The notes under the pieces were generated by a model. That model saw only the letters and a program-made list of their open reading frames with translations, was not told the origin of the DNA and did not search any database. Below are positions 1-64,000 of a stretch of 64,000 nt of DNA, piece by piece; positions within the stretch are counted from its first letter, which is position 1, and each line of letters begins with the position of its first letter. Both the position numbers and the translations under genes were made by a program. Origin of the DNA: Zygnema cylindricum. Lineage: Eukaryota > Streptophyta > Zygnematophyceae > Zygnematales > Zygnemataceae. The stretch spans positions 209,860 through 273,859 of the forward strand of contig JBBHKE010001749.1 of the NCBI GenBank assembly GCA_037447655.1, in the 5' to 3' direction.

Positions 1-139
1 GCGGAAGTTGGAGATGGAGAGGGAATAGGGAATACGGAGACAACGAGGGATAAGAAAGAGATAATGAAAGAGAGGGAGATAAGAGGGAGGGAGGGAGATA
101 GACAGACAAGGAGACGGAAATGATGAAACAAAATGGCAC

Positions 140-336
140 CTGAAAACAATATTTCTGGAGCTGGTTTTGCTAATTTTCGAAGGCTTTCCATTTGTTCCTT
201 TTCGTGGTAATCCGCGTACTGCTTTTGCGCTTTATTGATGGCATTGGAGATTCCATTTGCACTGGCAACTGTGGCGTTCCACAGAAATCCTAATCCTTTC
301 TGAGCAATGATTCCAACATCTTGCGACATTGTGTCT
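140..336 (-). CDS. Internal exon of an unidentified gene
   Basis: On the minus strand this block is open for about 65 codons. It is preceded by a TTAG acceptor (exon start at 336 or 334) and followed by a CAG/GTGCC donor at 140/139. The peptide starts DTMSQDVGIIAQKGLGFLW, continues ATVASANGISNAINKAQKQ, and ends in a charged, helix-like stretch closing with KLAKPAPEILFSG. The composition (Ala/Lys/Glu/Gln rich, one hydrophobic patch) looks like real protein, unlike the flanking AT-rich DNA. I do not recognise the family. Downstream exons would lie left of the window. No upstream exon was found between 340 and 1700. It could be a live gene fragment or a stranded exon. Confidence 0.5.
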
Positions 337-1700
337 CTAACAACTGGAATTCAAATTAGCTTTTGGATTTTTTTCAGCAGTTATAAGGCTTTTAAATATT
401 TGTTGAGGTTTTTTGAGGTGCTCGAGCAAGTGGAACCCAGGCTGGGAGAAAGAAATGATAAAGAATGGCTGTCCGCAAGCAAGGAAAACCAAAGGTGGAT
501 GAGAATTAAATTTTGTTTGTTGAGGGAAGCAATACAAAAAAATAGCACTCTGATTGAGACAGAAAAATACAGTACTGTAGTGACAAAAAGTTTAAAGGGG
601 AGGGATGTTAGCAGCAAAAATGCTCATCATAAGATTGCTTTCCCTACAATTCTTCATGCATCATAAATTCATGACTGCTTGCACATGAGTTTTTCACTTT
701 ATTTTGCGTCTCCCGTCCTTTTTTATCGCTTGCCCGTTTACTTTTGGCCGTACGAAATTTTCACTTTTTTGGCGTCACTTTTTGTATTTCTCATGTGGCC
801 TGCCCGCGCGTGAATTTTTCCACTTTTTTATATTTTTTACGCTCTTTGTTTGTTTGGTGAAACTTCAACGCACCTTCATGTATGACGACGTCGTGACAAA
901 GAGTTGGTGAAGTCCGTTCTTGCGGCAATTTTGATGTGTAAATCGGTTGAAAATAAATCGGCCATATTGCACAATCGTGAAAGCGTGGGCGACATCGACA
1001 TGAGCGATTTAAATCTTGTTAGGCGATTTTCAAAGAATAGGTTTGTGTCAAACAGGCAACAATTCGGAAATTGTGGTTCTTAGCCTGTAACAAAAGTTAC
1101 TTCAAAGGAACAATAGCTTTAACCTTATTAAACCAGTATGTTGTCTCTGAGTCTGTGTTTTCGCACTATACATTAAATCTAAGAAGAAAAATGAGATTTC
1201 ATTATTACATTTACAAGTTACTAAAAAATACAGAATGACATAAATATAAATAAAAAAACAAAGATAATATAATAAGACACGAGGAATGGTGTAACTACTA
1301 CAAATATATCTACAAAATTTGTTGTATGAAGAAATAGTACACAACCGTACACCAAAATAACACAAAAAAGGCATTGTTCGAATGTGTTTTTAACTGACGA
1401 ATCTCTATATCTAACACGAAAAAAAAGAACATATATATGTGTATATCACATTTTATTACGAAAGAACAATGATGAACAAACTAAGCACATCGGATCCAAA
1501 AACAAACTGAAAAACTAGTAGGCGAAATCAAAAACCGATGTGAAAAAAACTAACACGCAGACAAAAAGCGCGCCAACCAAAGACATCCAAACAAACAACA
1601 ACCACAAAGGTAATAACATAATAGGGAAGCCAAACTAACACTAGAAAACGGAACCACAACAAGGTTAATTATTCACTAATAACAACCCCATCCACCAAGC
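337..1700. other. AT-rich stretch without recognisable genes
   Basis: Only short open frames with biased composition occur here. They have no consistent splice signals and resemble no family I know. Nothing further is visible. Confidence 0.5.
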
Positions 1701-1719
1701 TCAAGGGAGCACGCCGAGG

Positions 1720-3730
1720 AAGTTAGGAAACACGTCGACGATCCCTAACAGTGACAGTCGATTGAAAGAGGATAGAAGCTTGTACTCGTTGTAAAGCCAC
1801 GGATACACGATGGAGATATAAAAAAGGGAGGATCAAAGCAAGAGGGCTCTTATCGCACCTTCTCTTGAAAGAGCACCGATCACAAATACGGAGAAACTCG
1901 TTCAAAGCAACTTCTAAACAACTAAACATCTTGAATGCCACCAGAATAAAGACGTCCATAGTACCACATTACGCATTATTTGGCTACTTCTTCTTAGACG
2001 CGGCTCGAGCCGCCACTCCAATACGTCCAGCCGTTTGACAAACGACTATATCCGAGGAAGGGTTTGCCAAAACAATGTCACCAAATATATGACAAGCACT
2101 ACCAAGCAATACAATATCAATTCACTACAAAGGAATAATATGGGTGATATCCCTCCTCAAAAGCAATAGTCGCAATGGTGTTGAAAATAGTGTCGTGGGC
2201 CCGATGAACTCTCCTCCATGGGAGCAACGCAGCAAATGGACACCATCGGTCTAAATGACTGACCGAGCGAGCAAACAAGAGAGCCAAGTAATGGTGAATT
2301 TAGGCCAAGCCTAAACTCGAGGGCGGTGTTGAATTCAGCAAACGTGCAAATAGAGGGAAGAGAATGAATGTAACCAATAGCCAAACTCTAAAACTAGGCC
2401 CACAAAAACCAAAAGGAAGCACGCGAAGAATAAGATGGAAGCGCCTCAAGAAGCTTCGATCGGATGGTGGCGAAAACTTCATAAAAAAAAATCGTTATAA
2501 ATTGATTCGTGCACACGCGCAACTAGATCCGTGACAAAGGTGGAGAGAAGCGGCATATTCAGTAAATAAAGAGTAGAAATGGAGCAAGACGCTACCAAAA
2601 TGGATTGTTGGAAGGCGGAGACACATTCTGAAACATCAGGGGAAACGGTAACAAAAACAAAAGTATCCAGTTACAACAGTGAATGCAATAAGGGGCTAAC
2701 CCTCCAAATAAGCACCAGGCGCCACACATGATATAAATACTAAACCATTTCTCTTACAAGGATAAGAAGCGACTCCTAAATGCAAATCGTAAGCCCAAGC
2801 TCGAGATCAAAAGCCCACACCCCAACAAACTGTGGAGGACGCTCGTGAGGCGATCATCAAAGGACGAAAGAAATGTGACAAAAGTTTGGGTGGGGGAAGG
2901 GGGGGGTAGGCGTAAGGTAAGAGGCATGGTGGAGGGAACATCGTGTCAAAAGAGCAAAAGCCATCCGAGGATTAAGAAGATTGTGGATGCCTCCTATGTA
3001 GGTCAAATCTGTTTGAAAAGTGGAATCAAGAAATTGGACTACAAAGGTATTTGACCCAAGCGAGCAACCCAACACAATAATGCCATCGGGTGAAGTAAAG
3101 GTATGAAACCTCAAGGGGGGTAAAGGAAAGAGGGTTATCAAAAGGTGACAAAACAACACACTTGGGCGGTTGAACAAAAACAACGATCTTTAGAAAGGTT
3201 ATAGGGCGGAACGACTTAGTCCATATGGTCGATAATATGGGTATCGTCCGCTTCTGAAGGAAAGAGGCAAGATGGGAAAACGGAAGCCAAAGCGAGGAGG
3301 GTGCGATAAGAGGAAAGGCAAGCAAAGGTCCACCAAAAGGGTTACATTGACGCTGATTGCAGAAGATTGCGGAATCAAATAATTTCAACCAAGAAGGTGA
3401 GGTCAGAATTTAAAAGACTCGCACAAAGGGAACTATCAGAACAACTGGAGAGGGGAGAGTAGCCTTAAGCTGCGAAAAAATGACGTTGCGATCTACTATG
3501 TTGGCAGCTTCGGGAACATTAACTTGGAGGACTAATCAACCCCGATGGAGATACAACAATGCTCAAATCCCGTGGATTGCGACCTCACACCTCCCCCGAG
3601 TGGGCACCCAAAGTGATGAGGAGAAATGTAATCGTGAGACGACGACCAGAGTTGGATACAAATGGCACGTGTCACAAAATGGTATAAGACTTCTCTCATG
3701 GAGATAGGGCGGATCCCTCGCCGTGACAAC
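1720..3730 (-). pseudogene. Decayed non-LTR retrotransposon reverse transcriptase
   Basis: Pieces of a LINE-type reverse transcriptase occur in the right order on the minus strand but in different frames. Near 3566-3640 is a glycine-rich block reading into EVAIHGI, matching the PGGCEAIVH-like motif of this RT class. At 3300-3365 is QCNPFGGPLLAF, matching the QGDPLGPLLFAL motif. At 3222-3258 is EADDTHIIDHMD, matching the YADD catalytic motif with Tyr lost. At 3030-3090 is DGIIVLGCSLGSNTFVVQF, matching the LGAPIG thumb motif. At 2160-2330 is a C-terminal Cys/His block (RLGL, then DGVHLLRCSHGGE, then AHDTIFNTIATIAFEEGY). Frameshifts separate most of these, so the element is dead. Termini and target duplications were not found. 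Confidence 0.75.
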
Positions 3731-4405
3731 CACGCCGTGAAAAGATCACAAATCTGAAAGGGAATATTCCTTCTAGACCATTAAGTTGACAAAGTCCACA
3801 CGATTAGATTTTTTTGAAGCACAACCACAATAAGAAAGAAAATAAGCAAATTTGAAAGTTGACAAACCAATGAAACAAAAACATGTGAAAATAGATTTAT
3901 TAGAAACAGGGTGGAGCTCAATATATATGACACTTTTGTTAAAAGTCGTCTAAGTACTAATGTCGCTTTTGGTACGCGCCTTTTACATGCTACAAATCAA
4001 AATTAATATAACACCTATTTTTTTTTTCTTTTCTAAAAAGGTCAAATTAACTATACACACTTAACAAACTACTAGACGATACCATATACGTCGACAAACG
4101 TGTTCCAAAAAGAAAAAAAAAAACTTGTTAGTTGTAAATATTGGATTTTGATTTTTATCCACAACTTAACTATAAAACGAGAAAAGAAAAACCTCTTTTA
4201 TTTATCCCAACGATGCCAAAAAATATGCACAAAATAACTATAAAACGAGAAAAAAAAAACCTTTTTTGTTTATCCCAACGATGCCAAAAACTATGCACAA
4301 AAGTCAAACATTGCTTATGAGGAAAGGAATGAAAAAACAAAAAGTTTACCCTCAAGACTCTTCTCCCATAAGAAAAGCCTAAAAGTCTCCGAAAATATGA
4401 ATGGC
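3731..4405. other. AT-rich spacer downstream of serine acetyltransferase
   Basis: This is the 3' flank of the acetyltransferase gene. Between about 4150 and 4300 a near-identical segment of about 70 bp containing TATAAAACGAGAAAA and TTTATCCCAACGATGCC occurs twice in tandem. No gene is visible. Confidence 0.45.
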
Positions 4406-7400
4406 TTAGATTCCAGCTCCACCAATAAGATTGTCGGATCCTTGTAGTCTCACGGCATCTTCCCATTGTAAACAAAATTTCCTCGCTACGTCTAAAAAAA
4501 AAAAAAGAGAGAGAGAGAGAGAGTCGATACATCGAGACGATATATTGATTACCGGGTACCCAAAATTAGGTACATATCGAATATCGGCAAGGGTCCCTCG
4601 ATACACAACACTAGATAAAAGCATAAAAAATATGGAAACATTAAAACTATAAAAGCACAAAAATGTGAAGACACAAAAAAGTCGAAAGCAAAAAAAACAT
4701 GAAAGCGTAAAAAACATGGAAGCAAAAAAAAAAACGAAAGCCTAAAAAATATGAAAGCATAAAATTTGTACCATGTTTCATCGATAAGGCGGGAGTTTTC
4801 TCCTCGAGCATCCCGACGACTTTTGCCGGTGTTCCAGCAACCATACTGATAAAGACGAAAGAAAAAAAAACACAAAAGAAAAAGGAAAAAAGACGAATCA
4901 CAACAAAGAAAAACCGAATCGCAAAAAACTAGGAAAGAAGACTTAAAGAAAAATAATGATCAACCAATGTCCAACTCTTCTCCTTTGCAGAAGTTTCCAT
5001 ATAATGAAAATCGAAAGCCTGGTTACTATATGATAACCAAGAAACCCATAAACAGAATCCCCCTCTCCCCCTCACCCCCTCTTCCCCTCTTCCCCTCTTC
5101 CCCTCTTCCCTCTCCCCTCTCCCCTGTCTCCCTCTCAACAGAACCATTCCTCTCATAAATGACGGTGTTTTCCAATTTCCTTGTTTGAGAAAAAATAATC
5201 CGCACAAAATAGTCAGTTATACAGACCATAAAAAAGAGGATATTTTGACTGCATCAAAAGAAAAAAATCAATTTCTCAAAAAATACAGTCAAAGGCAAGA
5301 AATCCAGGCATTCCACAAAAGACTTAGGAAAACCATCTCCGTTAAAAACATATTTTTGAAAAGAAAACGAAAAACCCAAAAAATTCCGGAAAGAACTTTA
5401 AGAAGACCAGGAATATCACCTGTGTGGAGGAACGTTTTTCAAAACAAGAGATCCAGCGGCAACCATGGCTCCTTTTCCTACAGTTATATTCCCTAATACT
5501 GTGGCTCCAGCCCCAATTAAAACCCCTTCATGAATTTTGGGATGTCGATCTCCGGCCTCCTTTCCCGTGCCACCGAGAGTGACACCCTGCATTAAAATCT
5601 CACAGTTTCAACACTACTTAGTTTTTAACAACTTTCAATCTCACAGTTTTAACACTTAGGTTTCTGGACAAATTTCATTCTCACGATTTTGACATTATTA
5701 GGACTTATCATCTCACAGTTTTAACTACACCAAGTTTCTGAACAACTTTCAATCTCACAGTTTTGACAGTATCAGGTTTCTTCAATTTCAGAGTTTTAAC
5801 ACTAACGAAGTTTCTGAACAACTTTCAACCTCACAGTCTTGGCATTATTAAGTTTCTGGATGACTTTCATTCTCGCAATTTTAGCATCAGTAGGACTTTC
5901 AATCTCACAATTTTGACACTGTTAAGTTTCTGAACAACTTTCATCCTCACGGTTGACAGTAATTAAATTTCGGAACAACTTTCACTCTCACAAATTTGAT
6001 ATTATTAGGCTTCTGAACATCTTTTATCCTCCAGGTTTTGACAATATTTAAGTTACTAAATGTACATATTTCGAGCACCTGAGCATACCATTTTCCAACA
6101 CAAAAACTACATGTTATCCAAGCTACTCATAATACAGTTTAAAAAATGGTTAATTTTGCACCTGAAGCATAGGTATCATAATATTGTTTGTTTGAATCCC
6201 TTTGGTGAAGTAAAAAGAAAGAAATGATTTACTTTCTCACCTGAAGCATAGACACTCTATCGCCTATTACAGCCGTTTCTCCAATTACCACACCCGTTCC
6301 GTGATCCAAAAGAATCCCATATCCTATTTTCGCAGCTGAAAGTGTCCGATAGCAGAAAATGTCAGCAAGTAAAAAATTACTGTTATGGCCTTAGAGTAAA
6401 TCTTAGATTATGGCCTTGGAGTAGACCAGTTTAGAGTAAATATTAGATTATGGCCTTGGAGTAGACCAGTCTCTCCTTTCACAATTCTACGTCAAAACAG
6501 CTCCAAGAATCTTGAATAGAGGTGAATGTAACAGAAAGTATACAAATCTCTACTTAAGATCGTAGCGATAAACTGGACTCACAAGACAAAGTGAATTCTT
6601 GGATTGCTTGTACTAAACATGACTTTATGAGAATGCTTCCCTTACAAAGCAATACAACAATGCTTTTCTTGCAGGGCGCTGAAACAACATTTTGACAAGC
6701 TACACCATTCACCGCTATTAGAGTTAATAACACTAACTCGGTCGCAAGCACTTTTTTAACCCGAACTCGTAAATTAGTGTTCTTGTGTGCATTTTAACGA
6801 GTGGACAGAAAGACGCCGCGTCATTTAACCCTGAATTAGTGTTACTAAATCTGACTTAGAATAACATTGATGATTCATTTACCCAAAACATGGTAAACGG
6901 TATAAATTCTTAAGTACTACAAAAATGTTCCGCTTACCTGGATGAATGTCCACAGCAAAGACCTGCAAAACCTAGCCCAACCGCCACTGTAAGTGGAAGA
7001 GTGAAAATATGTACGTTTGGCGATAAGCTTCGACATAATCGTTGGCCGCAAAAACAGCAACGTGTTTTCCTAACTATAAAGAATGAAAATTTGTAGGTTT
7101 AGGCAAGACTATAGGCATTAATAGTTGAAATTTTGACCGCTTCACAGTAAATAACGTGGCATGTACTAGTTAGTCAACCCACCCTATCTTGAATATCCTT
7201 CCTAGGGATCCATACCGAGGGCGAATTTCCGATAACAGATAATCGGTAATTTTGGTTTTTTTGTCCACAATACCCTCAAATTCATACTAATGGTGGCAGA
7301 TGTTGTAACAAGCCAAAGAAAGAATTTAATAAAAAAAAAACAGCCCAAGCTCCATACAATAGATTACGATGAACGCTTCTGCCTTCGTTTTCATTTTCAG

Positions 7401-10400
7401 CCTCAGGTATTATTTCTCAAGACTTCACTATCGAAACCAAAAATGTACAGACAGCCTTGAACTCTTCATTATCCATAGCAAAAAAAAAAATGTACAAACA
7501 ACATACCTCACTAATACGGCTCTGTAATGCCAAAGCCAAGACTTTCTGTCCCCTTTTCCAAAGAGCGTGGCCAATTCGATACGATTGAATAGCATGATAA
7601 CCCTGCAAAAGCCACAAGTAATTCATCAGTTCTAGATTTGAGACCACAGTTAGTGCGGATGAACTAACAGCAAAAGGGGAAAATAGTATAGTCCGCGCCA
7701 CCTCATTAATGAAAAATTCACCTTCTCTCCCGTAATCCCTTCTTGTCATTTTCTCTCTTTCTCCCCTCCTCTCCTTCCCTCTTGCCTTCACCCTCTCCCT
7801 CTCTCGCTAACTCACACATTCACTCTTTCTCCCTCTACTTGTTGAGGGGCCGAGAGAGAGAGAGAGAAGGTCGCCAAAATCATTCTGTAATAGATGAATA
7901 TTTAAAATTTTAGGACCTAATATGATTATAGTCCAGAGTGGTTACAGTGACAGCTGCAGCGAACTGACAAAATTCCAAGGGTATTCTGGGAAAAAGGAGA
8001 TACTAACAATCGCCTAAATCTTAAGAATTTAATTTAACTAAGATGCTTTTTTTTTTTTTTATGCTTCAAACCTTAAAATAGAGTAGTGCAGAGCTGTACG
8101 AGCGACATGAAGGATCACGATCTTTCACTGCCTGCATTGCATAACAATTTGCCCAACAGTCATATAAACAGTTTTGTACCAAAAAATCTGAGAGATGACA
8201 CACGTGAAAAATAAATTACATAACTAGCCAAGACATGCAGAAATTCAAACAATAGTATAAACGTGAAACCTACAACCAATATTCCCTTGAGCTTTTTAGG
8301 ATATATAGCAACATCCACATCCTCATGGCTGTGACTGACATTTAATGTCGATGATTTAAAGTCCAAGTACATAAAGAATCATGTACTAACTATTTCTTGA
8401 AATAGTACACTATTACGCCGCCCATCGCTATTAGAGTTAATTAATTATAAGCGTTAAGAATTCATTAGAACTAACTATACTAAATTACGTATTGTAACAT
8501 GGCTCATTACAGGCCACAGAACTAATTAATGTTATTAACAATAATTCATGATTTTAGATCAAAGAAACACTCCCACGAATTAAGTGATCAAACTCTAACA
8601 ACGATTCACGGTGTAGCGCTCTTGGTGAACTTCATGAGAATCTGCGTGCAACAGATTGCATACGTCTACTCTAAGGTGATTGGTGCATAAGTTCCATCCT
8701 CCATTAACACTACCATTCAGTACACCTCTCACCAAAATTAGTATGGCTTCCGCTGACAAGTTGAGGATTGTTAACATGTATCAACACATTGGCCACACAA
8801 ACTGACGTTACTGCAACTCTCATAGATAAAAGTGCATCTGGCATTACTTCACGTTCTGTACAAGACATAATTGATGACCATCAAACTGACTTAATACATA
8901 AATAGTATGAATTACACTAAACTTGGCAAACGGTGTAGCATCCTACTATATTCAGAGTTTTCATCACATCACTAAAAGGCAACATCAAGCAAAAGCTATA
9001 AGGCTGAAGTACAACGAATAGCACAAATGTGCAAAAACAATTGGAAAAGCTATACGTCGTGACCCCATACTATATGCATAGTAGTGTTTTTGTACATTGA
9101 ACTATGGTAGAAAGACACTAACCTGTACATCTGCCCTTATGGCATGGCGAATAGAGTCTTGCATGATGACGTCATCGAACACGTCAAGAAGTTGTGTGGC
9201 TAAAAGAGTCGCATTCTTCAATCGGTTTGCAAGAACAAATCCAAGCGACCTTTCGAAACAGGAATGTGCCAAAATACTGGCATACAAAAAACTGCTGAGG
9301 AGAGGCTCGCGTTCAGCCTGGACACTCCCCAAGGCATCCAAAAACAACCGTCAAATTGTCAGATTCACATAAGCATCAACCCAACCAATAAGCTTCATTT
9401 GACTTTTAATGATAAAATTGACGATAATGATGACAGTGGAATACCATAATCCTAATCCATAACCTCACTTTCAGAACAACAGGAACAACAACTACAACAA
9501 CGTAGCATTCAGTAAAGGAACTTGAAATATCAAAAAAAAAAAAATCCGCGTGGAAAAGTTATCTTTCAGCTCAACAGCCCCGACAACCTAAAGTCTGTGA
9601 CAGCAAACAAAGTGAAATGAGCACTTTACAGTTTTATTTTCTGATAACGAGTACAACCAGGCAAGGCAGGCTTTATCACTGACAAAACCAAACGCCACCA
9701 AACTCATAAATAAACCAAAATTAAATCATAACAAAAATGTCATGCAATTGCCAACACTACCTCAAACAAAGTTGAACAACTAACTAGCAGTAGTCATATA
9801 CTTCTAGTTTCGCCACCAAATGTCACTAGGCTCATAAACCATAATTGAACCATAAACAGAACAACGAGCAATTATTTGACTCCCTCGACCAATTGGAATC
9901 TTCTCGCTCACATTAGTTGACCACACAACAAGTAACATGACCAAAATATGACAAAAAGTTGACCAAAACATGACCAAAAAAAATGTAAATACCTCAAATA
10001 AATTCGAACAAGCAATCAACAGCAATCACATACCTCCAGTTTCGCCTCGGCTCTTATGGCTGCCCATACAGGATCCTTGTGAAGAATCTCGGGCATCTTT
10101 TTTCCGGCGGTTACGGGAGGCTGTGCCGCTGAAGCTGCTGGAGTAACCATTGAAACATCAACATCCTTATCATGCTTACCATCCTTCTCTTCCTTATTGA
10201 CAGAGTTTTTCAATCCATAGCCTGTTTCTTTCCATTCATATCCTATTTTTGTGGTTGCTTCACTTGCTCCTTTAGAAGCTCCAATTGCTTTCTCTTCACC
10301 TAATCTGTTCCCTCCAGATACACAAGGGCCACTTGTAGGCACGCCATTAACCGCCTTTCCAGGCTTGGCCATTTTTACACCATTAACGAGCTCCTCTTTC

Positions 10401-11353
10401 CAGGATTTTGCTAACTCTTTATCCTCCTTACTTTGCATGTAAGCAGGAAAAGCATTTTGCCACTGCGGTTCTCCTCCGTCATTAACATTGTTAGAAACAT
10501 TATTAATTTTATTCATTGACTCTCTTCCCTTTGTGCCTATCGTTTTCTCCGGCAAAATTTCCTTTTTTGAGACAAAACCAGAGTTTGGTGATATTTTAGA
10601 AATTTCTTCAGAATTTGGACCGGAACTTGATTGTCCTTCCCCTACCACTCTCGGTTGCCTTCCCTTCTCTTCAGAAAGAGACGAAAGGGAAGAAGCGTTG
10701 ATAATGGCCGTTTCTGAGTTAAAAGTAGGAGGGCAGGAAGAAGAAGGGGAAGGAATGGAAATTTCTGAGTGAGAAGAAGAAGGGGAGGAGGAGGGAGGCT
10801 GAGGAGATTGTGACCGACTTTGGATAAGAGAGGCACCAAGTGCTTCAAAAACACTTTCGGCAGATGGTTTTGAAGACTTGTTCAACTTTGAAGACTTGTT
10901 TGGTTGAGAAGACGGAGAAGATGATGTTGAAAGATTTTCTTCATTAGAGGCATTAACCCTCTTTGAAACACCGTTTCTTCCGGATGCTCTAAGAATCTTA
11001 TTGCCTTGGCCTGCGAATTTAGTGATAAATCTAAAGTTGTTGCTGTTATTGGAGCTTAAACTTTCAATACTTTTGATGTATGTACAGTTATTAATTTTGA
11101 AATCTTTGATATCACTACTGAGTAGTCCCAAATGGCTGCAATTTGAAGCAAAAAACTTGCTTCCAACTTCTTTAAGCTTTTGCTGTAATGAATCATTATT
11201 GGAATTCATGTCTATTCGAGGTGAAGTAAAACATAAATTCTCACGTTTCCAGCGCCCTTCAATAGCTGATGAAGAAAATGAGAAGGGAGAAAATGAAGAA
11301 AGAAAATGAGAACCTTCGATATGAACTGAAAAAGCAGTAGCCATTACCTTCAT
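4406..11353 (-). CDS. Serine O-acetyltransferase, nine exons, long N-terminal extension
   Basis: This enzyme makes O-acetylserine from serine and acetyl-CoA, the first step of cysteine synthesis. Exons on the minus strand: 11353-10034, 9317-9123, 8131-8072, 7602-7507, 6962-6938, 6335-6241, 5586-5420, 4845-4772, 4491-4406. All junctions are GT-AG and in phase, giving 2118 nt, 705 residues plus TAA. Residues 1-420 are Ser/Pro/Asn-rich low complexity, much longer than usual in plant enzymes, and may include an organelle transit peptide. The SATase N domain begins at [14 protein letters not shown]. The left-handed beta-helix carries VDIHP, LLDHGTG and DRHPKI, which hold the conserved Asp/His residues. 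The protein ends GGAGI, with the C-terminal Ile that docks into O-acetylserine (thiol)-lyase in the cysteine synthase complex. ATG 11353 is the first start; ATG 11344 is also possible. Confidence 0.93.
4524..4613. mobile_element. Terminal fragment of a TATCG-rich TIR element
   Basis: It lies in the last acetyltransferase intron. It ends in CGATACACAACACTAG, matching one terminus of the elements at 26079 and 56728, and carries internal TATCGAATATCGG. Only one end is recognisable. Confidence 0.55.
5590..6060. repeat. Degenerate minisatellite in a serine acetyltransferase intron
   Basis: About ten imperfect tandem copies of a unit near 43-50 bp. The core words are CAACTTTCAATCTCACAG, TTTTGACA and TTAAGTTTCTG. 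It fills most of the intron between exons 6241-6335 and 5420-5586. Confidence 0.8.
6378..6471. repeat. Tandem duplication of about 45 bp in an intron
   Basis: The segment containing GAGTAAATCTTAGATTATGG and CCTTGGAGTAGACCAGT occurs twice in direct orientation in the acetyltransferase intron that follows the 25-nt exon. Confidence 0.7.
9029..9095. mobile_element. Solo terminus of the foldback-like element seen at 40261
   Basis: The segment starts GTGCAAAAACAATTGGAAA and continues with ACCCCATACTATA. This matches the first 50-60 bp of the element at 40261-41360, including the CCCATACTATA word. No partner end is visible nearby. It lies in an acetyltransferase intron, just upstream of the acceptor-to-donor exon 9317-9123 on the opposite side. 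Confidence 0.6.
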
Positions 11354-14300
11354 TAGAACCTAAGAAAGAGGACACCTTCAAGTGATTTTGAAACGAAAAC
11401 TTCTTTCCTGGTAAAAGTGGATCCTCTTCAAAAAATTTCGTGTAAAAATTTCAGGAGTTAAACAGAAGAGAAAACAAACACGCTCAAAAATAGAAGCAAT
11501 TAACGTCGAAAAATTTGTACGTTGACAGAAAGTCGTGTACTGTACTTCGTGCTCTTCTTAGGGTTATTTAGGGTTTCTTACGCTCGGCCTCTCCTGGATA
11601 CTGCCAATCTTCCGTCCCAATCCACACGAGCGAGGCCGGGGGCGGACAGGAACCATTCACTACCAAAGTACAGTACTGTACCTACGACATCACATAGTTC
11701 CAAATGTGCGGAAAATTGTGCGCGTACTATACAATTAAAGTACATTGTTATGTACAGTATAGTACGTACGTAATATATATAATACGAGGTATCTCGCCGT
11801 GACCCCGAGGAGTGAATCTTGACCGTCGATTTACCTAAAAGGCACAAAACAGTTTTTTCGGGTTCGCAAAATTGAAAAGCTCGTTTGAAGAATTATGGGC
11901 CAATAATAACAAAATTCAATTCCCACTTGACGCAAATATGGTCACAAATAAATCGCACTTTATGCGAATATTACAGAAAAGTGCCACTTGTAGTGCCGTA
12001 CATTCGGGAGCGACGCAGATATATCAGTTCATCAGTTGCTAATCTAGGGCTGCTGCTTAAAACAGTTACGGGGTTCTTCGTTTTTAAAACAGTTACGGTA
12101 GGTTGACCACGGTATCTGATCGGATCTTCAGAAGTGCCGTACACAAGTTTGCCATTTAATTTGTCGTGCGTACAACTGTACGGTGGGGCAATTCCTACCG
12201 TGGCCGATATTCATGGTGTGCGTATACAACTATACAATTTTAGAATTTCACAACATCACTATACGGAGAGATATGCTACAGTAGCTTGGATTCACTGCTT
12301 GCTACGGCACTTCGAAAGACACGTCAGATATCCAACAAGGCAAAGTCGTCCAGCCCTAAATTACGCTACTACATGTGACCAGGTTGGCGCCTTCCTACGC
12401 GTCAGGGCGAAACCGCATTTTCTTTCCGACAAAATTCTTCATTTATGTCAGAGACAGCAATGAACCAATAGGAGTTCATACGTACAGAAATGCTGCTAGG
12501 AGGGAGATGCGGCGAATCACTTGTCGGCCGGTAGAACATGGCCGCGGCTACTGGCCAGATCACGGAAACAAATCTTACGAACTGGACAAATAGTCAATGA
12601 ATTGAACTTACTGTGGAATACTGAATTGTTAAAAAATAGTATGGATATTGTGTGATCCAGGATGGGGGAACATAAAATGATATTGACTTAGCTCTAAAAC
12701 AAAAGTAAGCGAAGTTCTAATTGAATTTCTTGATTTATAGTGACTGCAACTAGCAATGAGGGTACTGGATCTGTACGGTCATTATCTTTCCAAAATTCTG
12801 TTTATTTTTACCACTCCACGACAAGGCACAGAATTGTACACTGCCCATCGTTATAAGAGCTAAAACATTTTTCGGGGCAGTCAAAAGTTCAATCTCTGGT
12901 CAGATATTCTTCCAATATTCAGTCATGACATCATGACCGAAGAGTATGACCGTCACCCTTCGAATGCTTGCCTCAAAAAATAGATCCAATGATCACAGAG
13001 TAACGCTTTTGGCTGCCCGAAAAATGTTTCGCAATAAAAAGTAATAACTCCGGGCGGTAAAGCGCCAAATTTTACTGGTGCGTAACAAACAATACACTGT
13101 ATTCGCAGAACCTATGCGATCCACAGCGTCCACGTCAACCATCACTTCAATAAAGACACTACATTACATTGCAGTACAGTACAGTACAGTACAGTACAGT
13201 ACATGATGCAATTGTACCTTTGTTCAATTCAGTTGTACGAATTGCCGTACTGAATCCTCGTTCCTTCACCTTTTATCTATAAAGTGATGCTGAGCCAAGC
13301 TGGCATTTTTCTCCCCTCCAATTCTGTCAGACTCTCTTTCTTTCTCTCTCTCTAAGCTCTCCTCGCCTTTGTCAAAAAGTTTCCTCTCTTTTCTCTTTTA
13401 AGGAAACATTTCGTGCGGAATTTCGTGCGTAGACACAGGACTGATTTTTAAGCGTCTCTCTATCGGGAGGGAAATACAGTAGTCCTGATAGAAATCTGAG
13501 GCTCCTATAGCCGAAGTAAGTTAAATATTCCCTCACTCCCTTGTCCCCTTTCTCTCTTCTTTCCTCTCTTCTTCCTCTCCTCTCCCGTTCTTCCAGTCTC
13601 TATCACGATCCTCTTGAGCGATCGACGTCCGGAGCTTTGATTTTCTATGGAGACTGATGGGATTGATTGTTGACGGAAGATGTGATTGTTATTCAATGAA
13701 TGTTGCCATTCGTTGATTCAACTGTCAATGATTATGTCAGTATCAATGTCGGGATGACAGTACTAACACCAATGTCAGTCTCAATGTCGATGTTAATGCA
13801 TTGTTCATATTAATTCCAATCTTAATGTCATCAATGCCAGTGGTAGTTTCGATGTTGACGCCGTATGTTGATTTCAATACCATTATCAACCATAGCTCAA
13901 ATGTATCAAAACAGTTAGAAACACTCACGGTATCCCTGTTCCATACTCGTATTGTACCCGTTGAATAATATGCATATAGTATGTGGTCATCACTTACAGT
14001 GTTTCCGATTGTTTTCACATATTTGAACTCTGATATTGACGCCAATTTCAATGTTGATGTCTATGTTGATTTAAATTTCGTTGTCAATGTCAATGTTGAC
14101 GCCGAGTCGAGGTGGAGATATCGGGTGTTCAGACGTCAATGTCAATGTTAATGTCCATGGTAATACCAATGTCAATTTAAACCTCCAAGTAAATCTTAGT
14201 CTCATTTTTAATCGCATTATTAGCCATTTTTAGTCCTTGTGTCAATTTCAATATTAAAGTCTATTCTAGGCGGCAATGGTGTATCTCAACATTTCTCTAT

Positions 14301-14486
14301 GGTCGGGGATCATTCTTTATGTCAAAGCTGATCCTCAAATTTAACTAAAACTTCATCTCAGCCTTCAAATGTAACACGAAAACAAGCCGATTTCCTGATT
14401 ATGTTTTCTTGTGGAGCAGATGTGTCAATTAACAATCTCCTTTTGCTCATAGAACCTTTTCGGGAAAAAAAAGGAAAAAACAAATC
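11354..14486. other. Intergenic region between two divergent genes
   Basis: It separates the minus-strand acetyltransferase from the plus-strand kinase and must hold both promoters. Open frames at 12134-12463 and nearby have no recognisable family. Visible repeats are an ACAGT microsatellite near 13170-13202, CT-rich tracts at 13330-13400 and 13530-13600, and a long degenerate array of GTCAATGT/GATGTT words at 13720-14260. I see no confident gene. Confidence 0.5.
13720..14260. repeat. Degenerate hexamer-like array upstream of a kinase gene
   Basis: Words such as TCAATGTC, AATGTTGA and GATGTTGACGCC recur through about 500 bp in loose register. This suggests an old, decayed tandem array. It ends about 230 bp before the kinase start codon. 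Confidence 0.6.
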
Positions 14487-19174
<4,688 letters not shown>

Positions 19175-19570
19175 CGCTTTTTCCCGGGTCAAGAAAACTT
19201 TTCAGATGCCGTAAAACAGAGGTGAAAAAAAGGTACCCCCAAATGTTTTTGTTCTTTCCCCTATATTTTTCATTTTGTTGCGTTAGGCTACGCGACGAGC
19301 TGTGATTGGCCAAAAACTTGATCCCGGTCATCCCCTGGGGCCTACTTACAACCCAAATTTCGTCTGCAAAGTGCACTTAAGCCCTTTAGTCCCTAAATAA
19401 GAAAGTCAAAAAGTCAAAAAGTCAAAAATACAAAACGGCAAAAAGTAGAAAAGTCAAAAGGTCAAAGATTTCTTTACACTCACGTGATGTAACATTTCAA
19501 CCGGGACATTTGTTTACGTACCTTAAATAAATGTGGATTGAGATACTTGCGAAGTTATACGAAGGAGTTG

Positions 19571-19631
<61 letters not shown>

Positions 19632-19811
19632 ATAGATATTGACTGTTAAGTCTGTGATTTTGAGACGGTTTAAAAAAAAAAAAAAAAAAAAAACAATCCA
19701 CTTCATGTTTTTTTAACATCCCTTTTTCTTTTCCTTTCTTCTATTTCTTTGTTTCTTTTCCTTTTTTTTTTCTTTCTTTTTTTTTCTCCCTCTTTCTTTT
19801 ATTTTCAATAG
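19175..19811. other. Spacer with long poly-T tract
   Basis: The region holds short GTCAAAAA repeats (19405-19465), a T run of about 56 bases at 19572-19627 and an A run near 19672-19693. A 37-codon open frame at about 19288-19401 (peptide words GQKLDPGHPLGPTYN and NPNFVCKVHLSP) may be another exon, but it has no convincing acceptor in phase with the kinase. Confidence 0.45.
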
Positions 19812-20260
19812 ACAATTGTTCCCGGTTGGGGGACGGTTCGGCGAATTTGAGGACAATCTCACTAAGTTCAATTTGGGTCCCACCAAAAAACAGGTAAAAT
19901 TGGTACCCAAATTTGGTAAACTATGGTTATAAAATTTGATACAGATACAAAATAGGAACGAGATTCCTTTTTTTGATTTGGAATGTTGTTTGTGTGTAAC
20001 TCCAAATTGGTACAATAAAATATACTATGAGTTTGAAGTCTGTACGGTAAGTATATTTTCTTATCCTTTCTTTATGTTTTTTCTTTGTGGTTCTTTTTCT
20101 TTTACAGAGGCGGAAAATTAGAAACGACACATCCTGGAAGGGGATGGAGTCTCGGTGTTACGACCGAATTGTAAAAAAAAGAAAAAGAAAAAGAAAAAAG
20201 ACAAAGAAAAAACTTTTGTCTCCGTATATGTTCATTACAAGGAAAAACTTACGATTATGA
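19812..20260 (+). CDS. Three exon-like blocks of an unidentified C-terminal region
   Basis: Block 1, 19812-19893: acceptor CAATAG, donor CAG/GTAAAA, 27 codons (QLFPVGGRFGEFEDN, then KFNLGPTKKQ). Block 2, 19945-20046: acceptor ATACAG, donor ACG/GTAAGT, 34 codons (NEIPFFDLECCLCVTPNWY, then YYEFEV). Blocks 1 and 2 join in phase. Block 3 starts at 20108 after TTTTACAG. In phase it gives a very basic tail to TGA 20258-20260. In another frame it reads GGKLETTHPGRGWSLGV and stops, which looks more like protein but does not join. I do not recognise the family. It may be the 3' part of the kinase gene, but I could not find a junction from 19163 that keeps phase. Confidence 0.45.
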
Positions 20261-23200
20261 AGCTTCTCGCAAGAATCGTTTAAGACGGCTTTTAGAGGTA
20301 TTCGTGGATGGGAAATAGACGAATTTTTGTTAATTTACCCCAAAAAAGTGGGGTTTTTTTTTTCACGGAATAAAAATTAATTTCAGGCGATCTACAGGCG
20401 ATTTGTTCAAGTTAAGAGAGGAATTTTTTTTGTAGCTAGAATTTAGTCTTATCATTAATTTTTTTATTTTGAAACAATTATGTTTTATGGCCAAAGCTTT
20501 TTTTTTTTTGTTAATAAAAGCTGTTCGTTTTGTGCTCGTACGCCCATTATTTTTCCCATCTCCCTCTCCCAGACGGATTGTTAGCTAACTAGTAAAGCAT
20601 AAGGGTAATATTCCATCAGCAAAAAGTGAGGTTATTTACTGGAAGCGGTACATTTTCGTTCTTAGTCCGTATTGTTATGTTCTAGTTTTTTGTCCGTATT
20701 GTTTTTATATGAAGATCTACGGAGATTCTCTAAGCTTCTAGCTTTAAACATTGACTGTCAATTTTTTTGCATTTCCGCATCCGCGACGCAATCGCGCAAT
20801 CCATCCAGTTTGTGGCTACAATTGGTACACCCGGAAATGTAAGATACGATCCACGATGGACGGTCGATGACAATGTTACAAGTGGCAAAGGCCATGTGCC
20901 TTTTGCTGGGTGGATTCAAACCTAAAAGGAAATCTTTGTCGGAAGATATCCTCTGGCGTTCCTTTTGCCATCCGTTGACCTTTGTGGAAGTGACTATGCA
21001 TTTTAAAACATTACAATGAAATTTGTACCATGATATAGTACGCACCCACAGATCTCACAATTTCATACCTTTCTTACAAATTTCGTCTGTTTGTACAAAT
21101 ATTACATTCAAATTCTGTGCTTAATGAATAATTGATGATTTTCAACGTCTCAACACAAGCTTATATGGTACCGACCGAAATAAAACACGTAGGTGAGAGG
21201 TACACACAACGTGATGGAATATTGGTCAAACTGCTAGTAAAAGTGTTCGTAAGATTACTAGCAACGCCTGATGACAAGAGGCTCAATTCACCAAAATTTA
21301 ACAATATAGTAACCCTCCTTCAAAAATGTGTCTTGGAAATATGTACATAACCATGACAATTAAGAAATATCAGTAACGAAAAACTCATAGCTCGAATGTG
21401 CAAAAGCAACATAAAAAAACACACAGTGCTGAAATGTAAATGTTACCTTTTTGGATATATCTAAGCCTCAAACTCAAAATTGTAAAACTAGACTAGATTT
21501 AAGTGGTTTGACAAAATGCAACGGATATTAATTGCTCCGTTGCTTCCGACCATTCAAAAAATCCATATATTTCATATTTACGGCTTTGTAACACACGTTT
21601 TATGTTGGTATGTAGTTTTTAAGGGTGACAACGTCAATAGAAGAATTTGACCATAAAACTTTCACATATTAGAAGATGTCTTAGTGTTGAGCGTTCCATA
21701 TATCCTAAAAGAATAATGAGCTCGAACCCGGAAGGTGTTATTCGTCTAAATTCAATATTTAAGGATTTTCACCCTTAGAATTCCTATATGATAAAAGACT
21801 TCCATGGCGAAGACAAAAAACAAAACATTGGCTAAAACCGCATCAGGCCAAATATCTGCAAACTAGAATGCATTTCTCTCTATAACAAATTTAAATCGCA
21901 AAAAATTACTAGAACCAAAACTTGTAACGGGAAACACATTGATCTCTATGTCTATAGCCAAAGGGTATGCGACATTTTATCAGTACTTTAAAGTGGTACT
22001 TTGGAGTTTAGTGAAGATTCCACGTATTTCTTTTTATAGAGCGTTTGTATGTGCTAAAATGAAACTGGAAATTTGAAGCGTAACGATTGTAGATGGGCAC
22101 AACTTTTGACTGTTGAAGACGACTACCAAACTTATGACAGTTGGTGACGTCTACAAAACAACAACAATTGTAGACGTATACTTTTTGTTACGTCGGAGAT
22201 GTTTAGGATTTTGTGACATTGTGCCTTCATGCTCACTTGTGACAGCGTCAACGTCACTAATTTCAAAACTTTCTGCCATGGCTTCACTATTTTATTTTTT
22301 ACGTCTTTGTGCACTCGATGTGCCATCAAAATACGCCCAAAGGTAGTCAACCGGCTCTTTTTTCAATGATTTCACTTCATACCAGTATCGCCGCGTTTCA
22401 TTCTAAGAAGTGTGAGACAGAAGCGGGAGTTTGCATGGGAGAGGGGGCAGCGACAACATAAAATCCCGCCAAAGACCCATGAATGAAAGTGAAAGTCAGT
22501 GACTCCTGCAATTTTTTTCCGTACATGTAAAAACGGGCAGGAGAAACAATAGCGAGTACCCTCAATCGTGCTAGAGATTTACCATTCGTGTGGCTCGTGC
22601 ATGTTACGTTTCTCATTCGTTGTTCGAGTGCTACTTAACTAAGGGTGTGTCCCCATGTATTAAAGTATCGACTTTTCTCTGTCGTTTTGCCCCAAAATTT
22701 AGTTCCGAACGATAAAACTTTAGCCGTACGAAAAAATCAATTTTACCAAAGGACAGTGAACGTCAATTCGATACTTCGAATGTACTCCATGTTTGTCGTC
22801 ATGTGAACATATTTTGGCGTTTTCCTCTTTTCAACCCCCAAGCAAGAGAATCCAGCCCATCAAAAAACTTCATCAGAAATCGCCTCGCGAGGGGATTTCA
22901 ACGAAAGTACCCCCGAAGAACAAATGAAAAACGACCCACGCACGCGCCACACGAGTGTGAAAATTTTAGCACGAGGGAGAGTACTCGCTATTTTTCTCCA
23001 TGCCCGTCGCGCATGCAGGGAAAAGACGAGCATGTACGGAAAAAAATCTGCAAGGGTCTCGACCTCCACTTTCATTCATGGGTCCTTTGCAGAAAGTTTG
23101 CGCCATCGTCGCTCTCCCCTCTCCCTTTCACATTATCGCTTTTATCTCACACTTTTTAGGACGAGCCACGACAGTATTTGCGTTGTTCACACTTGGAAAA

Positions 23201-24188
23201 ATGGGAAAACGATGTCATAAATTTTGGGATCCGTACGCCAAATTTCATAAAATGACAAAAAACGCGGCGGTGACGGTTGGGGCGGTTGGTTTCGATCGTT
23301 TTGGAGCGTAGCGGCGGACAAAGATGCAGTTCTATGCGTCAAAACTCGACAGCTGCGTAAAGCAAACGGCAACTGCCGTCCGCCATCGGACATCATGTTC
23401 GGAATGCACTTTTTCGTTCTTGAAGAATTTCGAAAACGAAGCGCACGGACGTGAACCGTACAAGAATTCATTCCGTCGCAAACTTATGAACAAACAAGGG
23501 ACCAATCACATAAGAGAACACGTAATGTCAAAAAAGAAAAAAAAACCGATGGAAAAAAAAATGAAGGGCATGTCCAAAGTTCCTTCGCGGTTATTTTCGG
23601 TCTGTACAAACGCTTGCGTGGCAGTACATTTTGGTTTGCAAGGATTCGTACATATCATGTCCGAAAAGCGTTTCCTTTTTCGTACGGGCAAGTGGCTCGT
23701 ATCACGACACGCTAGTTGACGTAGGCTAGCGTCACGTGCCAGTTCACGGTGGACAAAATAAAGTACCGTTTTCATACCATACCGTTTTCCCCTTTTTCAA
23801 GTGTGAACAACGCAAATTGCTATGAAGCGAAAGATAATTGAAAAATAATTCTTTTGACTACCTCGTGATTCACGATATTATAGAGTACACCGTGTATCGC
23901 TGTTAGTGAAAATGCCGAAAAAAACATTAAAACATCTTTTTCTACTTTAATAGTTTAAAATGTCGTATTGTATTTTAACTCTGAATTTTTTTTTTGAGTT
24001 TTCGTATTTTTATTATATAATAAGTCAAAGCTGGTCAACGCATTTTAAAAAATATGAAATTTTGAATAATGCGCATATGCATTCTTTTTCAAAGTTTTTT
24101 ACCGTGCGCATACTACGAATGAAACCTCTATGGTTTGAAGTGGGTGAAAAAACTCAAAAACATTCACACACTGTACTGATGCTTGGTG
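20261..24188. other. Transposon-rich intergenic region
   Basis: No confident gene. A minus-strand frame at 20758-21045 is Cys/His-containing (see findings). The segment 22000-22350 shares blocks with 44100-45010 (GTAGACG words). The palindrome at 22395-23160 is listed separately. Open frames at 22803-23719 look like by-products of repeat composition. Confidence 0.45.
22395..23160. repeat. Palindromic element, arms of about 230-250 bp
   Basis: The left arm (22395-22625) and right arm (about 22910-23160) are inverted, diverged copies. Examples: CCCATGAATGAAAGTG against CACTTTCATTCATGGG, and GTGTGGC against GCCACAC, with GTACATG words in both. The spacer is about 285 bp. A third, more diverged relative lies near 45380-45640. 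Confidence 0.7.
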
Positions 24189-24407
24189 TACACCGTGAAT
24201 CGCTATTAGTGTAATATAATTCTCGCCACTTAAACATACTTTCTCCGTACACACTTGTCCGATTATCAATTTGAGACCACCAATCGGATGGTGGGAACCT
24301 TGGCTTTCAATCGCAACCGTCAGATCCATTTTCCGACAAGCGTGTACGGAGAAAAGATGGTTTAAGAGGTAAAAAAAACATTAGCACTAATAGCGATACA
24401 CGGTGTA
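24189..24407. mobile_element. MITE group A, copy 1, just upstream of selenoprotein H
   Basis: A 219-bp foldback element. The left end is TACACCGTGAATCGCTATTA and the right end, read inverted, is TACACCGTGTATCGCTATTA. Inside is a second inverted pair, TTTCTCCGTACACACTTGTC against GACAAGCGTGTACGGAGAAA. There is no coding capacity. The flanking TA would fit a TA target duplication. Confidence 0.9.
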
Positions 24408-24496
24408 CCATACTGTACTGATTCGTACACATTTGAAAAATTTCACTCCCTCAGCATATCTTTTTCTTGGAGGAACCATATCAGATTTTGGCTGCC

Positions 24497-25298
24497 ATGG
24501 CTCCTAAAAGGAAGGCTCCTTCCCGGAAGCTTCCGCAATCTAAGCAGGGAAAAGTCGATGTGGAAAGTACACCGGGAGTTTCCACGAAGGCTGCGTCTCC
24601 TGACCGTACGGACGGAGCATCTTCCAGGAAAATGATCATTGAAGCATGGTGAGGTAGACTGCCATTTATCATTTCCTCGTGTTTTTAGGTTTTCTTCCCT
24701 CATTTGGAAATATATATTTTTTAGAATGTATGTAGATTCTTAAATTGTTCCATGGAATGATTGAGAATATGAATTTGAGAATGTGTGGAATAATCTTTCG
24801 ATGTTTATGAAACAATATTGGCTCCATTTGACTTTTATTTATTTTTTACCGTCTTTATTCCTGATTTTTTTTTGTTTTTTCTTCGCATTTGGTAATATTC
24901 TTTGGATTTGCTAGTTTTTTTTTTCCCCTATGTATATTTTTTCTTTCCTTCTTCACTCGATTGCAATTTCATTGTTGAATTGCAACCTCCCTATAAAAAG
25001 ATACACTGTATTTCGATTCGGTTAGTAACCGTGAGATGTTTTCATGTTATTTTCCGATTCTTTCATTGAAATACCTTATTTTAAATACTACTTTTTTTTA
25101 TGTCTGAAGATTGTATCCTTGTAGGTTTCGAGCTTAGTATTGCAGTAGATCTTCATCAATCAGGCAAAGTAGACCAATTGTTTATTTATTTGTTAGTCTT
25201 AGTATCATTATTATTGTTGTGTTGTTCTTATTGTTATTATTATTATTGGTGTTGTTGTTAGATATTATTATTATTATTATTAATAATATCAATTTTAA

Positions 25299-25331
<33 letters not shown>

Positions 25332-27148
25332 GTATTAATATTAATATTAATATTATTATTGCCGATGTTCACTGTCAATGCTGCTGTTGTAGTATTGCAG
25401 AATGTTTTAATTGTTTGTTTTTTTGTTATTTATTATGCTTATTGTTTGTGTTTATATCGTGTTATTGTTTGTAGTGGTATCTATTATGGCTACCGTTGTT
25501 TGTCTTAAGTCATCGTTGTGGTTGTTGTTGTCGTTGTTATTTTTTTGTTTTTTTTTGTTGTTTGTTGTTGGTTTTTTTTTAGTTGTACTAGAGATGTTTT
25601 AACAATTTCCTGTACAATTGTGACTTTTTTCTTTTTTTTTCACAGCAAGTCGTGAGGAGCATTTAAGACGAGAGCTGCTAAGATAGAAAAGCTTCTCAAA
25701 GAAGCTCTGCCCGATCTTGAAATCTCCGTAAATCCTGAGAAGGTACGCTGTTGACCACCATTAGTGTGGTTGACATTGTCTATTAACCAACTCAAATTAA
25801 TTGGACATGTAGATGGTCTTTTAATATGGATGGAAAGTTCATGGTGTATACAACCTTATCATCTACAGTTGTAACTTTTATAGGATTGTACTAATGCGAG
25901 CTATGGTGACTCAAAGTAAGAAAATATATCATACTCTAAGATGTCTAGTCCTAGTTTTGTGGTGTCGATAGGGTTTTATCTTGGGTCCCTCTCTTCCCTA
26001 ATGGTTTGTTCTTAATTAAAATTTTCCAATTTATCCCGCCTTTGCTTAAATTCATGTGTATTCACGAATGGTATTTCGTAGTGTTGTGTATCGGGTCAAA
26101 ACTTATCGCGATAAAACCGATTCTGATAATTATCGGTTATCGACCGGTGAGGGGTCTCGGTATATCGCTCCCGAACCAACAATATTTTTTATCGCCGTTA
26201 AGTGTAAAAAATATAGTATACTAAATCATAGTACTTTATACTATATTGTATTATATTTTATACGTTGTATAGTGTGGCATGCCACGTATGACAATCCGTT
26301 CCGTACTTTCGTACAAAACAGGACAAGTGTACAGTCTGAACCTTACAGTTATCACCGATAATTATCGGGCCAGATATATATCGGTAATTTATCGCGATGT
26401 ATCGGTTTTTTATCGCGATAATTCCGTTACCAATATACCGGACCAATATATCGGTTATCGGTTGGTCAAAAAAAGGTACAAATCCGTTATCGGCAAATGG
26501 CTACCGATACACACCACTAGTATTTAGTTTCAACTTTATTGGGACAGCTGGTCACTGTTTGTGTTAGAAATGAAGTTTGCGTTCAAGTTCATTATTGAAG
26601 CACTTTTATTCTAAATTGACCTTTTGATTTATGAACAGCCACGGAAAGGATGCTTTGAGATACGTGACGAGGCTGGTACGGTCTTTTTGTCTCTTCTGGT
26701 AAGCCCTGAACCATAGAAAATTACAGCTTGCTTGACTTTGATTAGATAAGCGATTCAGAGTACATTTGTTTCTGGTTTTTTTCTGCATATTCCCAAATCA
26801 ACTTATTCGTACCAGGTTTTTTTGTTATTTGTATTTTACTGTGCCTTTCTCTGTCAGTATTGTGCATCTTCTTCGTTCAAATTTTTGTCTTTTGTATGGA
26901 GTTGCAAAAATCTCAGTGGTTAATGATTGTTTGTCCGAAGGCTTTATGAGCAGCCTAGTGTTGTGATTTTGTCTTCAGTCTGTAATTTTGTCTCTTTGAG
27001 TTTTAATATTGTTCTTTTTGATGTGAAGAACACTATGTTTTTTGTTTTTTTTAAATGTTCATTTCAGGACATGCCTCGACCTTTCACGAAACTCAAAGCT
27101 TTGGATTTGGAGACTGAGGCAGCCGCTATCGTTTCCAAACTTTCGTAG
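24497..27148 (+). CDS. SELENOH: Selenoprotein H (redox CxxU protein), four exons with in-frame TGA
   Basis: SelH is a small thioredoxin-fold, nuclear/nucleolar redox protein in animals. Exons: 24497-24648, 25646-25742, 26639-26698, 27068-27148, all GT-AG and in phase, giving 129 residues plus TAG. The first 45 residues are a basic leader (MAPKRKAPSRK). Exon 1 ends IIEA then TG; exon 2 completes TGC and reads AAG TCG TGA, so the redox motif is C51-K52-S53-U54. After TGA the frame continues GAFKTRAAKIEKLLKEALP, EISVNPEKPRKGCFEIRD, VFLSLLDMPRPFTKLKALD and ends in an acidic helix, all typical of SelH. Other acceptors near the TGA (AG at 25648-49, 25655-56, 25658-59) run into stops, so splicing cannot avoid it. 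ATG 24497 has a strong context (GCCATGG); an in-frame ATG lies at 24467. The UGA meaning is inferred from conservation and the SECIS. Confidence 0.92.
25200..25370. repeat. TTA/ATT trinucleotide microsatellite
   Basis: Long runs of TTATTA and ATTATT lie within the first selenoprotein H intron. Confidence 0.85.
25653..25655 (+). other. TGA codon read as selenocysteine
   Basis: In-frame TGA at residue 54, three codons after the Cys codon that spans the intron. It occupies the U of the CxxU motif of SelH. Conserved coding sequence continues for 75 codons after it. Confidence 0.88.
26079..26520. mobile_element. TATCG-rich TIR element, copy 1 (about 442 bp)
   Basis: It starts TAGTGTTGTGTATCGG and ends CCGATACACACCACTA, an imperfect inverted pair. 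The inside is dense in TATCGCGATA and TTATCGG words. It lies in the second selenoprotein H intron and shows no coding capacity. Confidence 0.8.
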
Positions 27149-27149
27149 T

Positions 27150-27165
27150 CCGTTAACTTTAACGG
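27150..27165 (+). other. Short perfect hairpin just after the selenoprotein H stop
   Basis: CCGTTAA, CT, TTAACGG forms a 7-bp stem directly after the TAG. Its role is unknown. Confidence 0.5.
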
Positions 27166-27204
27166 AGAGTTTCGCAGGCAACAGAACTGTTGACTCGAGC
27201 ATAG

Positions 27205-27265
27205 AATTGCATGACCTCACCCAGGGAAAGTCTAAAAACGACACCTGGACAGAGGGAGCCGAAAC
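27205..27265 (+). promoter_or_regulatory. SECIS element, form 2, in the 3' UTR of selenoprotein H
   Basis: The SECIS recruits SBP2/eEFSec to decode UGA as selenocysteine. The quartet is formed by ATGA (27211-27214) and GGAG (27255-27258), giving the tandem G.A pairs 14/56 and 13/57. Helix II pairs CCTC (27215-18) with GAGG (27252-55) and CCAGG (27221-25) with CCTGG (27244-48), with a small internal loop. Then comes GAAA (27226-29), supplying the conserved unpaired AA 12 nt after the quartet, and a mini-stem GTC/GAC (27230-32 with 27240-42) closing an A-rich loop. This is the form 2 layout. It starts about 60 nt after the stop. Folding was done by eye. Confidence 0.85.
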
Positions 27266-27289
27266 GGTGAAGGCCGTTAATCTGTGTCT

Positions 27290-30200
27290 TGAGATAATAA
27301 TCTTTTGCTTCTAAGATTCTCTTCCCTAGTTTTCTCTAGTATTGTTTCTCTTCCTTAGTATTTTTATGACCCCATCTTGAACTCTTCTTTAACTGTTTTC
27401 TCGAGTCGTTGTGTTTTTTTGAAGGTTAGTCTGCTTTCAAAGAGTGGAGCTTGTGTCTTAATTAATTATCTGAAGTTCAGAAAAAAAGTGATGCGAGGGC
27501 AGTGATAGTGAAGGAGGATAAGTATGCCCTGTTTCTGATGAACTATTAATAAGATTGATTCAATTCAAATGAACTATTAATAAGATTGATTCAATTCAAA
27601 TGATTTAAAATCATTTAGGTAAGGAGTGGAAACAAAAGGCAAATAAGTTAGTTAGATGGAATGGGAAACGAGGAAGGCCAAGAACAAAAGTCTCAGATTT
27701 GAGCGGTACCGTTCGACATTGCGGGGATATGCAAGGGGTGCACGGTCAGGGTCTAAGTAGTTTCAGCCTCCGTGACGATTCTGGAATGGCATGGGAGGAT
27801 CACTACAAACATGTAGGGCTTTGGGACTTGAACTCGGTTTTGAGGAGTTGCTAAAACACGACATCTCGGGGATACTTATGTCGGCAACTGGGAGTCTTGG
27901 GGTGGTCGGGAAAGGTGAAGGAACCCATGGCTTGGAAGTCTCGGGCCTAGCGGGGCTTTCCTGTCGGTGTTCGGACAACACTTCACTAATGTGATGAGAC
28001 CCAAGGGTTTTCAAAGCACGTTTCGCCACGGGGGTCTTGGAATCCTACGTAAGAAGAACGAGGCCACTGGAGGTTCTCGCGACGAATGCTTCAAGACACT
28101 ATCACTGTCTTCGGACGGACAGGAACCTTGAATCCTCGTAATGAGGGGTTTCAAACACCCGGTGCTTTCGAGTTTTTGGAGACTCAAAACATTGATGCTT
28201 GACGACGGCAACCTTGGGAGAGATGGCGTATTTCCCTCGCGTGCTCGGCAATCTCAAGAGGACATTGCATGGCGATTGCTCTTTAGTAAGAGCCGTTTGG
28301 TCCGTAGAGCCTGGCAGTGTTTTATTGAGGACACCCCCGTCGTTAGACCAGAATAGATGTACTTCTGATGTGCTGTCAAATGGGCCATAGCAAGTTTGTC
28401 GCGTGCACCCTTTAACCTGAGGGAAACCTTAAAGGCATTAACGGTACTTTGGGTTGGCGCTTTAGGCGCCTTAGGCTCGTCCAAAGTTAGTTAAGGACTA
28501 AGACCAAGCCATGGCCGGTGAAAACGGACGGGTGAGATTCGAAAATATAATGGCTAAAGGGACTTTAGCGAACCGGGAAAGGTTTCTTTGACGCGGCATA
28601 TATTTGTGTGAGAATGCCCATTGGCTACTACTAGGGGTTGGGGCTGGGGTTTGTAGTTTTGTTTTTGAGAGTTGCCGTGCTTTTCATTTTGAGTTAGGGT
28701 GCATTTATTTTCCTTGTTGTTGCTTCCATTTTTTTTGTGTTCTTGTTGCTCTTTTTGTTTTTTTTTGTTCTTTTTCAGTGTTGGTCATGCCACCCCTTTT
28801 GTACCCCCAGACTCAGATGGTTTACCATCGTGCTCTTTTAATTTATCCTGCATTCACTAGACATTTTGGATATCCTTTTTGAAAGCTTAGGGAAAAGGTA
28901 TCAAAAGAGTCGTTTGGACTTTTACTTACAAAGTTATCATGAGTGATAACCAAAGGTCTAATTGAGTCGTTATGGGATTCAGTTCGTTTCCGAATCTTGG
29001 CACTCATTATGTAAATTGCTGACTTTATTAAGAATTGCTATGGTAAACCATCTCATTATGTGGTTAAGGGTGCTTGGAGCGTTCATATGGACTGGTCTAA
29101 CGACAGGGGTGTCCCTCGGGCTGGGGAAACTTAACGGGGTTGCTTTTTGTAGATATTTGATTGAGTTGGGTTTGGGGCTGTTGTTTTGGTTTAGTGAGTT
29201 GTCATGCTTTTCATTTCGAGTTTAGGTGCTTTTATTTTACTTGCCATTTTTATGTCTTCACGGTGCTTTCTTTGTTTTTTATTGCCCTGCTTGTAGTTTT
29301 TCAGTTTTGGCCGTGCCACCCCTTTTGTACCCCCGTACTCAGATGGTTTACCATCGTGCTGTGTCACTATATCTACAGGAACAGATTCAGAGCAATATGG
29401 AAAAAAGGAACGTTAGACGATACTTTTGACTTTTGGTTACGAGGGACATTTTGGAGGTAATAACGGGAAGGTACCTAACACACTAGAAACGGAAGGTTTA
29501 GTTCGAGGAGCCATAAATCTTCAAAGCTCTCTATAGCTGATCCTACAGAGAATCTGATCGTACGTAGAACCCGAGGCTGTGGATTTGAGTTTGTTGCGCT
29601 CGAGGTCGATCGACGGTTAAGGCAAGGCTCGGGGGATAGATGAAGGAGGGCCCCTAGGTCAATGAGACTTCGAAATTGGGATTGGGTCTAACAGGTCAAC
29701 TCGAGAATTCAGCTTCGAGAACCCAAAGGGACTAAAAAAAAAAAAGGTCTTACGGTGTTGCATGCTCCACAAGTCCTAATTTGCGGGGCCTTCTCGTATG
29801 TTACAAGGTATATGGGCAATCATTGCCTTTAGCTTGGCAGTAGAAAGGAAACAAAGCGAGATTGGTACCTTCATATTGTGGACAATCAAATGTCAAAGAT
29901 TGAATTATTTCCCAGAATTCCAATGTTTCCATGAATATTTTACCTTCTTTACGACAACATTATTGAAAAAAATCAGGAGGTTTAAAAGGTATACCTTGTA
30001 TGGCTATGAGAGTTACAAGGTTTTATTCACCAATTAAAATTAAAAATTTTTTGCTCACATGTGCAATTGGCCAGAAAAAACCTTAGTGCCAATAGTGATA
30101 CATGGTGTACCATAAAACATGGTGTACCATAAGACTTGGTGTACATTTGACATTTTAAGCAAATATTTGGACAAGTTCGAAAATAGTGTTTTTTTTAAGA

Positions 30201-31132
30201 AAGGATCAAATACCTTGATTATTTCCATTTGTGTCATTTGTTGACTTATGGTATGGCAAAGTCGTTTGAAGGAGATACAAAGAAAAAAGAGGAAGAAAAA
30301 CCTTAATTGGAAATTATTGATCACTGTTACAAACTCGAAAACCAAACAAGTTACATCTCACCCAAAAAAAAAACACACGCACAAACAAACACACACAAGT
30401 GGGCAAATGAAATCAAATACGACAAATCAAATTTTCCTGCCGGAAAAACGCGAAAGCATCTACATATTAATAAAAAATCATGAAAAAACTAATAAAATAT
30501 CCTGAAAATGTCGTAAAACAAAAACAAATGCTTTCTTTTTTTGTTGTTACTACTGATTTTTGTCAAGGTTGTCTTATGATCACATGTCTCGATCGCCTAA
30601 CCTACCCGTATTGCCAAATTTTGGTATCTACCAGACAAAATTTCACTCAAAAAAGGAAGGAATAAAAAACAAACTAAAGAAAAAGAAAATCACCTAGAGA
30701 TAAGTTATAGCTTATTCTAAAGATGGGAAGTTCCAGGAATCTCTACAACATGTCACAATCTCTACAACACTTGTCGTAGTAACAATGGGTCTTCCACCCA
30801 AATGTTTTCCTGGCGTTTTTGTGGTAATTTGATATTTTCCTTGTATTATTTTTGGAATTTTCGTTTCTTATTTTTGAGGTGACCGTATGTTTCCAGAAAC
30901 TAAAAACATTGACAGCCAATTGACTTTCTGGAAGCGCAAAGCACCGCTAAGAAATAGTGAAGATACTGATTGCCTTTTCGAAAATTTATAAAAGCCTCAT
31001 CTTCCTAATGTCGCTACTTGTTTTTTGCAAACTTTTAAAATCGTTAGAAGAAAAAACTTGAGTTAAGACCTTCAGAAATCTTGAAGTTCCTTGGAAAAAA
31101 AAACTTGAATTATAACCTCATACAATCTCCAA
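27290..31132. other. Unassigned repetitive intergenic region
   Basis: No recognisable gene. Two diverged direct copies of a segment of about 270 bp lie at about 28610-28880 and 29140-29400, offset by about 526 bp. Both contain CATGCTTTTCATTT-like text, a T-rich tract, and GCCACCCCTTTTGTACCCCC followed by CTCAGATGGTTTACCATCGTG. The GC-richer part, 27640-28500, looks like decayed transposon or gene sequence I cannot name. Near 30090-30150, GGTGTAC words recur. Confidence 0.45.
27540..27601. repeat. 31-bp perfect tandem duplication
   Basis: The unit beginning GAACTATTAATAAGATTGAT occurs twice in direct succession. Confidence 0.9.
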
Positions 31133-34100
31133 TTAAGGAACAGCTACTTGAACTTGATCCGGGTTTAAATCCTTATGTCCAAAACCGTTTACCATCGATT
31201 CTTTAATATTGACTTCCGAAACCGGTTTTCGGTCATAAGTTCTTCTGTACAAAGAATCAACTCCTGTAAGAAAAAATGTACCTGGTCGCAAGTAGTCGAT
31301 TGGGGTTTTAGGCGTAAAGTCGCAAGCTCCATATCTCGTCTCCATTAGCTCCATAGTACTCACGAATTCTTCCGGTGTGACCTGTGTCACACACATAAAA
31401 CCAGCATAAAAACAGATAAAGGCTACTTTCCCTAAAACATATCATGGACTCATAAAAATAAAAAATGTAACAACCTAAAAAACCTAAGATAACATCTTTA
31501 AGGATGGCTTTAATTACCTTTACAAGCAACGACTCCAATTACTTTTTGCCAATAATCGCAAAAATAATCATACGTGTCGATTTGAAAATCGCATTTTTTC
31601 AGTCATTTTGTAAAATATTGAATAAATGTTGATGCACGAATACAAAACAAACAGCAAGAATCCATTTGGACCCACTTCTGACAAAACCGGGAAATAATAA
31701 TTGTTCTTCCACTTAAACTGAAAGTAAAAACCTCTGTCCTACATTTCCCAGTTCTAATGTTCAAACTGGGGTTGGATTTAATCGGTAAAAGTTAAATCCT
31801 CCTAAAATTTTACCTTCAAGCGAGCTGAGAATAAAGAAGGTACATCCATGGCTTCCAATAAATTCTCGAGTGTGAATTGATCGATTCCTTTTTGAACTCG
31901 AAATGAGAACATGGAGGAAACAAGGCCACTTCCATAGGAAAACATAAGCAAACGTTTCCCTTCCTGTAGAAAGCAAAAAGGAAAAAGGAAAAAAAGAAAA
32001 AAAAATGAATGACGAGGCATAAGAACTTCACTGTTTCTTGTTTTACGAAATGAATGATATAATCTGTATGCAGATTGTATAAACATTTAGAACACAAGTC
32101 AAAGAAGAAAAAGGTATACACAAACCTCAATAAAACAGCAATATATTTTCCTTTTGCTTTTATGGCTTGCGTCAGAACTTCATAAAAAGGGGCGTAAATA
32201 TTCCAAATAAAAAGGAGTTGAACCACCACGACAGGAAAGGAACAGAAAAAAAACAAAGACATAAACAAAAATTTGCAACAGAAAGACAAAAAGAAAAGTT
32301 CCAAAAGAGAATACAGTATAAATTATATACATAAGAAGTTCTAACGCTATCTTCCGCCTCCCACAACAAAAAAACATCGGCAAACACATTCAACTAAACA
32401 GGAGAAAATAAGAATTTCCTTTCTAATTTGATTTAATTCATCTTTCATTTAGATATGCTACTCTCTCAATTTGATCCACCAAGTCACGGATGCCTAAAAA
32501 TTTACACTTAAACAAGATGCATAGAAAGACAGCAAGGGAGAAGAAAAAATATAACGACCATAGTCTTACCAATTCCTTTCCTTTTGTCGAGAGAACAGAG
32601 GTAAGACTTGTGTAAAGAGAAGCCGTGTACGTATTTCCAATTTGCTTTGGAAGAATGGCAGTTGGCGCAACTTTTTTTGCATATGGCCCTTTGGAAATTT
32701 GCATTGCAGCCTGAAAAAAACCCAAATTTCATTTTTCGTTATTAAGATCGAGAATGCCGATCTTTCCCTATTAAGATCGAGACCTGATCTTATTAAGATT
32801 AAGAATATTGATCTTCAGTTACTAAGATTGAGAATCTTTCGTTATTCAGAATAAAAATGTTGACCTTTTGTTTTTACATTGAGAATGTTTATCTTTGTTA
32901 TTAAGACTGAGAATGTCGTGTTAATGTTACAGAAATAGAAACTGTGAAGAAGAACAAGTAAATAAAGCTAAGATATGGCAACATGCAAAACTCACTTGAA
33001 CAAATAAAACAGATTGGGCTCATTTTGGAAATACTAATGAAGACTTATTCCCTGTTTCATTTTCTTTTGTTCTGTGCAATTTACTTCATGTTTCTTTAAT
33101 TTTAATTTTCATCCTCCTGAAGTTCAAATTCATAAGAGACATGAGATTCTGGCACAAGCACAGAGCCCTTTTTGTTTTCATGGGAACAAAATAAATAAGG
33201 CTATTTAAATAATGTTACCATGGCTTTCATAGCCCAATTATATCGTTTCCTTCTCAAGAACAGACAAAAAGAAAAACCAGCAAGAAAAGGAGTTGAAACC
33301 ACCCCGGACTGTCGATAATCACAAATGAAGTTAGAGTAAAAAAAGTCGACATCATAAACCTTTGTCAACTATAATACACAAGGTAAAAAGAAATTTTGAT
33401 GCTTCCTGGACTATTCAAGCACTGGTGTAACTTACACATACTAAACTACACCGTGAATTGCTATTAGCGTTACGAAATATTTAGTGTGAAATTATTTTTG
33501 TGCTGTTAATTCTAACTTTAAAGTTTGAGAAACACGGACAATTTTCAACCGCTCACAAAATTAGCGTTGAGAAAAAAACAATTAGTCTTACTAACGATAT
33601 TAACTGTTCAGCTGGTCGATAGAAGCTGGCACCGACTTAGGATTATTAATGCCAATGGCCATTCACAGGGTAGCTGCAAGTTTATTATATATTCTTTCTT
33701 GGAAAAACCCACACTAATAACCCACCCTGGTCTCCCTCTACAAGTCTCACCTTCTCTAAATTTCTGTCCATATAGCTCTCCTCTTCTGGCAAGTTCTTGA
33801 AAGGCTCCAATGACGACGAATCCTCAACACCGTTGAGACTGAAAAAAAAGAAAAAGAAATTATCAGGACGTAACAAGACATCCTTGAAGCTTTTTGACAT
33901 CCTTTAGAAGTTCGATTGGTTATGATCAACAAGAAATGAATGTGGTAGATGAAAGACACAAAAAAAATGAGACGTCCTTTTGCAACCATTGTCAGAAAGA
34001 GAAGAATACTTATATTGTTTATCAGGTTGTTTACAAATTAGTTTATGTTTCTTTTCAAATCAAACAAGCCACCTTTTGGTACCTTACAGTAAACATGTGA

Positions 34101-37100
34101 TGTCCTTACCATATATACCACACACAGATATAAATAATGAAATTAAATAAAACAAGACAACAACACAAAATCCCTTAAGTGCAAGGAGAAATGTAGGGAA
34201 TGAATCCGATATCGGCCCAAAGAAGGAATAGATAAGCGATGGAAGATGAGCACCATAAGAAGGACGACTAAGAGTGACAGAAGTAGAGGTGAGCAACAGC
34301 AGTGAGAGGTAGAGGGAGAGGCCAAGAGATGGAAAAGGAGGGAGGGAAGGAAGAGGTAGCACCTGCCAAAACGAACAAAATCGTTGAAAAGAAGCCGAGC
34401 AAAGCTTTTCTGTACGAGCTGTTCCCTTACCAACCTCATTAAATAGTGTTAGACTAAACCAACTGAGATATTAATTGATTGGGTTCAATAGACGTTAAAC
34501 TACTTGATTAAACATCCTTTCAAGGAATTCCTTTTTTCTTAAAAATCCGGGCAAGTGAAATCACCTTATTGTATGGGCTGTGAAAAACCACATAATCAGC
34601 ATTTTCCAATGTAAATTTCTCGCCCTGGTGTTTCTCATACCTGCAAAGAAAAAAAATAGGCTTACTACAACAATTTCTTCACCTTTTTAAACAACAATAT
34701 CTCCGACAAATTTTAATTTTAACATTACAAACTGAGGCCCAACTGAGACCACCCATATGTCTTTAAAACCCCGGATTTGCAATGCTTACTAAGGCAACAA
34801 CATTTTGTGGTGTTATGGATGAACAATGCCTATTGAAGTAAAATAAAATAACTCATTTGCATTAATGAACAGTGCCTACTGTTAAGGAAACAACTCACTT
34901 TTTGCAGAACCCTGCGTAGCACATATCCAAGGCCTTTAAATAACAGGTTTGCGAAAGTTTACCGTCCACCACCTGACCAGTTCCCAATTTTTACTTCCAT
35001 AAGTATGTTTTTTCGCATCCCATTAGAGAATGAGATATTCATTGTATCGTCAGAAAAGTTTTTTCACATCCAATAAGAGAAAAATATATTTCATTGCATC
35101 GTCAGAAAACTAATCTCAATTAACACTAATGCTACAAAAAGTACCAGACAAATTGCTCCCATAAAACAAAATGCAACTTTTTCATGGCACATTTTCAGAC
35201 AGTCAGATTGACCACATTGATGTAAAAGGCTTCTATACCTGATTAAGTGCCTACTGTATTGCAGTCGATGTTATAAAAAACACCTATGTTTCTTTATTAT
35301 TATTGGTTTTTTCCATTTTTATGTACATAATAACATGTATGTTTATTCATGTGATAAACTTACAGGGTATTCACTGGCAAGTTTTGGCTTGTAGAAATCA
35401 TAAACATGAGAAGAAAAAGTGGAGGTAAACTTTCTCTCCATAAATAGGGGAGCGTTTGGACCAATCAAAAGAGCCACTGCTCCTGCGCCACCTGTCGGTC
35501 TGGCTGGTCCTTCTGCATATACCTGTCAAAATAGTCAAAAAAAAGTCATAAAAAAGTCATTGAAAAGGCTCATTTTGTACTGTACGTACTTGAAATACGT
35601 AGAGTACAAAGTTTGTATTCTATCTTAGTTGAAATAATGATTTTGACTCGATAGTAACTGTTTCTGGTCAACATGGCTCACCAGTCTCCTCTTCCAAAAC
35701 AGACATCACATTGGCCCAAAAATCAGTATATTTTTTGACATATGGTAGTGCCACAGTGGTGCAGTTTTCGAAGTACACCGGTCAGTAAAAAAGGGGGAAC
35801 TGTAAGTACTAAGTCAATAGTTCGTACCAAGTACGTACACTACAATAGTTGTTTTTGTTCTATGGTGGCAACCCTGTCAGAGAAAAACAAACGTACCGCA
35901 AATGGTGACAATCCTATCAGAGAAAAACAAAAGTACCCCAAATGGTGACAATCCTATCAGAGAAAAACAAACGTACTGCCGAGTCCACAGCCACCACAAT
36001 AGCGTATCGACCATCCCAAGCAATGCTCTCCACCCAGTTGATGGCATTCAGTAAAGCCGCTGTGCCTCCATAGCAGGCATTTGTCGAATCCACTCCCTCG
36101 ATATCCATATTCCCACATTTCTGCGTAAACACATGGTGACCATTGCAAAGGTTAGACTAGCATTAGTGTGGATAGTGGTGTTCTATATGATGGGTTAGTG
36201 GAATCAGTGCGATAATTAGTGTTGAGTAGCAGTTGTTACAAAGCCGGTTGCTTTTGGAATTGAAAAAAAAAATAGCGATGAAACTAGATTACACGACTCA
36301 TGGCTATTAGAGTCTCTATTCGAGTGAATACATTTTTGACCCAAAATCATATATTAGAGTTAACAACAATTTTTAGTTCCGTGACCCATCATGGGCCACA
36401 TGACAAAACATAGCTGTGGTTAATTCTAATTAAGCATTAATGCTAATAATTTAACAGTTTTACAGCCAGGCCATACAATACATCGCTAATCGTTATTAAT
36501 GTTTAAGCTTTTTCCGCCACTTAAAACATCTTTTTTTCGTGCACACTTGTCGGATTGTCAATCGGAGACCACCAATAGGAAGATGAGAATCTTGCCTTCC
36601 AATAACAACCATGGGATTAACAATCCACCAAGTTTGCACGAAAAAAATATGTTTTAAGGGGTGAAAAAAACGTTAACACTAATAACCATTAGCGGAGTAG
36701 TCACATAAAAGGAAACAAACGAAGAGGATTGTCAAATGACGGCCATTAACTTCCTCCTACAAACTCTAATACTACACATTTTTTAAGAGCATCGGTTTAC
36801 AATATAGGCATCGTTGATTGAACAATAGTTAACCATGCAATGTTATGCAAACAAATTTCAAACTAGCGTAACTCAGTGTAACTAGTGAACCACATTAAAT
36901 GATATAAAGTTTAAGGAACGTGAGAGAGAGGGGAGAGAGGGTGGAGGCAGGAGGGGGGTGGGAGAGGGGGGGGAGGAGGGTTGGTGGAGGGTGCCAGGAT
37001 GACTTAAAGACGCCTAAAATGAAACCTCAATCGTCCATGAGGAAGAAAAAAAAAAAAATGCACAATGAAATCAAAGATAAATCAGATGAAATTAAACTTG

Positions 37101-40100
37101 CAAGACAAAACCGTTGAATTATTAGCGTTACTGTTTTTTTTTGGCCTTAAATCATCTTTTCTCTCCGCAAAATTGTCCGATTAATACTTCGACGGTTCCA
37201 ATAAAAAGGTAAGATCCTTACCTTCCAATTGGCAATCTCCGAATGGAAATCAGACACATGCACTGAGAAAATATGATTTGAGTGGCAAAAAAAACACCAA
37301 CACTAATCACGATACACGGTGTACTTTCCAAGAATCAGCTCAAATGAATTGCTTTTGATGCAAATTTTCGCTTAAATTGATAACAATTTTCCTAAATCCA
37401 TAACAATCATAACATAAAATGCTACATATTCTTGGAAAATGGAAACAGTGAGCACATGATTTCCTCATGCCTTTCCCTATATCTTAATTCTACACCAAAA
37501 TAAATACTGGATTTACGAATATTTGAAAAGAAAATCTTCAACACTTGAATATTTAAAACAAGAGTTTGCAAGATACAAATGATTTCAAGGCATATGGCCA
37601 CCAAAGAAACCTGCGTCTTTGTTGTGACAGCCCTATGAAGGGTTAGACTCAAGAACTAGAATACTACACTATATCATAGTTTTACTATGCAAAAAGGTAC
37701 AGAAACGCTATATGTGATAACCCTCTACTATACTTTTATTATAATTAAGAAAACCCATACAGCAGTATAATACAGGGTGACCAGATATAGCTTCTCCACG
37801 GGTTTTCACAATTTTCAACTATGTTTTTTATACAATATTACATTATATAACTAAAAACTAAAACATTATGAATCTACCAATCTAACATTGTTCTATGTGT
37901 TCAAAAAAAAAAATCATAAGTTGAGCAAACATTCTTACACACAGTATCCAAAACCTCTTTGTCTGCTTAAGGGGTGAAACAAAGGTGATACCAGTAAAAG
38001 TAATCGCAAAAGTAATACATTTATATGCAAAGATATCGAAAATTGTTTGAGACAAGAGGCTGGAAATAGACTCGTAATTAGCCTAGATGGACTATTAACA
38101 CAGGAACAGGTAAATAAAATGGTCCATAAATGTGTCTTTAATTGTGTATACCTAAATGAGAAATTCGTGTCCTCTGAATTAAGGATTCTTAATTGATGTG
38201 GTCCATACAAAATATTGCTGGATTGGAAAACATCGATATGAAAATTATTGTAGCAAGGACTACATCGCCATTGGAGTTAACCACTCTAATTCAAGTGTAT
38301 GTTTTTTTGACCCAAAATCATAGATTATTGTTGTTAACACTTATTAAGTCAGCGGCCTGTAATGAGCCACTTGTAAAACATTATTTAGAGTGGTTTATTT
38401 TGATAAAACGTTGACGCGAATAATTCACTAACTTTTGTAGTGATGTACGGTGTACCTCATTGAAATGACATCCTCTTGATCACCACAAAAGGACAAACTG
38501 TCTTGACCAAGCCCAATGGTGTACTTTCCAGTACTCACTCCATCATGAATTTCCAGCTCCGACTGAAAACGATAAAAGGAAAAACAATAAAAGGCAAAAG
38601 TCTTAGAATTTCAAAAAGAAGAAAAAGCAATTCATTCATTTCTCTCACTCCATCACGGATTTCAAGCTCCAACTGAAAATGATAAAGGAAAAAACAACAA
38701 AAAAAGCCAAAAAGCTATGCGGGTTTCACAAAGAAAGAAGCAAAATTCATTCATTTCTACGATTTCTTTCTGAAGCAACCTCAAAATAAAAGACAGGAGT
38801 ATGGACAACAGCAGGCTTTCACACAAGTTATTTAGGTTCTAAGCCACCATTACTCATTCACTTTAAAGGTATATTTTATTAAACGCCTTGATTACTTGAG
38901 TGTAACGGAAAAGACAGATAGATCAGAACAGAACAACAGTAACTTAAGCATGGAGCAAATTACTAGAGTGAATTATTGGAGTAAAAATTAGAGAAGGGCA
39001 TTTATTAACCAACAAAAAATTCCCTGAAAAATGAATGCTACGCCGTAAATCACTACACCGCTAATCATTATTAGTGTTAAAGTTTTTTCGCCACTATTTT
39101 TTTTTTTCTCCGCACACACTTGTCGGACTGTCAATCGGATGGTTCCTATTGGAAGCCAAGATTCTCACCTTCCATACTGGCGGTCTCCGATTGCAATCCG
39201 ACTAGTGTGCACGGAGACAAGATTTTTTTTAGTGGCGAAGAAAACTTTCACACTAATAACGATTAGCGGTGTACTTAGCGTAAAGAAATATACAGCGCAA
39301 AGTTAATTTTAGTGTTATTAATTCAAATTAAAGTCCAAACGACCTAGAAAATTTTCAACCGCTTACCAAATTAGCGCTAAGAAAAAAACGACTGGTATTA
39401 TTAACGTTATTTTATGTGCAAGGGCCAAAGAAATAGAGTGCAATGCAAAAAGCCATTCAAGCTGTACTGTAAAACCCATCGCTGTCCGTGTGAAGGAGTT
39501 ATCAGTATGAAAACAAAATTAATATCAATTAGTAAGTGCCAATTTAAGGAAAGTCCGTGAAATAATCTTATTAACACATTTTGAGATTTTCGGCCAAAAA
39601 AGGTCGCGACCAAAATAGCGCTACCAACACTAATAGCGATCGTGCATGTACACTTCACACAGGTATTAGAGTAAATAATCCTAATATCATGCGCATTTTT
39701 TCAACCCACAACCATAAATTAGTATTCATAACACTAGGTAGTTAAGAGGCCCTTAATGAGCTACATGACGAAACATAATTTACTGTCGCTTATTGTAATA
39801 ATATGTTAACACTAATAATTCACTAACTCTAATAGCAATGTTCCCTTCAAATTCAGGGTTTAACGTGTTAACAAAAATATTCACAGTTTTTATATATTTA
39901 TAAACCACGGGAGCTCACCAAATATTCATAGGGTCCAAGTTTCTAATATTCGCAAAAATAAATGTTATTTTTAGCCAAAGTGCTGTTTTATACTTCCTTG
40001 TTGCATCATTTTTGAAACCATTTCTAACATACTACTTTTGGAAATTAAGTTTATTAAGGAAATCGGAAATTAATATTGGCAAAATGCAGAGATCTCATCA

Positions 40101-42188
40101 CTTTTCAGTTATTGCATCCTCTAATTTTGGAAAAAAAAATATTCACAAAATGGAGAGATCGCTTCCTTTATTAATTATCTTGTTGAGAAGATCATTACAA
40201 AGTGAAAATAAATTAACTGCCTACTCACCATAAGTATATGGAAGAAAACACACTTCATATGTGCAAAAACAATTGGAAACGCCATATACGGTTAACCCAT
40301 ACTATACGCCAATTATACTGTTTTCTAGAATGCAATGCGCGTGTTTTACGGTTTTCTCAAGTATAATTCGCGTATTTTATGGTTTCTCAAGTATATCTCG
40401 CGTAATTCACGAGTTTCTACGTAAAAACCGCAAATTTTGTGGTTTTCTCGAGTATAATCCACAAACCTTATGTTTGAGTACACTCGCCAATTATATGGTT
40501 TTTTCGCGCATGATATGCATATGTTATTGTTTTTTTCAGCACAATGCACGTATTTTATGGTTTTCTTGAATATATTACAATTATTTTATGGTTATAATGT
40601 ATAAGTAGTGCAATTTATGGTCTTCTTGCGTATACAACGCGTATTTCAAGTTTTCTTCAGTATAGAATACACAGTTTCCGAGTTTCTCAAGAAGAATCCA
40701 CAAATTTTAAGGCTTCGTTGAGTATAATTCGTGTAATACATGGTTTTCCCGTGTAAAAAAAGGTAATTAATGGTTTTCTTGAATATAATCGGCACAATTT
40801 ATGGCTATTTTGCATATAAAACGCGTACTTTATGGTTTACTCGAGTATAAAACACATAGTTTTTGATTTTCTCAAGAATATCCAAAAAAATTATGATTTT
40901 CTTAAGTATAATTCGCATAATATATGGTTTTCTCGAGTGTAATATATGAAAGATATGGTTTTTTCAAGCATAATCTGCATAATTTATGGCTTTTTGGCGT
41001 GTAAAACGCATATTTTATGTTTTCTCGAGAATAAAATGCATGATTTCTGGTTTCCATAGTGTGATCCACAAATTTTGTGTTCTTCTTGGATATCATGCAC
41101 GTCTTTTATGGTTTTTCTGAGAACATGGCGCCTTTTTTAAGGTTTTCTCGAGTATAATTTGCTTCACTTATGGTTTTATCACGTATAAAATAGGTAATAT
41201 ATGATTTTTTGAGTATAACACATAAAGTTTATTTTCGTCAAAATAATCCACAAATTTTATGATTTTCTTGAGTATAATTAGAGTAGTATATGGTTTTTTG
41301 AAATATAATACGCATACAGCACAGGGAAACAAAATATAGCGTTTCCAATTGTTTTTGCAAAATTGAAAAAAGGAGGAAACCCTTAGAAATCTGTAAAAAA
41401 ACTCTAGACAAACCCTAAAAACCTAAAAAGCCCTCAAAGTTACATCCGGCTCAAAAAAACTGTGGTCCGTACCGCCTCCAAAGAAGAAAAGAATGAGATT
41501 AAAACAAAAAAATGGAACAAGAAACAAAAATGAGAATTACAAAAAAAAAATTACAAAAAAATGAATGAGATGTAACAAAAAGTATGAGATAAGGGGAAAA
41601 AAAAAAAAAAACAACAAGGTTAAAAAAAGAGAATCAAAAAGAATCAGATTCATAAAAAAAGATTGATATAGAAAAAATAAAATGAGTTTAAAAAGGAGAT
41701 ACACGAAAAAAGAATGAGATTAAAAACAAAAGAAAATGACGTTCAAGAAAAAAACGAGAAAAGTCAAAAAAGAATGAATGAGATGAAAGAAAAGTTACGA
41801 GATAAGAAAAACGGAACAAAAAAGGAATGAGATTAAAGAAAAAAATAACAAGACTGGAAAAAAAAATGTATAAAAAGAATGAGATTCAAAATAAAAAGAA
41901 TAAGATTAAAAAAAAAAAATGAGATTAAAAAATAAAAAGAATGAGATCAAACAAAAAAGAACGAGATCAAACAAAAAAGAGGGAATGATATTAAATAATA
42001 GTATGAGATAAGAAGAAAAAGAGTCAAAAAATAATGAGATTAAAAAAAAAAAAACGAGATTAAAAAGAAAGAAAAAAAATAAAAGGAATGAAAAAGCATC
42101 CGGTAATAAAGGTTACCTGAAGAATGTAAGTTGGAGGAATATATATCTGAAGGGCGAGAATACCGACATCTTTCGCTCGAATGTCCAT
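31133..42188 (-). CDS. Hydroxymethylglutaryl-CoA synthase, ten exons found, one missing
   Basis: HMGS condenses acetyl-CoA with acetoacetyl-CoA in the mevalonate pathway. Minus-strand exons: 42188-42117, 38562-38456, then 36120-35977, 35522-35364, 34972-34899, 34640-34565, 34418-34363, 33838-33751, 32710-32570, 31963-31814, 31381-31133. All are GT-AG. From 36120 onward they join in phase through [19 protein letters not shown] (nucleophile Cys), [34 protein letters not shown] (catalytic His), [25 protein letters not shown] and the stop. Exons 1-2 give [15 protein letters not shown] and [16 protein letters not shown]. Exon 2 ends in phase 2 and the next starts in phase 0, so about 139 nt (the LEVGTET region with the catalytic Glu) is absent from 36121-38455. 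Either I missed a divergent exon or the gene is broken. The total is ten exons plus the small C-terminal one, eleven pieces. Confidence 0.85.
35872..35977. repeat. Triplicated 40-bp unit covering an HMGS splice donor
   Basis: Three tandem copies of a unit with core CCTATCAGAGAAAAACAAACG then GTAC. On the minus strand each copy carries GGTACKTTTG or AGTACGTTTG. The right-most copy supplies the real donor of the exon ending at 35977. Confidence 0.85.
36479..36699. mobile_element. MITE group A, copy 2
   Basis: About 220 bp. The left end is TACATCGCTAATCGTTATTA and the right end, read inverted, is TACTCCGCTAATGGTTATTA. Internal CACACTTGTCGGATTGTCAA matches the other group A copies. It lies in the large HMGS intron where the missing exon should be. 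Confidence 0.85.
37109..37323. mobile_element. MITE group A, copy 3
   Basis: The right end, read inverted, is TACACCGTGTATCGTGATTA. The left end is eroded (CCGTTGAATTATTAGCGTTA). The internal TTTTCTCTCCGCAAAATTGT matches the group. Confidence 0.75.
38261..38454. mobile_element. MITE group D abutting an HMGS splice donor
   Basis: It begins TACATCGCCATTGGAGTTA and ends GTAGTGATGTACGGTGTA. Internal words CCCAAAATCATAGATTA and GGCCTGTAATGAGCCAC recur in elements at about 8405-8560, 36294-36470 and 39650-39845. The right end touches the exon at 38456. Confidence 0.7.
38535..38750. repeat. Tandem duplication carrying a copy of an HMGS exon start
   Basis: Two diverged direct copies, about 107 bp each. 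Each includes CTCACTCCATCA, a TTTC(A/C)AGCTCC stretch and GACTGAAAA/AACTGAAAA. On the minus strand each gives a CAG acceptor followed by (S/L)ELEI(H/R)DGV. Only the 38562 copy leads into a full exon. Confidence 0.8.
39054..39273. mobile_element. MITE group A, copy 4
   Basis: A 220-bp foldback element. The ends TACACCGCTAATCATTATTA and, inverted, TACACCGCTAATCGTTATTA match almost perfectly. The inner pair is CCGCACACACTTGTCGGAC against a diverged GTGTGCACGGAG. Confidence 0.9.
40261..41360. mobile_element. Foldback-like element: short TIRs around a tandem-repeat body
   Basis: The left terminus is GTGCAAAAACAATTGGAAAC and the right terminus GTTTCCAATTGTTTTTGCAA, a near-perfect inverted pair. 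Between them are about 25-30 degenerate copies of a unit of 33-40 bp, all in one orientation, with core TATGGTTTTCTCGAGTATAAT. It lies in the first HMGS intron and has no coding capacity. Confidence 0.85.
41490..42110. repeat. Purine-rich GAATGAGATTAAAAAA array
   Basis: A degenerate tandem array of AATGAGATTAAAA words in the first HMGS intron, ending next to the exon 1 donor. On the coding strand it is a pyrimidine-rich tract. Confidence 0.8.
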
Positions 42189-42351
42189 GAAAAAAAAAAG
42201 GAAAAAAAAGAAAAACAAAAGAAGAAACAAAACAAGAAGAAAAGAAAACGTAAAAGAGAAGCTAAAACAGTCGAACCGGAAAAGTTGTGGCTTCGACTTT
42301 AGGGTTTCGAGTGTCGTACAGAACTCACGAAACCGAATCAAACGGTTGCAG

Positions 42352-42565
42352 CACACCGCGAATCGCTGTTAGTGTTAATGTTTTTTTGCCACTTAATACA
42401 TCTTTTCTCCGTACACACCTATCGGATTGTGGATTTGACGGTGGCGATTGAAAGGTAAGATTCTCAGCTTCCGATTGGAGGTCTCAAACTGAAAATTTGG
42501 ACAAGTGTGTACGGAGAAAATATGTTTTAAGCGGCGAAAAAATTGTTACAGCGATACACGGTGTA
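42352..42565. mobile_element. MITE group A, copy 5, just upstream of HMGS
   Basis: The left end is CACACCGCGAATCGCTGTTA and the right end, inverted, is TACACCGTGTATCGCTGTAA. The inner pair is TTTTCTCCGTACACACCTAT against TGTGTACGGAGAAAA. It lies about 165 bp upstream of the HMGS start codon. Confidence 0.9.
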
Positions 42566-42730
42566 CTGTACTCCATTGTCAGTCAGTTTTTTTTTTTTTT
42601 CTGACACTTTAAAGTTTAAACATTTTTCCGTGCAAACTGCATTTTCAGTCTGGAAACCGCCAATCGGAAGGACAGATCCTTACCTTTCTACCGAAACCGT
42701 CGATTTACCAACCTGACAGGCATGGCACGA

Positions 42731-42855
42731 TGCAAATATGGTGAATCACAAATATAGTTTTTAGCGTCAATGGTTTAATCCGTAGTTGCAAATATGGTGA
42801 ATCACAAATATAGTTTTTAGCGTCAATGGTTTAATCCGTAGTTGCAAATATGGTG
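42731..42855. repeat. 56-bp tandem repeat, 2.2 copies
   Basis: The unit begins TGCAAATATGGTGAATCACA and ends TGGTTTAATCCGTAGT. Copies start at 42731, 42787 and 42843, the last partial. Confidence 0.9.
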
Positions 42856-42864
42856 AAATTTTTT

Positions 42865-43810
42865 TAAACCGTCAGATTCAGACGATCGGACGGTCACTGA
42901 TCAAAGTAGCGATCTAAGAAGATCACATGAAAAGCCCATAACACAACTTACGAAAGGACTATCTGTCATATTAGCGTCTGCAAATTTGAACGTCCGCGTG
43001 TTTTAGTTCGCTAAAAAATTTCGTCCGTCGGCGTGCGCTGAACTATGATCATACGTCAGATTCGTACGTCCGTACAATAGTGTCCACAGCACACACCCAT
43101 ACAGTATGCCTACTCTACGCGAGTTTAGTGCCAAGTTTTGTGCACCTACCAAAGGCCTACCATAAAAACGCCTACTTTTGAACTATGGTTTAATCCATAG
43201 TTGTTCAAATCGCGCGATTTTTTCATTTTTTCCGATTAGAACGTATAATTCGTGACTTTTGAATAAATCGGAAAAAAATGCAATGTACTTTCTGTCCGGA
43301 AAACTGAGCGGCTTATTTACGAAACTGTATGGTATCTAACGATTGATGTACGGTTTTGTACGGTAGATGTACGAAATTTGGCGAAAAGATACGTTGCACT
43401 TAGTCGTACTTTCTGTCCAGTAAACTGAACATAAATTTTACGGAAATGTACGGGATTTTTCCAGAAATGTACGGACTAAATCGAAAAGATACTAAAAATG
43501 TACAAACTGCGGTATATGTGAAATTTATTTTTGTTTACATGTACGGAATAGTACGGACGAAAATTCATTAACTATTTTTACGATTTTTTCAAAAGGTTCA
43601 ATGTTTTTGTTACGTATAATTGTCGCGATTAAATCGTTCGCACTAAACGCCGTGAACAACTATGGTTTAATCCATAGTTCAAAAGTAGGCGTTTTAATGG
43701 TAGGCCTTTGGTCGGCGCCTTTATCGTAAGTTGTGTTATGGGCTTTTCATGTGATCTTCTTAGATCGCTACTTTGATCAACGACCGTCCGATCGTCCGAA
43801 TCTGACGTTG
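42865..43810. mobile_element. Nested inverted-repeat element with TCAAAAGTAGGCG arms
   Basis: The outer arms 42871-42955 and 43727-43808 are inverted copies containing GATCTAAGAAGATCACATGA. The inner arms near 43147-43205 and 43660-43720 are inverted copies containing CAAAAGTAGGCGTTTTA and an ACTATGGTTTAATCCATAGT palindrome. The core between them (about 43205-43660) is AT-rich and non-coding. Confidence 0.75.
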
Positions 43811-43850
43811 TAAATAAAAATATTTGGTCCAAATGGTTTAATTGGTCCAA

Positions 43851-44307
43851 TTTTAGGTCCGAATGTTTTAATTGGTCCGAATCAGTCCGAATACAATATG
43901 GGTCTTAAGGTCATATTGTATGTTTTGCATGCAATAGACATATTGTATGTGCCTACTTTCACCTACTTTTGAACTATGGTTTAATCAGCTTCTTCGTAAA
44001 CACGTGTCAGATTTTGGTTTGGCCTTTGGATCGGAGAAGGCCAATCAGAAAGTAAATTCTTACCTTTCTCCATGGCAATAAAGTGTCCACGAAGAAAAGT
44101 AATTTATGGTACTTTCGTCTTGTAACTTTGTTTTTAGCGAAGATTCTCCGTACTACTTTCAAAGCATTCGTATGTAAAGAAATGAAATCGTTACTTTAGA
44201 TTGTGACGGATGTAAACGTGGGTGTAATTTGTGACGGTTGTAGACGACTACAAAACTCGCGACAATTGATGACATTTACAAAATAGTGACGGTTGTAGAC
44301 GTGTAGC
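43851..44307. other. Transposon remnants
   Basis: The segment 43888-43985 (CCTACTTTTGAACTATGGTT) is an inverted match to 57885-57975. The rest shares GTAGACGACTACAAA words with 22090-22180. No gene is visible. Confidence 0.55.
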
Positions 44308-44919
44308 TACACCGCGAATCATAATTAGAGTAAATAACGCTAATTCGGTCGCCTTAGATTTCAACTCTATCACGTTAAATTGAGTAAATGATTCTAATTT
44401 TTTCATTATGTTATTTAAGTTAAGGTTTAATTAACGCAAAAAAAATTAATATAGGTTCGCTTTAAATAGTGTGGAGTGCGGACGACGTCCGACCGTGCAG
44501 AATTGTACTTTTATAAATAAAAAGGTACAAATAATGATTTAATAGAATCGCGCTCGCACGTGAAATCGCACTAAACAAAAAATCAATCACATCGAAAAAA
44601 ATTGTTCGCATAACTCTCGTCCGTCGACAGCATCGTCGTCAGTGTGAACATTAACTGACATTCAGCGCGACAAATTGTTCTAACGTCATAATGACGTCAA
44701 AACTATACAAACTGACAAATTTTGTACGTCTACGTAATTTAGTGTTTATAATTTCAACGCGGATAATTATTGTCGACATAACCCAATATAGAGTACTTAA
44801 ATAAATTAGAGTAAGCTTCCTTCGTGAAAAAGTTCTATCACACAAATTAGCATTCATAACTATAATTGTTTTTTTTTTACTCTATTTTTTTCTTTACTCT
44901 AATTACGATTCACATTGTA
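44308..44919. mobile_element. MITE group B, copy 1
   Basis: About 612 bp. The left end is TACACCGCGAATCATAATTA and the right end, inverted, is TACAATGTGAATCGTAATTA. It is collinear with the copies at 45983 and 55055, including GGACGACGTCCGACCGTGCA and TCGTCCGTCGACAGCATCG. Confidence 0.9.
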
Positions 44920-44954
44920 CTTGTGACATTGTAGATGTTTAGAGTTTGTGACAT

Positions 44955-45422
44955 TTGGACGTCACGCCTCAAGTTATGATAACGTCGACGTCACAAATGC
45001 TAAAACTTTCCGCCATGGTTTCCCTATTTTGTTTTTTAGTTTTTTCTCACTCTACTGAACCTTGCGATTTTTTTGCAACTTTTCGCACGCGCGAGCGCGC
45101 TGATTGGGGCCACACCTTGTATTCTCCGAGCGCTTATGGTTATTTATTTCTCTCTTTTTTTGTTTTATTATAAAAAACACAAACCAAACCCTATGATCCA
45201 TTGACATACCCGATTACGGCGTGTGGGACTATCTCTTCTTGGTGTGGACACAGTGACACAAGGTTTTCTTAACTACTGGCCCTCGTAACAAACCTAGGCT
45301 GTAGTTGCTATCAAAATACGCTCAAAGATAGTCGAAAGAAATCGGTTTTAGAGATCTTTCATTTGATACCATTATTGACGTTTTTTATTGCAAGAATTGT
45401 GAGATAGACGCGGTAGTGGGAA

Positions 45423-45457
<35 letters not shown>

Positions 45458-45982
45458 TTTTCACAGACTACGCTTTTGCGAAGTGGCGTCCGTTGGTCGA
45501 GACCCTAGTCACGGCCCCTGTACGGGAAAAAACGCACGGAAAAAAGTCACGCACACGCTGGAAAAGTGCAGTGGGTTTTTTTTTTGGTACTCCGCGCACA
45601 AAACATGTCAAAACTTTCGACATGTGAGACAGAATCTGCTTATTCGCTCGCCTCATGGAACTTTACATAAAATATCCTTACATAAAATCACCTCGCGAGG
45701 TGATATTTTGTAAAGTTTGAACATGAGGTGGAAGGACGCCCAAGTGGATCGAAATGCGCTAGACGACAAATTTCATCGCGCTAGACGACAAATTGCAATA
45801 CATAGAAAATTAGAAAGTTTCAAGGTAACGCAACTTGTAACAGTGGTAATTTGAATTTTTTAGTACGCCTGCTGATTTTTTTTTTTTTTGAAGTTATGGA
45901 GTAAAACGACAGAAAATAACTGTAATTTTAACACATTCGAAAGTACCCTTAAGTGGTGAAACTACGATACTAAAGACTACAG
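44955..45982. other. Transposon remnants between two MITEs
   Basis: The segment 45130-45290 (TTTTATTATAAAAAACACAA and CCCTATGATCC) is an inverted match to 57745-57895. A GA microsatellite lies at 45428-45453. The part 45460-45640 is a diverged relative of the palindrome at 22395. No gene is visible. Confidence 0.5.
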
Positions 45983-46487
45983 TACACCGCGAATCGTGAT
46001 TAGAGTAAAGTACTCTAATTCGGTCGGTCAAAATTTCGACTCTATCACATAAAATAGCGTAAATGATTCTAATTTTTTCATTATGTTATTTAAGGTAAGG
46101 TTTAATTAGCGTTTTTTATTCTAATACATGCTCGTTTTAAATAGTGTGGAGTACGGACGACGTCCGACCGTGCAAAATTGTACATTTACAAGTAAAAAAG
46201 TACAAATAATGATTTAATACAGGCCATTATCATGTAACTGCGTTTTAACAAACCGCGTAGTGCAAACGTCATAGTGACGATAAACTGTACGTTTTGTCAG
46301 ATTCTGTACGAATACCTTATTTACAGTAGAGGATATTAGCTTGCCAAATTAGAGTACACCGCATAAATTAGAGTAAATTCCCTTTTGAAACAGTTCTATC
46401 ACATAAATTAGAGTAAATTACTCTAATTATTTTTTTCTCTTTTTTTACTCTAATTTTTTCATTACTCTAATTACGATGCTCGGTGTA
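45983..46487. mobile_element. MITE group B, copy 2, internally deleted
   Basis: About 505 bp. The left end is TACACCGCGAATCGTGATTA and the right end, inverted, is TACACCGAGCATCGTAATTA. It lacks about 110 bp of the middle present in the other two copies. Confidence 0.88.
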
Positions 46488-46489
46488 CT

Positions 46490-46848
46490 TTTAGCCTTCA
46501 GATAATACCTTCCTTCCGGATGAGCTTTTTGCGGTTGCCAAGGGACCTCCGTACATTTACCTGCTTTCTTTCTTATTCTAGCGTTTTTTAGGCTTGCCCG
46601 TTTTCATTTTTTGTCGTTTTCTGACCGAATTCTGCCCGTAAAAGAATAATAGCTTCCGTAAAATCCGCACCTGGATCCTCCAGCTGTCCACTTCCCCAAC
46701 TGTAATAAAATATCGAACTACGATTTTTTTTTATTCTTTTTTTGTTATTTTTGCGGATCTGGTTTCGGAGATTTCATGGCAGAGAAGAAAAAGAAGTGGA
46801 AAAGAAAAAGGTGGAAGGGCAGGTGGCTCCATGAGATTTGTCTTCTGT

Positions 46849-46908
<60 letters not shown>

Positions 46909-47110
46909 GGGAAATGTTCCAAAGAGAGAGGAAGGAGAGAGAAAGAGAGGGAGATTGACGGGCGTAGAGAGGCATAGAGGGAGAGCGAGCGAGAGTTATT
47001 CATTGTTGGTTTATTTTTTCCCTTTTCTTTTGTAAAAGAGGAAACTTTAAGAAATGCGAAAGTGGGTATTGTAAAATCTTTCACAATTTAAATTGGGCCT
47101 CTCATTTTTT
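46490..47110 (+). repeat. Repeat R, left copy, flanking the second kinase gene
   Basis: It contains CAGATAATACCTTCCTTCCG and TGCGGTTGCCAAGGGACC, a poly-T run of about 50 (46851-46901), and GAAATGCGAAAGTGGGTATT. The same order occurs inverted at 52570-53395. No coding capacity is seen beyond homopolymer-driven frames. Confidence 0.8.
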
Positions 47111-48666
47111 TCTCTCTCGTGGAAATGATTCATTGTGGACGTTAGTATTTTGTTTTTCTGAATTTCCAATACACAATTTCAAGCCATTCCACTCTTTGTT
47201 GAACATTTACCATGTGTCTTCCATTTGGCAAATATTTCTCGTAGAGATAACAATTGATTATCAACAGCTATTGATTTATCGACATTTGTTGGCAACCTTG
47301 GTGGATGAGTGGAGGTAAAAGAGGCTAAAAATGTTTTAAACATATAAACGATAACATTTAACCATTCAAGCGATTGTCTAGATGATTTTACTTTAGGCGG
47401 AACCATTTAAATCCAACACTAATTCATGTGTAAAAATAAACGAATCAAATTGTCAGATAATACAAGGCGTTACTTATAAAGAAAGTATATATATTGTGCG
47501 GGTGACAACATTAATTACTGTCATAAGCATTGTCGACGTACATAATCGTCACAAACGTAAGTAACGATTTCGTTTTTACGCAATGGGACACTTGAGAACT
47601 GTGTACATAGTATCTCCACTATAGTACAAAGTATTATCGCTTAGTTACAATTAGATGGGGACACACCCTCACTTATTTTGTTAGATTTATTAACACTTTT
47701 GAGACTTTGGGTTAAAAAAGCCCGCAATAGAATTAAAGTATTAACTCTAGTATATGAACGTCTAGATTTCCTTCGTTTAATAAAATGTACATTTATTTAC
47801 TAAATGTATACATTTGCTAATAATGATGAAGGTATAAATTTCCACGTCTGTTTCTAAACCTCGTTACTTTTATTTATTGAACCTTCATAGTATGGAAAAG
47901 CGAGTAGATAAATTTTCAAATTTCAAGGATATCGTGATATCGCCGATGTTCATCCTCCATAATGAAATTTTTAGGAATTTTTTAGGGATTCTATTTGTTG
48001 CATGAAATTGGGACTCAGTTGACATTGATTAAAACAAAAAAAAATGTTTGAAAAAGAATATACACTCAAATCAATGCAAATTTGAAGTCCATCAGATTAT
48101 CCAAATCAAGAAAACATAATAAAACAAACTAAAAAAAAGAAAAGGAGAAGCGTTTCAATTTATTATCGCAATATTTTATTGTATCTTAAAAAAGGTTTGA
48201 CAACTTACAATTTTTAAAGCCATAGTTCAAAAAACAACTTTTGCAAATTCGTTCAAAACAAAATTTTAACTTTTTAAACCGAAACTACATCAAAAGAAAA
48301 TAAGTGTTTTTGTGAAACATTCCTACATTATTTATAGTCTAATAATAGCCAAGGATTCATTTTATCAAGAACATAACGAAATTTATGGAGATTTTTCCAC
48401 CTCCGTGATTTTATTGTGGTATCTAAAAGGTAGAAAGGGTTTGCTTTGGCGACCAAAAAAAAAAAGCAAATTTTTTATCGCACAAATACTTATTCGAATG
48501 TGTTTTATAAACCCTTTCTCCTTTTTTTTTTCCTTCTTTTCTAAAATTTCAAAAAGAAAAAGAAAAGAAGAATAAAAAATGCTAACCCTACAAACTTATA
48601 AATTTAAGTCAAAAAAAACTATACAAAAAATGTAGCCTAGCGGTAAATTTTCTTTTCCCTGCCCGC
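47111..48666. other. AT-rich 3' flank of the second kinase gene
   Basis: No gene is visible. GGGGACACACCCTCAC near 47655 is an inverted match to GGGTGTGTCCCC at 22645, so a repeat end may lie here. Confidence 0.4.
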
Positions 48667-51600
48667 TTAAGACGACGATGTCGAATTCTCACGTAAAAAA
48701 ATCGACCTCGGCGGGTAAGAATTTTCCACATTCGGAGTCGCCGGAGGTTTCGGCGACAATCCCAAGAGTCCCGCCGGATTTAGCGGCTTCGAATTGGAGG
48801 CATTTGATTGGTCCAAAAAGAAGAGGTTGCGATTTCGCGGAGATTTTGGCCTAGGCGACGATTTTGAACTCTCGCAGCCAATAGGAAACAAGGACGCAGA
48901 TTCCGCCGACAAATTCATTAAATTGCCGTCGAACGAATCCGAGGACGAGATTTTTTTGCTGTTAGCGCCCGCAAAAGTAGCGGCCAATCGGAGCGTTTCT
49001 AGGAGTAACGTTCTCGGAGTCGGTGGAACCGCAGTGGGAGAAGGAGAGGAAGAATAATCTCTCGATTTTAGACTGGACTGGGTTAAAAGGGGTGTCGGCT
49101 TGCTCCAAGAAGGTATCGGAGACGTCGGTTTTGAGGTTAGGGACGCCGATTTTAGGTGCGGAGACGCCGATTTTAGGCTCGGAGATATGGCAGGGAGGAG
49201 AGAGAGGAGCGGGAGGAGAGGTTGGGAAGAGCTAAGGGATTGGAGGGATTGGAGTGGCGACAAAATAGGGGATACGGACGGTCCGGAAGGGATGGAGAGA
49301 GCGGACGGTTTCCGTTGGGCGAACGGTTTGAAAATAGTTTTGTCGTTTTTGAATTTGTTCGGTTTAGGTTCGTGGGTGGGAGTACAAGGTTCTGTCGTTA
49401 GCCAAGGGTGGGACATGACGTCAGAAGCTTTTGGCCTTTTGTGAGGATCGGCTGTCATCATTTGTCGTATTAGGTCTTTGGCTGATTCGGATACCCATAC
49501 CCATGGTCCGGAATTCATAGCCAGCTCGCCTCGGCAAATACGTGACGCCGTGTCATGTACGGAAGATCCTTTGAAAGGAAGAAACCCTGGCAGAAAGGAC
49601 AAAAAACGCAAGGCATCCAGCCTTAGACGACAAAATACGAATCGCCAACGGTAGAAAAACTTTTACAAAAAACGACAAATAACAGTTCAAGACAAAGCAT
49701 TTCCAAAAAAACAGATAATAGAGACAAATATAAATCCATGTTCCAAACTTCCAAAAAATAATTCCGTACGACTAGCCAGCCACAGAACTTTGGTATGTAT
49801 AGGACAAAAGAAAAAGAAACTATAAAATCCAAATAATACGCGGACATGCGTGGGTTCCGTACAGGAAAGTTGTTGAGACCCTAAAAACCCTAAAAAGCCC
49901 TAGAAAAAAAACTCACCGGAGAGCATGACGTACAAAAGGGCTCCGAGGCTCCAAACATCGCTGGCTCGGGAGCACTCCTGATTGGCTACGACTTCTGGCG
50001 CCATATAGTACACCGAGCCGACCCACCGACCTGCCACGCCTTCCGGACCGACCAATCGCGCGAGACCAAAATCCGCAACTTTTGGCTCGACCTGCCCGTC
50101 TTTTCCTTGCGTGAGCAAAATATTTTCCGGTTTCAAGTCGCGATGCAGAATGTTGCGGTCGTGGCAAAACGACACGGCGCCGACAATTTTCCTGGAAAAC
50201 GACAAAAGAGCAAAAATAAATTAGAACAAAAAGAGTTAAGACAAAAATTAAATAGATCGCAGCCACTTTCCAAAACAAAGGTCGAGACAGAAAAAAGTAC
50301 GAAAAAAAAAAAAAAACAAAGGAAAATGAATAAAACAGAGCGTAAAAAAGACAAATAAACAAAAATAAACGTACGACATGAAAAATTTGTCGTTTACCTG
50401 AAAATACTGGACGCAAGTTCTTCCGGCAGCCACTTATGCGTCTCCACGAGAGTATACAAATCGCCAGCCGTACAGCGCTCCATAATTAAATGTACGGACG
50501 ACTCGTCTTCCAAAACTTCAACGTGGCGCACGATGTGAGGGTGACGTCCTAGTACGGCAGCCAGCCTCGCCTCCGTCCGTACACCATCTGTCGCTTCTCC
50601 AGGCTGAAATTAACAACACGACAAAAAACGTACCGTTAGACTTCCAGACAAGGAAAGGAGACGTCCAATTTTGGCGGACTGTCACATTTTGTCCTATACC
50701 GTCCCAAAAATTGTCCCTATCGGGACTACGCCCTTCCAAAAAAATAAATATGCCTTCCAAAAAAAAGAATGCCCTTCCAAAAAAAAGAATGCCCTTCCAA
50801 AAAAAAATGACGCGACAAAAGGGAGCTACGACGAATGAGACAAAAATTGTGACATAAAAAAAGAAATCAAGGACTTAAAACAAAAATCGAGCACAAGATA
50901 CAAAAAATGATAAAAGCGAAAGAAGACAACAAAACCAGAACAAACAAATAGTACCACACTGTTTAAGGTTTCCAATCTTTTACTATTTTCACATATCCAC
51001 CAAAATCGCCATAATGATTAATAAAAAAGGCATAAATTATTAAATTTCTTTTCAAATCCAAACCGTAAAATTCAAATTTCCGAACTTCATTTCTAGCCAC
51101 CCAAATTAATTTAAATTACCAAAAAACAAGAAATTAAACCCACAATCCACAGTAAATCTCAACATTATCCCCAAAATTGACCAGGCATCCGTACGAAATC
51201 CCATTTTTTGCACCAAAACCGTACGGCAGACCTCGATATTTCCAGAAAAAAGAAGAAATGGAAACAAAAAAAAAGTAACAAAATTATATTCGGACATTTA
51301 AAATCGAATTCTCACCGGCAGATTCGATTTCATTACGGTCTTGCAGGCGTATGGCTTTTTGTCTTTTATGCCGACACACGCTTTCACCACACCAAATTGT
51401 CCTCTTCCGATTTCCTCCCCAAGGATATATTTTCCAGCCAATAGGGACTCTGCAAAAAAAGAAAAAGGAACAGACAAAAATAAATAAACAAATATAAGCA
51501 AATAAACAAATATAAATAAATAAAAAAAAAATGAATAAATAAATAACTAAATAAATAAAAGAGAGAAATCGTAATTAGTGTGGAAAAAAAAATACAAATT

Positions 51601-52518
51601 CTTAAATAAAACTGTGGGTAAAATGATTCCGGAAGAGATCAGATTTAATGCAAATAAAGTATAAATAAATATGAATTTAAATACAAATTAAAAATATAAA
51701 ATGTTTCCTTCTAAACAATCAATTTGTGTTTTCTCGTTAAGGGTTAAGAGTAAAATAAAATGTCCCAAAAAAATAATGAAACGGGTACCACAAAAAAAAA
51801 TGATAAAAATTGAAGTTTTTACCCACCACCTACTATATTTAAAAAACACTTAAATTCTAACAATAGGTGATACCGAAAAAAAAAAAAAAACTAAAAAGGG
51901 TGGAAAAATTACTTAGAACATTGACCAAAACTATACATGACAAAAAAAACATATAAACAAAATAATAATACAAACAACAATAAACAATAATTATAAAAAA
52001 AAAAAAAAAATACCAGAAGCAGTTGTCGGAGAAGTCTCTTCTACCCTTTTTTCAGCGCCATTTCCGGCTCCAAATTCTCCTTTAAAGCTATTTATACCAC
52101 AATTAAATTTACCACCACTAATATTTGTATGTTTTAACATTTTTGCCATTCTTTCCAAAGCTCCCAATCCTAAACTATCCCCTCTCTCCAATCTCGGTCT
52201 TTTCTCCGAATTTTTCCTCTCCGAATTTATTCTTTCCGAATTTTTCTTCTCCGAATTTTTCCCTTCCGATTCGGACATGTTATTTTCTGAAATTTCCGAA
52301 AAAGTTTCTTTTGAAAAACCCTGTCCTACTTCTGCCTCAAAATCTTCCAAAAGAAGTTCGAGCCGACCGGGACGAGAAATTTGTCTTTTTCCGTCGACAT
52401 TTTGGGGTAAAGAAGAGGAAAAAGACGGCAACTTTTTTTTTTGAGCTGCCCGAGATCCTAAACACAACTCCGGATCTTGGAATTGAGAAATTTCTCGCAT
52501 CATTGAAGGATTTTCCAT
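48667..52518 (-). CDS. CAMK-type serine/threonine protein kinase, five exons
   Basis: Minus-strand exons: 52518-52014, 51449-51316, 50603-50398, 50191-49917, 49586-48667, all GT-AG and in phase. They total 2040 nt, 679 residues plus TAA. Residues 1-170 are a charged leader with repeated (N)SE(R/K)KNSE units. The kinase domain follows: YILGEEIGRGQFGVVKA, PYACKTV (ATP Lys), [67 protein letters not shown] and SHPWL. The C-terminal 270 residues are Ser/Pro-rich low complexity with no EF-hand. The layout resembles plant PEPC-kinase-related or CDPK-related kinases; I cannot choose between them. All catalytic residues are present. ATG 52518 opens the frame. Confidence 0.9.
50751..50808. repeat. 20-bp tandem repeat in a kinase intron
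   Basis: Three copies of a unit near GCCCTTCCAAAAAAAAGAAT. Confidence 0.85.
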
Positions 52519-52569
52519 CTAAAAAAAAAAGAAACTAAAAGTGAAAAATATTTTTTTTCGGTTAAAAAG

Positions 52570-53395
52570 AGTAAAAAATGAGAGAAGCCCAATTTAAATT
52601 TTGAAATATTTTACAATACCCACTTTCGCATTTCTTAGAAAGATTCCTCTTCTACAAAGAAAAGGGAAAAAAAAAAAAAAAAGGCAGGGAATGAAAAATC
52701 TTTTAGCAGATAAGACATACGGAGTTCTCTCCCTCTCTCTCCCTCTCTCTCTTCGTCAGTCGCTATGTCACTCTGCTTCCCTCTCTCTCGCTCTATCTCT
52801 CTCCTCGTCCGTCACTTTCCTTCCCTCTCTCTCCCTCTCTGAGTCTGTCTCTCTCCCTCCCTCTCTCTCTCTCTCTTCTTCCTTTCCCTTTGGAATATCT
52901 CGCCCTGCCCGGATTTCAAACACCTAGCGGATAACTGTTGAAAAAAGAGTTTTAATTTATAGAGGCAAAAAGCTCCCGGGGGAAAGCGTTTTTTTCCCCT
53001 ATTTGTTAAAAAAAAAAAAAAAAAAAAAAGGACAGAAGTCAAATCTCCTGAAGCCACCTGCCCTTCCACCTTTTACTTTTCCTCCACTTTTTATTTTCTT
53101 CCAGGAAATCTCCGTAACCGGACCAGCAAAAAGACAAAAAAACAAAAAAAACAAAATCGCAGAGTTCGATATTTTTTTTATTTTGGGGAAATCGGACAAT
53201 CGGACGATCCAGATGCGGAGATTACGGAAGCTGTTATTTTTTTTCGGGCAAAATTCGGTCGCAAAACGACAAAAAGGTAGCACGGGCAGGGCTAAAATTA
53301 GCTAGAGTCAGAGAGAAAAAGGACATATGTACGGAGGTCCCTTTGGCAACCGCAAACGGTTCATCCGGAAGGGAGGTATTATCTGAAAGTGAAAA
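52570..53395 (-). repeat. Repeat R, right copy, inverted
   Basis: It is the inverted counterpart of 46490-47110: AATACCCACTTTCGCATTTC at 52614, a poly-A run near 53008, TTTTCGGGCAAAATTCGGTC near 53243, and GGTCCCTTTGGCAACCGCA and GGAGGTATTATCTGAA near 53335-53390. It also holds a CT-rich microsatellite (52725-52880). Confidence 0.8.
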
Positions 53396-55054
53396 AGACA
53401 AATAACGGATAAAATTTTAAATACGACAAATTTTGACATTTACTCCATCGGCAGATTGGCACCAACCGCTTGGAAATTGTTTTGTCGTTATTCTGCTCTT
53501 CTCATTTTATGGCTTGTTTTTTTGTGATGATTACAGTAAGGGTATTAAATAAATATAAAAGTGAAATAAAAAAGAAAAATGTCGCGTCGAAAAAGGCTAT
53601 AGCTAAGAAATGTACAATTTTTTTATCATTAAATGTATATTCCAAAAAATAGATATAGAAATAGAAACGTACGGAATTCTGTCGTTTTGCGCAGCAACAG
53701 GTTGTGTTTTCAATTTTTCATTGATGATATGCCCAGAATCATTCAGCATTTCCTGGTTTAAACGTTTAATCATACGGATAAACACCAGTTTCCTATGTTT
53801 AAACGTGCCATTTTGTACGGATTTCCCAAACTTGTGAAAATGATTTGTTTAAATTAACAAAATATCACTACGGGATTTTTTTTTCCAAAACACGTGAAAA
53901 GGTGTATTTGCAAGTACAATGTACTTGTTCTAACCTGTACGGATGCAGCATGCCGTACACATGTAGTTTGTCGTACATGTACAATGAACGAGAAATTTAA
54001 ATTGACAGCAGTTATATTTAAACTGCCGTGTTTCCAGAAAATTTGACCGACAGAAGTCTCCTGTACGGACGAAGTGTTTCATGATTGACACGTCATAGCG
54101 CCACGTTTTGTCGTGATCTGACGTGACAGACTTCAGTCCAGCTGCGAGACACCTGGCAGCTGGAGAGTTGCCGAAGGCGAAAAACGAGGAGAAAATATAT
54201 ATACATTTTATCCTGTAAAGTACGGATACGGAAAACTTGTGCGATTTACCTGTTAATCCGTACGCTTTTATAAAATATCAGATGTCCGTCAGGTTCTGTT
54301 GCCACGTGGCATGAGAATGTGGGATTTTTTTTTTGGAAGAAAGAATATTTTGGAAGGGTTAAGGGACGGGCAGATTGGAATAAAACAAATCACGTTTGCA
54401 ATTATTTTCATTTTCCCTCTTATTCAATATTATTTTGTCTTGAAAAATAAAAAATTGAGAAATGTCGACAAAAGAAAACGATAAGGATGCATTTCCACAT
54501 TTTCCAGGCGCCAAAGGCCAAATACCGTACTCAGAAATTCAGTTTTGGATTGTCATTTTTTGTCTTTTTTGTACTTTTAAAAAAAAAATGTTTTCATTAG
54601 TCATGACTTTTTTGTTTTTTCTGTCTGTCCGTTAGAAGAAAGGTAACGTTTTTCAAGTCCTCCGTCCGTACGTCTGCGCGCTTCTCAAGAAAACGAATGA
54701 CGTGATGACGTCAGCAGAGTTGAATTTCGTTTACCGACGGAACTTACGAAGCGTCCACTTTATCTCAAAAAAAAAACAGTTTTTTGTACTGTACTTTCCA
54801 GATGGTTTACAGCTTCACCCTCAGCACTAGTCTCCCACTTTCTACGGGCTGAAAGCTGTAAGGATATGTCGGCTGGCACCACGCGGCAAAAACTCCTGCA
54901 AAGCCGATGTTACCAGATGTGTCCTTGAGCAGTCGTACGGATGAGCTGTACCTTTGGACGTTCTGCTGCCGACAGCAGCTACCACGCCGTACATGTACGG
55001 AAGCCAATGGGAGATAGTACAGCTGGCATCTGCTCAAAACTTGATCGCCCTCAG
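53396..55054. other. Intergenic region with an uncertain minus-strand frame
   Basis: A minus-strand frame at 54807-55037 (GNIGFAGVFAAWCQPTYPY, then GRLVLRVKL and stop) could be a 3' exon. It is cut off on its 5' side by the MITE at 55055. The rest shows nothing I can name. Confidence 0.4.
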
Positions 55055-55673
55055 TACACCGCGAATCGTAATTAGAGTAAATTACTCTAATTCGGTCGCT
55101 CGAAATTTCGACTCTATGACATAAGATAGAGTAAACGATTCTAATTTTTTCATTATTCTAATTTAGGTAAGTTTAATTAGCGTAACAGAATTGTAATATA
55201 GGTTCGTTTTAAATAGTGTGGATTACGGACGACGTTCGACCGTGCAAAACTGTACTTTTTTAAGTAAAAAGGTACAAATAATGATTTAATACAATCGCGC
55301 TCGCACGTGAAATCGGACTAAACGAAAAATCAATCACATCGAAAAAAAGCCGTTCGCATAACTCTCGTCCGTCGACAGCATCGTCGTCAGTGTGAACATT
55401 AACTGACATTCAGAGCGACAAATAATGCTAGCGTCATAATGACGTCACAACTATACGGACTGACAGATTTTGTACATCCACGTAATTTAGTGTTTATAGT
55501 TTCAACGCGGATATTATTGCCGACATAACCCAATATAGAGTACTTAAATAAATTAGAGTAAACTTCGACAGTGAAAAAATTCTATCACATAAATTAGAGT
55601 TCATTACTCTAATTGTTTTTTTTTGTTTTTTTACTCTAATTTTTTCATTACTCTAATTACGATTCGCGGTGTA
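55055..55673. mobile_element. MITE group B, copy 3, intact
   Basis: A 619-bp element. The ends TACACCGCGAATCGTAATTA and the inverted right end are identical over 26 bp. This is the best-preserved copy and probably the most recent insertion. The terminal TA is compatible with a TA target duplication. Confidence 0.93.
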
Positions 55674-55728
55674 CTAAATACTCCTCGAGGACACCTACCT
55701 ACCCTAGGAAGCAGCAGAATTCTCGGGA

Positions 55729-56579
55729 ATGTACTTTGGTCCTCAACTAGGCCGTACGACTCCTTCTAGACTATTTGTGTACGGAAGCGCTCAGCCCTCT
55801 GAGCGTGGCGACCGTTTATTTGTAAAAATGTACGGCATCTATCCGCCGTTCGATCTCCATCTGGACAGCTGGACACTATTCTTGGTCTTCCGAAGATTCA
55901 CTTTTCGCTTACGATTGGTGGAGCGTAATTACTTATTAGAATAGAAAGTCTGTTAGATGACGTCATCTGACAAGTGTGAGTGAGAGCGTACTCGGAATTT
56001 AAGATTCAGTATATTTGTCGTATTCTTCAAGGTGTTCACGATCCACTAACTCCCCAGTTGCCGTTAGCTGGCTGCCTACGTGGCAGATTGACGCTCTCGT
56101 ACTTTCCGTACAAATATGTTTCCAAACCAGAGGGATTACAAAACCGTATGCGCTTGCTTGAAAAAACTATCCAAGAAACCGGGGCGCTACAGTCGACAAC
56201 GTCCTTCAGACACATTTGTCGTTTAGGATTTGGATCTTGCCTGAAGTTCTGCGTAGGAATCCTTGACAGCCTGGATATCAGATTTTGTCGATTATCAATG
56301 ATTCGATTCGTGCTGACAAGCAAACTCGCCAGCTGGCAATCCAGTGGAGAACGTGACGGTATCTCACCACGCCGGAGAAACAAGAGTGACAGAGCATTCG
56401 TACAAACAGAAATTCTTTGTCTTCTTTTCAAGTTGTCTTTTTGTGTCTTTTCGGCGTCCAGATTTCAATCTTTGGTCCACACTCGGCTACCCCAGAAATT
56501 GGAGCATTTTGCCGTACGGAAAAGAAGTGATCGGTTGTCCGCTGGAAGACAAAGCGTCCTCCGTACAGTTTCCGGGTAG
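55729..56579 (+). other. Open frames of unknown origin
   Basis: Plus-strand frames at 55729-55944 (KMYGIYPPFDLHLDSWTLF) and 55980-56579 (199 codons; KPEGLQNRMRLLEKTIQET) are longer than expected by chance in this AT-rich DNA. The opposite strand is also open at 56036-56431. I recognise no family. It may be a decayed gene or a transposase remnant. Confidence 0.3.
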
Positions 56580-56727
56580 CTGGCTGACCAATATCTTTGA
56601 ATTTCTAAAACCTCCAAATCTAAGGGTACTTTCGCATGTAACCGAAACTTTAGTCGTAAAACTTTGTTTTTAGCGAAGATTCTTCGTACTATTTTCAGAG
56701 TATTCGTATGTAAATAAATGAAATTGT

Positions 56728-57534
56728 TAGTGTTGGGTATCGGGAAATTCATATCGCGATAATTTCGATATTCAATATATCGAATATCGATCGAGCAAAT
56801 TTCTCGATATATCGTACCGAGACCAATAAAAGTATCGCGATATATAGTATTTTTTAAATTTAATATTTTATATAATATGTCATTTTAGCGATGAAGACAA
56901 ATTGTTTGATACGCGACGTACGACGTGATTTTCGTTCCATGACTTAAAGGTAGACGCCGCAAAATGTAACCGACAAAAAAGTAATAATTCCGTAATTCAT
57001 ATTATTAATTATTTAGTACATAGAGATTTCACATACGAAAAGGTCACACTAATTAAGTCAAAGTATAATCTGAAAAAAAAAATTGCAGACTGTTCCTTTC
57101 ATGCTTTCAGGCAGGAATACCTACCAATCTGCAGTTATTTTTGCAGGAAACTACCAATCTGCAGATTGGTAGCCATTACATCTTATCCATTTCCAGCGAC
57201 TAATATTATAGAAAGCTTACACATTTAGTTTTTTCCATGGATTCCTAAGGGATGGGAGGAAGCATGGGAGGTGAAGAGGAAAATGACACTGAAATGCTTC
57301 CGGATATTTACTACCAGCTGCAGCAGCATTAGTTCTCGCAGTAGTAGCAAAAATAGTTATAATTTTTTGTTTTAAAAAGCCTCGATATATCGACGATACG
57401 ATATATCGGCGATAGATTGACGATATATCGCGATATTTAGCTTTTCGATATATCGAAGCGATATATCGATCATCGGGTACCTGAAATTCGATATATATCG
57501 AATATCGGAAAATGGTCCTCGATACCCAACACTA
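56728..57534. mobile_element. TATCG-rich TIR element, copy 2 (about 807 bp)
   Basis: It begins TAGTGTTGGGTATCGGG and ends CTCGATACCCAACACTA. Both flanks inside are dense in ATATCGCGATA and TCGATATATCG. A partial relative follows at 57575-57740. Confidence 0.85.
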
Positions 57535-58119
57535 GTTCATTGGTTCATATTGGTTCATATCGAGATATCATATTTTTCAGTGTTGTGATCGGTATATTTC
57601 CTACCGGCGATAATTCCGAAAATCAATATATCAATATCAGTTTATCGATAAAGGGCCGATACATTGCGATTTATCATTATCGGTAATTATCGCCAATAAG
57701 TTACGATATATATCTATTTATAACCGGTACTGTACAGTACAGTACTAGTAGTTAAGAAAACCGTGTGTCACTGTGTCCACACCGTAAAGTAAAAGTCCCA
57801 CACGCTGTAATAGGGTATGTCAATAGGGTCATAGGGTTTGTTTTGTGTTTTTTATAATAAAACAAAAAAAAGAGAAATAAAATAACCATAGTTCAAAAGT
57901 AGGTGAAAGTAGGCCCAAACAATATGCCTATTGTATGTAAAACATACAATATGACCTTAAGACCCATATTGTATTGGTCGCAAAATGAAAAAAATAGTAA
58001 CAGGGTTGAGTTACACATCGATCGATAGAGAATTATACGTCATGTCTAAATTTTGAAAAACATTCGGACAATTTTTTTTTTTCCGTGAGTTTTGAGGTAT
58101 TTTTTATTTAAACCGTCAG

Positions 58120-59300
58120 ATTTGGGTCAAAATTTTAGATAACCAAAACCAACCCTGTTTTTTTTTCAAAATTTGAGTACACGACGCCCAACCGCGTTAT
58201 GTCACGCTCCAAAATTGTTAACCATTACCCGAAACGCGTTTACGAAAATAAAAGTTAACCGAAACTCAATTACTCGCGAGTACCCGTACCCGCCCGTACC
58301 CGAATAAGTACAAAATTAGTGGTACATCTCCCTTATACATTCCAACGATACCAAGAGTACAAAGTACAATATTGTTGGATAGTATTGACAGTACAAAACC
58401 TTCAATTTTTTTCGTTTTTTGCTTACCCGACCGTATCCGTTTTTTTTTTCGTGAATCACCCGCCCGAATCCGCCCGACCCCCCAAATTTGGCAACCGAAT
58501 CCGTTACGGATCCGACGCGGGTGGTTGGTTAACGGTCGGTTACAGTTTTGATTGACCGTTTGCGACCTCTGCTGTACTGTACTGTTCCGATATGCCCCCT
58601 GGGGGGGGTTTGTGAAAAACATTACACGTTGGGATAAGGAAATTCCGGTACGGGATTCAAAACCGTACGTCTGAAGGATAGAGACATAAATTGATTATCG
58701 GTCAATAAGGTACATAACGACAATCCTTTAATTGCTATCTGTATTTGGCGTATTTCATATAATGTCAAATTCGTAAAAAATCGGCTCAAAGTATGCATCG
58801 ACACATTTGGTGTCATATGTTGGTGTACCATGTATTAGAGGTCGCAAACAATCAACCGAAACTGTGATCGACCGTTAACCAACCGCCCGTGTCGGATTCG
58901 GAACGGATTCGGTTGCCAAATTTGGGGGGTCGGGCGGATTCGGGTGGGTGATTCACAGAAAAAAAAAATCTCAGTTACGGTCGAGTTAGCAAAGAACGAA
59001 AAAAAATGAAAATTTTGTACTGTCCATACAATCCAACATTATTGTACTTTGTACTCTTGGTATCGTGGAAGGTATACGGGAGATGTAACACTAGTTTTGT
59101 ACTTATTCGGGTACGGGCGGGTACGGTTAGTCGCGAGAAATCGAGTTTCGGTTAACTTTTATTTTCGTAAACGCGTTTCGGGTTGTTAACAATTTTGGAG
59201 CGTGACATAACCCGGTCGGGCATCGGGTACTCAGATTTTGGAAAAACGGTCGGTTTCGGTTATCTAAATTTTTGACTTTTGCGACCTCGGCCATGTATTG
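58120..59300. repeat. Long palindrome, arms of about 450 bp
   Basis: The left arm (about 58120-58575) and right arm (about 58846-59300) are inverted copies with a spacer near 270 bp. Matches include CGTACCCGCCCGTACCCGAA against TTCGGGTACGGGCGGGTACG, AAACGCGTTTACGAAAATAA against its complement, and GATACCAAGAGTACAAAGTA against its complement. Neither arm codes. Confidence 0.85.
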
Positions 59301-59669
59301 TGGGGTGCTGTACCATGTCGACGGCGAGTTTCCACTAATCAATAACCTTTGAGGCTTTGACCTTTGTCGGATAATTTGTGTATCGAACATCGCGAAACAA
59401 TTTCTGACCTCCTTTTTTGGCCTCGATATGCAACTCTAGCCGTGTCGGCGTGTTGTGGCCTAGATTCGGGCACGCAACGAAAAGTACGCATTGCGTGTAA
59501 AACTGTACCAGAAAGTGTCGATAAGCGTACGATTTCTGACACCTCAACGGCTCTCATTCAACAGGAAGTCCTTCAAGGTCCCGTACCTCTAGATATTGGA
59601 AGAGATAGTTTTTAACACGACGGTTTATTTGTTATTAGTCTGTCTGTGCTTTTCTCCAACGCGGTAGCT
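59301..59669. other. 5' flank of the aleurain-like protease
   Basis: It holds the promoter and 5' UTR of the protease gene. No clear core motif is seen. Confidence 0.4.
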
Positions 59670-62600
59670 ATGGCCTCTTTCCATATTCTTGCTGCGATAT
59701 TAGTCAGTGCAGGCTTCCTCCTGTCTGATGCGACTCGATATTTAGATGAGCCAGGCCAGGCGGATATTTCTATGGTTACACAAAAGCTTAGTCTTCCTCA
59801 GGATTTTAGTCTCCTGGGAAATCAGATTCATGTGGAGAAGTTTAAGGCATTCGTCTCCAGGTACGTTGGAATGTTTTTTTAACCATTTCAATGAAACATG
59901 ATCTTGATGATACATTCTTTTTCCTTTATATCTATGCAATTGATCTCCTCCTTGCTTTCATTTTCTCTTGTATGTCTCAATTAATAAATGTCTTTGCTTA
60001 ATGACTAAGTACGTTCTGAGGTATGTATTTTTTTTTAACATTTCTCGATTACCAAATTGCTTTTCGGTTCTTGCAGTTTCAAGAAGCAGTACTCGACAAA
60101 ATCGGAGTTATTGCAACGCTTTGAGACTTTCAAGGAGAGCTTGGCCATTGTTGAGGCAACCAACAATGCTGCCTTAACTTACACATTAGAAGTTAACAGT
60201 AAGATTTTGGGACTCTAAATGTTTGAATGTTCTCTTTGTAGCTCTATGTGCAACAACTTCGCACAGTCTGCATCAATTGCAGCTTTGCAATTTGAACTTG
60301 ACTTTGTACAAAATTAATGTCTATGCAGGTTGGTCAGCGTACAACATGTGAAAGTTTCATAACCATACAACTGTAATAATTACATGTTTAGCTTATCCTC
60401 CATACTTTTAGAATGGCCCCAAAACTGATATAGCTATCCTGTTTGTAACCTTAGAATTTGCGGATTGGACCTGGGATGAGTTCAAATCGAAGATGCTTGG
60501 AAGTGCGCAGAATTGCTCGGCAACTCGAGGAAATCATGTGAAGTCTAACAATGTTTTGCCGCCAAAGGTAAGTTTCCTGGCAATTTTATTTAGATAGCCA
60601 GAGATCCCGGCATTGAGTTTTGGGTCAGATAATGTGTTAAAGGCACAGTCGTTGGTTGATATTCTAACTGTTATTAGCGTCCTTGTGATTGCTAGTTCTG
60701 ACCTCCAATATTGGCTTCAGGCCGCAGCATGTTTGTGATCATCTGATGTGCTACTTTCAAGACTGATCTGTGCTTGTTTTTATCCTGACAATATTCTGGT
60801 TATTGCAGCGTAAATGTGCTCATTTTGCTAAACTGTGTTCAATTTGTCACATGATTTTTGAACATGGTACTGTAGTGTTGTTGATGGCTTTCAATTGGGC
60901 GGAGATTTTTGTTGACTCAAAAATTTGTTCTCTTTAATCTTTTGGAAGAGTTCTCATGGTAATTTTTGGACTTTTTCCTTCAAATGCAGAAAGATTGGCG
61001 TGACGAAGGAATTGTGGGCCCAATAAAAAACCAAGGTGGATGTGGCTCCTGCTGGACATTCAGGTATGTGTTTGTATAGATATGGTTATGGTAATCCCAG
61101 TGCAGTAGTATCTAAAGAGTTGTTTCTGATATAATGCGCTGACAGTTACAACTTCTGGTCCGCTTGATTATCGGTTTTTTTTTGCCTTCGCTTCAGTGCT
61201 TCGAATGGCATCAGCAGTCCTGCCAGTCACCTAAAGTGTGTCTTTTTCAGTTGTGGGATTCATTCGGTTGTTGGAAAGTTTCCGATATATCTTTGTAGAC
61301 ATGAACATATGGAATGGCAGATCTAATTGTTTGTTGGTCGAGTTGATTTTGTATTCGATAGATTCTGGAGATTTGTGATTTTGCTGAATTGCTTTACAAC
61401 TTGGATTTTCAGTATACTGCTAAGGACATTTCTAACGATTTCAGACATGTTATGTTTTGTCCCTTGCAGTACTACTGGTGCACTTGAGGCTGCAACTATT
61501 CAAGCGACTGGCAAAATGGTTTCTCTTTCGGAACAGCAGCTGGTAGACTGTGCTGGCCAATTCAACAACTTTGGTTGCGGAGGAGGGCTTCCATCTCAAG
61601 TATGTTTTCTTTTCTGTCGGACAGGAAATGAACATATTTGTCTTCCATGAGGATGCCCTCCTGTTTTGTTTTGGTTATTTTGCTCTGTTTTTACCAACAA
61701 CTTGTTGAAGTTGTAGGTGAACCCAGGCTTGTTTTCCGATATTTATCATAGCTTAAATTTAACTGACCCAAAAGTCTTGAGCACTACTAATGTAATTGAT
61801 AGCTATAGTAAAGTGAAACTCAGCACTGATCCTGATAGTACTTTCCAAGGATATTGATAAGAAGAATGTTAGAGACATTAAGGTGAAGGTCAAGAATGAT
61901 GGTAATAGTGTTAGAAGTATTTTAGTCAATTGAAAATAACTTTCCTATCATCAGAGCTGCTGAACTATCAAAATCTGCACTTTTTAGCATGTGAAATCCG
62001 GCACGTGTCGTGCAGCCAAAGTGAAAGTGGAAAAGTTTTTGAAGTTAAAACAGGGTGCAGCTAAGGACAAGAAAAGCTGTCTATTGAGGTCTGCAGGCTG
62101 TTCATGTTTATACAATGGATTGCTGTATTTGATGACGACAAGTATGATGTATAAGTAGTACTGCTAAAAACAACACTGCCCTCATTGTCCATGTTGTTTT
62201 GCTGTTCTGTGGAAAGAAAGTAGAGCATAAAATCAGTAGAAATAGAAATGAAAGTTTGTCCAGTCCCAGTGTCCACATTCACTTGGTTTATTTTTTTTCA
62301 AACAAGGGTCGCTTCAGTGGCTATTATTTTTGCTATTTAAGAGAATGTGTTATTTTGAACTGTACTTTTGAATGAACCTATCTGTACTTCTCGAGGACAG
62401 TTGTGACATGTTTCTTGTGTCGCACTGTAACCTCAGGAAGGGAATGTTTAAGCTAATGAGCTAACAATCACAACACTTTTTGACTGGAGTACCTGTGCTG
62501 TCTGCTTGTGCAGGCATACGAATATATCATTTATAATGGTGGCATTGACACAGAAGATGCGTACCCTTACACTCATTTGGACCAGGAGTGCAAGTTTGAT

Positions 62601-63036
62601 CCAAAGGGTGTTGGAGCCACGGTGAAAGCCGTTGTCAACATAACTGAGGTTTGTCTTTTCCCCGATACCAATTGATACTGCAGTATGTGTTGCATTCTAA
62701 TCATGCCTTGATGCATGCATGTGATTCAGGTGTTTGTATCTAGGACATTTGATGTAATTCAATGTTATGGTTGGAAGCAGTGTTTTCTTACTTTTTGCCT
62801 GATGAGTGTGTGTTACTTTTCACTTGGTCGTGCTTGTTCCTTTTTCATTTTTTAATTTTTAACTGTGGAACACTCATCATTCTCCATATATTTTTTTTGC
62901 AGTTTGACGAGTTGGAGCTGACGGATGCTGTGGCGTTTGTCCGCCCAGTGAGCATTGCATACCAAGTTGTGGCAGACTTCAGATTGTACAAAAGTGGAGT
63001 TTACACCTCAACATCCTCTGCAAATCAGATCCAATG
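59670..63036 (+). CDS. Aleurain/cathepsin H-like cysteine protease, first seven exons
   Basis: A papain-family vacuolar/lysosomal protease, an aminopeptidase in the cathepsin H group. Exons: 59670-59860, 60077-60198, 60455-60567, 60990-61063, 61470-61599, 62514-62648, 62903-63036, all GT-AG and in phase. [18 protein letters not shown] is a signal peptide. ATG 59646 is an alternative start eight codons earlier. The propeptide has an I29-like region ([18 protein letters not shown]), then QNCSAT, matching the cathepsin H mini-chain. The mature enzyme starts near [19 protein letters not shown]; the catalytic Cys is in GCGSCWTF. It continues with [38 protein letters not shown] and [11 protein letters not shown]. 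The last exon ends in phase 2 (TG). The exons with the catalytic His and Asn are not seen before 64000, so the gene runs past the window. Confidence 0.92.
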
Positions 63037-64000
63037 GTATGTGGATACTTGTGCTGTTTGCGAGTTTGTCTTCAATGTTTTATGTCCAGTGGTCGAGTAG
63101 GATTCTTTGTGAGAGGCTGTATAACTCAGGAAATAATAAAAATGATGGACTGCAAAGTGTAACTCAGAATATACATACATAACCAAAGCCTCCCTTCATT
63201 GGTTATAACAAATTTTGAGGCAGACAAAACTGACTTAAGCAACTAGTGCACAGGTTTCCCTCACCTCATTTTCTGGTTTTTATGTTGTTCAGCTGTTCTT
63301 GTGCATTTCTTATTACACAAAGAGGATACCTATGGATTGCGAAAACGTTTAACAAAGATGACTTAAAACCTGTGGTCGAACTATCATTTTTTTTTTTTTT
63401 TGTAGTCATTGAAGGCATCTGCGACGGTTGTAATGGCTGGCTGGCTTTCCTTGGTCTACTTGTGGTGATATTGTGCCTGTTTCGAAAAAATATGTCACAT
63501 TCATTAATGGGTCCCTGGCATCCACTTTGTAGAACTATCGATACCCTCATTTTTTTTGCCACTTAATATAGAGCTATAGATACCTTCATTCAATTTTCAT
63601 GTGTTCACTTTAGTCCCTTAAAAGGACGTGGTTCATTTTTTGACACTTGGTGTGATAGATTCACAAATCGTCTATGATTGTGTTGCACTATCGTCTTCTG
63701 ACACTTCTCTGTGAAAGCTGGACATGAAATGCGCTAGTTATTTTTCTTTGCAGTTGATGAAATTGAACACTATCCGTAGTTATTGAAAGTCTTGAGAAAG
63801 ATTATGTAGTACAAGTGGGTCTTACTTGAGCTGCTTGAAGACAAGGGTATGTGTAAATCCAATGCAAGCTTTCATTTGGATCAATAGAGCTGCCAAGCAC
63901 TTAGTTTTCTGTTCATATTTTTTGCCTGTGAAGACTAACAGAAGTAGAAATTGAGCCATTTGGTGGTTAGAAACTTCGTTAACAGGGGTATGGTTTCAAT
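63037..64000. other. Probable intron of the protease gene
   Basis: It begins with a GTATGT donor. No exon coding NHAVLAVGYG-like sequence was found, so this is taken as one long intron continuing beyond the edge. Confidence 0.55.

Follow-up and report, generated by a model that had tools for sequence, protein, structure and literature searches.

Studies of selenocysteine (Sec) usage in the green lineage provide the frame for the gene described here. In the portions of PMC6627142 that are available, the full Sec machinery is reported from all major streptophyte-algal lineages; in the Zygnematophyceae it is known from two genomes, the transcriptomes being incomplete, and selenoproteins are found in 15 of 40 zygnematophyte transcriptomes. 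The same text places the loss of the Sec machinery in the ancestor of the land plants, which are without it, and leaves its retention in the Desmidiales open. The available part of PMC7539508 counts SELENOH among the most widely distributed algal Sec proteins and describes the selenoproteomes of the Streptophyta as small. A comparison of zygnematophyte genomes reports, in the sections at hand, one expanded "selenoprotein" family that is not named as SelH (PMC11096116), and the accessible text of PMC11092101 contains nothing on SelH. As far as the available parts of PMC6627142, PMC7539508, and PMC11096116 go, SelH of the Sec type is thus to be expected among zygnematophytes. Among the papers listed on selenoproteins of streptophyte algae, none names a Sec-type SelH from the Zygnematophyceae; one may be included in the supplements of PMC6627142. 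Eukaryotic Sec decoding requires SBP2, eEFSec, and Sec-tRNA, according to the available text of PMC2746813.

The window, the whole stretch of 64,000 nucleotides analyzed here, contains a gene best explained as nuclear SelH from a streptophyte alga that is most likely a member of the Zygnematophyceae. On this reading, to which we assign a probability of roughly 0.87, the UGA at codon 54 is translated as Sec by means of a SECIS hairpin. The gene consists of four exons on the forward strand. Exon 1 (24497-24648) starts with ATG, encodes a lysine-rich N terminus (MAPKRK...), and ends at its 3' side within the cysteine codon of the CKSU motif. Exon 2 (25646-25742) supplies the rest of the Cys51 codon and contains the in-frame TGA at 25653-25655, which is codon 54. 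Exon 3 (26639-26698) is joined in phase, and exon 4 (27068-27148) ends with a TAG stop. All borders follow the GT-AG rule, and in-phase joining gives 129 codons plus the TAG. The sole internal stop is the TGA, which completes the CxxU/CxxC motif as CKS-TGA (codons 51 to 54). The preliminary description had joined four exons in phase to a 129-residue SelH with the TGA at the U of CxxU, and its coordinates and phase prove to be exact. The 75 codons 3' of the TGA are intact and conserved and are bounded by proper splice sites. The in-frame TGA is flanked on either side by conserved coding sequence, the mark of a eukaryotic selenoprotein gene.

The read-through protein matches TIGR02174, the NCBI model for SelT/SelW/SelH, with 36.8 bits (cut-off of 34.2), and its score against Pfam Rdx lies below the cut-off (20.1 versus 22.6 bits). 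A search with the whole protein retrieves 118 relatives; the named ones come chiefly from land plants and green algae, and several of the close ones are annotated as selenoprotein H. This agreement between model and named plant and algal relatives supports the earlier assignment to the SelH family. The homology excludes a chance origin of the reading and bears out the claim that conserved coding sequence continues past the TGA: the best E value is 3.6e-29 when the whole protein is the query and 1.4e-25 when only its post-TGA part is used. The MAPKRK start is common to the relatives P0002 and P0010 and appears as MVMAPKRK in P0003 from oil palm. A 15-row SelH alignment used as the query gave no match among solved structures at an E value of 1. 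In a tree of 38 rows, a group of 14 rows with the named land plants is separated from the other 24 rows, including that of the window, with support of 99/95; the tree is built on few columns (73) with midpoint rooting, and no conclusion on its root is drawn.

The protein of the window shares with green-algal SELENOH the Sec type of SelH and the common core NPEKPRKGCFE...LLDMPRPFTKLKALD. The rows from Chlamydomonas, Pleodorina, Coccomyxa, Haematococcus, and Elliptochloris do not contain the Sec site as annotated, which precludes a row-by-row comparison of this site with green-algal SELENOH. The SelH of Micractinium shows CQVC at the Sec site, in contrast to CKSU in the window. Land-plant SelH has the same core and a similar MAPKRK start, with oil palm P0003 as the best named land-plant row (58% identity over 71% of the query), but it is a Cys form, mostly CKQC, and not a Sec form; according to the available text of PMC6627142, the Sec machinery is absent from land plants.

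Among the 118 relatives, the position of the TGA is occupied by Cys in 61, Trp in 4, Ser in 3, and Arg in 1, and the other 49 were set aside by the filter; CKQC accounts for 42 of the 61 Cys rows. Four of the filtered-out rows (P0015, P0033, P0036, and P0048) carry a plain Cys, the others being without clean coverage of the site. Cys thus stands at the fourth place of the motif in 61 of the 69 filter-passing rows, or in 65 of 73 if the four read by eye are added. All four Trp rows (P0021, P0045, P0049, and P0092), together with P0277 from the post-TGA search, have Trp at the Sec position as part of CKSW, with a CKS identical to that of the window. This Trp is probably a TGA that was translated as Trp by the gene caller of the source.

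If the TGA is conserved and gene callers take it as a stop, close relatives are predicted to be recorded as short post-TGA proteins, below the length admitted in the whole-protein search. A search with the 75 residues beyond the TGA returns 104 proteins, of which the two best by E value, P0239 and P0240, are 66 residues long, show 75% and 74% identity over 87%, and lie on contigs of 949 and 993 bases. Both begin at the tenth residue beyond the Sec site. As judged from their protein sequences, these starts fit the prediction, but they could also stem from an intron or a different start. Other rows, such as P0243 and P0246, extend back as far as the residue directly after the site, with unrelated residues ahead of it. 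That the nearest post-TGA relatives are cataloged only as short proteins suggests that protein catalogs hide Sec-type SelH genes. Relatives at the DNA level were sought as well, with 4 pattern matches on viral contigs and 33 on contigs of prokaryote genomes, none of which was confirmed by tblastn. The Sec site of the preliminary description is supported by the post-TGA homology and by the CKS-TGA motif.

A candidate form-2 SECIS element lies at 27211-27257 on the forward strand, starting 62 nt past the TAG of the SelH gene. It shows an AUGA/GA core, an upper stem, an unpaired AAA, and a small ministem, and its letters read AUGA-CCUC-AC-CCAGG-GAAA-GUC-UAAAAAC-GAC-A-CCUGG-ACA-GAGG-GA. The upper stem (CCUC..CCAGG with CCUGG..GAGG) comprises 9 bp with a 2/3 internal loop, and the unpaired adenines lie 12 nt from the AUGA. 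A scan of both strands of the window with the form-2 plan finds seven distinct sites, of which this one is the stablest (-12.7 kcal/mol). In 60 block-shuffled versions of the window, scanned on one strand (3.84 Mb in total), the plan finds 153 sites, of which 7 are as stable, equivalent to 0.001 expected per 600 nt under a rule that postdates the sight of the site. The free fold of 91 bases has a z score of -2.43, with 1 of 200 shuffles equally stable. When the region is folded without constraint, the upper stem is present, but most of the AUGA is paired with upstream bases. With the core held open, a helix of 2 bp forms beneath it, and a 2-bp ministem reaches -14.7 kcal/mol compared to -14.2 kcal/mol for the 3-bp ministem as drawn. 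The element resembles form-2 SECIS elements as described in the available text of PMC2746813 and PMC11227280 in its AUGA/GA core, upper stem, bulged unpaired adenines, and ministem, and differs from them in its 2-bp lower helix, the internal loop of the upper stem, the weak ministem, and the missing Rfam match. Rfam, used without a positive control for its sensitivity to algal SECIS elements, finds neither a SECIS nor any other match in the whole window at gathering thresholds; over 26600-28200 with E values of up to 5, it gives no SECIS and a single irrelevant CRISPR-repeat match (E value of 2.4), and over 27190-27290 with E values of up to 10, it gives no match. The candidate element is absent from the preliminary description.

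Two other explanations concern the TGA itself. It may be a true nonsense mutation by which a Cys-type SelH gene was switched off, as TGC and TGT are a single base from TGA and Cys occupies the site in most relatives that cover it (61 of 69, or 65 of 73 with the rows read by eye). Such a loss of function is improbable and is rejected on several grounds. The 75 post-TGA codons are undamaged and conserved, and their splice sites are in order. In its CKS, the motif agrees with the CKSW rows and not with the common CKQC of plants. A SECIS-like hairpin follows the stop, and the two best matches to the post-TGA part likewise start only past the site. Alternatively, splicing may remove the TGA from the mature message and lead to a protein without Sec. 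Combining GT donors at 24521-24900 with the exon 2 acceptors beyond the TGA does yield 26 open joins with donors inside exon 1, 3 of which are artifacts of the enumeration with an empty exon 2. All 26, however, use a donor at or before 24605 and delete the CxxU motif together with the preceding strand. From the natural donor at 24648, each of the 21 alternative AG acceptors (25251-25741) runs into a stop at codons 51 to 98, as had been claimed for the nearby acceptors, and none leaves an open frame. Splicing around the TGA at the cost of the redox motif is therefore rejected as very improbable, and Sec at codon 54 stays the preferred reading.

A further explanation is contamination, with the contig coming from a different alga than the organism for which the assembly is named. 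It is quite improbable as well and is addressed by the serine acetyltransferase gene on the reverse strand at about 4770-11353, of which eight exons were found and the 3' limit is approximate. Among the matches listed, its identity is 84% to three Closterium rows and to P0123, 83% to P0122, whose identifier style we take to be that of Spirogloea muscicola, and 78% to Amborella, the best flowering-plant row. In a 20-row tree of the window and 19 rows picked by hand from the best 120 of at least 8,000 scored matches, the window groups with the three Closterium rows and P0122 (100/97), with P0123 next (100/99). No named row of another streptophyte-algal class occurs among these best 120 matches listed or in the tree, so the placement in a class follows from the best acetyltransferase matches. 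The streptophyte-algal origin put forward in the preliminary description agrees with this grouping, and the contig is, to judge by this gene, streptophyte and most likely zygnematophyte, with the order, desmid or other, left unsettled by the tree. The acetyltransferase is the one gene used for this placement; outside the tree stand an exon of a papain-type peptidase at 62753-63097 and pieces of protein kinases, which lie at 15689-18026 and 48670-50220 (with 48670-49662 scoring under the Pfam cut-off). Since the acetyltransferase is streptophyte, the SelH gene would still be that of a streptophyte alga, whatever the name of the assembly.

With the Sec reading of codon 54, the hairpin 62 nt beyond the stop would direct the decoding of the UGA by recruiting SBP2 and eEFSec with Sec-tRNA-Sec. 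ARAGORN detects no tRNA in the 64,000-nt window. We infer that the gene is expressed, that Sec is actually inserted, and that the alga possesses the decoding machinery. The product would be a redox protein of the thioredoxin-like CxxU type, and its N-terminal tail is lysine-rich and basic; the presumed redox role follows from the family. SelH of animals has a nuclear role, and by analogy with it, the SelH of the window may have one too.

Selenoproteins were previously known from streptophyte algae, and the SelH gene bears on when the plant lineage abandoned them, without overturning the view that land plants have none. Its status as a selenoprotein gene of a streptophyte alga is well supported, and the alga probably belongs to the sister group of the land plants. 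If this placement holds, the gene, which is complete, of the Sec type, and accompanied by a SECIS candidate, offers a concrete means of dating when Cys took the place of Sec in the plant line, and its value lies mainly in the timing of this swap in SelH. As a tentative and rather doubtful extension, the alga may be a desmid or another late-branching zygnematophyte, with the CKSU SelH and its SECIS element representing the ancestral state of the CKQC SelH of land plants; the change from Sec to Cys would then postdate the split between Zygnematophyceae and land plants.

Several other features of the window are of note. The first exon of the acetyltransferase gene (10016-11353, reverse strand) encodes 426 residues ahead of the conserved DPVWAAIR, and this extension is rich in serine and asparagine and has no Pfam match. 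Following the first kinase pieces, the tract at 18465-19167 shows long Cys/Leu/Ser/Val repeats in three overlapping frames and is probably a low-complexity repeat, not a gene. A copy near 57.2 kb of a repeat in intron 2 of the SelH gene was suspected and was not found. An element of 524 bp at 23885-24408, which looks like a small nonautonomous transposon (MITE), has terminal inverted repeats of 30 nt with 90% complementarity and ends 88 bp ahead of the SelH start codon. Further copies of the end of this element are located internally at 24188-24211 and at 37301-37324.
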